In this document: piece by piece, positions 1-44,008 of the stretch
Layout of the letters: each line of letters begins with the position of its first letter
Position numbering within the stretch: the stretch's first letter is position 1
Source of the DNA: an uncultured cyanobacterium
Lineage (GTDB): Bacteria > Cyanobacteriota > Cyanobacteriia > PCC-6307 > Cyanobiaceae
Reading direction: 5' to 3'
Assembly (NCBI GenBank): GCA_903871775.1
Contig: CAIQIA010000015.1
Location: 1-44,008 of the forward strand
Length of the DNA stretch: 44,008 nt
Translations under genes and position numbers: made by a program
The notes under the pieces: model-generated
Told to the model about the DNA's origin: nothing
Seen by the model: the letters and a program-made list of their open reading frames with translations, nothing else
Database searches by the model: none

Positions 1-60
1 GCGGACATTGCCGAAACGCTGGCGCGGGAGGGGATGTGGGCGACTGGGCAAGCCAGGTGA
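1..60 (+). CDS. C-terminal tail of a gene cut by the window edge, possibly an integrase
   Basis: Frame 1 is open from the first base and stops with TGA at 58-60. It encodes 19 residues beginning ADIAETLAREG and ending TGQAR. The helix-like composition fits a protein C-terminus. No domain is visible, so the product is not recognised from sequence. Context suggests an integrase: the gene points at the 3' end of a tRNA-Ser about 160 bp away, with an inverted/direct repeat array between them, which mirrors the integrase/tRNA-Arg junction at the other end of the window. The short length makes even the reading frame uncertain. Confidence 0.35.
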   Translation, partial: ADIAETLAREGMWATGQAR

Positions 61-106
61 CGGTATAGGCCCGGACCCGGCTGGCTATACCGTCAAAAAT
101 ACCGTC
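59..106. repeat. Inverted repeat plus third direct copy next to tRNA-Ser
   Basis: GACGGTATAG (59-68) and CTATACCGTC (85-94) form a perfect 10-bp inverted repeat around a 16-nt GC-rich spacer. ATACCGTC at 87-94 recurs at 99-106, a 12-bp step. The array begins at the stop codon of the partial gene at 1-60. It could be a transcription terminator, but the third copy and the following A-rich stretch look more like protein-binding sites, such as integrase arm-type or excisionase sites. The rest of the gap to the tRNA (107-222) holds no gene that I can see. Confidence 0.6.
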
Positions 107-222
107 ATCCGCAGCGGCTGTAGCCGGTTTTCCCCGGACCTGCCCGGACGACCCAAAAGCTCAGATCGCCTGCCCCACAGGGGTTTTGGGATTTCCCCGG
201 ATCCCCTCGGATCCTGTCAAAA

Positions 223-307
223 CGGAGAGGGTGGGATTCGAACCCACGGAAGGTTGCCCTTCAAACGATTTCGAGTCGTTCGCTTTCGACCACTCAGCCA
301 CCTCTCC
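223..307 (-). tRNA. tRNA-Ser (anticodon CGA)
   Basis: On the minus strand a full type II tRNA folds. The acceptor stem pairs GGAGAGG (307-301) with CCTCTCC (230-224), followed by discriminator G at 223. The D-arm contains GGCTGAGTGGTCGAAAGC. The anticodon stem AACGA/TCGTT holds the loop CTCGAAA, giving anticodon CGA for UCG codons. A long variable arm (AAGGGCAACCTT) and the T-arm GTGGG-TTCGAAT-CCCAC complete it. No CCA is encoded. The 3' end faces the window's left edge and the repeat array at 59-106, so it is a candidate integration target. Confidence 0.97.
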
Positions 308-367
308 AGTGCCTGCCCCCCAGGGCTGACTCCCCTACCCTAGCCGGCCCCCCTCGAGCGCCCGGCC

Positions 368-1087
368 TCAGTCGACCGCGAATGCCCCCGGCCCGGGGCC
401 ACTGACCAACAGGGGCCGCCCCGCCGCCAGCCCCTGCACGGCCCCCTGCTCCCGCCGCGACGGGGGGCGACCCAGCCACAGCCCCCGCCACGCCCCCGAC
501 GGCACCCCGGGCAGCAGGGCGGCATCGACCGGGTCAGGAAGCAGCAGCCAGCGCTGGGACCCCAGCTGCAACCAGGCGCTGCGGCCACTGTCATCGAGGC
601 TGCTGTAGCTGAGCCCCGGGCTGCTGAGGCGGCCCAGGGGCCAGCGCTGCACGAGCCCGGCCTGGGCTTGCCAGCAGGGGTCGGCATCGGTCACGGCATC
701 ACCGGCGGCAGCAAGCAGCACCACCCAGTCGAATCGCGTGATCCCCAGGCCCTCCCGCAGACGGGAGGCGCGGCGGCAGCTGAAGCCATCACCGCCGGTG
801 CTGACCAGGGCCCCGCGACCCTGGTGACGGGCGATCAGCAGGCTGCTGCCGGCCTGGTGCACCAGCAGCAACTGATCACGGGTCTGCTGCAGCCCCTGAC
901 CCAGCCCGGCGATGAGCAGCAACGGCAGGCCCCGGCGCCGCCATCGCCGGGCCTGGGGCACAGCCACCAGCCAGGGCAGCAGGCCGGCGGTGAGCAGCAG
1001 CACCAGGGGCAGGGCCATGCGACCGGTGGGCAGCAATGCCCCCGGGATCGCCGCCACCACCGCCACCAGCCCCAGCAGAAGCTGCAC
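368..1087 (-). pseudogene. comEC: ComEC C-terminal part, downstream of an in-frame stop
   Basis: This continues the reading frame of the gene at 1109-2251 after the UAG at 1111-1109. The 7 codons between the stop and the first possible restart (GTG at 1087) are also open. It encodes two more hydrophobic helices and then a soluble domain where ComEC proteins usually carry a metallo-beta-lactamase-like domain. No HxHxDH metal motif is visible, so that domain looks degenerate. It ends at 368, 60 bp from tRNA-Ser. It could be translated from GTG 1087 as a 239-residue fragment, but more likely it is the stranded half of a nonsense-mutated comEC, or the stop is a sequencing error. Confidence 0.8.
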
Positions 1088-1108
1088 GGGCAGCTGCAGC
1101 AGCAGCAG

Positions 1109-2251
1109 CTAGACCGTCAGCAGGGGCCCCGGCAGCAGCGCCAGCAGGGCACCCCCCAGGGCCCCCAGGGTGAGCAGGGTCACCAGGGGCCCGGCCAGCA
1201 CATTGGCCGGCACCGCCAGCAGCGGCACGGCACCGAACTGCTGCAGCTGCAGCGGCAGGGTCCAGAGACTGGCGGCCAGGGGCACCGCCACCCCTGCCGC
1301 CATCCAGGGGGGCAGCCGACGCTGCAGCCCCCGCTCGAGCCGGGGGGCGGTGAGCAGCAGCCCGGCGGTGGCGGCGGCACTGAGCTGAAATCCCAGGTCC
1401 AACAGCCACTGGGGCATCCAGAGCAGCAGCAGCCCCAGGCTCACGAGCAGCACCCCCAGGGGGCGGGCCCGTTCGCCGCAGGCCTGGATCAGCAGCACAA
1501 GACTGCCCATCAGCGCCGCCCGCAGCACCGCCGGCTGGGCCCCGGCGAGGGTCACGAACAGCAGCACCGCGGCCCCTGCCCCCCCCAGCTGCACAGGCAG
1601 CGACGATCGCCGCAGCATCGCGGCCACGAGCCCCAGCAGCACGGTGAGCTGAAAGCCCGAGGCCGCCAGGGCATGGGACAGGCCCGCCACCCGGAACGGC
1701 TGGCTGAGGCCGTCGGGCAGTGCGACCACTCCGTTGCCGAGCACCAGCGCGGCCAGCAGGGCACCGGGCCCGGCCCCGGCCGCGGCCACGAAGCGCTCGA
1801 CGATGTGCTGCCGCAGGCGCCGGATGGGCCCCTGCTGCCGCTGCAACACCTGCAGCCGTTGCACCACCAGCTGGCTGAAGACCCCCTGACGGGCCAGGCG
1901 GGCCCCGCCATCCCCCAGCAGCGGATGCACCTGGCGCGGCGGCCGCCGCAGGCGGCCGACCACCTCCAATCGCCAGTCGGCCTGGAGACCCTGGCAATCG
2001 GGCAGCAACAACTGGGTGATGCCGGCGCGGGGGGGCTCGAGCCCCAGCAGGGCCAGACAGGCACCGCCGGCAAGGGTTCGGGGTGGTTCGAGCAGCCGGC
2101 CGCTCAGCTGCACCGTCTGGCCGATGGCCCCATGGACCGGATCAGCCGCCGGTGGCCGGGGCCAGCGCAGCAACGGGACAGCCATCAGCAGCACCGAAAT
2201 GCCGATCGCGAGCTGCCGCTGCCGCCGATGGCCCATGGGGCTGTCCCGCAA
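1109..2251 (-). CDS. comEC: ComEC/Rec2 competence channel, N-terminal part ending at in-frame UAG
   Basis: ComEC carries single-stranded DNA across the inner membrane in natural transformation. This 380-residue product has an N-terminal membrane anchor, an OB-like region (GQTVQLSGRLLEPP) and the polytopic Competence domain, with ALVLGNGVVALPDGL and the helix-capping SHALAASGFQLTVLLGL motif. It then stops abruptly in a hydrophobic segment at GPLLTV, and the same frame continues past UAG into 368-1087. The start is either TTG at 2251 or ATG at 2236. It lies 29 bp downstream of the polyferredoxin gene, probably in one transcript. Truncation would remove the last transmembrane helices, so the product is probably inactive unless the stop is read through. 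Confidence 0.9.
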   Translation of the reverse strand: MRDSPMGHRRQRQLAIGISVLLMAVPLLRWPRPPAADPVHGAIGQTVQLSGRLLEPPRTLAGGACLALLGLEPPRAGITQLLLPDCQGLQADWRLEVVGRLRRPPRQVHPLLGDGGARLARQGVFSQLVVQRLQVLQRQQGPIRRLRQHIVERFVAAAGAGPGALLAALVLGNGVVALPDGLSQPFRVAGLSHALAASGFQLTVLLGLVAAMLRRSSLPVQLGGAGAAVLLFVTLAGAQPAVLRAALMGSLVLLIQACGERARPLGVLLVSLGLLLLWMPQWLLDLGFQLSAAATAGLLLTAPRLERGLQRRLPPWMAAGVAVPLAASLWTLPLQLQQFGAVPLLAVPANVLAGPLVTLLTLGALGGALLALLPGPLLTV

Positions 2252-2280
2252 ACCTGCAGGGAGGGTTCCCCTCCTGGGGC

Positions 2281-3837
2281 TCAGGCGTCCTGGCGGCGCC
2301 CGAGACGGGCCAGCAGGTCACCGAGATCAGGCCCCTGCAGCCCGAGGGCACGGTGGAGGGTGAGCAGGTCACGCACGAGCGCATGGGGATCGAGGTGGGG
2401 CTGGCGCCGCAGATCATTGAGCAGCCCCCGCAGCAGCGGAGCCTGCAGCTTGCGCCGCAATGACGGGTCCTGCTGGGCCATCCACGACAGCACCGCCGGC
2501 AGGGCCGCGTGGCGGCGGGGCCCGGCCGGAGCCCCCTGCACCAGCGGGGGGAGGTGGCGCTGCAGCTGCAGCCCGAGGCTGTGCAGCAGCCGTTCGCGGG
2601 AGTGATGGCGCAGGCCCCGCCGCCATTCGCGCCGCAGCCACAGCCCCAGGCAGACGAAGCCAGTGCCCCGCAGCACCCACGAGCCAATCGCACCCCCCAG
2701 GCCCAGGCTTGGGTCGACACACCAGAAGAACACCGACAGCGCCGCGGCCGTTGCCAGCAGCCGCGAACGGTGCCGCGACAGGCCGCCGCGATGCAGCAGG
2801 CCCAGGGCGCAACCGCTGGCGAGGCTGCCGACGAGCAGCACGGCCGGAACCGTCAGCAGCCGCGGCCCCTGAAGGAGCGGAGGCAACAGTCCGGGTGGCA
2901 GCGGCTGCAACAGCAGCGCGGGGGCATCGTTGAGGCGGGACCAGGCCCCCGAGCGCAGGGCCTGCAGCGAATCGTTGCAGAGGTGCCCCAGCACGAGAAA
3001 GAAGGCCAGCACAAGCCCGGGGTACATCCAGGTGAAGCGGGTGAGGCCATCCCCCGGCCGCAGGGACTGCCAGTAGACCTGTTCAGAATCAATGTCGATG
3101 CAGGGCGACTGGCAGTGGACGCAGGCGATGCGATCGCTGCCGCCGTCGGTCGTCACGCGACAGGTCGACTGGCTCAGGTCACCGGCGGACAGCCGATGGC
3201 TGCGGGAACCGAGCAGGCCACGGGGACCGGTGATGATCGCCTCGACGGGTCCCATGGGGCAGAGAAACTGACACCAGGCCTTGCCCGGCAGCAGGGCACC
3301 ACAGACCACGGCCGCCACGATGGTGACGACAAACAGCAGTGCCAGTGAAGGGGCATGGCTGTTGACGAGCAGCAGGCGCAGGGCCAGGCCAAGAAACAAC
3401 AGCAGCCCCTGCAGTGCCAGGTGATGCCGAGCCAGCCACGACTGACGATCGAGACGACGGGGATGACCGGGAGACCGGCCGATCCCCCAGGGCCAGAGCG
3501 CCTGGGGGAGGCGCGAGAGATACGCCAGAGGGCAGGAACGTCGCCAGAGCTCATGGCCGAACACCACCAGCAGCAGCAGCACGAAAGGCAGAGCCCCGGC
3601 CCAGAAGAGCCAGGGTGCGCGATCCGCGAAGGGCGACAGCAGTGAGAACGTGAGGAGCGTCCAGGCCAGGGCCAGAAGACCCGAAAGACGGCTGAAGAAA
3701 CGCTCAGAAACCCTGGCCAAGGACCAGGGCAGCTGACGCCTCAGAAGCTGCAGGTCGATCTCAATATCGAGATCGGGTGGAAACCAGCTCCTCCAATGCA
3801 AGGTGAGGGCGAACCGCAAGCGGCCATCACGTGCCAT
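2281..3837 (-). CDS. Membrane-bound 4Fe-4S protein (NapH/CcoG-like polyferredoxin)
   Basis: This 518-residue membrane protein has several hydrophobic segments between residues 50 and 190 and again at 270-390. After the first group comes a cysteine motif, CQFLCPMGPVE, typical of the polyferredoxin-type membrane family (NapH, NosR, CcoG). It is followed by a lone Cys (STCRVTT) and a second cluster, CVHCQSPCIDID, so one or two iron-sulfur clusters are likely, held near the membrane face. The C-terminal 130 residues are basic, Leu/Arg-rich and probably cytoplasmic. The electron partner is unknown and no adjacent oxidoreductase subunit is present. It is followed by comEC. Confidence 0.75.
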   Translation of the reverse strand: MARDGRLRFALTLHWRSWFPPDLDIEIDLQLLRRQLPWSLARVSERFFSRLSGLLALAWTLLTFSLLSPFADRAPWLFWAGALPFVLLLLVVFGHELWRRSCPLAYLSRLPQALWPWGIGRSPGHPRRLDRQSWLARHHLALQGLLLFLGLALRLLLVNSHAPSLALLFVVTIVAAVVCGALLPGKAWCQFLCPMGPVEAIITGPRGLLGSRSHRLSAGDLSQSTCRVTTDGGSDRIACVHCQSPCIDIDSEQVYWQSLRPGDGLTRFTWMYPGLVLAFFLVLGHLCNDSLQALRSGAWSRLNDAPALLLQPLPPGLLPPLLQGPRLLTVPAVLLVGSLASGCALGLLHRGGLSRHRSRLLATAAALSVFFWCVDPSLGLGGAIGSWVLRGTGFVCLGLWLRREWRRGLRHHSRERLLHSLGLQLQRHLPPLVQGAPAGPRRHAALPAVLSWMAQQDPSLRRKLQAPLLRGLLNDLRRQPHLDPHALVRDLLTLHRALGLQGPDLGDLLARLGRRQDA

Positions 3838-3853
3838 CTCTGCCCGCCGACCA

Positions 3854-3891
3854 GGCCCCGACGATTCGGGGCCATCTTAGAAGCTTCTAAG
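3854..3891. repeat. Two tandem palindromes between minus-strand genes
   Basis: GGCCCCGA (854-861 of 3 kb) and TCGGGGCC (3866-3873) form a perfect 8-bp stem with a CGAT loop. Directly beside it CTTAGAAGCTTCTAAG (3876-3891) is a 16-bp perfect palindrome without a loop. Both lie between the end of the secreted-protein gene (3896) and the start of the polyferredoxin gene (3837). The GC hairpin may terminate the upstream gene, although no T-run follows it on the minus strand. The AT-richer palindrome looks more like an operator for a dimeric regulator of the polyferredoxin-comEC pair. Confidence 0.6.
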
Positions 3892-3895
3892 TGAC

Positions 3896-4606
3896 TCAGC
3901 TAGACTTCAGTTGACGACGCAGGCGACGGGCCATGGCCAGACCGGCCAGGGCACCGGCGGCCGGCAGGGGACCGGGGACGGCGGTGGTGCCGACGAAGGT
4001 GTACTCCGAGATACCCGACACCTGCTGCAGCCAGACGGTGTAATCGCCGGCAGGGAGGAAGCCCACGGCGAGGGGACCAGCAGCGATCGAATTGGCCTTG
4101 AAGAGGTTGGTGTTGGCACCGACCACGGGGGTGATGTTGTCAGCCTGGATGCAGTTGTTGAGAAGAGAGATCTCAGTGCCGGTGGGGCGCGATGGGCCAT
4201 AGCTCTCGGCACAGATCCCTCGCCAGCCGGCGTGGTTGTAGGCCAGAGCACCGGGCAGGGTGGTCCCGCTGGGAACGGCGGTGAACTGAACACCGGCCTG
4301 GATGGCGGCAAAGACGCGGTTGTCGCTCGAGTCGTAGGACCTGAGCTTGAGGCCATTCAGAACTCGGCCGGCAGGAACGCTGAAGGTGACATAGTCCTTG
4401 CAGTTCTTGCCAGCCACGCAAGCTCCGGCAAGACCTTCCTGCTTGACCTCGATCTCAAAAGTGCCATCGGAACCGATGGTGACCGGCGTCGGGGCCAGGG
4501 GATCGTCGCTGTAGTCGATGGCAGCCTGGGCAGCACCGGCACCGGCGGTCACCAGCAGGGCTGAAGCGACGAGCGCCTGGGCAGAGCGCTTGAGCAGGGG
4601 GTTCAT
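3896..4606 (-). CDS. Secreted protein with a VPGPLP-type C-terminal sorting tail
   Basis: From ATG 4606 the product is 236 residues. It has a classical signal peptide (MNPLLKRSAQ, hydrophobic core, cleavage near AAQA-AIDYS), a cysteine-containing extracellular domain, and a C-terminus VPGPLP, then a small-residue hydrophobic helix, then basic RRLRRQLKSS. This tripartite tail is the PEP-CTERM-like (exosortase/cyanoexosortase) pattern common in cyanobacteria. The longer frame to 4654 adds residues unlike a signal peptide, so 4606 is preferred. The body domain (TYTVWLQQVSG-like end, four or more Cys) is not recognised. No exosortase gene is in the window. It is single-gene and bounded downstream by the palindromes at 3854-3891. 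Confidence 0.75.
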   Translation of the reverse strand: MNPLLKRSAQALVASALLVTAGAGAAQAAIDYSDDPLAPTPVTIGSDGTFEIEVKQEGLAGACVAGKNCKDYVTFSVPAGRVLNGLKLRSYDSSDNRVFAAIQAGVQFTAVPSGTTLPGALAYNHAGWRGICAESYGPSRPTGTEISLLNNCIQADNITPVVGANTNLFKANSIAAGPLAVGFLPAGDYTVWLQQVSGISEYTFVGTTAVPGPLPAAGALAGLAMARRLRRQLKSS

Positions 4607-4693
4607 GGTCGGCAAGGAGGTTGCAATGGGAGGGTGCTTGCTCGGATGCCGCACCTCCGCTGCAAATTAGCCCGAGAAACGAAAATAAGCACC

Positions 4694-4709
4694 CGTTGCC
4701 TCAGCAACG
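4694..4709 (-). terminator. Possible glyQ terminator hairpin
   Basis: Immediately downstream of glyQ on the minus strand, CGTTGC and GCAACG form a 6-bp stem with a 4-nt loop. The sequence then runs GGTGCTTATTTTCG, a short T-rich tract. The stem is short and the T-run is offset by several bases, so termination is plausible rather than certain. Confidence 0.4.
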
Positions 4710-4711
4710 TC

Positions 4712-5581
4712 TCAGGTTGACAACAGCGGGAAGCCCAGGGCCTCCCTCTCCGCCAGCCAGGCCTCCGCCACCCGCCGGGCCAGGGTGCGGATGCGGCCGA
4801 TGGTGGCGGTGCGCTCGGTGACCGAGATCACGCCACGGGCCTCGAGCAGGTTGAAGGTGTGGCTGCACTTGAGCACCCAGTCGAGGGCCGGTGCCGGCAG
4901 CGCCTGATCGCAGAGGTCGCGGGCTTCGGCCTCGTAGAGGTCGAACAGCTGCAGCAGGCGCTCGGCGCTCGAGGCCTCGAAGTTGTACGTGCACTGGCCC
5001 TTCTCGAAGGGCAGCCAGATGTCGCCGTAGCGGCGCTCGCCGTTCCAGCTCAGCTCCCAGATGCTCTCCACGTTCTGCAGATACATCGCCAGCCGCTCGA
5101 GGCCGTAGGTGATCTCGATCGACACCGGCCGGCAGTCGAGGCCCCCGCATTGCTGGAAATAGGTGAACTGGGTCACCTCCATGCCGTCGAGCCAGACCTC
5201 CCAGCCGACGCCCCAGGCACCGAGGGTGGGGGATTCCCAGTTGTCTTCGACGAAGCGGATGTCGTGGTCGGCGGGGCAGATGCCCAGGGCCTCCAGCGAT
5301 GCCAGGTAGGTGTCCTGGATGGCATCGGGGGAGGGCTTGATCAGCACCTGGTACTGGAAATAGTGCTGGGCCCGGTTGGGATTGTCGCCGTAGCGGCCGT
5401 CGGTGGGGCGGCGACAGGGCTCGGGATAGGCCACCGCCCAGGGCTCGGGCCCGATCGCCCGCAGCACCGTGTGGGGGCTCATGGTGCCGGCCCCCTTCTC
5501 GGTGTCGTACGGCTGCAGGATCAGGCAGCCCTGATCGGCCCAGAACCGGCTCAGGGTGGCGATGATGTCCTGGAAATGCAT
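4712..5581 (-). CDS. glyQ: Glycine--tRNA ligase alpha subunit
   Basis: GlyQ is the catalytic subunit of the two-subunit (alpha2beta2) glycyl-tRNA synthetase and charges tRNA-Gly in the cytoplasm. The product (289 residues) begins [19 protein letters not shown] and contains the family's [24 protein letters not shown] and [13 protein letters not shown] stretches along its full length. ATG 5581 gives the usual family start. An earlier in-frame codon at 5605 would only add eight non-conserved residues. The beta subunit (glyS) is not in this window, as is usual for cyanobacteria, where the two genes are unlinked. Confidence 0.97.
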
Positions 5582-5634
5582 GGCCGCGGGGTCCGTACCG
5601 GTCACCCTACCGACGCGGACCCCTGACCCCTGGC

Positions 5635-6075
5635 TCAGGCGGGAATGCGCAGCTTCTGACCCGGGAAGATCAGATCGGGGTTCTCGATCACCTCACGGTT
5701 GGCCTGGAAGATCTCTTCGTGGCGGGCGCCGCTGCCATACACCCGCTCGGCGATGCCCCAGAGGGTGTCGCCCTCGACGACGATCACGAACGACGATTCC
5801 TGACCCGCCGGCTTCTGCAGACCGCTGGCATCGACCGACTTGACGCCCTCGGCGTTGCCGGCCATCAGCACAGCCTTCTCGAAGGCCGCCTGATCCTTGG
5901 CGGTGCCGGTGATGCTGGCGACACCGTCCTTGACGGTCACGGCCAGGCCATCCACACCGGGATTGTTCTTATCGATGTGCTGCTTGAGCTTTTCAGAAGC
6001 CTTGCTGCTGTCGTCGTCCTTGTTGAAGACCTTCTTACCGATGGTGGCGGCGAAGTCGAACAGGGGAATGCCCAT
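5635..6075 (-). CDS. BON and LysM domain protein (YgaU/Kbp-like)
   Basis: The 146-residue product has an N-terminal region ([19 protein letters not shown]), then a BON domain (residues about 30-85: [19 protein letters not shown]), then a C-terminal LysM domain (about 95-146: [17 protein letters not shown] to [11 protein letters not shown]). The same order is found in E. coli YgaU/Kbp, a potassium-binding BON-LysM protein, and in peptidoglycan-associated proteins. No signal peptide is visible, which favours a cytoplasmic Kbp-like role over wall binding. ATG 6075 is chosen because upstream codons in frame are not protein-like. It lies 53 bp upstream of glyQ on the same strand. Confidence 0.85.
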
Positions 6076-6151
6076 GGTCAGGGGACAGAAAATGGGGGCA
6101 GCATCAGGATGACCAGCCCATCCGGCCGCGTCAGCCCTGCTCCGGAAAGCT

Positions 6152-6532
6152 TCAGGCTGCGTCGCTGCTCCAGCAGCGCTGCAGATGGGCGATGTGCCGA
6201 TGGCGCTCGCGGCGCTCGGGCAGAAAGGGCACCATGCCCAGCCAGGGGGCTTCGACGGAATCCAACAGCAGCACCGGCTTGGCCGTGCTGCCGTAATGCT
6301 CGAGCAGCAGCTGACAGATGCGATCGGCGAGGCGGCCACCCCCGGGGCGGCGCCGCAGTTCACCGTTGAAGGCATCGATCTTGGCGAAGGGCACGAAGCG
6401 CAGGGCCAGCCCCAGCCCATCAGCCGGCGGGGCCATCACCACCAGACCGTTCATGGCCCGCGTCTCATCGAGCAGCAGCTGCAGCTGGTGATCGAGGCAG
6501 GAGAGGGAGAGGGGAAGACGGGGAACCTCCAT
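6152..6532 (-). CDS. Hypothetical protein, 126 residues
   Basis: This frame has an ATG start (MEVPRLPLSLSCLDHQLQLL), a mixed alpha/beta composition and no transmembrane segment or signal peptide. The ending (RHRHIAHLQRCWSSDAA) and internal PVLLLDSVEAPWLGMVPF read as real protein with good codon use. I do not recognise a domain. It lies 76 bp upstream of the BON-LysM gene on the same strand and is divergent from the porin gene at 6653, so the 6533-6652 interval should hold divergent promoters. Confidence 0.6.
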   Translation of the reverse strand: MEVPRLPLSLSCLDHQLQLLLDETRAMNGLVVMAPPADGLGLALRFVPFAKIDAFNGELRRRPGGGRLADRICQLLLEHYGSTAKPVLLLDSVEAPWLGMVPFLPERRERHRHIAHLQRCWSSDAA

Positions 6533-6652
6533 GGGCCCAGAACCTTTGCCGTTGTTTAACCTTACGCCCCGTCTTTCGATCCTCTTTTTCTTTCGTCACC
6601 GGTAATGTATCGCAGCTGTCCTGCGTGCCACAGACCTGTGCTCCGGCTGGTG

Positions 6653-7987
6653 ATGGAGCGGCTCCGGCGCCGGCTGACGGCGGTGGCCACAGGTGTCGCC
6701 CTGCTGGGCGCCGCGGCCCTGCCGCTGCGGGCTGACCCCGCCGAACCCGAGCTGCTGACGCCCCCCAAGGGGCCACCCCTGAGCGACAACCTGGGCCAGG
6801 CTCTCGACCTGCCCCCCTGGTTCGGCCTGGCCGCCGGCTACACGGCCGAACCGATGGGAAACACCGCCGGTGGCCTGGTGCGCACGGGCTCATGGGCCGA
6901 TCAGCTCGATCTGGAAGTGAGCGTCGGCAGCGGCAGCGACCAGGACGGCTGGCGCCTGCGGGCCAGCCTGGCCAACCTGCTCGGCACGCCGCCGTTCAAC
7001 CGCCAGATCGGCACCCTCTTTCCCCTGCAGCAGGTGTCGAACCCCCAGGGCTTCTGGCTGCAGGGCCTGTGGCTCGAGCACCAGCGGGGCGACCTGGTGC
7101 TGCGGGCCGGCGACAACCTCAACCTCAACGCCTCGGTGGGGGCCCCCGTCTACGAGTGGTACGTGAACGGGATGATCAACGACACCCTCAACCTGGCCCT
7201 GCCCGGCCTGCCCCTGGCCCCCTGGAACAGCCTCGGGGCGACGGCCGACCTGCCCCTGGCCCCGGGCCTCAGTGCCCACTACGGCGCCTTTCAGCTGAGC
7301 AGCCTGCGGGCGCCGGGCAGGGCCGATGCCTTCCGCGGCTGGCGCTTCAATGCCGACCGCAACGATGGGGTGGTGCAGGCCCTGCGCCTCGACTGGAGCC
7401 CCGGCCCCAGCGGCGCCCCCCTGGCCGCCTGCCGTGATCCCGAGGCCCCCTGGCTGCTGCAGCGGGCACGGGCCGACTGCCCCGACCCCGTGCAGCTCGC
7501 GAGCCAGCTGCCCGATCCCCTCGTGCAGCTGGGCGCCCTCAGCGGCAGCTGGACCTTTCCCCAGCTGGCGAACCCCCGTCGGGTGGAACGCAACGCCAAC
7601 GTGCTGTTCGCCCACGCCACCGTGCCGTTGGCCCTGCCCGTGGGCCACGGCAGCCGCCTCTGGGCCACCGGCGTGGCGGGCCTCGAGCCGGCGGTCAATC
7701 CCGTCACCTCGATGCTGATGGGCGGCCTGCTGGTGCAGGGCCCCCTGCCCCACCGGCCCTTTGACCAGCTCGTGCTGGGCCTGGCCCGCACGGGCCTCTC
7801 GCCTGATCTGCGTGACAGCGGCGGCCGGCCCCTGAGCAGCGAAAGCGCCGTCGAGGTCGACTACATCCTGCGCCTCAACAGCAAGCTGGCCCTGCAACCG
7901 GGCGTCCAGTGGATCCTCAACCCCGGCGGCAGCGGCCGGCTGGCCGACGTGGTGGCGCCGGGGCTGCAGATCAGCCTCACCTTCTGA
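6653..7987 (+). CDS. OprB-like outer membrane porin
   Basis: The product is 444 residues from ATG 6653, with a signal peptide (MERLRRRLTAVATG, hydrophobic core, cleavage near LRA-DPAEP). The body shows alternating amphipathic beta strands and family-like stretches such as PWFGLAAGYTAEPMGN, FPLQQVSNPQGFWL and SAVEVDYILRLNSKLALQPGVQWI, and ends with a C-terminal phenylalanine (ISLTF) as expected for BAM insertion. This matches carbohydrate-selective OprB porins, but without the SLH domain found in many cyanobacterial porins. It may pass small sugars or other solutes. A start at 6605 is possible but would precede the signal peptide with a cysteine-containing extension. Confidence 0.8.
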   Translation: MERLRRRLTAVATGVALLGAAALPLRADPAEPELLTPPKGPPLSDNLGQALDLPPWFGLAAGYTAEPMGNTAGGLVRTGSWADQLDLEVSVGSGSDQDGWRLRASLANLLGTPPFNRQIGTLFPLQQVSNPQGFWLQGLWLEHQRGDLVLRAGDNLNLNASVGAPVYEWYVNGMINDTLNLALPGLPLAPWNSLGATADLPLAPGLSAHYGAFQLSSLRAPGRADAFRGWRFNADRNDGVVQALRLDWSPGPSGAPLAACRDPEAPWLLQRARADCPDPVQLASQLPDPLVQLGALSGSWTFPQLANPRRVERNANVLFAHATVPLALPVGHGSRLWATGVAGLEPAVNPVTSMLMGGLLVQGPLPHRPFDQLVLGLARTGLSPDLRDSGGRPLSSESAVEVDYILRLNSKLALQPGVQWILNPGGSGRLADVVAPGLQISLTF

Positions 7988-8027
7988 AGCAGCGCCGCTG
8001 GTTCGGCCAATCGTTCAGGGGGATGGT

Positions 8028-8741
8028 TCAGGGGGATGCGGCCAGCAGCAGCACCCCCATCAGCCCCCCCGCCAGGGGGCGGTGCCGGGCCTGGGTGAAC
8101 CCGGCCGCCTGGGCCAGCCGCTCCTGCTCGACCCCGCTGGGGAAGCTGGCCAGGCTGCGTTCGAGGTAGGCGTAGTCGTCTTCGAGGCCGGCCCGGCGGG
8201 CCACCGGCACCACCAGCCGCCGCAGGGCCAGCCGCTGCACCAGCGCGGGCAGACCGTCGGTGCGGTTGAAATCGAGCACGGCGGCGCGGCCGCCGGGGGC
8301 CAGCAGGCGCCGCACCTCAGCGAGGGCCGCGGCGGCATCGGGCAGGTTGCGGAGGCCATAGGCCATCACGGCCCCGTCGAAGGCCCCGTCGGGCTCGGGC
8401 ACCGCCAGGGCATCGGCCTGGCTCCAGTCGAGGGCGAGCCAGGGCCGGGCAGCCGACCGCGACCGGGCCAGGGCCAGGGGGGCGGCGGCGGCATCGAGGC
8501 CCAGCACCCGACCGCCGGGGCGCACCCGCTCGGCCAGCAGCAGGGCCAGATCACCGGTGCCGCAGCAGAGGTCGAGCCAGCGTTCGCCCGGCCGAGGCTG
8601 CAGCAGCGCCAGGGTCTGGCGCTTCCAGAGGCGGTGCTGGCCGAGGCTCAGCAGATCGTTGAGCTGGTCGTAGCGGGGGGCGATGCGATCAAACAGCTGC
8701 CGCACCCGTTCCGGCGGCTCGGGGCTGCCGTGGCGGGTCAA
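8028..8741 (-). CDS. menG: MenG/UbiE quinone C-methyltransferase
   Basis: This SAM-dependent methyltransferase of the UbiE/MenG family is about 237 residues. In cyanobacteria the enzyme methylates 2-phytyl-1,4-naphthoquinone, the last step to phylloquinone, the photosystem I cofactor. The SAM motif LDLCCGTGDLALLLA and the family stretches FDRIAPRYDQLNDLLSLGQH and VMAYGLRNLPD are clear. There is no ATG. TTG 8741 is the best start because it overlaps the stop of the upstream gene (TTGA, 8741-8738), which suggests translational coupling. It forms a minus-strand operon with the small membrane protein and hisF upstream. Confidence 0.9.
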   Translation of the reverse strand: MTRHGSPEPPERVRQLFDRIAPRYDQLNDLLSLGQHRLWKRQTLALLQPRPGERWLDLCCGTGDLALLLAERVRPGGRVLGLDAAAAPLALARSRSAARPWLALDWSQADALAVPEPDGAFDGAVMAYGLRNLPDAAAALAEVRRLLAPGGRAAVLDFNRTDGLPALVQRLALRRLVVPVARRAGLEDDYAYLERSLASFPSGVEQERLAQAAGFTQARHRPLAGGLMGVLLLAASP

Positions 8742-8983
8742 CGGAAGACGTGCACCAGAGGCGCCTGGGGGCCGGTGAGGGTGATCACCATCACGGTGGC
8801 CAGGCCGATGGCGGCAGACCCCACCATGCAGCCGGCCAGGGTGAGCGAGAACTCTCCGTGCTGGCTGGCCTCGTCGAGCAGCCGCACACACCAGACCAGC
8901 AGGCCGATGATGACCACCATCATCACCAGACCGATCACGGCAGGCCAGGCGGAGGTGGTCACGGCAGGCAAGCGGCGCAACAT
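8738..8983 (-). CDS. Small membrane protein with two transmembrane helices
   Basis: This is an 81-residue protein with two hydrophobic helices (about residues 14-34 and 47-70) joined by a short polar loop (LLDEASQHGEF). It sits between hisF (9 bp upstream) and menG, overlapping the menG start by 4 nt, so it is very probably co-transcribed. I do not recognise a family. A small membrane protein between hisF and menG fits the picocyanobacterial arrangement, but its function cannot be read from sequence. Confidence 0.75.
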   Translation of the reverse strand: MLRRLPAVTTSAWPAVIGLVMMVVIIGLLVWCVRLLDEASQHGEFSLTLAGCMVGSAAIGLATVMVITLTGPQAPLVHVFR

Positions 8984-8992
8984 TTGGATGTT

Positions 8993-9778
8993 CTAACGTA
9001 ACGAGTCGTCAAGGCCGGCCAGCGGCCGCACGGGCAGACCGCGGCGCGCCAGATCGGCCTTGATCTGCGGCACCGTCAGCACCCCGTCGTGCAGCAGGGA
9101 GGCCAGCAGGGCCGCCGCCGCCCCGGTGCGTTCGAGCACCGCGGCGATGTGATCGAGGGAGCCGGCACCGCCGGAGGCGATCACCGGCACCGGCACCGCC
9201 TCGGCCACCGCCGCCGTGAGCTCCAGGTCGTAGCCCTGCTGCGTGCCGTCGCCGTCCATGGAGGTGAGCAGCAGTTCGCCGGCCCCCCGCTGCACCACCT
9301 CCCGGGCCCAGGCCAGGGCATCGAGACCGGTGTTCTCGCGGCCCCCCTTGACGAACACATCCCAGCCGCCGCCGGGCCGCCGGCGGGCATCGATGGCCAC
9401 CACGATGCACTGGGCGCCGAAGCGGCGGGCCCCGGCGCTGATCAGATCGGGATCGCGCACGGCCGACGAGTTGAGGCTCACCTTGTCGGCACCGGCCCGC
9501 AACAGCTCGGTGATGGCATCGACGCTGGCGATGCCGCCGCCCACGGTGAAGGGAATGAACAGCACCTCGGCGGTGCGGCGCACCAGCTCCACGAGGGTGC
9601 CGCGCCCCTGGTGGCTGGCGGCGATGTCGAGGAACACGACCTCGTCGGCCCCGTCGGCGTCGTAGCGGCAGGCGAGCTCGACCGGATCCCCCGCATCCCG
9701 CAGGCCGACGAAGTTCACACCCTTCACCACCCGGCCCTGGGCCATGTCGAGGCAGGGAATGATCCGGCGGGCAACCAC
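8993..9778 (-). CDS. hisF: Imidazole glycerol phosphate synthase subunit HisF
   Basis: HisF is the cyclase subunit that, with glutaminase HisH, converts PRFAR to imidazole glycerol phosphate and AICAR, linking histidine and purine synthesis. The 261-residue (beta/alpha)8 barrel starts at GTG 9778 ([19 protein letters not shown]). It has the catalytic Asp11 and Asp130 (VVAIDARR), the glycine phosphate loops FTVGGGI and IASGGAGS, and NSSAV. It heads a minus-strand group with the small membrane protein and menG, and is divergent from petP. Confidence 0.97.
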
Positions 9779-9844
9779 GGCAGGGAAGCGAAGGAACCGG
9801 GACGTGGCTGGTAAGGTTGCGCCGGAAACCAGTCGTCGTCGCCG

Positions 9845-10066
9845 ATGTCCCAGGCTGCCACCTCTTCCGTCACCGTGGGTAGCAAGGTGAAGATCACCCG
9901 GGTGCGGGACCGCATCCCGGCGGCCATGGTCCAGTTGCTGCTGCGTGACGCCAGCGGCACGGTCAAGGGCTACAAGATGACCGACGGCAGCGGCGTCGGC
10001 GTGGTGGTGGAACTGAGCGACGGCAGCACCGGCTGGTTCTTCCCCGACGAGATCTCCGCCGCCTGA
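9845..10066 (+). CDS. petP: PetP-like DUF2862 protein (cytochrome b6f-associated)
   Basis: The 73-residue protein has one SH3-like DUF2862 domain: [15 protein letters not shown], then [16 protein letters not shown], then TGWFFPDEI. These match the pattern of cyanobacterial PetP (Ssr2998 of Synechocystis), a small cytosolic-face subunit of the cytochrome b6f complex that influences cyclic/linear electron flow. The [14 protein letters not shown] core is the strongest evidence. It is followed 20 bp later by chlG on the same strand, linking two photosynthesis genes in a likely operon. Confidence 0.85.
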
Positions 10067-10086
10067 GTCCCCCCGCCTCCGTCACC

Positions 10087-11049
10087 GTGTCTGATTCCAG
10101 CGCCGCCCGCCAGCTCCTCGGGATGAAGGGCGCCAGCGGCACCAGCGAGCGCTGGAAGCTGCGGCTGCAGCTGATGAAGCCGGTGACCTGGATCCCCCTG
10201 ATCTGGGGGGTGCTCTGCGGTGCCGCCGCCAGCGGCGGTTTCCGCTGGACCGTGGCCGACGTGCTCGCCTCCCTGGCCTGCATGGTGATGAGCGGCCCAC
10301 TGCTGGCCGGCTTCACCCAGACCATCAACGACTGGTACGACCGCGACATCGACGCCATCAACGAGCCTTACCGGCCGATCCCGTCAGGCGCCATTCCCCA
10401 CTGGCAGGTGAAGGTGCAGATCTGGGTGCTGCTGCTGGCGGGCCTGGCCGTCGCCTGGGGCCTGGATCGCTGGGCCGGCCACGAGCGGCCGGTGCTGCTG
10501 CTGCTGGCCCTGGGCGGCTCATTCGTCAGCTACATCTATTCGGCGCCGCCGCTGAAGCTCAAGCGCAACGGCTGGCTGGGCAACTACGCCCTGGGGGCCA
10601 GCTACATCGCCCTGCCCTGGTGGGCAGGCCAGGCCCTCTTCGGGCAGCTGAGCTGGGGGGTGGTGCTGCTGACCCTCGCCTACAGCCTCGCCGGCCTGGG
10701 CATTGCGGTGGTGAACGACTTCAAGAGCGTCGAGGGCGACAGGGCCCTGGGCCTGCAATCGCTGCCGGTGGTGTTCGGCATCGAGCGGGCCAGCTGGATC
10801 AGCGCCGCCATGATCGACGTCTTCCAGCTGCTGATGGTGGGGGCTCTGGTGGTGCTGGGTCAGCACCGGGCCGCCGTGCTGCTGGTGCTGCTGATCATTC
10901 CCCAGATCACCTTCCAGGACATGTGGCTGCTGCGGGATCCGGTGGCCTTCGACGTGAAATACCAGGCCAGTGCCCAGCCGTTTCTGGTGATCGGCATGCT
11001 GGTCACGGCACTGGCCCTCGGCCACAGCGGCTTCGGAGTCACGGGCTAA
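10087..11049 (+). CDS. chlG: Chlorophyll synthase ChlG
   Basis: ChlG is a polytopic thylakoid prenyltransferase of the UbiA family that esterifies chlorophyllide a with phytyl (or geranylgeranyl) diphosphate. The 320-residue product starts at GTG 10087 and has the first Asp-rich motif NDWYDRDIDAINEPYRPIP (from residue 81) and the second NDFKSVEGDRALGLQ (from residue 210), both binding the Mg-diphosphate. About eight transmembrane helices surround them. MKPVTWIPLIWGVLCGA near the N-terminus is characteristic of ChlG rather than of other UbiA enzymes. It lies 20 bp after petP. Confidence 0.97.
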   Translation: MSDSSAARQLLGMKGASGTSERWKLRLQLMKPVTWIPLIWGVLCGAAASGGFRWTVADVLASLACMVMSGPLLAGFTQTINDWYDRDIDAINEPYRPIPSGAIPHWQVKVQIWVLLLAGLAVAWGLDRWAGHERPVLLLLALGGSFVSYIYSAPPLKLKRNGWLGNYALGASYIALPWWAGQALFGQLSWGVVLLTLAYSLAGLGIAVVNDFKSVEGDRALGLQSLPVVFGIERASWISAAMIDVFQLLMVGALVVLGQHRAAVLLVLLIIPQITFQDMWLLRDPVAFDVKYQASAQPFLVIGMLVTALALGHSGFGVTG

Positions 11050-11072
11050 GTTTCACCGGGTCTCGATCGTCC

Positions 11073-11079
11073 AAGGAAG
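11073..11079 (+). promoter_or_regulatory. Shine-Dalgarno site deciding a TTG start
   Basis: AAGGAAG lies 6 nt upstream of TTG 11086 and 18 nt upstream of the next candidate, ATG 11098. The spacing supports the rarer TTG as the real start of the penicillin-binding protein. Confidence 0.55.
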
Positions 11080-11085
11080 ACTGCT

Positions 11086-13314
<2,229 letters not shown>

Positions 13315-13317
13315 AGC

Positions 13318-13995
13318 GTGCTCACCTCCCTCGACTGGCTGGCCCTGCTCCACCCCGTGCTGGCGGTGCTGTTCATCTATCCGGTGGCCGGCACGGTGGT
13401 GCGGCTGGGAATCCTCAGTCGCGAACACCGCACGGGCTACAACCCCAAGTTGCCGGCGACCGTGCGCACCGAGCACTGGGAGCATGGCCGCTGGCTCACG
13501 AGCGCCGTGGTGCTGGCGGTGCTGATCGCCCTGGGGTACACCTTCATCGCCAAGGGCGTGCCATCGGCGGGCCAGGCGCTGCTGCTGGGCCTGGCCTGGC
13601 TGGGCAGCCTGCTGGCCCTGCTGGCCCTCTGGCGGGTGCGACGGCCGGCCCTGCGGGCAGGCTTCGCCCTGCTCACCTGGGCGGGCCTGCTGACCCTGGG
13701 CAGCCAGCCGCAGGTGTGGCGCCTGGGCGACAACCCGCTGCAGCCGGAGTTCTGGAGTTCCCATTACTGGGCCGGGATGCTGCTCACCGGCCTGCTGCTC
13801 TACAACCTGGCGGCACGGCCCGAAACCCAGCGATCGCCGCAGATGCGGCGGCTGCACCTGATCGTGAACCTGCTGGTGACCGTGCTGTTCGCCGTGCAGG
13901 GCATCACCGGCTGCCGCGACCTGCTGGAGATTCCGCCCCGGGCGACCCATGCCGCGGCCGTTCAGCCCGCCGGTGGCTCCAGCACGGCGGCATAG
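13318..13995 (+). CDS. DUF4079-family membrane protein
   Basis: The 225-residue membrane protein has about five to six helices and starts at GTG 13318, three bases after the PBP stop. The N-terminal LHPVLAVLFIYPVAGTVVRLG and the later EFWSSHYWAGMLLTGLLLY, with conserved His in membrane positions, resemble DUF4079, a cyanobacterial/plastid family related to cytochrome b561-like four-helix proteins. That assignment is by pattern only. The last 34 bp overlap the 3' end of rsmB on the other strand, so the final residues (HAAAVQPAGGSSTAA) are constrained by both genes. Confidence 0.7.
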   Translation: MLTSLDWLALLHPVLAVLFIYPVAGTVVRLGILSREHRTGYNPKLPATVRTEHWEHGRWLTSAVVLAVLIALGYTFIAKGVPSAGQALLLGLAWLGSLLALLALWRVRRPALRAGFALLTWAGLLTLGSQPQVWRLGDNPLQPEFWSSHYWAGMLLTGLLLYNLAARPETQRSPQMRRLHLIVNLLVTVLFAVQGITGCRDLLEIPPRATHAAAVQPAGGSSTAA

Positions 13996-15299
13996 AAGCC
14001 GTCTCCTCCGTCGGCACCGGGCCACAGCTCCAGCGTCTGCTGCAACCGCCAACCGGGATGGCGATCCAGAAACCCCGTGACCTGCTCGGCATTCTCGGCC
14101 GGATGCAAGGTGCAGGTGGCATACACCAGCCGTCCGCCGGGGCGCAGCAGCCTGGCGCCGCGGTCGAGCAGCGCCGCCTGCAGCGGCAGCAGATCGTTCC
14201 AGCTCGCGGGGCTGAGACCCCAGCGGGCATCGGGATGGCGGGCCAGGGTGCCCAGGCCGCTGCAGGGCACATCGAGCAGCACCCCATCAAAGCCGTCGGG
14301 GTCGTCCCAGGTGGTGCCGTCGCCCTGCACGGGCTGCAGGCAGCCGAGGCCCAGGCGACGGGCGTTGCTCTCCAGACGCTCAAGGCGCCGCTCGGCGCAG
14401 TCGAGGGCCACGACGCTGCCCGCATCCCCCAGCAGTTCGGCCAGGTGGGTGGCCTTGCCGCCGGGGGCGGCGCAGGCGTCGAGCAGGCGCTGCCCAGGGC
14501 GGGGCTGCAGCAGGGGGGCGATGCGCTGGGCGGCGCGATCCTGCACGCTCCAGTGGCCTTCGCCGTAACCCGGCAGCCGCGCCAGGGGGCCGGGGCGGGG
14601 GCCGAGGGCGATGGCGTCGGGCAGGTCGTCGAGGGGTCGGGCATCGACGCCGGCGGCGGCAAAGGCCGCCAGCACCGCGTCGCGGCTGCTGCGCAGCCGG
14701 TTCACCCGCAGGTCGATGGCGGGGATCTGGTTGCTGGCCTGGGCCAGGGCGATGCAACGGTCGGGGCCCAGGGCGTCCCAGAGGTGGGCGAGCAGGGCAT
14801 CGGGCCACGACTGTTCGAGGGCCAGGCGGGCGCAGGGATCGGCCGGCAGGGGCAGGTCGTCGCCGGCCTCGCGGGCCCGCAAGGCGGCCCGCAGCACCCC
14901 ATTGACCACCGGCGCCAGGTTCGCCAGCCGCTGGCGTTTGGCCAGTTCGACCGTCGTGCTCACCGCGGCCGAGGCCGGCACCCGATCCATGGCCAGCAGC
15001 TGCTGCAGGCCCACATGCAGCAGCCAGCGCAGCCGCGGCGGTTGCCGCAGGGCCGGCAGACGCCCCAGCCGGTCGATCCAGGCATCGAGGCGACGCCGCT
15101 GGCGGATGGCGCCGTAGGCCAGCTCGGTGGCCAGGGCCCGGTCGGCGGGGGGCAGGGGCAGGCGGCGCAGCTCCCGCTCGAGGGCCAGGTCGGCATAGGC
15201 ACCGTCACCGACGGCCTCGAGCACCCGCCAGGCCAAAAGGCGCGGCGCCAGCCCCGGGGGCTGTCCAGGGGACGGGGCAGAGGGAGAAGCGTCAGCCAT
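13962..15299 (-). CDS. rsmB: 16S rRNA (cytosine-967 C5) methyltransferase RsmB
   Basis: RsmB (Sun/Fmu) makes m5C967 in 16S rRNA. The 445-residue protein has an N-terminal NusB-like helical domain (RLLAWRVLEAVGDGAYADLAL) and a C-terminal Rossmann methyltransferase with SAM motif LLDACAAPGGKATHLAELL. Two catalytic-site cysteines lie in VLLDVPCSGLGTLARHPDARW and YATCTLHPAENAEQV. ATG 15299 (MADASPSAPS) is chosen because the longer frame overlaps the upstream gene. Its 3' end overlaps the convergent DUF4079 gene by 34 bp. Confidence 0.95.
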   Translation of the reverse strand: MADASPSAPSPGQPPGLAPRLLAWRVLEAVGDGAYADLALERELRRLPLPPADRALATELAYGAIRQRRRLDAWIDRLGRLPALRQPPRLRWLLHVGLQQLLAMDRVPASAAVSTTVELAKRQRLANLAPVVNGVLRAALRAREAGDDLPLPADPCARLALEQSWPDALLAHLWDALGPDRCIALAQASNQIPAIDLRVNRLRSSRDAVLAAFAAAGVDARPLDDLPDAIALGPRPGPLARLPGYGEGHWSVQDRAAQRIAPLLQPRPGQRLLDACAAPGGKATHLAELLGDAGSVVALDCAERRLERLESNARRLGLGCLQPVQGDGTTWDDPDGFDGVLLDVPCSGLGTLARHPDARWGLSPASWNDLLPLQAALLDRGARLLRPGGRLVYATCTLHPAENAEQVTGFLDRHPGWRLQQTLELWPGADGGDGFYAAVLEPPAG

Positions 15300-15322
15300 C
15301 GCCACAGGCGCCGGATCCAGAT

Positions 15323-15646
15323 CTAGCCCGGCTGCCAGCGATGGCGGGCCAGGGGCAGGGAACCATCGGCCGCCACCGGGATGCCTTCGGCCAGCAGCAA
15401 GGTGCGCTGCATCCAGTCGCTGCCTTCGCGGGAGGGGGTCATCGAGATGCGACCGGCGGCATTCACGACCCGATGCCAGGGCACGGTCGAAGGCAAGGGC
15501 AGCCGCCGCAGGGCCCAGCCCACCTGGCGGGCGCAACCCCAGGCCCCCAGCAGCTCGGCGATCTGGCCGTAGGTGGCCAGCCGTCCGGGGGGGATGCGGG
15601 CCACCACGGCATAGACGCGTTCATCGAAGCCGGCCGCAGCGGTCAT
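15323..15646 (-). CDS. Alkyltransferase-like protein (ATL), MGMT family without catalytic Cys
   Basis: The 107-residue protein is the C-terminal DNA-binding domain of the O6-alkylguanine-DNA alkyltransferase family alone: FDERVYAVVARIPPGRLATYGQIAELLG, then RQVGWALRR, then the active-site motif. That motif reads PWHRVVNAAGRI, with Trp replacing the reactive Cys of PCHRV. This is the hallmark of ATL proteins, which bind O6-alkylguanine and hand lesions to nucleotide excision repair. It lies 23 bp upstream of rsmB on the same strand and diverges from trmH. Confidence 0.9.
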   Translation of the reverse strand: MTAAAGFDERVYAVVARIPPGRLATYGQIAELLGAWGCARQVGWALRRLPLPSTVPWHRVVNAAGRISMTPSREGSDWMQRTLLLAEGIPVAADGSLPLARHRWQPG

Positions 15647-15708
15647 GGTCGAGCGGGGGCCGTCATGGTGAATACGCTGCGATGTTGCCCCCGCCGCTGC
15701 CGCCGGCC

Positions 15709-16398
15709 ATGCCCCTGCTGCCCCGCCGCTTCGAGCGGCTGCGCACCGTGCTCGACCGGCGCATGGCCGACCTGACGGTGGTGCTGGAGGCGGTCGACAA
15801 GCCCCACAACCTGTCGGCGATCCTGCGCAGCTGCGATGCGGTGGGGGTGCTGGAGGCCCATGCCGTCAGCCTGGCGGGTCGGCCGCGCACGTTCAACAGC
15901 ACGGCCCAGGGCAGCCAGAAATGGGTGCCGCTGCGCGACCACGGCAGCATCACGGCTGTGCTGCAGCAGCTGCGGCAGCGGGGCTTCAGGATCTACGGCA
16001 CCCATCTGGGCACGGCGGCGGTCGACTATCGCCAGTGCGACTTCACGGGCCCGACGGCGTTCGTGCTGGGGGCCGAGAAGTGGGGCCTGAGCGCAGCGGC
16101 GGCGGCGATGGTCGACCAGGCCCTGTTCATCCCCATGGGCGGCATGGTGCAGTCGCTGAATGTGAGCGTGGCGGCGGCGGTGCTGCTGTTCGAGGCCCTG
16201 CGCCAGCGCCAGGCCGCCGGCCGGGTGCCCGAGGCCGGTGAGGGTCTCGAGCCCGATCTGTACCGCCGCACCCTGTTCGAATGGGCCTACCCCGATGTGG
16301 CCCGCTGGTGCCAGCGCACGGGCCGCGACTATCCGGCCCTCGATGGCGACGGCAACCTGCTTGAAGAGCTGCCGCGGGACGTGAAGCTGCGCTGCTGA
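15709..16398 (+). CDS. trmH: tRNA (guanosine-18 2'-O)-methyltransferase TrmH
   Basis: This SPOUT-class methyltransferase makes Gm18 in the tRNA D-loop. All three SPOUT motifs are visible: NLSAILRSCDAVGVLEAH (motif 1), AFVLGAEKWGLS (motif 2) and IPMGGMVQSLNVSVAAAVLL (motif 3, forming the SAM knot). From ATG 15709 (MPLLPRRFERLRTVLDRRM) the product is 229 residues, which matches the usual TrmH N-terminus. The start at 15682 would add a Pro-rich stretch. The C-terminal extension (WCQRTGRDYPALDGDGNLLEEL) resembles other TrmH proteins. It is divergent from the ATL gene. Confidence 0.95.
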   Translation: MPLLPRRFERLRTVLDRRMADLTVVLEAVDKPHNLSAILRSCDAVGVLEAHAVSLAGRPRTFNSTAQGSQKWVPLRDHGSITAVLQQLRQRGFRIYGTHLGTAAVDYRQCDFTGPTAFVLGAEKWGLSAAAAAMVDQALFIPMGGMVQSLNVSVAAAVLLFEALRQRQAAGRVPEAGEGLEPDLYRRTLFEWAYPDVARWCQRTGRDYPALDGDGNLLEELPRDVKLRC

Positions 16399-16404
16399 GG
16401 CGGC

Positions 16405-16758
16405 TCAGGCCCCCACCACGGCAATGGCGGTGTTGGCCAGCCCCAGCAGACCGGTGGCGAGCCAGCCCTCACGCCAGACGCTGCGGCGGCGACCCTGCAG
16501 GCAGAGCACCAGCAGCACCACGGCGATCAACAGCTTGACGGCCACCTTGGCGTGGTTGAGGGGGGCGGCGCCGGGGGTGAGCTCCTGCAGGGCCACCAGG
16601 GCCAGGCCGGTGAGCAGGGCCAGCAGGGCACCGTGCCACTGGCCGGGGGTGACGCGGCGTTCGGCGGTCTTGAGCTGGCTGGTGAAGCCCCCCACCACCA
16701 CGGCCATGCCGACCAGGTGCAGAAACAACAGCAGGCTGTGCATGGCGGGGCTGGGCAT
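16405..16758 (-). CDS. Small integral membrane protein, four helices
   Basis: The 117-residue product from ATG 16758 has about four hydrophobic helices (for example MHSLLLFLHLVGMAVVVGG, ALLALLTGLALVALQEL, AVKLLIAVVLLVLCL and GLLGLANTAIAVV). The pattern, with His in the first helix and a basic loop (QGRRRSVWREG), is shared by small membrane proteins of unknown function in many bacteria; I cannot name it. It follows the ABC permease gene by 8 bp on the same strand, so co-transcription is likely. It converges with trmH. Confidence 0.65.
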   Translation of the reverse strand: MPSPAMHSLLLFLHLVGMAVVVGGFTSQLKTAERRVTPGQWHGALLALLTGLALVALQELTPGAAPLNHAKVAVKLLIAVVLLVLCLQGRRRSVWREGWLATGLLGLANTAIAVVGA

Positions 16759-16766
16759 GGCAGACG

Positions 16767-17576
16767 TCAGGCAAGCTTGCGCCGCAGCAGCGGGCGGATC
16801 AGCAGCAGCATGGCAAGGGAGACCAGGGCCAGCACGAAGAGGCAACCGAACCCGCTGACGCTGCCGTAGGGGGCCTGCAGCACGGGCCCGGCGATCGACC
16901 AGGTGCCGGCGTAGGCGGCACGGATCGGTTCGATGGCGAAGGTGAGGGGATTGAGACCGGCGATCCAGGCCAGCCAGGGGGGCATGGTGGCCATCGGCGC
17001 GAGGGCGGTGCTGCTGAACAGCAAGGGCAGGTTGAGCAGCAGCGTCACCGCCAGCAGTTCAACGTGACCGGGGAGGGCAAAGGCCAGACCGACGCTGAGG
17101 GTGGTCATGGCGGTGATCAGCAGCAGCAGGGTGAGCAGCACGACCGGCAGGGTGAAGCCCTGGGGCCAGCCGTAGCCCATGACCCCGGCCAGCAGCACGA
17201 TCACGAGGCATTGCACCAGGGTGACGCTGGCGATGTTGAGCACCGTGGCCAGCACGATCGAGCTGCGCGAGCGCAGGGGCGCCACCAGCAGGCGGTTGAG
17301 AAAGCCGAACTCGCGGTCGAACATCAGCGGCAACCCGGCGTTGAGGGCGGCGCCGAAGGCGGTGAAGACGATCACGCCAGCGGCGAGGAAGCGTCCGTAG
17401 CCCATGCCGGCAGGCATCCCGGCGGTGGGCATGCCGCTGAAGAGGGCACCAAAGAGCACCAGCCAGAGGATCGGCTGCAGCAGGCCCACCACCAGGCTGG
17501 TGGGACGGCGCTGAAGCTGCAGGAAGAGCCGTCGGCTGAGGGCTGCGGTCTCCTGCAGCCGATGGGTCATGGTCAC
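16767..17576 (-). CDS. ABC-2 type transporter permease
   Basis: The 269-residue protein has six hydrophobic segments in the ABC-2 membrane-domain pattern: an N-terminal amphipathic segment (LFLQLQRRPTSLVVGLLQPILW), the loop with REFGFLNRLLVAPL, and the late STALAPMATMPPWLAWIAGLNPLTF motif typical of NodJ/DrrB-type exporters. This makes it an exporter subunit for a drug, lipid or polysaccharide. No ATP-binding subunit is next to it, so its partner must be encoded elsewhere. It is followed by the small membrane protein at 16405. Confidence 0.9.
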   Translation of the reverse strand: MTMTHRLQETAALSRRLFLQLQRRPTSLVVGLLQPILWLVLFGALFSGMPTAGMPAGMGYGRFLAAGVIVFTAFGAALNAGLPLMFDREFGFLNRLLVAPLRSRSSIVLATVLNIASVTLVQCLVIVLLAGVMGYGWPQGFTLPVVLLTLLLLITAMTTLSVGLAFALPGHVELLAVTLLLNLPLLFSSTALAPMATMPPWLAWIAGLNPLTFAIEPIRAAYAGTWSIAGPVLQAPYGSVSGFGCLFVLALVSLAMLLLIRPLLRRKLA

Positions 17577-17605
17577 AGCAAAGGCTCAGCGGGCGCTCAT
17601 TCTGC

Positions 17606-17860
17606 TCAGAACGGCAGAAAGATGTCGTCGTTGGTGGTCTGACGCTGGGGTGCCTGGTTCTGGCGTGCCCGGGGCAGGGCGAGGGCAACGGCCAGCAGGG
17701 CAAAACCAAAGAGCAGATGCAGGGCGCCGACACAGAGCGCCACGACCAGCACAGCCACCGCGATGAGGCGCTCGAGGATGCCCATCACCTCATCGGTGTT
17801 GTCTGATCCCTTCTGCCAGAGCAGCACGATCACGCCAAGCAGCAGTGCCGAGGTGAGCAT
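17606..17860 (-). CDS. Small membrane protein, 84 residues
   Basis: ATG 17860 (MLTSALLLGVIVLLWQKG) gives a protein with an N-terminal helix, a short polar loop (SDNTDEVMGILERL), a second long hydrophobic region (residues about 30-65) and a polar tail ending NDDIFLPF. A GTG start at 17872 is possible. The family is not recognised. It lies 29 bp upstream of the ABC permease on the same strand. Confidence 0.55.
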   Translation of the reverse strand: MLTSALLLGVIVLLWQKGSDNTDEVMGILERLIAVAVLVVALCVGALHLLFGFALLAVALALPRARQNQAPQRQTTNDDIFLPF

Positions 17861-17937
17861 GGCCGGTGCCACGACCTGAGAAGACTCACCAGCCTAGGTC
17901 GAACAGACAGCATCGTCGTGTCAAACGACACCGTCCC

Positions 17938-18366
17938 TCAGATGCGTCCGTCGGCGGAGTGGCGACAGGCGTTGAGGTTGCGGCGGAACAGGGCCACCTG
18001 GCGACCGAAGCGCCTGGGCTGCTCATGGGGAGCGATGGAGGGGTTCAGCGACCAGCGCACCAGATGCAGCAGTTCAAGCCGCGACTGCTGATAGCAACCG
18101 TGGAAGCGCCCCTGCTGCAGCTGGGCCTGCAGCGACATCAGACGTTGCCGGCGCGCCGCCGCCAGAGCCGGGGCCAGGGGCAGCTGCATCTGACGCTGCA
18201 GCAGGTGATGGCCGGCGAGCAATTGCCGTTCGTTGGCCAGCAACCGACCGGGGCGGCCCGTGTCCTGCAACCAGGGCACCAGCACGGCCACCAGGGCGAG
18301 CTTCAGCAGCAGCGGCGGACCGAGCATCACGGTCAGCGACCGCAGGAGCTGGCGCAGGGGGACCAT
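17938..18366 (-). CDS. Hypothetical membrane-anchored protein
   Basis: The 142-residue product has one N-terminal transmembrane helix (MLGPPLLLKLALVAVLVPWL) followed by a Gln/Leu/Arg-rich helical domain (ANERQLLAGHHLLQRQMQL, RRQRLMSLQAQLQQGRF), probably periplasmic. Cys in CYQQSRLELLHLVRW and the C-terminal NACRHSADGRI are notable. No family is recognised. It stands alone on the minus strand between the DppC-like gene and the small membrane protein. Confidence 0.55.
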   Translation of the reverse strand: MVPLRQLLRSLTVMLGPPLLLKLALVAVLVPWLQDTGRPGRLLANERQLLAGHHLLQRQMQLPLAPALAAARRQRLMSLQAQLQQGRFHGCYQQSRLELLHLVRWSLNPSIAPHEQPRRFGRQVALFRRNLNACRHSADGRI

Positions 18367-18415
18367 CGGCGATGGACCGGGCAGTCAATCGCGTTATAGG
18401 GCGATTGACCAGGGC

Positions 18416-19294
18416 TCAGCTGCGCCCGTCGCGGCTCACCCAGGCATCAAGGCCCTCACCGAGAAACGACAGGCCGAGCACGAGCACGAACATGGCCAGG
18501 CCGGGGTAGAGAGCCGTCCACCAGATACCCGTCGGCAGGGCCGTGAGGGCCTCCTGCAGGTCGCTGCCCCATTCGGGAACACTGTCGGGGAGCCCGAGGC
18601 CGAGGAAGCCCAGACCCCCCAGCACCAGCACGGCATCGGCGGCGTTGAGGGTGAGCACCACCGGCACCGAGGTGATGACGTTGCGGAACAGGTAGCGCCG
18701 CAGGATCCAGACCGGACCGGCCCCCAGGCTCTGGGCCGCCTCGACGTACAGTTCGGCCTTGACCGAGGCCGTCTGGTTGCGCACCACCCTGAAGTACTGG
18801 GGGATGTAGACGACGCAGAGGGCCGCAGCGGCATTGGGCAGGCCGCGGCCCAGGAGAAAGGCCAGCACCACCGACAGCAGCAGCACCGGCAGGGTGTAGA
18901 GGGTGTCCATGAGCAGCACCAGCAACCGGTCGACGGGGCCACCGAGGTAACCGCTGAGCATCCCCAGGGGTACACCCACCACGAGGGCGAGCAGCAGGGC
19001 CAGCAGCACCACCTGCAACGCCACGCCGGCGCCGCTGAGGGTGCGAACGCAGACGTCGCGGCCGAGGCGGTCGGTGCCGCACCAGTGGCTCCAGCCCGGG
19101 GCGGCATAGATGGGCTGGTCGAGGCCGCTGCCGGGGTCAGGCAACCAGCCCAGGGCCACCAACGGTCCGGTGACGACAGCGACCAGCAGGTAGGCAAGCA
19201 CGACCCAGATGCCGACGCGGGCGAGCCGGGCCGAAAGGCTGCACGGCCGCCAGGCGAGCAGGGCGGCCGCGGGGTTGGGCAGAGGGCCATTCAC
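18416..19294 (-). CDS. DppC/OppC-like ABC transporter permease
   Basis: The 292-residue permease starts at GTG 19294. It has the DppC-type periplasmic N-terminal segment (SHWCGTDRLGRDVCVRTLSGA), six transmembrane helices and the coupling-helix EAA loop (VEAAQSLGAGPVWILRRYLFRN). It belongs to the peptide/nickel importer family. The usual partners, a DppB permease, ATPases and a binding protein, are not adjacent, which is a scattered arrangement typical of small cyanobacterial genomes. It is divergent from the response regulator, with 42 bp between them. Confidence 0.9.
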   Translation of the reverse strand: MNGPLPNPAAALLAWRPCSLSARLARVGIWVVLAYLLVAVVTGPLVALGWLPDPGSGLDQPIYAAPGWSHWCGTDRLGRDVCVRTLSGAGVALQVVLLALLLALVVGVPLGMLSGYLGGPVDRLLVLLMDTLYTLPVLLLSVVLAFLLGRGLPNAAAALCVVYIPQYFRVVRNQTASVKAELYVEAAQSLGAGPVWILRRYLFRNVITSVPVVLTLNAADAVLVLGGLGFLGLGLPDSVPEWGSDLQEALTALPTGIWWTALYPGLAMFVLVLGLSFLGEGLDAWVSRDGRS

Positions 19295-19336
19295 GGGCGG
19301 AGCCTATCGTGCGGATGCAGATCTGCTGCAGCAGCA

Positions 19337-20029
19337 GTGCGAGTGCTGATCGTCGACGACGACCCCGACCTGCGTCGTCTGCTGGTCGCTGAACTGTCGG
19401 GCGCGGGCTATGGCTGCGTCGAAGCGGCCACGGGGGGCCAGGCCCTGGCCCTGGCGGCGGCCGAACCGGTGGCCCTGGTGGTGCTCGACTGGACGCTGCC
19501 CGACATCAGCGGGGTGGACGTGTGCCGGCGGCTGCGGGCCGATGGCATCGGCACACCGGTGCTGATGCTCACGGCCCGCGATGACGTGCGCGAACGGGTC
19601 GAAGCGCTGGATGCCGGCGCCGACGATTACCTCACCAAACCGTTTTCGCTCGAAGAACTGCTGGCACGGCTGCGGGCGCAGCTGCGGCGGGGTGAGCTGC
19701 AGCCGACGGGGTCAGGGGAGCGCCTGCAGCATGGACCGCTGCTGCTGGACCTGGCGAGCCGCGAGGTGCACCTGGCCGGCGAAGCGGTGCATCTGACGCT
19801 GCGCGAATACACGCTGCTCGAGGTGCTGCTGCGCCATGCCGAACAGGTGATGACGCGGCAAGACCTGCTGGCAGCGGTGTGGGGGGAACCGTTCGATGGC
19901 GATCCGAGCCTGCTGGATGCGTATGTGCGGTATCTGCGGCGCAAGCTGGAGCCAGCCGGTGCGCCGAGCCTGATCCAGACGGTGCGGGGGGTGGGTTTCA
20001 TGTTGCGGGAGGGTCCGCCGCGGGAGTGA
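19337..20029 (+). CDS. OmpR-family response regulator
   Basis: The 230-residue protein starts at GTG 19337 (VRVLIVDDDPDLRRLL). The receiver domain has acidic residues DDD (7-9), phosphoacceptor Asp51 (VVLDWTLPDIS), the Thr of MLTA and Lys101 (TKPF). The C-terminal winged helix (RLQHGPLLLDLASREVHL to IQTVRGVGFML) binds DNA. It converges with the histidine kinase at 19998, overlapping by 32 bp, so the pair is tail to tail instead of in one operon. The frame is open far upstream (to 18233), but that part is antisense to the permease and not coding. Confidence 0.95.
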   Translation: MRVLIVDDDPDLRRLLVAELSGAGYGCVEAATGGQALALAAAEPVALVVLDWTLPDISGVDVCRRLRADGIGTPVLMLTARDDVRERVEALDAGADDYLTKPFSLEELLARLRAQLRRGELQPTGSGERLQHGPLLLDLASREVHLAGEAVHLTLREYTLLEVLLRHAEQVMTRQDLLAAVWGEPFDGDPSLLDAYVRYLRRKLEPAGAPSLIQTVRGVGFMLREGPPRE

Positions 20030-21311
20030 CGGCCAGGGGCAGGCGCAGCTGAAAGTCGGCCCCACCGCCGTCGGCGTCGAGCACCGTCACCGTGCCGCCC
20101 ATGGCAGTCATCAGCAGCCGCACCACCGCCAGGCCGACGCCGCTGCCGCGGGTGTCGACGGCGGCCGTGCCACGCACGAACCGCTCGAAGATGCGCTCCC
20201 GTTCGGCGGAGGTGACACCGGGCCCGTGGTCGCGCACGCTGAGCACCACGGCGTTGTCATCGGCGGTGGCGGCCAGATGCACGGGGCCGGTGCTGTAGTG
20301 CAGGGCGTTGTCGACCAGGGCGGCGAGGCACTGCTGCAGGCGATCGGGGTCGGCCGGCGGCGATGGCAAGGGCGTGTCAGCAGGACCCACGAGGCGCAGA
20401 CGACCATCGGCGAGGGGTGCGAAGCGTTCGTAGAGCAGCAGCAGGGCTTCATCAGCATCGATGGGCTGGAGGCGCAGGGCCAGCCGGCCGGCGTCCTGGC
20501 GGGCGATGTCGAGCAGATCACTCACCAGCAGACCCATGCGATCGGCTTCGCCGTGGATCTGTTCGGCGGTGCGCTGCAGCGGGCCGGCGGGCAACTGGCG
20601 GCGCAGGCCCTGGGCCCGGCCCGAGATCAGGGTGATGGGGGTGCGCAGTTCGTGGGCGACGCCATCGACGAACGACCGTTCGCGATCCCATGAGGCCGCC
20701 AGGCGATCCTGCAGGGCATTGAAGGCCACGACGATGGGTTGCAGCTCGCGGGGCTGACCCTGGGGCGGCAGGTGGTGGCGGCCGAGGGAACGGCTGGTGA
20801 TGGTGGCGAGTTCATCACCAAAGCGCTGCAGGGGCCGCAGCAGGCCGCGGTGCAGCACCAGCCGCAGCAGGCCGCTGGTGAGCAGGCTGGTGCCACCGGC
20901 GGCGGCGATCAGCAGCCACTGGCCGATCTGTTCCTGCTGCACCGATTCGGTCACGTCTTGCCGCAGGTGCAGGCTGAGGGGTGTGTTGGGGGCCACCGCC
21001 GTGGTGCTGATGCTGGTCAGCCACTGGCGGCCTGAGGCATCGCGCTGCAGGTGCGGCGGTTGCGGCGGCTGCAGGGGGGTGAGAAGGGCATCGAGCCCCA
21101 GCACCTGCAGGCCGGCGGTCGACAGGCGCGGCGGCAGCAGGCCCAGGTCGGGCAGGTGGCGCTGCACGGTGGCGATCAGCTGCTCATGGGCGTGGCGCCG
21201 CTGCGTATCAGCGAGGGTGCGGTTGATCAGCAGCAGGGGGATGTAGCCGGCCAGCACCGCCAGCAGCGAGGCCGACTGCAGCCACAGACGCAGGGAGACC
21301 GGCTGGCGCAT
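19998..21311 (-). CDS. Sensor histidine kinase
   Basis: The 437-residue kinase has an N-terminal transmembrane helix (residues about 8-30), a periplasmic sensor region (about 35-130), a second helix (130-155), a HAMP-like linker, and HisKA with phospho-His220 in FVDGVAHELRTPI. The HATPase has the N box (ALVDNALHYS), G1 (DHGPGV), F box (FERFVRG) and G2 (GSGVGLAVV). It is a classic membrane sensor and very probably partners the regulator at 19337, with which it overlaps tail to tail. The signal is unknown. Its start faces the pilin gene across 144 bp, so pilus-related sensing is possible but unproven. Confidence 0.95.
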   Translation of the reverse strand: MRQPVSLRLWLQSASLLAVLAGYIPLLLINRTLADTQRRHAHEQLIATVQRHLPDLGLLPPRLSTAGLQVLGLDALLTPLQPPQPPHLQRDASGRQWLTSISTTAVAPNTPLSLHLRQDVTESVQQEQIGQWLLIAAAGGTSLLTSGLLRLVLHRGLLRPLQRFGDELATITSRSLGRHHLPPQGQPRELQPIVVAFNALQDRLAASWDRERSFVDGVAHELRTPITLISGRAQGLRRQLPAGPLQRTAEQIHGEADRMGLLVSDLLDIARQDAGRLALRLQPIDADEALLLLYERFAPLADGRLRLVGPADTPLPSPPADPDRLQQCLAALVDNALHYSTGPVHLAATADDNAVVLSVRDHGPGVTSAERERIFERFVRGTAAVDTRGSGVGLAVVRLLMTAMGGTVTVLDADGGGADFQLRLPLAVTPAADPPAT

Positions 21312-21455
21312 GGCCCCAGCCTGCCGCCGCGGGGGGCTGGGGGGCCAAAGATTTTCCCGAAATTCTCAGCAACGCTTCCAATGGCTTTCGATGACGGATG
21401 CCCATGGCACGGGCCAAGGTGAAGCAGTTCAAGGCTTATTCGCCCCTCTTTCGCC

Positions 21456-21947
21456 ATGACGTCAACCGTGTCTTCGTTGCGCCAACGGCGCAGTGTTTCG
21501 AGCTTCCGCCAACAGCTGGCCCTGCGCATGCTGAAGGGTCAGAAGCGTTCTCTGCTTGCCCAGGGCTTCACCCTGGTGGAGCTGATGGTCGTGATTGTCA
21601 TCGTCGGCATCCTGGCCGCGGTGGCACTACCGAACTTTTTGAATCAGAGCAAAAAAGCAGTTGCATCTGAAGCAAGGACAACTTCATCTGCCATCGCCAA
21701 ACAGGCCGCAGCTTCTTACACGGAGAACCCAGGTGGATGGACGGTTGACGCCAACTGCTCAGATTACGGCGCACCTGCTGTTGCTGGAACAACGAACTTC
21801 GACTATGCATGCTCAGGCGCAACAGCTGATGCATTCCAGGTTGTGGCCACTGGCGTAACCGGCAAAAAGGGCGCTGGAATTACTGTGACGACCCCCGTCA
21901 ATCTCATAACTGGTGTAACTGGAACAGTATCAACGACTGGCCTTTGA
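21456..21947 (+). CDS. Type IV pilin (PilA-like major or major-like pilin)
   Basis: The product has a prepilin leader ending QG, cut before FTLVELMVVIVIVGILAAVALPNFL, with the canonical Glu5 and a long hydrophobic helix. A compact 100-residue head follows, with two Cys (ANCSDYG, DYACSGA) that could form the C-terminal disulfide. The start is ATG 21456 or ATG 21528 (MLKGQKRSLLAQG); the later one gives a normal 12-residue leader. GC content falls sharply in the second half relative to the neighbours. A strong terminator follows at 21991, so it is transcribed apart from the minor-pilin cassette. It diverges from the histidine kinase. Confidence 0.93.
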   Translation: MTSTVSSLRQRRSVSSFRQQLALRMLKGQKRSLLAQGFTLVELMVVIVIVGILAAVALPNFLNQSKKAVASEARTTSSAIAKQAAASYTENPGGWTVDANCSDYGAPAVAGTTNFDYACSGATADAFQVVATGVTGKKGAGITVTTPVNLITGVTGTVSTTGL

Positions 21948-21990
21948 TTAAGATATTTTAATCAGCCTTTCCTTGGGGGATGTTATTTGC

Positions 21991-22020
21991 AAGGCCCCGA
22001 TCACAAGATCAGGGCCTTTT
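21991..22020 (+). terminator. Rho-independent terminator after the pilin gene
   Basis: AAGGCCC and GGGCCTT form the outer stem, then one C/A mismatch, then GATC/GATC and an ACAA loop. A T-run follows (TTTTC). It sits 44 bp after the pilin stop and should separate high-level pilin transcription from the genes beyond. Confidence 0.85.
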
Positions 22021-22121
22021 CGCTCTCCAAATACTTCATTGCTCGCTATGGCCTCAAGCTTAAGACTCAGAGATCTACACATATCTGAAGCCCAAACCAT
22101 TTGACCAAGATGTACACTTAG

Positions 22122-23558
22122 ATGGCATGGTCTAAAGGAATTCTGACCGTTAAGGTCAAGTCATCTGACCTCACAGGAGAAAACGATGGATTTGTCCTCC
22201 CCTTAGTCGTCATCATCGGCCTGATCCTGCTGGTGGGCGGCCTGGCGACCCTGGCCCGCAGCTTCGGCGGCCTGCTCGGTGCCATCCGGCAGGAGCAGGC
22301 CGGCCAGGCCCGCGAGATCGCCGAAAACGGCCTGGCCCGCACCGTCGGTCGCCTCAACAGGCAATGGCCCTATCTGCTGATCAACTGTTACGCCAGCAAC
22401 GGCACAGTTCCGGCCACCTGCAGCGGCACCTGGAGCAATCCCGCCCTGCCGTCGGCCATCTGCCCCGGCCACAGCACCATCAGTTATCCGCCGTTGACCG
22501 GCACCACCAGCCAGCCCGCCGGTCGTTTTCGCATCGACTCCTACACCTTCAGCGGTACCCAGTTCTATGGCGGCACCGCCAAGATCAAGGTGATCGGTGA
22601 ACGCCTCGGTGGTGACGGCAGCACCGTCGTCGCCAGTGCCATGGTCGAGCAGGAATTTGACGTCAAACCCAAGAACTGTGACGCCCGCTACGGCCAACCC
22701 GCCACCTCAAGCGGCTTCCCGGGTCTGCTGGGCTGGGGCATCAACCTCGGTGGCAACGATGTGCGCGGCCGCATCTCGGGCAACGTCTTGTGCATCACCT
22801 GCAGCAATGCCGAACAGATGAATGCCAACACGCAGAGCGTGGTCGATGGCCAGAAGTTCTGGGGGCCCATCGCCATACCGCCGGTGCCCACCTTCCCAAC
22901 CAACCTCACCGCAACGCCACAGCCGATCAACGCGTCCACCACCATCACCGCCGGCAGCACCAATGGCGGCATGTGTGCCGTTGACACCAACACCCCCCCC
23001 ATTACCCACTGCCGCATCACCTCGATCAACTTCAGCGGCCAGCAGTTTCTGACCGTCGATTCAGCCGCCGGTCCCGTGCGCCTCTACATCAGCGGCAACG
23101 TCAGCGCCTCCGGCAAAGCGGGCATCATCCACAAAGCCGGCAGCAATCCCGACCCCTCGCCCGGCGACCTCGGCCTCTTCGGCAATCCCCTCAGCAGCAA
23201 CCCAGCCTGCATGGCCTCCGCCAGCTGCCACAGCCAGACCGTCACCCTTGCCGGGGTATCAAAACCCGCCAAGGCCGCCAATCTTTTTGCCTTTTTCCCC
23301 GATGCCAAGGTCGGCATCAATGGTGGTGCCCAGGGCACCGTCATCTGCGACACCGAAGGAGAATGTGGCGGTGGTGACATCTACGGGGCCATCTGGGCCA
23401 AGCAATGGGATGGCTCCAGCTCAAACAACGCCCAGCTTGTGGTCCCCCGCGACATGGCCAACATCCTGCTCACCAACTACGGAACCCAGTTCGCCATCAG
23501 CGTTCGCGATTATGTCGGCCTTGGTGTCAACAGCTGGCGTGGTTTTCAGGGTTTCTGA
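22122..23558 (+). CDS. PilX-like minor pilin with a large Cys-containing ectodomain
   Basis: At 478 residues it opens with a 23-residue leader ending ENDG, then FVLPLVVIIGLILLVGGLATLARS. That is the PilX-type N-terminus, which has Pro instead of Glu near position 5. PilX and its relatives nucleate pilus assembly at the inner membrane and sit at the tip. The remaining about 430 residues are exported, Ser/Thr/Asn/Gly-rich and contain many cysteines (NCYASN, ICPGH, NCDARYG, CITCSN, CDTEGECGGGD). It is first gene of the plus-strand cassette and 3.6 times longer than its counterpart at 27500-27898, so the head domain may be the functional (adhesive) part. The ectodomain is not recognised. Confidence 0.8.
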   Translation: MAWSKGILTVKVKSSDLTGENDGFVLPLVVIIGLILLVGGLATLARSFGGLLGAIRQEQAGQAREIAENGLARTVGRLNRQWPYLLINCYASNGTVPATCSGTWSNPALPSAICPGHSTISYPPLTGTTSQPAGRFRIDSYTFSGTQFYGGTAKIKVIGERLGGDGSTVVASAMVEQEFDVKPKNCDARYGQPATSSGFPGLLGWGINLGGNDVRGRISGNVLCITCSNAEQMNANTQSVVDGQKFWGPIAIPPVPTFPTNLTATPQPINASTTITAGSTNGGMCAVDTNTPPITHCRITSINFSGQQFLTVDSAAGPVRLYISGNVSASGKAGIIHKAGSNPDPSPGDLGLFGNPLSSNPACMASASCHSQTVTLAGVSKPAKAANLFAFFPDAKVGINGGAQGTVICDTEGECGGGDIYGAIWAKQWDGSSSNNAQLVVPRDMANILLTNYGTQFAISVRDYVGLGVNSWRGFQGF

Positions 23559-23728
23559 CCCAGGCGCTTCTGCGATCAATTTAAGCTCTGATGATCGTTG
23601 CAGCGTTGCAGCCGCCAATCCGGCAGTCTGGCCCCCGGTGCCTTCAGAAAGATCTCAGTTGGCATTGGAGGAACTGTCTTCTGGCCCTCCACGGGGACAC
23701 CTGCGGCAAATTCAGATTCTCGCAACAG

Positions 23729-24274
23729 TTGAGGTGTGCCATCACGCCGTCCGCTGTCGCCCACCTTCACCGCCACCGACGCCAGCGGCCCCCCCGCGAC
23801 GGCGGCTTCAGCCTCACCGAAGCCATGGTGTCGTCGGTGCTGCTGATGCTGGTGGTGAGCCAGTCGGCCAGCCTCTTCAGCCAGTCCCTCGGTGCCCTCG
23901 GCAAGGCCCGCCTGCGCGACAGCGTCAACGCCGCCATCGCCGCCGACCTCGAGCAGGTGCGCCACGAGGTGTTCACCTGGGCCGCCGACACCACCCCCAG
24001 CGTCGACGGTCAGCTCAGTTATTCCCCCATCGCCAGCGCCTGCAACGCCGGCACCCTCGCCACCAGCCTGCTCAGCGACCGCAGCAGCACCCTGCCCACC
24101 CAGGCCACCCTCAGCAGCCAGGCCCTGCCCGGCATCAGCATCCACCGCACCATCAACGTCGACCCAAACGACGCCGATGTGCTGCTGGTGCGCTACAGCA
24201 CCAGTGGCAGCACCCTCGTGAGCGTGGACCAGAACACCGCCCTCGTGCCCCCCGCCCAAGGCTGGTGCCCGTGA
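23729..24274 (+). CDS. PilV-like minor pilin
   Basis: The product carries the prepilin motif RDGG, cut before FSLTEAMVSSVLLMLVVSQS, with Glu5 retained, followed by a helical stalk and a head of about 110 residues. The TEAMV/TEVLV core is the PilV type. The start is uncertain. TTG 23729 gives a 26-residue leader; ATG 23591 in the same frame would add 46 residues that do not read as protein. The stop overlaps the next gene's GTG start (GTGA, 24271-24274), implying coupled translation. There is a 170-bp gap upstream after the PilX-like gene. Confidence 0.8.
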   Translation: MRCAITPSAVAHLHRHRRQRPPRDGGFSLTEAMVSSVLLMLVVSQSASLFSQSLGALGKARLRDSVNAAIAADLEQVRHEVFTWAADTTPSVDGQLSYSPIASACNAGTLATSLLSDRSSTLPTQATLSSQALPGISIHRTINVDPNDADVLLVRYSTSGSTLVSVDQNTALVPPAQGWCP

Positions 24275-24810
24275 ACCGCCAGGACGGTTTCAGCCTGCCC
24301 GAACTGCTGGTCGCCATGGCCATCGCCGGCATCCTCAGCGGCATCGGCTTTGCCCTCTACCAGCGCCAGTGGCAGAGCGAACGCACCCAGGCCGCCGGCC
24401 GTGAACTGGCCGCCCGCCTCGACGAGCTCCGCCGCCGCGCCCAGCAGAAGGCCGGCGCCTGCCATGTCGCCATCGATCCCGCTGCCACCACCCTCGGCCC
24501 CGCCGCCGCCAACACCAGCGCCTGCAGTGATTTCGGTTCCCTCAACCTGCGCGCCGTCGTCCAGGGCGCCACCGACCTGGTGCTCTGCGTCCAGGCCCTC
24601 GACAGCACCGCCGCCTGCAGCACCGCCACCGCCGGCACCACCCTGGTCTTCACCCCCCGCGGCACCGCCACCACCAGCGCCCTGCTGCGCCTGCACCGCC
24701 CCGGCGACAGCCGCGACCGTTGCGTTGCCATCGTTGCCCCCCTCGGCCTCATCCGCAGCGGTCGCGCCAGCGCCGCAGGCGGCAGCTGCGACTTCACCAC
24801 CGCCTTCTGA
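24271..24810 (+). CDS. FimT/GspH-like minor pseudopilin
   Basis: The 179-residue product starts at GTG 24271 inside the previous stop. The leader is only six residues (VNRQDG) before FSLPELLVAMAIAGILSGIG, with Glu5. A long helix and a beta-rich head follow, with four or more Cys (GACHVAI, SACSDFG, DRCVAIV) and a C-terminal SCDFTTAF. The size, single Glu5 and GspH-like layout point to the FimT/GspH class, which in competence pili can bind DNA. The stop is in the same frame as the next gene, separated by three codons. Confidence 0.82.
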   Translation: MNRQDGFSLPELLVAMAIAGILSGIGFALYQRQWQSERTQAAGRELAARLDELRRRAQQKAGACHVAIDPAATTLGPAAANTSACSDFGSLNLRAVVQGATDLVLCVQALDSTAACSTATAGTTLVFTPRGTATTSALLRLHRPGDSRDRCVAIVAPLGLIRSGRASAAGGSCDFTTAF

Positions 24811-24819
24811 ACCGCTGCC

Positions 24820-25965
24820 ATGGGGTTCACCCTCGTCGAACTGCTGGTCGCCGCCGCCATCGGCCTGCTCACCGCCACCGTCGCCGGCGATGCCCTGCTG
24901 GGCCACCTGCGCACCAGCGAACGCGCCGAAGCGCTCGAACGCCAACGCAGCGACTGGTCACGCGCCAGCGGCTTTCTCGAGGCCGAACTGGCCCTCTCTG
25001 AACGGGCCATCGGCACCGAAGCCAACATCGGCATCCCCGCCGCCTGCGCCATCGCCAGCGGCCAGTTCCGCCTCGCCCTCGACCTCCGCCGCGACCTGCC
25101 CCCCGTCATCTACTTCGTGCGCCCCTCCGATCCCGGCTGGGTCGGCGCCAACACCCTCTGGCGCTGCGGCCCCGCCATCAACGACGACGGCACCTACAAC
25201 GCCACCCTCGTGCGTGCCCCCCTGCTCGATGGCCTCGACGGCAGCGCCAACGGCGGCGGCTTCGCCGCCACCCCCACGGGTGACGGCGAAATGGTCGCGT
25301 TCGCCCTCACCCTGCGGGGTCTGGCCAGCCGCAGCTTCAGCCAGCCCGACAACGGCCACACCCGCATCAGCCCCCTCTACTCGCGCCCCAGCGACCTCGA
25401 ACTCTGCGGTGCCGCTAACATGGTCAAGCTGGCGGGCAGCGCCGGTGCCGACACGCTCACCATGGCCATCGGCCAGGTGCAGGCCGGAGAAGACGTGCTC
25501 ATCTGCGGCTTCGGCGGTGGCGACACCATCCGCGGGTCCCAGGCCAACGACATCCTCGAATGCGGCCGCAACGGCAGCTCCGACACGGCCGCCTGTTCGC
25601 TCTGGGGCAAAGGCGGCAACGACGTGCTGCGGGGCGGCGACGGCAACGACTGGCTTGATGGCGACACCCGCGCTGCCGGCGACGTCGGCAGCGACGGCAA
25701 TGACGTGCTGGTGGGGGGCGCCGGCCATGACACCCTCAGCGGTGGTGGCGGCCAGAACAGTTATCTGCCGGGGGCCGGCAATGACCGGGTGATCGGCAGC
25801 AGCGGCCTCGACATCGTCTTTCTCAACGGCAACCGTGCCGCCACCACCATCAGCAGCTGCAGCCGCAGCAGCTGCACCATCAGCAGCACCGCCGAAGGCA
25901 CCGACACCCTCACCGGCGTTGAGATTCTCATCTTCCGCGACGCCCGCTACGACATCCCCGACTGA
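24820..25965 (+). CDS. PilW-like pseudopilin fused to an RTX calcium-binding domain
   Basis: The 381-residue product begins MG then FTLVELLVAAAIGLLTATVAG, a pilin N-terminus with Glu5 but only a two-residue leader. An upstream stop in frame nine bases before ATG excludes a longer leader. Residues about 25-200 are a PilW-like stalk and head. Residues about 203-335 contain hemolysin-type glycine/aspartate nonapeptides (GGGDTIRGS, GKGGNDVLRGGDGNDWLDGD, GSDGNDVLVGGAGHDTLSGG, GAGNDRVIGSSGLD), and the end reads TDTLTGVEILIF, as in RTX proteins. RTX repeats fold as a calcium-bound beta roll. This fusion is unusual. It is the last gene of the plus cassette and overlaps the convergent gene by 19 bp. 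Confidence 0.88.
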   Translation: MGFTLVELLVAAAIGLLTATVAGDALLGHLRTSERAEALERQRSDWSRASGFLEAELALSERAIGTEANIGIPAACAIASGQFRLALDLRRDLPPVIYFVRPSDPGWVGANTLWRCGPAINDDGTYNATLVRAPLLDGLDGSANGGGFAATPTGDGEMVAFALTLRGLASRSFSQPDNGHTRISPLYSRPSDLELCGAANMVKLAGSAGADTLTMAIGQVQAGEDVLICGFGGGDTIRGSQANDILECGRNGSSDTAACSLWGKGGNDVLRGGDGNDWLDGDTRAAGDVGSDGNDVLVGGAGHDTLSGGGGQNSYLPGAGNDRVIGSSGLDIVFLNGNRAATTISSCSRSSCTISSTAEGTDTLTGVEILIFRDARYDIPD

Positions 25966-26627
25966 TCACCCAGCTGCACGCTGCGGTCACCCTGCAGCCG
26001 CTGCGGGCGTTCTCTGGGGCTGCCCAGCCGCAGCAGCAGCCGCAGCTCGACCACACCGCTGTCGGCTTCGGCGCAGGCCGCCAGCGGCAGCGCGGCGGTG
26101 CCCTGCAGCAGCTGACCCGCCGGCAGCGGGCAGACGAATGCCTGCGGCGGCGCCGGGTCGAGCCCATCGAGCACCACCCGGTTCTGAAACGCCGCCGCCG
26201 GGTTGGGCCGCCCATCGGCCCCGAAGGCCCGGCCGCACCGCATCAGCACCCATCCCCGCCAGATCGGGTCGGGCGGGCTGCCGACGCTGTAGGTGGTGAG
26301 CCGGCCGTCGCTGCCGGTGATCTGCAGCACCGGCCGCCGCCCCGCCAGCCCGCAGGCCGGCACCAGCCCCGCCGCCGCCGGATCGGGCGCCAGCACCGTG
26401 CCCCGCTGCAGATCACCGGCCATCAGCGCCAGGGCCCGCTCGAGCCGCTGGCGCTCCCGCAGTTGCCGCCCCAGCCGTCGGCCCAGATCCCCATCCCCGA
26501 ACAGGGCCGTCAACGCGGCCATGGCCAGGGTGAGCCCCAGGCTGCAGGCCAGCAGCAGCTCCAACAGCGAAAACCCCGCCACCGCCGGGCGGCAGTGCTG
26601 AAGGGGGCGGTGGTCAGAGCGCATCAT
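25947..26627 (-). CDS. PilW-like minor pseudopilin
   Basis: The product of about 226 residues has leader MMRSDHRPLQHCRPAVAG, then FSLLELLLACSLGLTLAMAALTALFG, with Glu5. The head of about 180 residues holds several Cys (PACGLAG, MRCGRAF, FVCPLPAG, AACAEAD) and no RTX repeats. It ends the minus-strand cassette and overlaps the upstream FimT/GspH-like gene by 14 bp and the convergent RTX-PilW gene by 19 bp. Either ATG at 26627 or 26624 may start. It is the positional counterpart of 24820-25965 without the calcium-binding domain. Confidence 0.82.
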   Translation of the reverse strand: MMRSDHRPLQHCRPAVAGFSLLELLLACSLGLTLAMAALTALFGDGDLGRRLGRQLRERQRLERALALMAGDLQRGTVLAPDPAAAGLVPACGLAGRRPVLQITGSDGRLTTYSVGSPPDPIWRGWVLMRCGRAFGADGRPNPAAAFQNRVVLDGLDPAPPQAFVCPLPAGQLLQGTAALPLAACAEADSGVVELRLLLRLGSPRERPQRLQGDRSVQLGDQSGMS

Positions 26628-27075
26628 CGGCCTGACATCCCGACGCCTCCTGGCGGCCCACCCGGGTGATGCCCAGGGGCAGCGACACCACCAGGCAGCG
26701 GCGCAGGGCCGTGCCCTCCATCCCCAGCACAACGGTGCCGCCCCCCAGCACCAGGCCGTTGGCCGTGAAGGTGAGCGGCCCCGGCAGGTTGTGGCTCAGG
26801 TTCAGACCAGCGCCATCGCCGCCGTCGAGCAGCGGCCCCGCCCCCTCACCACAGCCCCCCGCCACCGGCGCCTGCCAGCCCTGCGGCCCCAGCACCAGCT
26901 GGCACGGCTGTCCTGTGCGCTCGGCCGCCGACCGTGCCCGCTCGAGCCCCAGCCCCAGGGCCACCGTGGCAGCCTCCAGGCGCTGGCGGGCCAGGGTCTG
27001 GCTGCCGTTCCACAGCCCCGCCGCCGCCAGCAGCCCCACCAGCGCCACGGCGATCAGCTGCTCGGCGAGGGTCAC
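26614..27075 (-). CDS. FimT/GspH-like pseudopilin lacking a leader
   Basis: The 153-residue product starts at GTG 27075, giving MTLAEQLIAVALVGLLAAAGLW. Aligning TLAEQ with the usual FTLVE places the initiator Met at mature position 1 and Glu at position 5, so there is no leader or cleavage Gly. The codons upstream in this frame contain no start. GTG overlaps the stop of the PilV-like gene (27072-27075, GTGA). The helix, then a beta-rich head with Cys (QPCQLVLG, GGCGEGAG, RRCLVVS, SGCQADDAL), fits the FimT/GspH class. It may assemble without processing or may have a degraded start. Confidence 0.75.
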   Translation of the reverse strand: MTLAEQLIAVALVGLLAAAGLWNGSQTLARQRLEAATVALGLGLERARSAAERTGQPCQLVLGPQGWQAPVAGGCGEGAGPLLDGGDGAGLNLSHNLPGPLTFTANGLVLGGGTVVLGMEGTALRRCLVVSLPLGITRVGRQEASGCQADDAL

Positions 27076-27662
27076 GGGGCCACCTCCGCTGGTGCGCAGG
27101 CCCCCAGCCCCTCCAGCCGCAGATGGCGTTGCCGTTCAACCCCCGCCGGCTCGAGCCGCCAGCGCAGCACCAGCTCATCGGCCACCGCCGCCGCAGGACG
27201 CAGCTCCAGCCGGCGATCCAGCTGCCCGCCCTCGGCCACGGCCAGCGGCGCCTGCAGGGCCACTGCCGCCGCCAGCTGCTGCAACCGCTGCGCCCGCAGC
27301 TCAGGGCGATCGCAGGCGATGGCCCCCTGCCGGGCCTGGCGGCGCAGCAATCCCTCATCACGACCCAGCTGCCGTTGCAGCAGCACCGCCGCGTCCCTCT
27401 GGCCGCTGGCGGCCGCCGCCAGGGCCATGGCCCGCTGCCAACCCTGCAGGCCCAGCGTCAGCCACAGGGCCAGCAACACCGCCGACACCAGCACTTCGGT
27501 CAGTCCGAAGCCCGCCGCAGCACCCCATCGCTGCTGAGCACGAAGGATCGCCGGCGCAGGGGCTGGCCTGGAGCGGCCCGGCGCTGCAAGGCCAGCGACT
27601 GGCTGCCGTCGGATCGTGCCTGCCAGGCCTCCAGCGCAAACTGCCCGGCGGGATGGCCCCAC
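27072..27662 (-). CDS. PilV-like minor pilin with an unclear start
   Basis: The frame encodes RWGAAAG, then FGLTEVLVSAVLLALWLTLGL, a prepilin N-terminus with Glu5 (TEVLV, as in the plus-strand PilV-like gene). A Gln/Arg/Leu-rich helical stalk and a short head follow, ending GLGACAPAEVAP. No ATG, GTG or TTG lies near the expected leader. The nearest is GTG 27662, giving a leader of about 51 residues, inside the overlapping PilX-like gene. A non-standard start (for example ATC) in the overlap, or coupling to the upstream gene, is possible. The coding part is convincing from about 27510 down. Confidence 0.68.
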   Translation of the reverse strand: MGPSRRAVCAGGLAGTIRRQPVAGLAAPGRSRPAPAPAILRAQQRWGAAAGFGLTEVLVSAVLLALWLTLGLQGWQRAMALAAAASGQRDAAVLLQRQLGRDEGLLRRQARQGAIACDRPELRAQRLQQLAAAVALQAPLAVAEGGQLDRRLELRPAAAVADELVLRWRLEPAGVERQRHLRLEGLGACAPAEVAP

Positions 27663-27898
27663 CCCTGGGACGGCCAGCCCACCCCCTGGCGCCACGACGC
27701 CACCGCGACCATGGCCGCCGAGGCGAAGCCGTCGTCGAGCTGGGCCTCCCGCAGCACCGCCTCGCTGCGCCGCCGATCCTGCAACGCCAGGGCCTGCAGC
27801 GACAGGGTCATCAGCAGCACCACCAGACCCAGCAGCAGCACGATCGGCAGCACGAAACCGGTTTCTGCCGGTCGGCTGCGCCGCGGCAAACGTTCCAT
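27500..27898 (-). CDS. PilX-like minor pilin, short form
   Basis: The 132-residue product has leader MERLPRRSRPAETG, then FVLPIVLLLGLVVLLMTLSLQALALQ, the PilX N-terminus with Pro in place of Glu near position 5, matching FVLPL of 22122-23558. A helical stalk (DRRRSEAVLREAQLDDGFASA) and a small head follow, ending LSSDGVLRRASD. It is the first gene of the minus-strand cassette. Its 3' third overlaps the PilV-like frame. It is divergent from the HpsJ-like gene, with 83 bp between the starts. Confidence 0.82.
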   Translation of the reverse strand: MERLPRRSRPAETGFVLPIVLLLGLVVLLMTLSLQALALQDRRRSEAVLREAQLDDGFASAAMVAVASWRQGVGWPSQGWGHPAGQFALEAWQARSDGSQSLALQRRAAPGQPLRRRSFVLSSDGVLRRASD

Positions 27899-27981
27899 CC
27901 ATGGCGATGGCGAAGGCAGGTCACAACGTTCCCCGCTCGGGCTCGCGCGACATGGGGACCCAGGCCATGGGCGCTATAAAT

Positions 27982-28809
27982 ATGCACATTGTGAATAGGC
28001 AGCCCGTGGGCACAAGCCCTGCATCCAACGACGAGCTCCTCGACGTCGGATCCTTGCCCGACCGGTTCCAGCAGCTGTTCTCGCTGTTCCAGATCCGGCT
28101 GGTCGGGGCCATCCTGAGCGGCCATTTCGTACTGAGAGCTGTCCTGTACCTCTCCCTCTACCCCGCCCTCGATCCGTTCATGCGGTTGTCGCAGCTGGCG
28201 GCGCTGGCCAACAGCGCTATCCTCCTGCCCTTCGGCTGCGCCCTTTATCTGCTGGGCAGCGGCTACCGCCGCCAGGCCATCGAAAAACCCCTGCTGAAGG
28301 TGCTGTTCCCGTTGCTGCTGCCCTTCGCCGTCGCCATCGGTGTGCTGCTGCCCCTGGCGATCGTCAGCAGCACCCACAACCTGCAGCAGCAGCAGCAGCA
28401 GGCCAGCCGGGCAAACATCGCCTTGCTCGATGAGAACCGCCGCCTCGAGCAACGCATGGCCTCGATTCCCACTACTGCGGCCGCCAGAACGTTTGTCGAT
28501 GCCGTGGGGGTGAACCTGCCGATCGCCGCCAACGACCCCATGCCGCTGGTGCGTTGGCGCTTCAGCCAGGTCCTGAACCAACGCCACGAGACCCTGCTTG
28601 ATCGCCAGCCCATGGCACGCATCACTCCTTATCAGCAGGAATTGCTGGGCCTTGGTCACATGATCACCGCTGTCGGCTTGTCGCTGTTCTCTGGCGCCTC
28701 GGTGTTGCTGATTTATCTGCAAGGTCGCAACCGCTTCCGCCGCTACCACCTCAGTTCGGCCACCTTCCTCACGGCAGAAGCGGTCAAGCCTCGCCATCGC
28801 ACCCGCTGA
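27982..28809 (+). CDS. HpsJ-like membrane protein with coiled coil
   Basis: The 275-residue protein has hydrophobic helices at about residues 35-55, 65-90 and 105-130, then a polyglutamine/coiled-coil stretch (HNLQQQQQQASRANIAL, then DENRRLEQRM), a periplasmic-looking loop, and a final helix near residues 225-245 before a basic tail. The layout and the helix2-loop-helix3 segment resemble cyanobacterial HpsJ, part of the hormogonium polysaccharide system that also uses pseudopilins. This is an inference from shape. ATG 27982 is preferred. A TATAAA at 27975-27980 just before it may be a -10 element, in which case GTG 27991 could be the start. Confidence 0.6.
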   Translation: MHIVNRQPVGTSPASNDELLDVGSLPDRFQQLFSLFQIRLVGAILSGHFVLRAVLYLSLYPALDPFMRLSQLAALANSAILLPFGCALYLLGSGYRRQAIEKPLLKVLFPLLLPFAVAIGVLLPLAIVSSTHNLQQQQQQASRANIALLDENRRLEQRMASIPTTAAARTFVDAVGVNLPIAANDPMPLVRWRFSQVLNQRHETLLDRQPMARITPYQQELLGLGHMITAVGLSLFSGASVLLIYLQGRNRFRRYHLSSATFLTAEAVKPRHRTR

Positions 28810-28829
28810 CAAATCTCAGCAGGCCTGAC

Positions 28830-30638
28830 TCACTGGTTCAGCTTCAGCACCGCCATGAAGGCCTCCTGGGGCACCTCGACCCGGCCCATGGCCTTCATCC
28901 GCTTCTTGCCCTTGGCCTGCTTCTGCAGCAGCTTCTTCTTGCGTGAAATGTCGCCGCCGTAGCACTTGGCCAGCACATCTTTGCGCATGGCACTGATGCT
29001 TTCACTGGCAATGATGCGGCTGCCGATCGACGCCTGAATCGGAATCTTGAACTGCTGCCGCGGAATCAGTTCCTTCAGCTTCTCGACCAGACCCTTGCCC
29101 ACGTTGTAGGCCTTGTCGCGGTGCACGATCGTGGTCAGGGGATCGGCCTTCTCGCCGTTGATCAGTACATCCAGCCGCACCAGGGCGTTCTCGCGATAAC
29201 CGATCAGGCTGTACTCCATCGAGGCATAGCCCTTGGTGCGACTTTTCATCTGATCGAAGAAGTCGGTCACCACCTCCGCCAGCGGCATCTCGTAGTGCAG
29301 CGTGACCCGGTCGGTGGTCATGTACTTCATGTCAATGAACTGCCCCCGACGCTCCTGGCACAGCTCCATCAAGGTGCCGTTGTAGGTGTTAGGGGTGTAG
29401 ACCTCGAGCTTCACGTAGGGCTCTTCAATCGAGGTCCGTTGCTGCGGTTCAGGCAGGGTGGCCGGATTGTCGACCAGCACCGTCTCGCCATCGACCAGAT
29501 TGACCCGGTACACCACCGAAGGCGCCGTCACGATCAGATCAAGGTCGTACTCCCGTTCCAGCCGTTCCTGCACGATCTCCATGTGCAGCAGCCCCAAAAA
29601 GCCACAACGGAACCCAAAACCCATGGCGCTGCTCGTCTCGGGCTCGTACTGCAGGGCCGCATCCGACAGGCGCAGCTTGTCGAGGGCCTCCCGCAGGTCG
29701 GGGTACTGGTCGGCATCGGTGGGGAAGAGGCCGCAGAACACCATCGGCTTGGCTTCGGTGTAACCCGGCAGCGGATCGGGGGCCGGATCGGCCGCCAGGG
29801 TGATCGTGTCGCCGACGCGGGCATCGGCCACGGCCTTGATCGAGGCCGCCAGATAGCCCACCTCACCGGCATGCAGCTCGCTCACCTGGCGCTGGTCCGG
29901 CGCCATCACCCCCACCTCGTCAAGTTCGTAGGTCTTGCGGCTGGCCATCAGCAGCACCTTGTCGCGCTGGCGCAGGCGACCGCTCAGCACCCTGAAGTAC
30001 ACGATCACCCCCCGGTAGGGGTCGTAGTACGAATCGAAGATCAGCGCCCGCAGCGGTTCCTCGACCCGGTCAGGCGGTGGCGGCACCCGATCGACGACGG
30101 CCTGCAGAATCTCGGGCACCCCCAGCCCCGTCTTGGCGGAACAGGCGATGGCCTGGCTGGTGTCGAGGCCGATCACCTCTTCGATCTCGGCTGAAATGCG
30201 TTCGGGATCGGCCCCTGGCAGGTCGATCTTGTTCAAGACCGGAATGATCTCGAGGTCGTTGGCGATGGCCAGGTAGACGTTGGCCAGGGTCTGGGCCTCG
30301 ACCCCCTGGCTGGCATCCACCACCAGCAGCGCCCCCTCACAGGCCTGCAGGCTGCGACTCACTTCATATGAGAAGTCAACGTGGCCCGGGGTGTCGATCA
30401 GGTTGAGGATGTAGGTCTCGCCATCGGCGGCCTTGTACTCCATCCGGGCCGCCTGGAGCTTGATCGTGATGCCCCGCTCACGTTCGAGGTCCATGTTGTC
30501 GAGAAACTGCTCCTGCATGTCGCGGGCCGCCACCGTGCCCGTGTCCTGCAGCAGCCGGTCGGCCAGGGTCGATTTGCCGTGGTCGATGTGGGCAATGATG
30601 CAGAAGTTGCGGATCCGGGAGACGGGAACGTCGGTCAT
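28830..30638 (-). CDS. lepA: Elongation factor 4 (LepA)
   Basis: LepA/EF4 is a ribosome-bound GTPase that acts on stalled or mis-translocated ribosomes. The 602-residue protein has the G1 motif [15 protein letters not shown] (residues 16-30), effector RGITIKLQ, G3 DTPGHVDF and G4 NKIDLPGA. It continues through the EF-G-like domains II, III and V to the LepA-specific C-terminal domain ([17 protein letters not shown]). ATG 30638 is the usual start. It is transcribed toward the HpsJ-like gene and is divergent from the nfu gene. Confidence 0.98.
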
Positions 30639-30778
30639 GCGCGGGCGGTCGCGGGCGGTGTCCCAATCGGAGGCGGGATTCGCGGGGATCAGGTTGACGC
30701 GATCCTAGGGATCCATCCGGGTCGGCGCCCTCCCCCTGGCCCCCTGCCTAAGCTCTGGGTCTGCGGATCCCGAGTGCC

Positions 30779-31033
30779 ATGACCACCGACACCAGCGACA
30801 GCGCCGCCCTCACTCTCGACAACGTCGAACGGGTGCTCGATGAGCTGCGGCCCTACCTGATGGCCGACGGTGGCAACGTCGAGGTCGTCGAGCTCGACGG
30901 CCCCATCGTCAAGGTGCGCCTGCAGGGGGCCTGCGGCAGCTGCCCCAGCAGCACCATGACCCTCAAGATGGGCATCGAGCGCAAACTGCGCGAGGCGATC
31001 CCCGAGATCAGCGAAGTGGTGCAGGTGCTCTGA
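30779..31033 (+). CDS. NifU C-terminal-domain iron-sulfur scaffold (Nfu)
   Basis: The 84-residue single-domain protein has the Nfu fold with [20 protein letters not shown] and the CxxC motif GACGSCPSS (Cys52, Cys55), which holds a [4Fe-4S] cluster across a dimer for delivery to target proteins. In cyanobacteria this NfuA/NifU-like protein is the main scaffold for photosystem I clusters. It is complete as a stand-alone domain. It lies 57 bp before serS on the same strand. Confidence 0.93.
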
Positions 31034-31090
31034 AGCCCGCCGGCACAGCCCGGGCGGCCCCGTAGGCTCCCCCGAGCCATCCGCACCGCC

Positions 31091-32371
31091 GTGCTCGATC
31101 AGCGCCTGCTGCGCGAGAACCCCGACCTGATCGCCCAGCAGCTGGCCCGCCGCGGGACCGCCCCCGACCTGGGCCCCCTCTGCCGCATGGCGGTCGAGCA
31201 GCGCGACCTCGAGGAGCACCGCAACAGCCTCCAGGCCGAAGGCAACGGCATCGGCCGGGATGTGGGCCAGCTGCTGCGCAACGGCACCGCCGCCGACGAT
31301 CCCGCCGTCGTCGACCTGCGCGAACGGGGCAACCGGCTCAAGCAGCAGATCGCCGACGTCGACGAACGGGTGAAAGAGCTGGGCCGTGGCCTGCTCGATG
31401 GCCTGCGCAGCCTGCCGAACCTGCCCTCGGCCGCCACCCCTGACGGCCGCAGCGAGGCCGACAACGTCGAACGGCACCGCTGGGGCACCCCGCGCCAGGA
31501 GGAAGGTCTGCTCGAGCACTGGCAGATCGCCGAACGGCTGGGCCTCTTCGAGAACGAACGGTCGGTGCGCATCGCCCAGAGCCGCTTCGTGACCCTGATG
31601 GGGGCCGGCGCCCGGCTCGAGCGCGGGCTGATCGCCTTCATGCTCGACCACCACGGCCGCAACGGCTACCGCGAGATGGCACCGCCGATTCTCGTGAACA
31701 GCGCCAGCCTCACGGGCTCGGGCCAGCTGCCCAAGTTCGCTGACGAGAGCTTCCGCTGCGCCGACGACGACCTCTGGCTCACCCCCACCGCCGAGGTGCC
31801 GCTGACCGCCTTCCATCGCGACGAGGTGATCGCCGCTGACCAGCTGCCCCTGCGCTACGTCGCCCACACCCCCTGCTTCCGCCGCGAGGCCGGGTCCTAC
31901 GGCCGCGACACCCGCGGCCTGATCCGCCTGCACCAGTTCAACAAGGTCGAGCTCTACTGGTTCTGCCATCCCGACCAGTCCGACGCGGCCCACGAACAGC
32001 TCACCCGCGATGCCGAAGGCATCCTCGAGGCCCTGGGCCTGCCCTACCGCCGCCTCGAGCTCTGCAGCGGCGACCTGGGCTTCTCGGCCGCCCGCACCTT
32101 CGACCTCGAGGTGTGGCTCGCCGGCGCCGGCGCCTACCGCGAGATCTCGAGCTGCAGCACCTGCGGCGAGTTCCAGGCGCGGCGGTCGGCCATCCGCTGC
32201 CGCGACGGCAAGACCACCCGCCTGCTGCACACCCTCAACGGCAGCGGCCTGGCGGTGGGTCGCACCATGGCCGCCCTGCTCGAACACGGCCAGCAGCCCG
32301 ACGGTTCGGTGACGCTGCCCGAAGTGCTGGTGCCCTACGTCGGCAGCGACCGGCTCCTGCCACCCCCCTGA
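31091..32371 (+). CDS. serS: Serine--tRNA ligase
   Basis: The 426-residue class II synthetase starts at GTG 31091 (VLDQRLLRENPDLIAQQL). The N-terminal antiparallel coiled-coil arm (residues about 30-105) binds the long variable arm of tRNA-Ser. The catalytic domain has motif 2 (RYVAHTPCFRREAGSYGRDT, RGLIRLHQFNKVE) and motif 3 (LNGSGLAVGRTMAALLE). It charges both Ser tRNAs, including the one at 223-307. It lies 42 bp upstream of rseP. Confidence 0.97.
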   Translation: MLDQRLLRENPDLIAQQLARRGTAPDLGPLCRMAVEQRDLEEHRNSLQAEGNGIGRDVGQLLRNGTAADDPAVVDLRERGNRLKQQIADVDERVKELGRGLLDGLRSLPNLPSAATPDGRSEADNVERHRWGTPRQEEGLLEHWQIAERLGLFENERSVRIAQSRFVTLMGAGARLERGLIAFMLDHHGRNGYREMAPPILVNSASLTGSGQLPKFADESFRCADDDLWLTPTAEVPLTAFHRDEVIAADQLPLRYVAHTPCFRREAGSYGRDTRGLIRLHQFNKVELYWFCHPDQSDAAHEQLTRDAEGILEALGLPYRRLELCSGDLGFSAARTFDLEVWLAGAGAYREISSCSTCGEFQARRSAIRCRDGKTTRLLHTLNGSGLAVGRTMAALLEHGQQPDGSVTLPEVLVPYVGSDRLLPPP

Positions 32372-32413
32372 CCCCGGCCCCCTGACCCCGGCCACCCGCC
32401 TCCAGGCCACACA

Positions 32414-33529
32414 ATGGAGCCAGCAACGGGGGCAACGGGCGTGGGGGTGTTGGCGGCACTGGCGATTCTCGCCCTGCTGATCGTGGTGCACGAGGCCGGT
32501 CATTTTCTGGCGGCCACCAGCCAGGGCATCCGCGTGTCGAGCTTTTCGGTGGGCTTCGGGCCGGTGCTGCTGCAGCGGCGGGTGCGGGGGGTGCAGTTCG
32601 CCCTGCGCCTCATTCCCCTCGGCGGCTTCGTCGCCTTTCCCGAAGACGACCCCGACGGGGGCATCGATGCCGCCGATCCCGACCTGCTGCGCAACCGGCC
32701 TCTGCCCCAGCGGGCCCTGGTCATCAGCGCCGGCGTGATCGCCAACCTGCTGCTGGCCTGGGCGGTGCTGATCACCCAGGGGCTGGTGCTCGGCATTCCC
32801 GACGGTTTCAGCCCCACAGCGGGGGTGCTGGTGTCGGGGGTGCAGGCGGGCCAGGCGGCCGCCCGGGCCGGCCTCGAACCCGGCGATCGGCTGCTGGCCC
32901 TCGACGGCACCCCCCTCGGCGGCGGCAGCAAAGCGGTGCAGGCCCTGGTGCAGCGGGTGCAGACCTCGCCGGGCCAGGCCCTGCGGCTGAACCTCGAACG
33001 CCGGGGCAGCCCCGTGGCGCTGACCCTGGTGCCCGCCGACCGAGACGGCACCGGCCGCATCGGCGCCCAGCTGCAGCCCGACGGCCGCGAGACCTACCGC
33101 CCCGCCAGGGGCCCCCTCGAGGTGCTGGCCCAGGCCAGCGACGACTTCGCCCGCATCACCGGCCGCACCGTCGACGGCTTCCGCCAGCTGCTCACCCATT
33201 TCGGCGAAACCGCCGGGCAGGTGTCGGGGCCGGTGCGCATCGTCGAGATGGGGGCCCAGCTGGCCCAGCAGGGGGGCGGCAGCCTCTACCTGTTCACCGC
33301 CCTGATCTCGATCAACCTGGCGGTGCTCAATGCCCTGCCCCTGCCCCTGCTCGATGGCGGCCAGCTGCTGCTGCTGCTGATCGAAGGGCTGCGGGGCCGC
33401 CCTCTGCCCGAGCGGCTGCAGCTGGCCTTCGCCCAGTCGGGCCTGGTGCTGCTGCTGGGGCTCAGCGCGGTGCTGATCGTGCGCGACACCAGCCAGCTGA
33501 CGCTCGTGCGGCAGCTTCTCGGCCGCTGA
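32414..33529 (+). CDS. rseP: RseP-type site-2 intramembrane metalloprotease
   Basis: The 371-residue polytopic protease has the zinc motif HEAGH (residues 26-30) in the first helix, a PDZ domain in the middle (GLEPGDRLLALDG), and the third zinc ligand in NALPLPLLDGGQLL near the C-terminus. RseP homologues cut anti-sigma factors and remnant signal peptides inside the membrane. No sigma/anti-sigma genes are nearby. The stop is 1 bp from the nth start, so the two are translationally linked. Confidence 0.95.
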   Translation: MEPATGATGVGVLAALAILALLIVVHEAGHFLAATSQGIRVSSFSVGFGPVLLQRRVRGVQFALRLIPLGGFVAFPEDDPDGGIDAADPDLLRNRPLPQRALVISAGVIANLLLAWAVLITQGLVLGIPDGFSPTAGVLVSGVQAGQAAARAGLEPGDRLLALDGTPLGGGSKAVQALVQRVQTSPGQALRLNLERRGSPVALTLVPADRDGTGRIGAQLQPDGRETYRPARGPLEVLAQASDDFARITGRTVDGFRQLLTHFGETAGQVSGPVRIVEMGAQLAQQGGGSLYLFTALISINLAVLNALPLPLLDGGQLLLLLIEGLRGRPLPERLQLAFAQSGLVLLLGLSAVLIVRDTSQLTLVRQLLGR

Positions 33530-33530
33530 G

Positions 33531-34199
33531 ATGGCCGGCCGTCTGCCGGGCCCGCGGCGCCGCGCCCCCGAGATCCACGACCGCCTCGGGCAGCTCTACC
33601 CCCACGCCACCTGTTCCCTCGACTGGAGCACCCCCTGGGAGCTGCTGGTGGCGACCATGCTCTCGGCCCAGTGCACCGACGTGCGCGTCAACCAGACCAC
33701 GCCGGCCCTGTTCGAACGCTTCCCCGATGCCGCCAGCGCCGCCGCCGTCGAACCCACCGATGTGGAGCCCTACATCCGCTGCCTGGGGTTCTACCGGGCC
33801 AAGGCGCGCCACATCGTCGCCGCCGCCCGCCTGCTGATGGATCGCCACGGCGGCGCGGTGCCGGCCTCGATGGCCGAACTGCTGCAGCTGCCGGGGGTGG
33901 CCCGCAAGACGGGCAACGTGGTGCTGGCCCATGCCTTCGGCATCAACGCCGGCGTCACCGTCGACACCCACGTACGGCGGCTGGCGGGGCGGCTGGGGCT
34001 CACCCGCCACGACGATCCGCCGCGCATCGAACGGGACCTGATGCCGCTTCTGCCCCGCAGCGAATGGGAACGGTTCTCCCTGCGGCTGATCTTCCATGGC
34101 CGGGCGATCTGCGCCGCCCGACGGCCCCGCTGCGAAGACTGCAGCCTGGTCGACCTCTGCCCCACCGGCCGTCGCAGCGTCGGGACGGCCATCGTTTAA
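33531..34199 (+). CDS. nth: Endonuclease III (DNA glycosylase/AP lyase)
   Basis: The 222-residue base-excision-repair enzyme removes oxidised pyrimidines and cuts the AP site. The helix-hairpin-helix LPGVARKTGN carries the catalytic Lys126, and Asp145 lies in VTVDTHV. A [4Fe-4S] loop near the C-terminus has four Cys in the CX6CX2CX5C spacing (ICAARRPRCEDC, then VDLC). ATG 33531 follows the rseP stop directly. Confidence 0.97.
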   Translation: MAGRLPGPRRRAPEIHDRLGQLYPHATCSLDWSTPWELLVATMLSAQCTDVRVNQTTPALFERFPDAASAAAVEPTDVEPYIRCLGFYRAKARHIVAAARLLMDRHGGAVPASMAELLQLPGVARKTGNVVLAHAFGINAGVTVDTHVRRLAGRLGLTRHDDPPRIERDLMPLLPRSEWERFSLRLIFHGRAICAARRPRCEDCSLVDLCPTGRRSVGTAIV

Positions 34200-34234
34200 C
34201 CTGAACCCACAGTGCCCTTGTTCCGACCAGCTGC

Positions 34235-34537
34235 ATGGCGAAGAAGTCGATGATCGCGCGCGATGTGAAGCGCAAGAAGCTTGCCGAGCGCTTCGCGTCC
34301 AAGCGGTCAGCCCTGATGGCCGCCTTCGATGCCGCCGCTGATCCCATGGAGCGCCTCGAGGTGCATCGCCGCATCCAGGGGCTGCCCCGCAACAGTGCCC
34401 CCAGCCGCCAGCGCAACCGCTGCTGGGTCACCGGCAAGCCCCGGGGCGTCTACCGCGACTTCGGCCTGTGCCGCAACCAGCTGCGTGAGCGGGCCCATAA
34501 GGGTCTGCTGCCCGGCGTGGTGAAGTCGAGCTGGTGA
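34235..34537 (+). CDS. rpsN: 30S ribosomal protein S14
   Basis: The 100-residue uS14 is of the long, zinc-independent type ([20 protein letters not shown], with no CxxC pairs) and ends [20 protein letters not shown]. It binds the 3' domain of 16S rRNA in the head of the small subunit. It lies between nth and aat, with the stop 4 nt before the probable aat start. Confidence 0.98.
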
Positions 34538-34541
34538 ACCC

Positions 34542-35171
34542 CTGACGCGGCCGGCCCCGGCGCTGGCCCGTCTGCTCTCGGCCTACGCCGAGGGCTGGTT
34601 TCCCATGGCCGATGGCGCCGACGGCCCCATCGGCCTCTTCCGCAGCCGTCGTCGGGCCTACCTGCCGCTCGACGACGGCTTTCATGTGCCCCGCAGCCTT
34701 GGACGGGTGCTGCGCAGCGGCCGTTTCGAACTGCGGCTCGACACCGCTTTCGATGCCGTGGTGGCCGGCTGCGCCGACCGCCCCGACACCTGGCTCAGCC
34801 CCGCCCTGGCCGAGGTCTACGGCGCCCTGCATGCGATGGGTCGCGCCCACAGCATCGAGGCCTGGGACGACCGGGGGCTGGCCGGCGGGCAGCTGGGCCT
34901 CAGCCTCGGGGCCTGCTGGATCGGTGAATCGATGTTCCACCGCCGCCCCCATGCCAGCAACGTCGTGCTGGTCGCGCTGCAACGGGCCCTGAAGGCCGGC
35001 GGCTATCAGCTTTACGACGTGCAGATCCTCAACCCGCACCTGCAGCGGTTCGGCGCCCGCGACTGCGACGACGACACCTGGATGCCGCAGCTGCGCCGGG
35101 CGGTGGCGCAGCCGGCCCTGCTGCGCCTTGGCGCCGCCGCCCTGGTCAGCGAACCCTGGGTGGCAGGATGA
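34542..35171 (+). CDS. aat: Leucyl/phenylalanyl-tRNA--protein transferase, non-standard start
   Basis: Aat adds Leu or Phe to N-terminal Arg/Lys of proteins, marking them for ClpS/ClpAP(CP) degradation. The product has the family signature YLPLDDGFHVPRSLGR, the GNAT-fold core GLAGGQLGLSLGACWIGESM, and FHRRPHASNVVLVAL. The first ATG in frame is 34605, but the preceding codons encode LLSAYAEGWFP, which matches the conserved Aat N-terminus, and they continue to a stop only at 34521. No ATG, GTG or TTG precedes 34605, so a CTG (34542 likely) may initiate. It lies between rpsN and pnp. Confidence 0.88.
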   Translation: MTRPAPALARLLSAYAEGWFPMADGADGPIGLFRSRRRAYLPLDDGFHVPRSLGRVLRSGRFELRLDTAFDAVVAGCADRPDTWLSPALAEVYGALHAMGRAHSIEAWDDRGLAGGQLGLSLGACWIGESMFHRRPHASNVVLVALQRALKAGGYQLYDVQILNPHLQRFGARDCDDDTWMPQLRRAVAQPALLRLGAAALVSEPWVAG

Positions 35172-35199
35172 ACAGGTCAAGTCATGGACATAAGCAGCA

Positions 35200-37368
35200 G
35201 TGCAAGGTGAAACACGGTCGATCTCCTTCGATGGGCGGGAGATCAGACTGACCACAGGTCGCTACGCCCCGCAGGCCGGGGGCAGCGTGCTCATCGAATG
35301 CGGCGACACCTCGGTGCTGGTCACCGCCACCCGCGCCAGTGCCCGCGAAGGCATCGACTTCCTCCCGCTCACGTGCGATTACGAAGAGCGCCTCTATGCC
35401 GCCGGCCGCATCCCCGGCAGCTTCATGCGCCGGGAGAGCCGTCCCCCCGAGCGGGCCGTGCTCACCGCCCGCCTGATCGACCGGCCCCTGCGGCCCCTCT
35501 TCCCCGGCTGGCTGCGCGACGACCTGCAGGTGGTCGCCACCTGCCTCTCGCTCGATGAACGGGTGCCGCCCGATGTGCTGGCGGTCACCGGCGCCTCCAT
35601 CGCCACCCTTCTGGCCCGCATCCCCTTCCAGGGCCCGATGGCGGCCGTGCGGGTGGGGCTGCTGGGCGACGACTTCGTGCTCAACCCCAGCTTCCGCGAG
35701 ATCGAACGCTCTGACCTCGACCTGGTGGTGGCCGGCAGCCCCGACGGGGTGGTGATGGTCGAAGCCGGCGCCCGGCAGCTGCCCGAACAGGACATGATCG
35801 AAGCCATCGACTTCGGCTACGAGGCCGTCGGTGAGCTGATCCGCCATCAGCGCGAGCTGCTGGCCCACCTCGGCATCGAGCCGGTGCTGCCCGAAGCCCC
35901 CGCCGAAGACACCACCATCCCCGACCACCTGCGCCAGGCCTGCGGCACCGCCATCGGCGAGGTGCTGGCCCAGTTCAGCCTCAGCAAGGGCGAGCGAGAC
36001 ACGGCCCTCGATGCCATCAAGGCCTCCGTCGCCGAAAGCATCGCTGCCCTCCCGGACGACGACCCGGTGCGGCGGGCGGTGCAGGGCAGCGGCAAGCTGC
36101 TCGGCAACAGCTTCAAGGCGCTCACCAAGCACATGATGCGCGCCCAGATTCTCGATCAGGGCAAGCGGGTCGACGGGCGTGCCCTCGATGAGGTGCGCCC
36201 CATCAGCGCCGCCGCCGGTGTGCTGCCGCGGCGGGTGCACGGTTCGGGCCTCTTCCAGCGGGGGCTGACCCAGGTGCTCTCGACGGCCACCCTCGGCACC
36301 CCCAGCGATGCCCAGGAGATGGACGACCTCAACCCGTCCACCGAGAAGCACTACCTGCACCACTACAACTTCCCGCCCTATTCGGTGGGCGAGACCCGGC
36401 CCATGCGTTCCCCCGGCCGGCGCGAGATCGGCCACGGCGCCCTGGCCGAACGGGCCATCCTGCCGGTGCTGCCCAGCCGCGAAACCTTCCCCTACGTGCT
36501 GCGCGTGGTGTCGGAGGTGCTCAGCTCCAACGGCTCCACCTCGATGGGGTCGGTGTGCGGCAGCACCCTGGCCCTGATGGATGCCGGTGTGCCCCTGGCC
36601 GCCCCCGTCAGCGGCGCCGCCATGGGCCTGATCAAGGAAGGCGATCAGGTGCGCATCCTCACCGACATCCAGGGCATCGAAGACTTTCTTGGTGACATGG
36701 ACTTCAAGGTGGCCGGCACTGCCCAGGGCATCACCGCCCTGCAGATGGACATGAAGATCACCGGCCTGGCGATGCCCACCATCGCCGAAGCCATCCAGCA
36801 GGCCCGGCCGGCGCGGCTGCACATCCTCGAGAAGATGCTTGAGGCCATCAACGAGCCGCGGGACACCCTCTCGCCCCATGCGCCGCGGCTGCTCAGCTTC
36901 CGCATCGATCCCGAGCTGATCGGCACGGTCATCGGTCCCGGCGGCCGCACCATCAAGGGCATCACCGAACGCACCAACACCAAGATCGACATCGACGACA
37001 ACGGCATGGTCACCGTGGCCAGCCACGACGGTGCCGCCGCCGAAGAGGCCCAGCGGATCGTCGAAGGCCTCACCCGCCGGGTGCAGGAAGGGGAAACATT
37101 CCAGGGCTCGGTCACCCGGGTGATTCCCATCGGTGCCTTCGTCGAGATCCTGCCGGGCAAGGAGGGGATGATCCACATCTCCCAACTGTCTGAATCACGG
37201 GTCGAGAAGGTCGAAGACGTGGTCAAGGTCGGCGATGCCGTGACCGTGCGGGTGCGCGAGATCGACAACCGCGGCCGCATCAACCTCACCCTGAGGGGGG
37301 TGCCCCAGGAGAACGGCTCACTGCCGAGCTCACCGGCGCCGGTGGTGCTGCCGATCGAAGAGGTCTGA
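35200..37368 (+). CDS. pnp: Polyribonucleotide nucleotidyltransferase (PNPase)
   Basis: The 722-residue phosphorolytic 3'-5' exoribonuclease starts at GTG 35200. It has two RNase PH domains ([20 protein letters not shown] near the N-terminus; [19 protein letters not shown] at about 350), an intervening helical domain, a KH domain ([20 protein letters not shown]) and a C-terminal S1 domain ([20 protein letters not shown]). It forms a trimeric ring; cyanobacterial PNPase also polyadenylates RNA. It is 28 bp after aat, and the downstream gene converges. Confidence 0.98.
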
Positions 37369-37378
37369 GGCCCGGGCC

Positions 37379-38317
37379 TCAGACGGCGAAGTCCGGGTCG
37401 ATGGCGGCGAGGGCCGCCAGGGCCCGGGCACAGAGTTCGGCCTGGGCGGGGCCGTGGCTGGCGATCAGGCAGCCCGCCTGCAGCCCATGGCCCTGGTCGT
37501 AGGCCAGCGGAGCACCGTCGGCATGGCAGAAGGCCCCGCCGGCGGCCCGCAGCACCGCCTCCGGCGCTGCCATGTCCCAGTCCTTGGGGGCGCTGCGACC
37601 CGAGAGCGACACATACACGTCGGTCTCGCCCCGCAGGATGGTGGCCACCTTGCCGCCGACGCTGCCCCGGACGCGGCTGCCCCCCAGCCCCAGGGCCCGC
37701 ACCAGCTGTTCGAGGCGGTCATCGCGATGGTTGCGGCTGGCCACCAGCAGCAGTTCGGCGGGCTGGCGACGGTCGCTGAGGGTCGGGGCAAAACGGTCGC
37801 CGGCGCGGGTTTCGCGCCAGGCCTCACCTGGGCCATCGGCCGATGCCAGCAGGCCGAACCACAGCTCCTCGGGTTCGGGCAACAGCACCACCCCCAGCAC
37901 CGGCCGGCCGGCCTGCAGCAGGGCCAGATGCACGGCGTATTCACCGGTGCCCTGCAGGAAATCCTTGGTGCCATCGAGGGGATCGAGCACCCACAGCCAT
38001 TCGGCCCCCAGGGGCTCGGCGGCGGCCAGCTGGTCGGCGGCGGTCTCTTCGCTCAGCAGGGTCCAGGGGGCCTCCGGGAAGGCAGCGGCGAGGCCATCGA
38101 GCAGCTGACGGTTCACCGCCAGATCCGCCGCCGTGACCGGGCCGCTGCCCCCATCCTCGACGCTCAGGGCCGGCGGATGGCCGAAGGGCGGCGTCTCACC
38201 GCGGCCGTAGGCCCGCAGGATGTCGGTCGATTCCCAGGCCAGCCGCCGCAGCACCGTCAGCAGGGCTTCGATGCCGATGCCGTCTGGCAGGGGAGGGGCG
38301 ACGGAGACGGTCATCAT
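37379..38317 (-). CDS. cysQ: 3'(2'),5'-bisphosphate nucleotidase (CysQ)
   Basis: The 312-residue Li-sensitive inositol monophosphatase-family enzyme removes PAP, the by-product of sulfate assimilation. Metal-site motifs are present: GPVTAADLAVNRQL, LLSEE, WVLDPLDGTKDFLQGTGEYA and the C-terminal PKDWDMAAPEAVLRAAGG. ATG 38317 or ATG 38314 may start; both overlap the start codon of the divergent rsmI gene. It converges with pnp, with 10 bp between the stops. Confidence 0.93.
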   Translation of the reverse strand: MMTVSVAPPLPDGIGIEALLTVLRRLAWESTDILRAYGRGETPPFGHPPALSVEDGGSGPVTAADLAVNRQLLDGLAAAFPEAPWTLLSEETAADQLAAAEPLGAEWLWVLDPLDGTKDFLQGTGEYAVHLALLQAGRPVLGVVLLPEPEELWFGLLASADGPGEAWRETRAGDRFAPTLSDRRQPAELLLVASRNHRDDRLEQLVRALGLGGSRVRGSVGGKVATILRGETDVYVSLSGRSAPKDWDMAAPEAVLRAAGGAFCHADGAPLAYDQGHGLQAGCLIASHGPAQAELCARALAALAAIDPDFAV

Positions 38318-39245
38318 GGATAGGCGAGCCAGCGGCATTGTGACCCACGAACCCGAGGGGGGCGTGCTCTATCTGGTGGGAACCCCCATCGGCCATCGGG
38401 GCGACCTCTCCCCCCGGGCCCGGCAGGTGCTGGCCGGTGTCGCCTGCATCGGCTGTGAAGACACCCGCCACAGCGGGCCGCTGCTGCAGGCCTTCGGCAT
38501 CCGCACGCCGTTGCTGAGCTTCCACCAGCACAACAGCCGCGAGCGATTGCCGGGGCTGCTGCAGCGGCTGGCGGCCGGCGAGGCCCTGGCCCTGATCAGC
38601 GACGCCGGTCTGCCTGGCATCAGCGATCCCGGGGAAGATCTGGTGGCGGCCGTGCGGGCCGCCGGCGGGCGGGTGGTCTGTGTGCCTGGCCCCTGCGCCG
38701 CCCTCACGGCCCTGGTGTGCAGCGGGCTGCCCTGCGAGCGGTTCTGCTTCGAGGGGTTCCTGCCCAGCCGCGGCCGTGAGCGGCGCGAGCGGTTGCAGAT
38801 CCTGGCGCAGGAGCCGCGCACGTCGGTGCTCTACGAGGCGCCGCACCGGTTGCGGCAGCTGCTGAACGAACTGCACGACGCCTGCGGGCCCGACCGGCCC
38901 CTGCAGGTGGCACGCGAACTGACCAAACGCCACGAGCAGCTGGTGGGGCCCGACGTGGCCACGGCCCTGGCCCACTTCAACGACCACAACCCGCAGGGGG
39001 AGTTCACGCTGGTGCTGGGTGGTGCCCCACCCCCGGCGCCGGTCGCCTGGGACGGGGCGGCCCTGCGGACGCAGCTGCAGGAGCTGCTCGACGCGGGCAG
39101 CCCACCGGCCGACGCCTGCCGCCTGCTCGCCCGCCGCACCGGCCAGCCCCGTCGGGCCCTCTACGCCCTGCTGCATGCCGACACCGAGAACAGCGACACC
39201 GATCCGCCGGACGGCACACTGGAGCCATCGCCACCCGGAGCCTGA
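38316..39245 (+). CDS. rsmI: 16S rRNA (cytidine-1402 2'-O)-methyltransferase RsmI
   Basis: RsmI makes the ribose methyl of m4Cm1402 in the ribosomal P site. The product (309 residues from ATG 38316) has the tetrapyrrole-methylase-like fold with LYLVGTPIGHRGDLSPRARQVL, GCEDTRHSGPLL, LISDAGLPGISDPGEDLV and VPGPCAALTALVCSGLP. A GTG start at 38340 is possible, but a GGAG 9 nt upstream supports 38316. The next gene overlaps its stop by one base (TGATG). Confidence 0.95.
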   Translation: MDRRASGIVTHEPEGGVLYLVGTPIGHRGDLSPRARQVLAGVACIGCEDTRHSGPLLQAFGIRTPLLSFHQHNSRERLPGLLQRLAAGEALALISDAGLPGISDPGEDLVAAVRAAGGRVVCVPGPCAALTALVCSGLPCERFCFEGFLPSRGRERRERLQILAQEPRTSVLYEAPHRLRQLLNELHDACGPDRPLQVARELTKRHEQLVGPDVATALAHFNDHNPQGEFTLVLGGAPPPAPVAWDGAALRTQLQELLDAGSPPADACRLLARRTGQPRRALYALLHADTENSDTDPPDGTLEPSPPGA

Positions 39246-39490
39246 TGCTGCTGCGTCTGCGCCTGCTCACCGGCACCCTGCTGGGCACCAGCCTGCTGCT
39301 GCTGGTGCTGTGCCTGGGCAGCCAGAACCTGGACCGGCGATCGAGCCTGAACCTGGGCCTGGGCCGTACGGTGCCGCTGCCCCAGGGGTTCGTGGTGGGA
39401 CTGGCTGTGATCGGCGGCTGGCTCAGCGGTGGCCTCGGCGTGGCCTTGCTGGCCCCGGCGTCAGACCGTCAGCCCCCCGGCAGGGCGTAA
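39245..39490 (+). CDS. LapA-like (DUF1049) small membrane protein
   Basis: The 81-residue protein has an N-terminal helix (residues about 8-26), a beta-like linker (NLDRRSSLNLGLGRTVPL) and a second helix ending in small residues (GFVVGLAVIGGWLSGGLGVALL). That is the layout of LapA/DUF1049 proteins. It starts inside the rsmI stop (ATGA-type overlap). Its 3' end overlaps the convergent HTH gene by 22 bp. Confidence 0.65.
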   Translation: MLLRLRLLTGTLLGTSLLLLVLCLGSQNLDRRSSLNLGLGRTVPLPQGFVVGLAVIGGWLSGGLGVALLAPASDRQPPGRA

Positions 39491-40218
39491 AGCACCCCTT
39501 CGAGCACCACCCGGGTGATGCCCTGGGCGCGGATGTAGGGGGCCGTGCGCTCGAGCAGCGACGGGTCGGGCACCTTGATCACCCGCTGGCTGCGGCCCGC
39601 CTGCCGCTTGGCATTGCGGGGGTTGGCGAACATCACCATGGCCTGGTGCGGCTCCTCCTCGGGGGCGAGGGGTGAGAGTTCGCTGAGGTCGGTCAGCCGG
39701 GTGCCGCGCAGTTCCACCTCCTTGTCGACCAGCAGATACAGGCTGCCCGGCAACTGGGCCAGGGGCAGGGGCCGGCTCACGGTGCGCTCGCCCGTGGCCA
39801 GGGGCTGGGGCAGCAACGGCAGCACGACCTCGGGGCCGCCATCCTCCAGGTCAGCCCGCAGGTCGGCCTCCAGGTCGTCGTCGGCCTCCCCCTCTTCGTC
39901 GTCTTCGTCGCCGTCGTCTTCGTCGTCGACGTCCCCGTCGTCAGCGGCCTCGTCAACGCTGAGCTCAGCGTCCGCCGGGTCGTCCCCATCCGCCGGCTCC
40001 GGCATCGGGGCGGGCGCCGCCTCCACCACCGGCACGGAACGGCCCCGTTGCTGCTTGAGCCGCTCGAAGGCCGCATCCCCAAGCACCGCCCGCACCGTGC
40101 GGGTGACGGTGTTGGGGCTGCAGCCGTAGGCGTCGGCGAGGGATGCGCTGCTCTCGCCGGCGCTGTAGCGCTCAGCCATCTCCCGCTTGCGGCGCTCGTC
40201 TAGGCGGGCGGTGGCCAT
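39469..40218 (-). CDS. HTH-domain protein with a long acidic linker
   Basis: The 249-residue protein starts at ATG 40218 (MATARLDERRKREM). Residues 1-55 form a helix-turn-helix region (AERYSAGESSASLADAYGCSPNTVTRTVRAVLG), like the Hin/resolvase HTH_7 or transposase-type domain. Residues about 75-125 are an Asp/Glu stretch (DDGDVDDEDDGDEDDEEGE), then a beta-rich C-terminal domain follows (PGSLYLLVDKEVELRGTRL, then YIRAQGITRVVLEGVLYALPGG). It may be a DNA-binding regulator conserved in picocyanobacteria; the target is unknown. The frame extends upstream to 40494 without good coding character. Confidence 0.75.
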   Translation of the reverse strand: MATARLDERRKREMAERYSAGESSASLADAYGCSPNTVTRTVRAVLGDAAFERLKQQRGRSVPVVEAAPAPMPEPADGDDPADAELSVDEAADDGDVDDEDDGDEDDEEGEADDDLEADLRADLEDGGPEVVLPLLPQPLATGERTVSRPLPLAQLPGSLYLLVDKEVELRGTRLTDLSELSPLAPEEEPHQAMVMFANPRNAKRQAGRSQRVIKVPDPSLLERTAPYIRAQGITRVVLEGVLYALPGG

Positions 40219-40321
40219 GGGCAGGTCCTCGCACCCCAACAATCTACGGTTTGCCGTCGGTCGCCGTGGCTGGTGGGCCGCTGTCAGCGGCGATACAACC
40301 GGTGCGCCCAGCCCCTCCGCC

Positions 40322-40957
40322 ATGCCGCTGCCGACGTTGCCGCCCCCGCCGCTGCCCGACCGCACCCCCGTGGCCGACCTGGGCACCACCGCCAGCCTGC
40401 CCGCCGACATCGAGGGTCGGCTGCGTCTTCTGCCCAGCCCCCCACCGCGGCTGCCCTCTCCATGGTTCAAGGTCGCCGCCGGCAGCGCCGACACCCCGGC
40501 CCTGCTGAACTACCCCCTCGATCTGCCGCCCTACGAGGTGAGCCGCTTCGGCTGGCGCTGGTCAGACAGCCGCCAGGCCTGGCGCATGCACGCCGGCCTG
40601 GACCTCAGCGCCGATGAAGGGGACCCGGTGCGTCCCCTGCGCAGCGGTCGGGTGGCGCTGGTCGACTGGATCAGCGGCTATGGCCTCACGGTGGTGGTCG
40701 ACCACGGCGATGGCCACGAAAGCCTCTACGGCCACCTGTCGGCGGTGGATGTGCGTCCCGGCGAGACCGTCGGCCCCCAGGATCTGCTCGGCCGGGTGGG
40801 GCAGACCGGATCCGCCAGCGGCCCGCACCTGCACGTGGAGTGGCGCCTGCGCGACAGCGGCCGGGTCTGGGCCCTCGATCCGGCCCCCCTGCTGCCACCA
40901 TCCCTGGCAGGATTGGAGCGCCGCCCGGCCCCGGCCGGCACGGCCCTGCTCCCTTAG
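40322..40957 (+). CDS. M23-family (LytM) peptidase
   Basis: The 211-residue product contains an M23 zinc metallopeptidase domain with MHAGLDLSADEGDPVRPL (first zinc ligands His and Asp), HGDGHESLYGHLSAVDV, and GPHLHVEWRL (catalytic HxH). This cuts peptidoglycan crosslinks or activates amidases. From ATG 40322 there is a Pro-rich N-terminus and no clear signal peptide, so export is unexplained; the true start may be upstream. The last 10 bases of the gene, including the stop, are also the first bases of tRNA-Arg. Confidence 0.85.
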   Translation: MPLPTLPPPPLPDRTPVADLGTTASLPADIEGRLRLLPSPPPRLPSPWFKVAAGSADTPALLNYPLDLPPYEVSRFGWRWSDSRQAWRMHAGLDLSADEGDPVRPLRSGRVALVDWISGYGLTVVVDHGDGHESLYGHLSAVDVRPGETVGPQDLLGRVGQTGSASGPHLHVEWRLRDSGRVWALDPAPLLPPSLAGLERRPAPAGTALLP

Positions 40958-41021
40958 CTCAGCTGGATAGAGCAGCTGCCTTCTAAGCAGCCGGTCGATG
41001 GTTCGAATCCATCAGGGGGCG
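40948..41021 (+). tRNA. tRNA-Arg (anticodon TCT)
   Basis: The acceptor stem GCTCCCT/AGGGGGC has one G-T pair. The D-arm is GCTC-AGCTGGATA-GAGC. The anticodon stem GCTGC/GCAGC holds loop CTTCTAA, giving anticodon TCT for AGA codons. The T-arm is GATGG-TTCGAAT-CCATC, with discriminator G at 41021 and no encoded CCA. The 3' half (about 41001-41021) is the probable attachment core for the element beyond, because an integrase gene starts 127 bp after the tRNA. The 5' end overlaps the M23 peptidase stop. Confidence 0.97.
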
Positions 41022-41116
41022 TTTCAATCAGGGCCTGAGCTTTCAGCCAAAAAGCCTTGCTGCAACAGGCTTTAGGGCTGACAGCCTCTGCCGGTCTCTG
41101 CTCGCCCGTGCCAAGC

Positions 41117-41149
41117 TGTGAGAAGGACCTTCTCACATACCTTCTCACA
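41117..41149. repeat. Palindrome plus third direct copy before the integrase
   Basis: TGTGAGAAGG (41117-41126) and CCTTCTCACA (41128-41137) are perfect inverted arms around a single A. CCTTCTCACA recurs at 41140-41149, a 12-bp step, reaching the integrase start. Likely roles are integrase arm sites or an operator where integrase or the HTH protein autoregulates. The interval 41022-41116 also has a small hairpin-like stretch (AAAGCCTTGCTGC, then CAGGCTTTA). Confidence 0.7.
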
Positions 41150-42444
41150 TGCCAGCGGTCCCGGAATGGGATGTTCTGCTCCGCGGCGGTGTCCTACGGG
41201 CACTCAGCCAAAGGGGGTGTCGGAGCGGCTGGACGGTCTCGAATTTCAGGGGACGGGCACGCCTCCACATCACGGCCCGTGCCGCTGGTGGCCATCGCAG
41301 ACAGCTCCTGCTGCCCTACCCGTGGGAGTCGGACCAGCTGGAAGCCATCCGTGATGGCGTCGTGAAGCTCTACGGGGACTTCCAGGAAGGCATCCCACTG
41401 GAGCAAGCCGTTGCCGAGCTCGGTGCGGCCATGGCTGAGGCGCAGGCCAGACGCGAGACGCCCAGCCCGACCAGCGGCACCTCAGCTCCGCACACCAGTG
41501 CCCCGATCTCCACAGCAGCAGGCCGCCCGGTCCCAGTTGATTGGCCTGGATTGATCCGTCGCTACCAGCAGCACAAACTGCGCAGCGGCGAAATCAAAGA
41601 ATCGACCTGGGAGCGGCTGTACAAGCCGCGGATGGCGCTGCTCCTGAAAACAGCGAAAGGACCTCCAGCTGTGCGGGACGCCAAGCACTTGCTGGAAGCC
41701 CAGGCTGATCTCTGGCGGCAACGCCCTGGCTGCCGCACCCGACGGCTTCAGATTCAGTACACGGCAGCGCTGTTGCGCTGGGGTGTGAGCGAAGGCCTCC
41801 TGCCAGCGCACTGGGCTCCGCCACCGGATCTGACGAGCACCATCGGCCGATCAAGGGAGAGCAAGACCATCACCACACCGATCGGGGTGGAGGACATCCT
41901 GGCGATGGTGCAGGCCATCCCCGATCCCCGTTGGCGTCTCGCCTTTCAGCTGATCAATGCCTTTGGCCTGCGCCCTGAGGAACTGCAACATCTGCAGCTT
42001 CGCCAGGGGCGGCTCTGGTGCACCTACGAAAAGGTGGCCTCGCGTGGCAAAACCAAGCCCAGGCCCCTTCGGCTGCTGCCGTGCGATTCATGGGCAGCGG
42101 CCTGGAACCTGGTCGAGCCCTTTGATCCGGCCCTGCTACCACCGATGCGGGCTGGTTTCGGCTCCGATTCATTCAGCCGCTATCTGCTGCGGCGCGAGCA
42201 CTGGCAGAACCTGCGGCGTCAGTACGACGCCCAGGGCGAAAAGCTGGTCCTTTACTCCTGCCGGCACGGCTACGCCCACCGTGCCCACGTGATCTGCGAC
42301 CTGCCGCCCAAGGTGGTGGCGGCGGCCATGGGCCACAGCGTGCAGACCCACCTAGCGGCCTACAGCCGCTGGTGCGGGGATGACGTGGTGGACGACGCCT
42401 TCGCCAAGGCAGAGCGGCGACTCTCCGAAACAGCTGAAACCTGA
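41149..42444 (+). CDS. Tyrosine recombinase (integrase)
   Basis: The 431-residue site-specific recombinase has an N-terminal arm-binding-like region (NFRGRARLHITARAAGG), a linker rich in Ser/Thr/Pro, a core-binding helical domain (residues about 130-225), and a catalytic domain with Arg275 (FGLRPEELQHL), a basic stretch SRGKTKPRPLRLLP, Arg372-His373 (YSCRHGYAHR), His396 (MGHSVQTHL) and nucleophile Tyr405. Box II has Tyr where many integrases have the first His. The start ATG overlaps the last direct repeat. Its position 127 bp after tRNA-Arg indicates integration into that tRNA. Confidence 0.9.
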   Translation: MPAVPEWDVLLRGGVLRALSQRGCRSGWTVSNFRGRARLHITARAAGGHRRQLLLPYPWESDQLEAIRDGVVKLYGDFQEGIPLEQAVAELGAAMAEAQARRETPSPTSGTSAPHTSAPISTAAGRPVPVDWPGLIRRYQQHKLRSGEIKESTWERLYKPRMALLLKTAKGPPAVRDAKHLLEAQADLWRQRPGCRTRRLQIQYTAALLRWGVSEGLLPAHWAPPPDLTSTIGRSRESKTITTPIGVEDILAMVQAIPDPRWRLAFQLINAFGLRPEELQHLQLRQGRLWCTYEKVASRGKTKPRPLRLLPCDSWAAAWNLVEPFDPALLPPMRAGFGSDSFSRYLLRREHWQNLRRQYDAQGEKLVLYSCRHGYAHRAHVICDLPPKVVAAAMGHSVQTHLAAYSRWCGDDVVDDAFAKAERRLSETAET

Positions 42445-42455
42445 ATGATCAGGAG

Positions 42456-43364
42456 TTACTGCCGGCCAGATGGCTTGATGTAGCCGGTGTCGATCAGGAA
42501 GGCGCGAAGAGCTTCTGGGAAGGAGCTGTAGACGATCTCACGTCCCTGGCACTTGCCATTGCTATCAAGTTCTCCCTTGCACTCCGTCAGGCCCCAATCA
42601 GAAGATGCTTCATAACGCTGGGTCATCCGGTCCCAGCCGTCATACAACTCACCCACAAGGGCTTTGTTGGCAACGTACCCGGCCAGAAACCCATTTGGAG
42701 ACTGAGGATCCTTCTGTTGGAACCACTCGGCCATGCGCTGCAGGTTGCGTCGATGGATTGGTTTAAATTCGGGGCGATGGGACACATCCACAAACTCATC
42801 GCCTTGCAGCTCCCAGATACGGGCAGGTGCTGAGCTGCAGGCATAGCAGGCAAAGCGATAGAGGAACCGATTGTCGACGTCGACGATCAAAAACCGGCCA
42901 TTCCTCAACGGATCCTCTGCAGGTGAATCGCCCCCGTCGAAGGGCCCGAGTGCCACCTCCTGCCAGGTCTGCCCGCTGCGATCGCTGGTAAGAACCTGGA
43001 TCTGATTGCAGCAGTGCGCACCTCCGGTGAAGGACGAGAGCAACACTTCGGGGTAGGGATTCGACGGATCCATTTCCGCGATCTGAACCAGCGCAGCTGG
43101 ACTACCGCCCCCCTTCTCAGCGCCGATGAGGCGACCGACCTCGCTGCCATTCACACGAACGACCGCAACTGGCTGGAGCACGTTCACGCCGGATTCGTTG
43201 ATCCGCCGCTGCTGCTCAGCACTGACTTCAACAACCCCGCTCCGCAACGCACCGCTCATGCGGCTGTTCTCGTAATCCATCTTCAGGATCTGGGCGACGG
43301 CCGGACTGCCGCAGATAGCACCCACTCCGATCAGGCAGGCAATGACACGAGCTCGCAGAGACAC
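42456..43364 (-). CDS. Secreted protein of unknown function with a GGAHCC motif
   Basis: The 302-residue product has a signal peptide (MSLRARVIACLIGVGAICG, cleavage near AVA-QILK). It then has a domain with SSFTGGAHCCNQIQVL, VDVDNRFLYRFACYACSSAP and WELQGDEFVDVSHRPEF, and a helical C-terminal part (RNLQRMAEWFQQ, ELYDGWDRMTQRYEASSDWG) with a final Cys pair. The Asp/Gly turns and paired Cys suggest a beta-propeller-like exported fold. No family is recognised. It is carried as cargo in the element and points toward the integrase, with 11 bp between stops. Confidence 0.7.
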   Translation of the reverse strand: MSLRARVIACLIGVGAICGSPAVAQILKMDYENSRMSGALRSGVVEVSAEQQRRINESGVNVLQPVAVVRVNGSEVGRLIGAEKGGGSPAALVQIAEMDPSNPYPEVLLSSFTGGAHCCNQIQVLTSDRSGQTWQEVALGPFDGGDSPAEDPLRNGRFLIVDVDNRFLYRFACYACSSAPARIWELQGDEFVDVSHRPEFKPIHRRNLQRMAEWFQQKDPQSPNGFLAGYVANKALVGELYDGWDRMTQRYEASSDWGLTECKGELDSNGKCQGREIVYSSFPEALRAFLIDTGYIKPSGRQ

Positions 43365-43425
43365 TGGGCAATCAGCAGGCCGCTCCCCTCAACCGTAGGG
43401 AAAGTGGCTCGGGCTGCAAACCGAC

Positions 43426-43662
43426 TCATTGCGTCAGATGCCTGCGGCTCCAGCCAGTGATGGTGGCCTCCACGTTCTCGATGTGCCACTGCAGGGGGCC
43501 CCGGCCCTGGGTGCAGCCCCAGCGGCGGTAGTGCTTGCCCGGGGTGAGCACCCCCCGCAGCCGCAGCTGGCGGAGGGTTTCGCGGCTCATGCCCAGGGCA
43601 GCGCACGCTTCTGCTGTCGTCACCCAAGCCCGCTGGCGGGTTGGCGTTGTGGCGGTGTCCAT
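43426..43662 (-). CDS. Excisionase-like/MerR-type HTH protein
   Basis: The 78-residue protein has a winged helix-turn-helix: RAWVTTAEACAALGMSRETL then RQLRLRGVLTPGKHYRRWG, ending ENVEATITGW. This is the layout of phage excisionases and small MerR-like DNA-binding proteins (helix 2 AEACAALGMS). It may control or direct excision together with the integrase. ATG 43662 overlaps the stop of the upstream gene (TGATG), so the two are translationally coupled. Confidence 0.75.
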   Translation of the reverse strand: MDTATTPTRQRAWVTTAEACAALGMSRETLRQLRLRGVLTPGKHYRRWGCTQGRGPLQWHIENVEATITGWSRRHLTQ

Positions 43663-44008
43663 CAGCCCCCTGCCAGCTGGGCGCGGAAGCGCTTGAGGGT
43701 GTCGATCAGCCAGGAGCGTCGGTAGCTCTTGACCTGACGCGGGGCACCGTCAACGAACTGTTGCCGGCAAGGGGGCTCTTCCCCGAACTCTTCGCGGTAG
43801 GCCCTGGCCACGAGCTTGCCGGCAGCGCAGAACTGGTTGCGCGGCAGCGCTTGCTGGAATACCTCCAGCCAGGCATCTCCCAGGGTGAGCTCTTCGTCAG
43901 TCGGGGTGCCGGGCAGCAGTCCTGAACTGGCAGTGAGGACGTTGCTGCGGACGATGTCCTTGAACAGGAGCTGGTCGCGCTGATCCAGTCCGCCCAGTCG
44001 CTCGAACA
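43662..44008 (-). CDS. Partial gene of unknown function, C-terminal part
   Basis: The minus frame is open from the window edge to TGA at 43664-43662, giving 114 residues (FERLGGLDQRDQLLF, SSGLLPGTPTDEELTLGDAW, ending FRAQLAGG). A conserved-looking stretch is NQFCAAGKLVARAYREEFG followed by QQFVDGAPRQVKSY. It resembles C-termini of phage-type antirepressor/KilA-like proteins, but that is only an impression. The start lies beyond the window. It is coupled to the HTH gene. Confidence 0.6.
   Translation of the reverse strand, partial: FERLGGLDQRDQLLFKDIVRSNVLTASSGLLPGTPTDEELTLGDAWLEVFQQALPRNQFCAAGKLVARAYREEFGEEPPCRQQFVDGAPRQVKSYRRSWLIDTLKRFRAQLAGG

Follow-up and report, generated by a model that had tools for sequence, protein, structure and literature searches.

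Two minor-pilin operons lie tail to tail in the window (the whole stretch of DNA analysed, 44,008 nucleotides). Each is predicted to encode four subunits in the same order, X-V-T-W: a GspK/PilX-like (X), a GspI/PilV-like (V), a GspH/FimT-like (T) and a GspJ/PilW-like (W) subunit. The minus-strand cassette is referred to here as the m set, and the plus-strand cassette as the p set. Each gene of one set has its paralogue in the other, and throughout the Cyanobiaceae the sets fall into two distinct clades. The explanation that we favor, with some reserve, is that they are alternative tip (i.e., initiation) complexes of one type IV pilus, the m set being used for DNA uptake and the p set for adhesion. 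Each set would prime the same major pilin, so that the tip, and hence what the pilus binds, would be set by the operon that is expressed.

The Two Operons and Their Parts

The earlier note on this DNA had listed eight genes, a shared gene order and a 19-bp overlap between the cassettes. An ORF check of the window found all eight frames open at the places given, the same order in both operons, and the overlap as described, with the stop codons of both W genes included (Table 1). Three points were refined: minus-strand T starts at its mature residue, a major-pilin-like gene (A0) heads the p set, as a similar gene does in several relatives, and the start at 27662 given for minus-strand V is doubtful, the candidates being a CTG at +3, which overlaps the X stop, or GTG 27662.

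Table 1. Features of the window (a slash marks the cleavage site in N-terminal motifs)
Feature	Position	Strand	Remarks
comEC	368..2251	-	PF03772 155 bits; split in the assembly by a single in-frame TAG (1111-1109)
ABC-2 type transporter permease	16767..17576		of a kind also used for polysaccharides
Histidine kinase	19998..21311	-	PF00512, PF02518; upstream of A0; recurrent neighbour
A0, major-pilin-like	21456..21947	+	upstream of p set; N_methyl 30.7 bits; GspG/PilA-like matches
X of p set	22122..23558	+	478 aa; GspK/PilX-like N-terminus G/FVLPLVVI without Glu5; large head
V of p set (GspI/PilV-like)	23729..24274	+	TTG start; ordinary prepilin cleavage site G/FSLTEA
T of p set (GspH/FimT-like)	24271..24810	+	GTG start; leader VNRQDG
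W of p set (GspJ/PilW-like)	24820..25965	+	381 aa; N_methyl; C-terminal RTX repeats
RTX-like stretch in plus W	25498..25848	+	about residues 227-343; NCBIfam RTX match 227-343; PF00353 52.3 bits
W/W overlap, tail to tail	25947..25965		19 bp; stop codons of both W genes
W of m set	25947..26627	-	226 aa; basic head; N_methyl 17.6 bits
T of m set (GspH/FimT-like)	26614..27075	-	GTG at mature +1; overlaps V stop (GTGA)
V of m set	27072..27509	-	counted from mature +1 (F)
X of m set	27500..27898	-	132 aa; G/FVLPIVLL; no Glu5; profile Xm
HpsJ-like gene	27982..28809	+	between m set and lepA, divergent from m set; NF050013 33.1 bits (cut-off 140)
lepA	28830..30638	-	PF06421 165 bits; usual m-set neighbour

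In each set a single operon covers all four roles, and its T has a GspH domain that passes the PF12019 cut-off of 21 (24.5 bits for plus T, which also scores 32.2 bits with N_methyl, and 27.7 bits for minus T). Plus V reaches 17 bits with N_methyl, under the cut-off of 21.2, and is covered by profile Vp; plus X has no Pfam match. In the window's own genome the N_methyl profile (E up to 1) matched six places, all within the window, and did not pick up the X genes. V, W and X did not reach the cut-off of any curated PilV, PilW, PilX or Gsp family of their own in Pfam or NCBIfam, and the roles other than T are putative, being assigned from N-termini, gene order and profile comparison, not from curated families. 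Across relatives, Glu5 is present in the m set in 95/95 T, 91/92 W and 88/91 V, and in the p set in 88/88 T, 57/57 V and 57/58 W; in m-set X, residue 5 is L, M, I or V and residue 4 is mostly Pro. RTX repeats, found in six of the eight other p-set W proteins tested, would bind calcium in this clade.

The head of plus X, in a predicted structure of pLDDT 73.5, resembles ice-binding beta-solenoids only weakly (E 6e-3; target TM 0.50), and so no function is drawn from it. The V model (pLDDT 93) comprises a helix (3-60) and three strands. Foldseek returned no match for it at E 0.001; its VIA list, which does not name GspI itself, includes the pilin PilA4 (Z 6.4) and a chain of the Xcp pseudopilus (Z 5.5), amid unrelated rows of like Z.

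Homology of the Two Sets

The pairwise likeness that had been seen at the N-termini extends beyond them when profiles of relatives, with roles and gene ends assigned by hand, are compared role by role. Between the sets, the profiles match at 7e-21 and 2e-22 for T, 2e-19 and 2e-21 for W, 9e-8 and 3e-6 for V, and 1e-3 and 1e-6 for X; the X pairing is the weakest, since the best foreign score of the m-set X profile is with a T (3e-4). Plus W and minus W are 33% identical over 162 positions (E 1.9e-7). In a tree of 46 rows, the m set is one clade (support 100/100) and the p set another (95/92), so that separate recent acquisitions of the two sets, one of the two outcomes that trees had been proposed to tell apart, are rejected family-wide. 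Joining m and p as one clade gave a p-AU of 0.405, a value which bears on whether the duplication occurred inside the Cyanobiaceae or is older. By profile, the lone sets of relatives with small genomes resemble p; placing them as p on the tree gave a p-AU of 0.44, which neither favors nor rejects that placement.

Distribution Among Relatives

ORFs cut by the end of a locus (1/91 V), repeated proteins and five duplicate loci were removed before counting, leaving 94 distinct loci out of 99. The m set has the order X-V-T-W in 83 of these; 3 more have extra copies and 8 are partial. Convergence of the two sets is seen in 25/94, as one of several recurring layouts, and lepA is near the m set in 64/94, many of those loci being incomplete. 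Lists of genomes were drawn by hand: for m, profile matches scoring from about 97 bits upward (75 genomes), and for p, a T match over about 130 of 171 positions or an X match of 1e-9 or better. Among 93 PilQ-positive genomes, at least 45 carry both sets, 22 only m, at least 10 only p and 16 neither; p was counted among the matches listed, and is therefore possibly undercounted. Three one-contig genomes (G082, G034, G098) have one major pilin and the m set, and two others (G052, G094) only a p-like set. Decay of one set in relatives, which the earlier note had named as a ground for abandoning its reading, does occur in individual genomes, though it affects m in one (G071) and p in another (G133), and at least 45 of the 93 PilQ-positive genomes have both sets.

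The m set is compact and conserved, and the p set, which follows a major pilin gene, has large variable heads; mean column identity is 56% for Tm, 33% for Tp and 29% for Xp. In charge per 100 aa, the W heads of the window stand at +3.3 (minus) and -3.0 (plus). Among relatives the W heads stand at +3.0 in m versus -0.8 in p, with m the more basic in 41/44.

Two Sets and One Secretin

A single secretin match was found in 92/93 PilQ-positive genomes, including the window's own; the remaining genome (G111) has two pieces. With one secretin per sampled pilus-bearing genome, the two sets probably work in a single type IV pilus; that there are two tip sets on one machine is, in our judgement, very likely. 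The suggestion of alternative initiation complexes for one pilus fits the full X-V-T-W complement of each set, the lone secretin and the occurrence of either set alone in some genomes. Since genomes with both sets, with m alone and with p alone seemingly share one machine, paired deletions can test the question.

The earlier note had also proposed that one set might belong to a secretion system. That one set forms the pseudopilus of type II secretion, and the other that of the pilus, is exceedingly improbable: although the four roles are those of GspH-K, and T of both strands matches GspH profiles, no second secretin was seen, and the 20 other window ORFs scanned held no secretion genes. If one set served Hps-type polysaccharide export, in which pseudopilins accompany a polysaccharide system, and the other the pilus, this would account for a weak match of minus X to the HpsA N-terminus (E 0.001, 16.7 bits versus a cut-off of 400), the HpsJ-like gene that adjoins minus X, and the ABC-2 type permease. 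This reading is very unlikely, as both matches are far under their curated cut-offs, no glycosyltransferase was found in the same 20 ORFs, and the HpsJ-like gene, which is at the same place in several relatives, stands beside only some m sets. The HpsA-D equivalog cut-offs of NCBIfam were not reached, and HpsB/C match the major pilin alone, far under the cut-off.

The m Set and Competence

Among the 77 PilQ-positive genomes that carry a set (p among the matches listed), the m set is linked, in raw four-cell counts, to ComEC (64/3/2/8, p=3e-7) and to DprA (63/4/2/8, p=1e-6); the p set is linked to neither ComEC (46/9/20/2, p=0.50) nor DprA (44/11/21/1, p=0.16). When presence is scored by the X gene alone, p too shows a weak link to ComEC in PilQ-positive genomes (45/6/27/15, p=0.01). 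Once corrected for relatedness on a PilQ tree of 92/93 genomes (G097, with a secretin fragment, being excluded), the m-ComEC link is non-significant in what is an underpowered test of few independent events: ComEC changes just 3 (supported branches) to 6 times. On this tree, m changes along with ComEC 1.3 times and in the opposite sense 0.1 times (2.5 and 0.0 if a truncated comEC counts as absent), and p changes along with it 1.0 times (2.0 on the same count).

In G071 (one contig), a deletion in the m set has trimmed X at its end and W at its start and removed V and T entirely; comEC is a 333-aa frame, and pilQ (785 aa), a full p set and a strong DprA match are kept. In the window, comEC reads as 383 codons, a stop and 246 codons, which may leave the m set without a task in this genome, unless the stop is an assembly error. 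ComEC is found without m in 8 genomes, including G069, G088, G097 and G107 with long comEC frames, and m without ComEC in 5. One of the latter, the draft G070, has neither comEC nor a strong DprA match. It was considered as a further example of joint decay of m and comEC and was rejected: V, T and W are intact (the TAG in T is the gene's own end), X alone is short (a 76-aa frame), and a similarly short X match (a 74-aa frame) occurs in the related G024, where comEC is present. With G070 dropped as support, a tie between m and competence became slightly less probable in our judgement.

We incline slightly toward a tie between the m set and competence. Its compact heads, basic W and co-occurrence with comEC and dprA suggest that the m set would most likely be a DNA-uptake tip. 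The large variable X heads of the p set and, in this clade, its RTX-bearing W suggest most likely a surface- or cell-binding (adhesive) tip. It is possible but doubtful that the two sets are redundant priming complexes without separate tasks, the m/comEC pattern being due to shared ancestry and genome streamlining. Redundancy would suit the occurrence of either set as sole set, the persistence of m in five genomes that lack comEC (G070 among them), the non-significant tree-corrected test, and a precedent in Myxococcus xanthus, where, in the part of the paper available, cluster 1 or cluster 3 alone is enough for pilus formation (PMC7541494); it sits poorly with the separate clades, their unequal conservation, the opposite W charge in 41/44 loci and the lack of a link between p and comEC among genomes with a set.

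Apparent Loss of the Prepilin Leader in the m Set

Prepilins have an N-terminal leader that ends in Gly or Ala and is cleaved by prepilin peptidase (PMC10191384, in the sections available). This leader is present in nearly all X, W and p-set proteins, and in 89/95 m-set T. It is lacking, by start position, in m-set V of most of 90 relatives and in the minus T of the window. V starts at mature +1 in 86/90 relatives, 78 of which have no standard start 2-40 codons upstream, and this start shares bases with the X stop in 82/85 pairs (ATGA/GTGA type in 70, one shared base in 12). The -1 residue is Gly in 5/90 m-set V versus 52/57 p-set V; it is Ala in 48/91, and L, P or V, forbidden by the usual rule, in 25/91. 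Minus T of the window has its GTG at +1, Pro at -1, and no other in-frame ATG, GTG or TTG upstream.

The loss might be apparent only, translation beginning upstream at a non-standard codon, or at a distant one, and the leader then being cut off as usual. The frequent Ala at -1, near-cognate codons 4-20 upstream in 11/81 V and 4/6 T without a standard start, and a good cleavage site (G/FGLTEV) in minus V of the window speak for such a hidden leader; the overlap with the X stop, the rarity of Gly and the forbidden residues at -1 make it unlikely. It is likely, judging from the reading frames, that V or T are truly leaderless. A subunit that starts at its mature N-terminal residue (V and, in a few lineages including the window's, T) should enter the membrane already mature, uncleaved by prepilin peptidase. 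By a small margin of belief, we further suppose that, throughout the Cyanobiaceae, V and in several lineages also T are leaderless subunits of a tip linked to DNA uptake, with a start coupled to the X stop, and assemble unprocessed. With such a maturation-free nucleating subunit, assembly of the tip complex could precede the PilD-dependent subunits or be independent of them. If true, this would break a rule held to define pilins, i.e., a leader cut by prepilin peptidase, and would help to show if assembly itself requires processing or if membrane sorting alone does.

Relation to Known Systems

The view that this twin arrangement is undescribed holds in part. Alternative tip sets are in print for Synechocystis and M. 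xanthus, and thus the alternative-tip idea is not new; for the m set as a set, or for the convergent layout, no description was found in the portions of the literature searched. Synechocystis has alternative minor-pilin sets, pilA5-6/pilX1 and pilA9-12, for which different tip complexes are proposed in the accessible text (PMC12288463); one set holds a gene required for transformation, and the other is tied to motility and flocculation (PMC12288463, PMC6755745, each in part). By description, these are likewise two sets in one cyanobacterium; unlike here, no tail-to-tail pair and no leaderless pilins are mentioned in those excerpts. M. xanthus, in the same partial source as above, has three minor-pilin clusters (FimU-PilV-PilW-PilX), one major pilin and one machine, and single clusters suffice (PMC7541494). 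As here, several tip sets apparently share one machine; each M. xanthus cluster also has PilY1.

In Synechococcus elongatus, transformation requires pilA3, pilW, rntA and rntB, and strains that lack these genes still bear pili (PMC7125226, in part). These four pilin-like genes, which serve transformation and are dispensable for piliation, resemble the role suggested for the m set. Genome G179, in which KaiB is identical to PDB 4kso, is one that we take to be S. elongatus-like. It has a T-W pair on its own and, at a distance of about 110 kb, X-V-W X-V-W plus T; unlike the window, its genes are split over two loci, and its V have ordinary leaders. From spacing and locus numbers, locus L117 is presumably pilA3-pilW. 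That the m set is of the S. elongatus pilA3-pilW lineage was considered and is unsupported, as these genes do not join m on the tree (p-AU 0.07).

For WH7803, pilA1 and five further pilin-like genes nearby have been reported, paired as PilA1-PilE, PilA2-PilV and PilA3-PilW, and the text available does not describe two X-V-T-W sets (PMC7994388). The WH7803 locus holds ten pilin-like genes: A0, a second major-like pilin, the p set X-V-T-W and, across a histidine kinase, the m set X-V-T-W, whose T-W could be the PilA3-PilW of that paper.

Two minor-pilin operons in the window

The window contains two minor-pilin operons on opposite strands, with eight open frames in all and the gene order X-V-T-W in each (X, GspK/PilX-like; V, GspI/PilV-like; T, GspH/FimT-like; W, GspJ/PilW-like). 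The plus-strand operon is called the p set and the minus-strand operon the m set, so that Tm is the T of the m set and Wp the W of the p set. The W genes overlap by 19 bp, tail to tail, and the convergent cassettes described in the earlier note are thereby borne out. The T of both sets passes the GspH cut-off of Pfam. The heads, said to be unlike in size, are so for X, with a median mature length of 516 aa in p and 151 aa in m. RTX repeats (PF00353) are also present in six of eight other p-set W tested (L017, L018, L019, L045, L046, L057). When the window's own genome was scanned (2.57 Mb, 27 contigs), there were six N_methyl matches, all inside the window. Several relatives have an HpsJ-like gene in the same spot, between m-set X and lepA.

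Features of the window referred to in the text
Feature	Position	Strand	Remarks
comEC	368-2251	-	383 codons, then in-frame TAG (1111-1109), then 246 open codons
Major-pilin-like gene	21456-21947	+	heads p set
p-set X	22122-23558	+	weak similarity of predicted head to ice-binding-protein beta-solenoids (best E 6e-3)
RTX calcium-binding repeats (PF00353), C-terminal in p-set W	25498-25848	+	Pfam/NCBIfam match
m-set T, apparently leaderless	GTG 27075	-	overlaps V stop; Pro at -1; no other in-frame standard start
HpsJ-like gene	27982-28809	+	between m-set X and lepA

Layout across Cyanobiaceae

Ninety-four distinct loci, selected for the presence of m-set T and many of them short, were surveyed. 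In 83 of them, stop positions give the m set the order X-V-T-W; three more have extra copies and eight are partial. lepA is present in 64 of these often short loci. The position of the p set varies: tail to tail with m, in tandem downstream, or beyond lepA; in WH7803 (L102), the p set and a major pilin sit beyond a histidine kinase. A p-type W (or V adjoining W) is convergent within 3 kb of m in 25 of the 94 loci, at a spacing within 60 bp in 14 of the 25, and with a kinase gene intervening in two (L063, L087). The twin arrangement thus exists and recurs, yet it is one among several layouts. Genome G062 (L027) has three minor-pilin sets around lepA, i.e., two p and one m.

Some loci depart further from these layouts. 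Two p-type sets face each other in L024 (G023), the W of one being in pieces. In two loci of one genus, L034 (G024) and L230 (G070), ~9 and ~3 kb separate m-type T from W, and the frames holding the X matches are short (74 and 76 aa, respectively). In G009 (L135, L017), the p-set X and two major pilins are ~20 kb from their V-T-W. The S. elongatus-like L116 (G179) has X-V-W X-V-W in tandem plus an opposite-strand T, i.e., a doubled minor-pilin set. Two loci titled Bifidobacterium breve and Gammaproteobacteria MAG (L076, L099) carry lepA and an m set and are probably mis-binned Cyanobiaceae DNA.

Relationship of the p and m sets

Profiles of the p and m sets, built from relatives, recover each other's counterparts for every role (E in the two directions: T, 7e-21 / 2e-22; W, 2e-19 / 2e-21; V, 9e-8 / 3e-6; X, 1e-3 / 1e-6), the X and V pairings being weaker than those of T and W. 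The best foreign score of the m-set X profile is a T (3e-4), slightly above any p-set X. In the window, p-set W and m-set W are 33% identical over 162 positions (E 1.9e-7). The earlier note had proposed trees for distinguishing an old duplication from separate acquisitions. In a T+W tree of 46 sets, all 18 m sets form one clade (support 100/100) and all 14 p sets another (95/92), with other cyanobacterial sets falling between or beside them, while the deep branch order is without resolution.

Two probable tip sets for one pilus

A secretin match is present in 93 of 151 sampled family genomes (PilQ+ genomes). Among these, at the match cut-offs chosen, on which set presence depends, 45 have both sets, 22 m only, 10 p only and 16 neither (p among the matches listed). 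N_methyl scans of 12 genomes revealed one major pilin plus an m set in G082, G034, G098 and G105, and only a p-like set in G052 and G094. The sole p-like set adjoins pilQ in all three such genomes retrieved. In the small-genome relatives L132, L133 and L134, the single minor-pilin set ends tail to tail with pilQ. As there are genomes with m only and with p-like only, either set can be the sole tip set. The earlier note had offered two readings: two alternative tip complexes for one pilus, or one set serving a secretion system. A separate type II secretion system is disfavoured, as each PilQ+ genome has one secretin match (in two pieces in G111) and each set is found as the sole set; the same two observations agree with alternative tips for one pilus.

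Alternative minor-pilin sets for one pilus are already in print. For Synechocystis, distinct sets (pilA5-6/pilX1 and pilA9-12) are described and different tip complexes proposed (PMC12288463); for Myxococcus xanthus, three minor-pilin clusters with a single machine are described (PMC7541494). The idea that the twin arrangement was undescribed thus stands in part. The WH7803 paper reports six pilin-like genes, and its text is without two X-V-T-W sets (PMC7994388); the six fall within the stretch in which L102 shows ten such genes and both sets. What is added here is an m/p pair spread through the family, with its layouts, together with a raw association of m with comEC and dprA and the apparently leaderless subunits.

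The m set and competence genes

In S. elongatus, pilin-like genes are reported to be required for transformation and dispensable for piliation (PMC7125226). Counts against ComEC are given as both/set only/ComEC only/neither. For m-type T, these are 70/5/8/68 over 151 genomes; for m, 64/3/8/18 within PilQ+ genomes (p=2e-10) and 64/3/2/8 in those carrying at least one set (p=3e-7), where p gives 46/9/20/2 (p=0.50, among the matches listed). Against DprA, the latter genomes give 63/4/2/8 for m (p=1e-6) and 44/11/21/1 for p (p=0.16, among the matches listed). With the X gene alone as p marker, there is a weak p link to ComEC within PilQ+ genomes (45/6/27/15, p=0.01).

Genome G071 (one contig) resembles an experiment of nature. 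Its m operon is reduced to the beginning of X joined to the last part of W (L231, 5739-6537); the rest of X, V and T in full, and the first part of W are gone. comEC there is a 333-aa frame, while a 785-aa pilQ frame and an X-V-T-W p set are retained. DprA is still present. In G133 (L020), the p set looks decayed, its X being scattered in distant fragments and its W split between two frames; X, T and W of the m set were found. Decay of one set in relatives, raised earlier as a possible refutation, is thus seen in single genomes, whereas 45 of 93 PilQ+ genomes hold both sets.

The charge of the W head per 100 aa is +3.0 in m and -0.8 in p (contrast in 41 of 44 loci), and a basic m-type head is what a DNA-binding tip might show; T heads lack this contrast (0.6 and 0.1).

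A PilQ tree comprising 92 genomes offers only 3 (supported branches) to 6 changes of ComEC. On average, m changes with ComEC 1.3 times and against it 0.1 times (2.5 and 0.0 with truncated comEC counted as absent); p is nearly as good, with 1.0 (2.0) and 0.1. With 3-6 changes, neither link reached significance on this tree. Exceptions are ComEC without m in eight of the 151 genomes and m without ComEC in five. Draft genome G070 is without ComEC and without a strong DprA match, but V, T and W of its m set have open frames, and its short X frame resembles in outline that of the comEC-bearing relative G024. Decay of m along with comEC in G070 was ruled out, the TAG in T being the gene's own end. 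The internal TAG of the window's comEC could reflect either a recent loss or a fault in the assembly; in G032, of the same genus, the comEC match contains no stop. Given the non-significant tree test, the exceptions and this stop, a competence role for the m set is therefore held to be only slightly favoured.

V and T without an apparent leader

A review defines prepilins by a leader whose last residue is Gly or Ala and which prepilin peptidase cleaves off (PMC10191384); no report of leaderless pilins turned up in listings of open-licence papers. Judging from the gene sequences, m-set V, and T in the window, appear to be without a leader. Among 90 distinct m-set V genes (one cut by a contig end was removed; some counts use 91), 86 have ATG or GTG exactly at +1, the first residue of the mature pilin, and 78 of these 86 are without ATG, GTG or TTG 2-40 codons upstream. 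No p-set V (0/57) has a start codon at +1. An upstream start was found for Wm (92/92), Xm (84/86), Xp (56/56), Vp (56/57), Tp (87/88) and Wp (58/58), the p-type counts including outgroup and some major pilins. Of 95 Tm, 89 have one; the six exceptions are those of the window, L036, L017, L034, L094 and L100.

The leader might be missing in appearance only, translation starting upstream at a non-standard codon. Ala precedes +1 (position -1) in 48 of 91 m-set V, and near-cognate codons occur 4-20 upstream in 11 of the 81 V that lack a standard start, two of these 11 showing a leader-like stretch. This is nevertheless unlikely, as Gly is at -1 in just 5 of 90 m-set V (52 of 57 p-set V) and the V start at +1 overlaps the X stop in 82 of 85 pairs. 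In 70 of these pairs the stop begins at the second base of the +1 codon (as in ATGA), and in the other 12 it begins two bases before that codon. The window's own m-set V has F at +1 and a CTG at +3 that overlaps the X stop; its sister L036 has TTG at the position of this CTG.

Aligning 37 V shows Glu5 to be invariant and M1 to be conserved at 90% or above, as would be expected of subunits that assemble. The predicted structure of V (pLDDT 93) has a single helix (residues 3-60) and a small head.

Follow-up and report, generated by a model that had tools for sequence, protein, structure and literature searches.

What are the three short repeats that lie between a tRNA-Arg gene and the start of a tyrosine integrase gene in the window, the 44,008-bp stretch of cyanobacterial DNA analysed here, and which protein reads them? 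The window is one entire contig of a 2.57-Mb draft genome (96% complete), in a family where genomes of 1.6-1.8 Mb are common; a Cyanobium/Synechococcus-like picocyanobacterium, the reading of the earlier note, is compatible with this. From the position, period and spacing of the repeats, the pairing of the two element ends, the decoupling of the repeat letters from the tRNA target and the predicted fold of the integrase, we conclude that the array very probably consists of arm-type sites on which the lambda-type tyrosine integrase encoded next to it would dock with its N-terminal domain. The core of the att site is best explained as the tRNA anticodon loop.

The repeat array at tRNA-Arg

The region contains the following features.

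40947-41022, plus strand: tRNA-Arg(TCT), the integration target (ARAGORN)
40980-41022, plus strand: putative att core, from the anticodon loop to the tRNA 3' end, repeated at the distal end of related elements
41039-41085, integrase-side arm: inverted repeat of 19 nt, 84%, with a 9-nt loop (repeat search)
41107-41117, plus strand: accessory block CGTGCCAAGCT, with a conserved TGCCA core
41117-41126, minus strand: inverted arm copy TGTGAGAAGG, exact in the close Arg class only
41128-41137, plus strand: putative arm-type copy 1, CCTTCTCACA, a direct copy
41140-41149, plus strand: putative arm-type copy 2, CCTTCTCACA, 12 bp after copy 1 and overlapping the integrase start codon
41149-42444, plus strand: tyrosine integrase, 431 aa (PHROG_1 integrase, E 1e-13)
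42456-43364, minus strand: 302-aa protein with no Pfam match
43426-43662, minus strand: HTH_17 protein, 78 aa (Pfam HTH_17, E 6e-7)

The repeats that the earlier note had claimed beside tRNA-Arg are real: TGTGAGAAGG, CCTTCTCACA and CCTTCTCACA occupy 41117-41149, at the distance that it gave (95-127 bp beyond the tRNA 3' end), and touch the integrase ATG, the A of which is the last base of the array (41149). A single A separates TGTGAGAAGG from the first CCTTCTCACA and TA separates the two CCTTCTCACA copies. The inverted repeat at 41039-41085 lies between the tRNA and the array, is partly kept in relatives and was not recognised as a terminator; a promoter scan found no ordinary σ70 promoter or terminator in the array region.

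Such repeats might have arisen by chance or by local tandem duplication without function, and it speaks for this that the 44-kb window holds a second exact match at a 12-bp step (11/11), at 13178, in addition to the array. The 20 first-order Markov copies of the window contain no such match (0/20). The palindrome of 10-1-10 form is found in the window at the array alone, and three occur in the 20 Markov copies.

Related integrases and the two ends of their elements

Relatives of the integrase were sought in 400 genomes of the family, and 364 had matches at E 1e-6, many of the weakest of which are presumably generic tyrosine recombinases. We read the upstream DNA of 88 distinct relatives (31-100% identity) and found a tandem repeat (at least 8/9 matches, within -110 to +30 of the integrase start) in 81 of them and no clear array in the remaining 7. 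The dominant period is 12 bp, and 11 bp marks a group of distant relatives. Among shuffled sequences, 141/1760 reached at least 8/9 with a flat distribution of periods, none being preferred, and a 9/9 match is present in 66/88 relatives against 79/1500 random 140-bp pieces of the window. The earlier note had named related integrases that lack arrays or vary in spacing as the observation that would speak against it; instead, arrays are the rule in this survey and their spacing is near-constant. Three distant family relatives (L164, L165 and L168, 28-33% identity) have 11-bp-step repeats near the integrase gene (TTTTGCACACA, TTTTTTACACG). Matches at the level of the class outside the family have E values of 1e-14 or weaker, most span the core-binding and catalytic region only, and arrays are sparse among them. 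No isolated phage carrying this integrase was matched among 50,697 records.

The letters of the array vary among the integrases: CCTTCTCACA, CATCTCACC, TTCTCTTGCA, AATCTCTCCC, TTTGCTCACA, CTGCTCACAC, TTCTGCGCGA, TTTTGCAAAC, CAGCTCTCAC and GTCACTCGCC were all found. The tRNA targets vary as well (Arg-TCT, Gly-TCC, Gly-CCC, Val-TAC, Pro-TGG and Ala-GGC), and one arm motif is common to Arg, Val and Gly targets while several different motifs occur at the Arg target and likewise at the Pro target, indicating that the motif has no part in the choice of target. The earlier note had taken one inverted and two direct copies as the conserved unit. This form is ruled out, because an inverted copy (at 9/10) is present in 14 of the 38 non-redundant members and the direct copies number 2-4 per array; the conserved feature is a pair (2-4) of direct copies on both arms, and an inverted copy is a trait of some members only.

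Measured from the anticodon, the array begins at 142-143 bp in the majority of the Arg, Gly and close Val members, with a few Arg, Gly and Val readings of 134-147 bp owing to a repeat unit called in another phase; it begins at 132-136 bp in close Pro members and at 120-123 bp in a distant Val/Ala group. Because the reference point was the middle anticodon base in some tRNAs and the third in others, these distances are accurate to ~1 bp. Compared with Arg elements, Pro elements have the opposite half of the tRNA facing the integrase, and the distance from the anticodon is similar. Therefore, the ruler starts at the anticodon and not at the tRNA 3' end.

The pattern CCTTCTCACANACCTTCTCACA, with 2 mismatches allowed, has ~80 sites in 36 of the 400 genomes, and the reversed pattern has zero sites in the same 400 genomes. 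Sites of this type are found not only beside the integrase: equally oriented ones occur at the far end of the same elements, where they adjoin a second copy of the tRNA stretch between anticodon and 3' end. In complete elements the far-end motif is 45-85 kb away from the integrase-side array, a distance that excludes linkage as the cause of the shared motif. The recurrence of the motif at the far end, which the earlier note had overlooked, identifies what kind of motif it is. The motif is present at both ends in Arg and Gly elements of four genomes (G157, G125, G217 and G208). In complete genomes with several tRNA-Pro cores, the same pairing was read: in two elements of G204 the integrase-side motif equals the motif to the left of the next tRNA-Pro core (TTTGGGTGCC and CTGTCCAACC), and integrase-side and far-end motifs pair likewise in G098 (TTTGCTCAC), G023 (CTGTCCAACC) and G101 (TTCTCTTGCA). 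The two motifs of G204 and those of G098 and G101 are mutually different, which makes the pairing informative. In one further genome, tRNA-Pro cores (L195, L201 and L205, G062:C1:864946-934453) are in opposite orientation, and their arms seem to match up solely on the assumption that an inversion took place between two of the cores.

Since period and spacing are kept in 81/88 relatives while the letters differ, chance is excluded; together with the zero sites of the reversed-pattern control, this rules out chance or simple duplication, which we regard as having next to no probability. The same short motif does lie on both arms flanking the core in relatives.

The putative core stretch is retained by itself in L007, L009 and L010, which have just the 3' part of the tRNA, and it is repeated at the distal ends of L139-L142, L146, L155 and L156. 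The first distal copy is 88 bp from the core in 18/20 distal ends from two tRNA classes; of the other two, one starts at 76 through the loss of a copy and the other escaped placement by the search pattern. In the attP of such an element, the core would have arm copies at ~88 and 76 bp on one side and at ~145 and 157 bp on the other, with an arm-to-arm span of 233 bp. A single integrase would bridge these sites by placing its N-terminal domain on an arm copy and its other domains on the core, and copies one turn apart (11-12 bp) would bring two integrases to roughly the same face of the DNA. A 49.9-kb viral contig contains a single core with both arms, 233 bp apart (88 + 145), the arrangement that an excised circle or a tandem junction would show. 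The distal arm of the window's own element was not found, nor was a second tRNA-Arg half, in the draft genome at 96% completeness.

The integrase and other candidate readers of the array

The window integrase has no Pfam match. In its predicted model (mean pLDDT 76.8, built with 18 sequences), residues 6-79 form an N-terminal fold of one helix, three strands and a second helix, and a low-confidence link (aa 103-126) stands between this domain and the core-binding and catalytic parts. Among PDB structures, full-length lambda Int in the excision complex matches best (5j0n, E 3.6e-5), with a loose global match (TM 0.3-0.4, pTM 0.45). The N-terminal domain is thus predicted to be a lambda-like arm-binding fold ahead of the core-binding and catalytic domains. 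R275, R372 and H396 are invariant and Y405 is nearly so in the 18 sequences, their catalytic roles being assigned by inspection, and Tyr369 replaces the usual first His of HxxR.

In the 38 non-redundant members, motif distance correlates with N-terminal domain distance (r 0.48), and the correlation persists when catalytic-domain distance is removed (partial Mantel r 0.24, P 0.0005); the converse, motif against catalytic domain given the N-terminal domain, gives r 0.14 and P 0.07. Motif distance also correlates with the other integrase domains (r 0.45-0.46), and the signal of the N-terminal domain is accordingly modest and due in part to phylogeny. In addition, the target tracks the N-terminal domain once the catalytic domain is accounted for (r 0.38). 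Strict modularity would not lead one to expect this, and the domains are therefore not cleanly separable by the Mantel test.

Because the integrase-side copies run into the integrase start codon, autorepression is expected: an integrase bound there, next to the ATG, would shut down its own gene and probably also represses int in this way. This arrangement raises the alternative that the array is an operator only, by which the HTH protein or another repressor of the element controls int, with no role in recombination. The copies do abut the ATG, the HTH gene is close by, and in KplE1, the attL of which extends over the int promoter, integrase and RDF both act from attL to repress int (PMC2951348). 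Against it, the motif recurs 45-85 kb off at a near-fixed distance from the core, and elements with differing array letters encode HTH proteins that are 71-95% identical, far above the identity of the accompanying integrases. It is 94.7% identical in L019 (Gly-TCC), 93.4% in L020 (Gly-CCC) and 86% in L031 (Pro), whose integrases are 54-59% identical to that of the window. A protein so conserved while the letters vary is unlikely to read those letters, and we consider the operator-only explanation improbable.

The HTH protein has weak PHROG excisionase matches (E 0.0017-0.05), and att arms are targets of excisionases and of RdfS-type wHTH proteins (PMC11963761). The copies might then be binding sites of an excisionase, or directionality factor, and not of the integrase, with this excisionase-like gene close by as the candidate. 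However, the copies are on both arms and their letters follow the integrase while the candidate factor hardly changes, and a better candidate for its site is the invariant CGTGCCA block, making excisionase sites a very improbable account of the copies. TGCCA is found 15-22 bp before the first arm copy in 26/26 members at 49% identity or above (TGCCA anywhere in 60 bp, 5% in the shuffle control), usually inside CGTGCCA(A/G)nCT, and it is constant while the arm letters change. From these sequences we infer that the HTH protein is the directionality factor and the CGTGCCA block its site; an invariant block beside a highly conserved excisionase-like HTH protein is possibly new. The arm copies themselves are, in our preferred reading, left to the integrase. 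The 302-aa protein (42456-43364) adjoins the integrase gene in related elements as well and is mostly 83-90% identical there.

The tRNA-Ser array, stacked elements and known systems

A second array lies at the other end of the window.

58-107: tRNA-Ser array, with TGACGGTATAG at 58-68 (inverted), CTATACCGTCA at 85-95 and ATACCGTCA at 99-107
222-308, minus strand: tRNA-Ser(CGA), the target of the second element (tRNA search)

This array is kept in 12/200 other genomes at 84-88%. The earlier note had described it as having the same form as that at tRNA-Arg. The 12-bp direct step is indeed shared, whereas the inverted copy differs both in its gap (16 bp at tRNA-Ser, 1 bp at tRNA-Arg) and in its side, which is the integrase side at tRNA-Ser and the tRNA side at tRNA-Arg. 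In relatives of the tRNA-Ser element, the integrase gene points away from the tRNA, starts ~60 bp past the array and encodes the domains Arm-DNA-bind_3 (E 1e-22 in L134), Phage_int_M and Phage_integrase. By comparison with them, a P4-type integrase would start on the minus strand ~2 nt beyond the contig end. A plus-strand frame that ends at base 60 was ruled out as this integrase, since the gene is on the other strand. A possible cause of the contig break before the integrase start is that repeated copies of this integrase in the genome interrupted the assembly. As this array belongs to a different, P4-type integrase, the proposal that different integrases use a common site architecture is supported, in that tandem copies at an 11-12-bp step lie at a near-constant distance from the anticodon.

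The elements with related integrases are bordered by tRNA, contain a tyrosine recombinase and are 45-85 kb long, features cited for tycheposons that prophages show as well. One of them (L210-L212, G157:C16:191560-235400), 45 kb long with an integrase 82% identical to that of the window, encodes a primase, helicase, large terminase, portal, scaffold and major head protein, as well as Rad52, a Gp157/Gam-like protein and, as cargo, a P-type ATPase and a chromate transporter. No tail gene was recognised among its proteins scanned, which were part of the ORFs. Candidate identities for it are a defective prophage, a capsid-forming satellite and a tycheposon-like element. The genome of the window has a further family integrase at tRNA-Gly(CCC) and two broken copies (G000:C11:3307-4533, C3:3-941 and C18:74279-75123).

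Where elements are stacked at tRNA-Pro, neighbours share an arm motif at 1/28 junctions versus 4.6 by permutation (P 0.03). This is one exploratory test on related sites, for 28 junctions with arrays on both sides, in which some left-side arrays are weak calls and identical tandem copies may collapse in draft assemblies. That stacked elements rarely share an arm motif is possibly new. Many elements stack at one tRNA with identical cores, so a core could not tell an integrase its own ends, and divergent arm motifs at fixed spacing would. The deficit of sharing motivates, without establishing it, the idea that arm motifs form an address code at stacked tRNAs and that a shared HTH factor reads CGTGCCA for all of them, an idea that we put forward as a tentative and rather doubtful one. 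If it is true, an element could settle beside residents that have a different arm motif. Two ~56 kb elements in tandem at one tRNA-Gly(CCC) (L157 and L138, G208:C18:84000-196800) have the same arm motif.

For picocyanobacteria, these results provide a rule for both ends of an element, namely a core, copies at ~76/88 and 145/157 bp, an 11-12-bp step and the same motif. They also provide a group of natural integrases whose arm motif, tRNA target and protein domains each vary on their own, useful for the study of DNA choice and of how many elements one tRNA can hold. In the literature searched, from which the founding tycheposon paper is absent, such arm sites are not described for this family. 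Tycheposons, cited as 4-200 kb (PMC10872708), are alike by description, integrases aside, in having tRNA-linked tyrosine recombinases and variable cargo in picocyanobacteria. Another picocyanobacterial family is located at tRNA-Phe/Cys, and its mechanism was called not yet known (PMC10187409).

As in lambda, short repeats are present on both attP arms and binding by the N-terminal domain would be expected from the model; the elements here differ from lambda in their 11-12-bp period, in two copies per arm as a rule and in a core that lies in the tRNA anticodon loop. KplE1 has the same order of tRNA and integrase in one orientation, with an att arm overlapping the int 5' region as found here, but its proteins are IntS and TorI, and here the repression of int would follow from the overlap, no promoter having been recognised. 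The attP of ICEMlSymR7A contains five arm motifs, and intS is directly downstream of attL (PMC11963761); that element is conjugative and its motif is different. In mycobacteriophages of cluster K (CrimD and Pixie), 11-bp putative arm-site pairs flank a tRNA/tmRNA core beside int, Pixie attP having a pair on one side and three on the other with one inverted copy, and related mycobacteriophage integrases with the same core can differ in arm letters (PMC3203893). Since such arm pairs and the overlap of att and int in KplE1 have already been described, we file the array, by analogy, as a known kind of site, the arm-type. The likeness to cluster K is in the pairs of arm repeats around a tRNA core and in letters that vary between related integrases, whereas the host and the integrase family are others and the layout is traced here in ~80 elements with near-fixed spacing.
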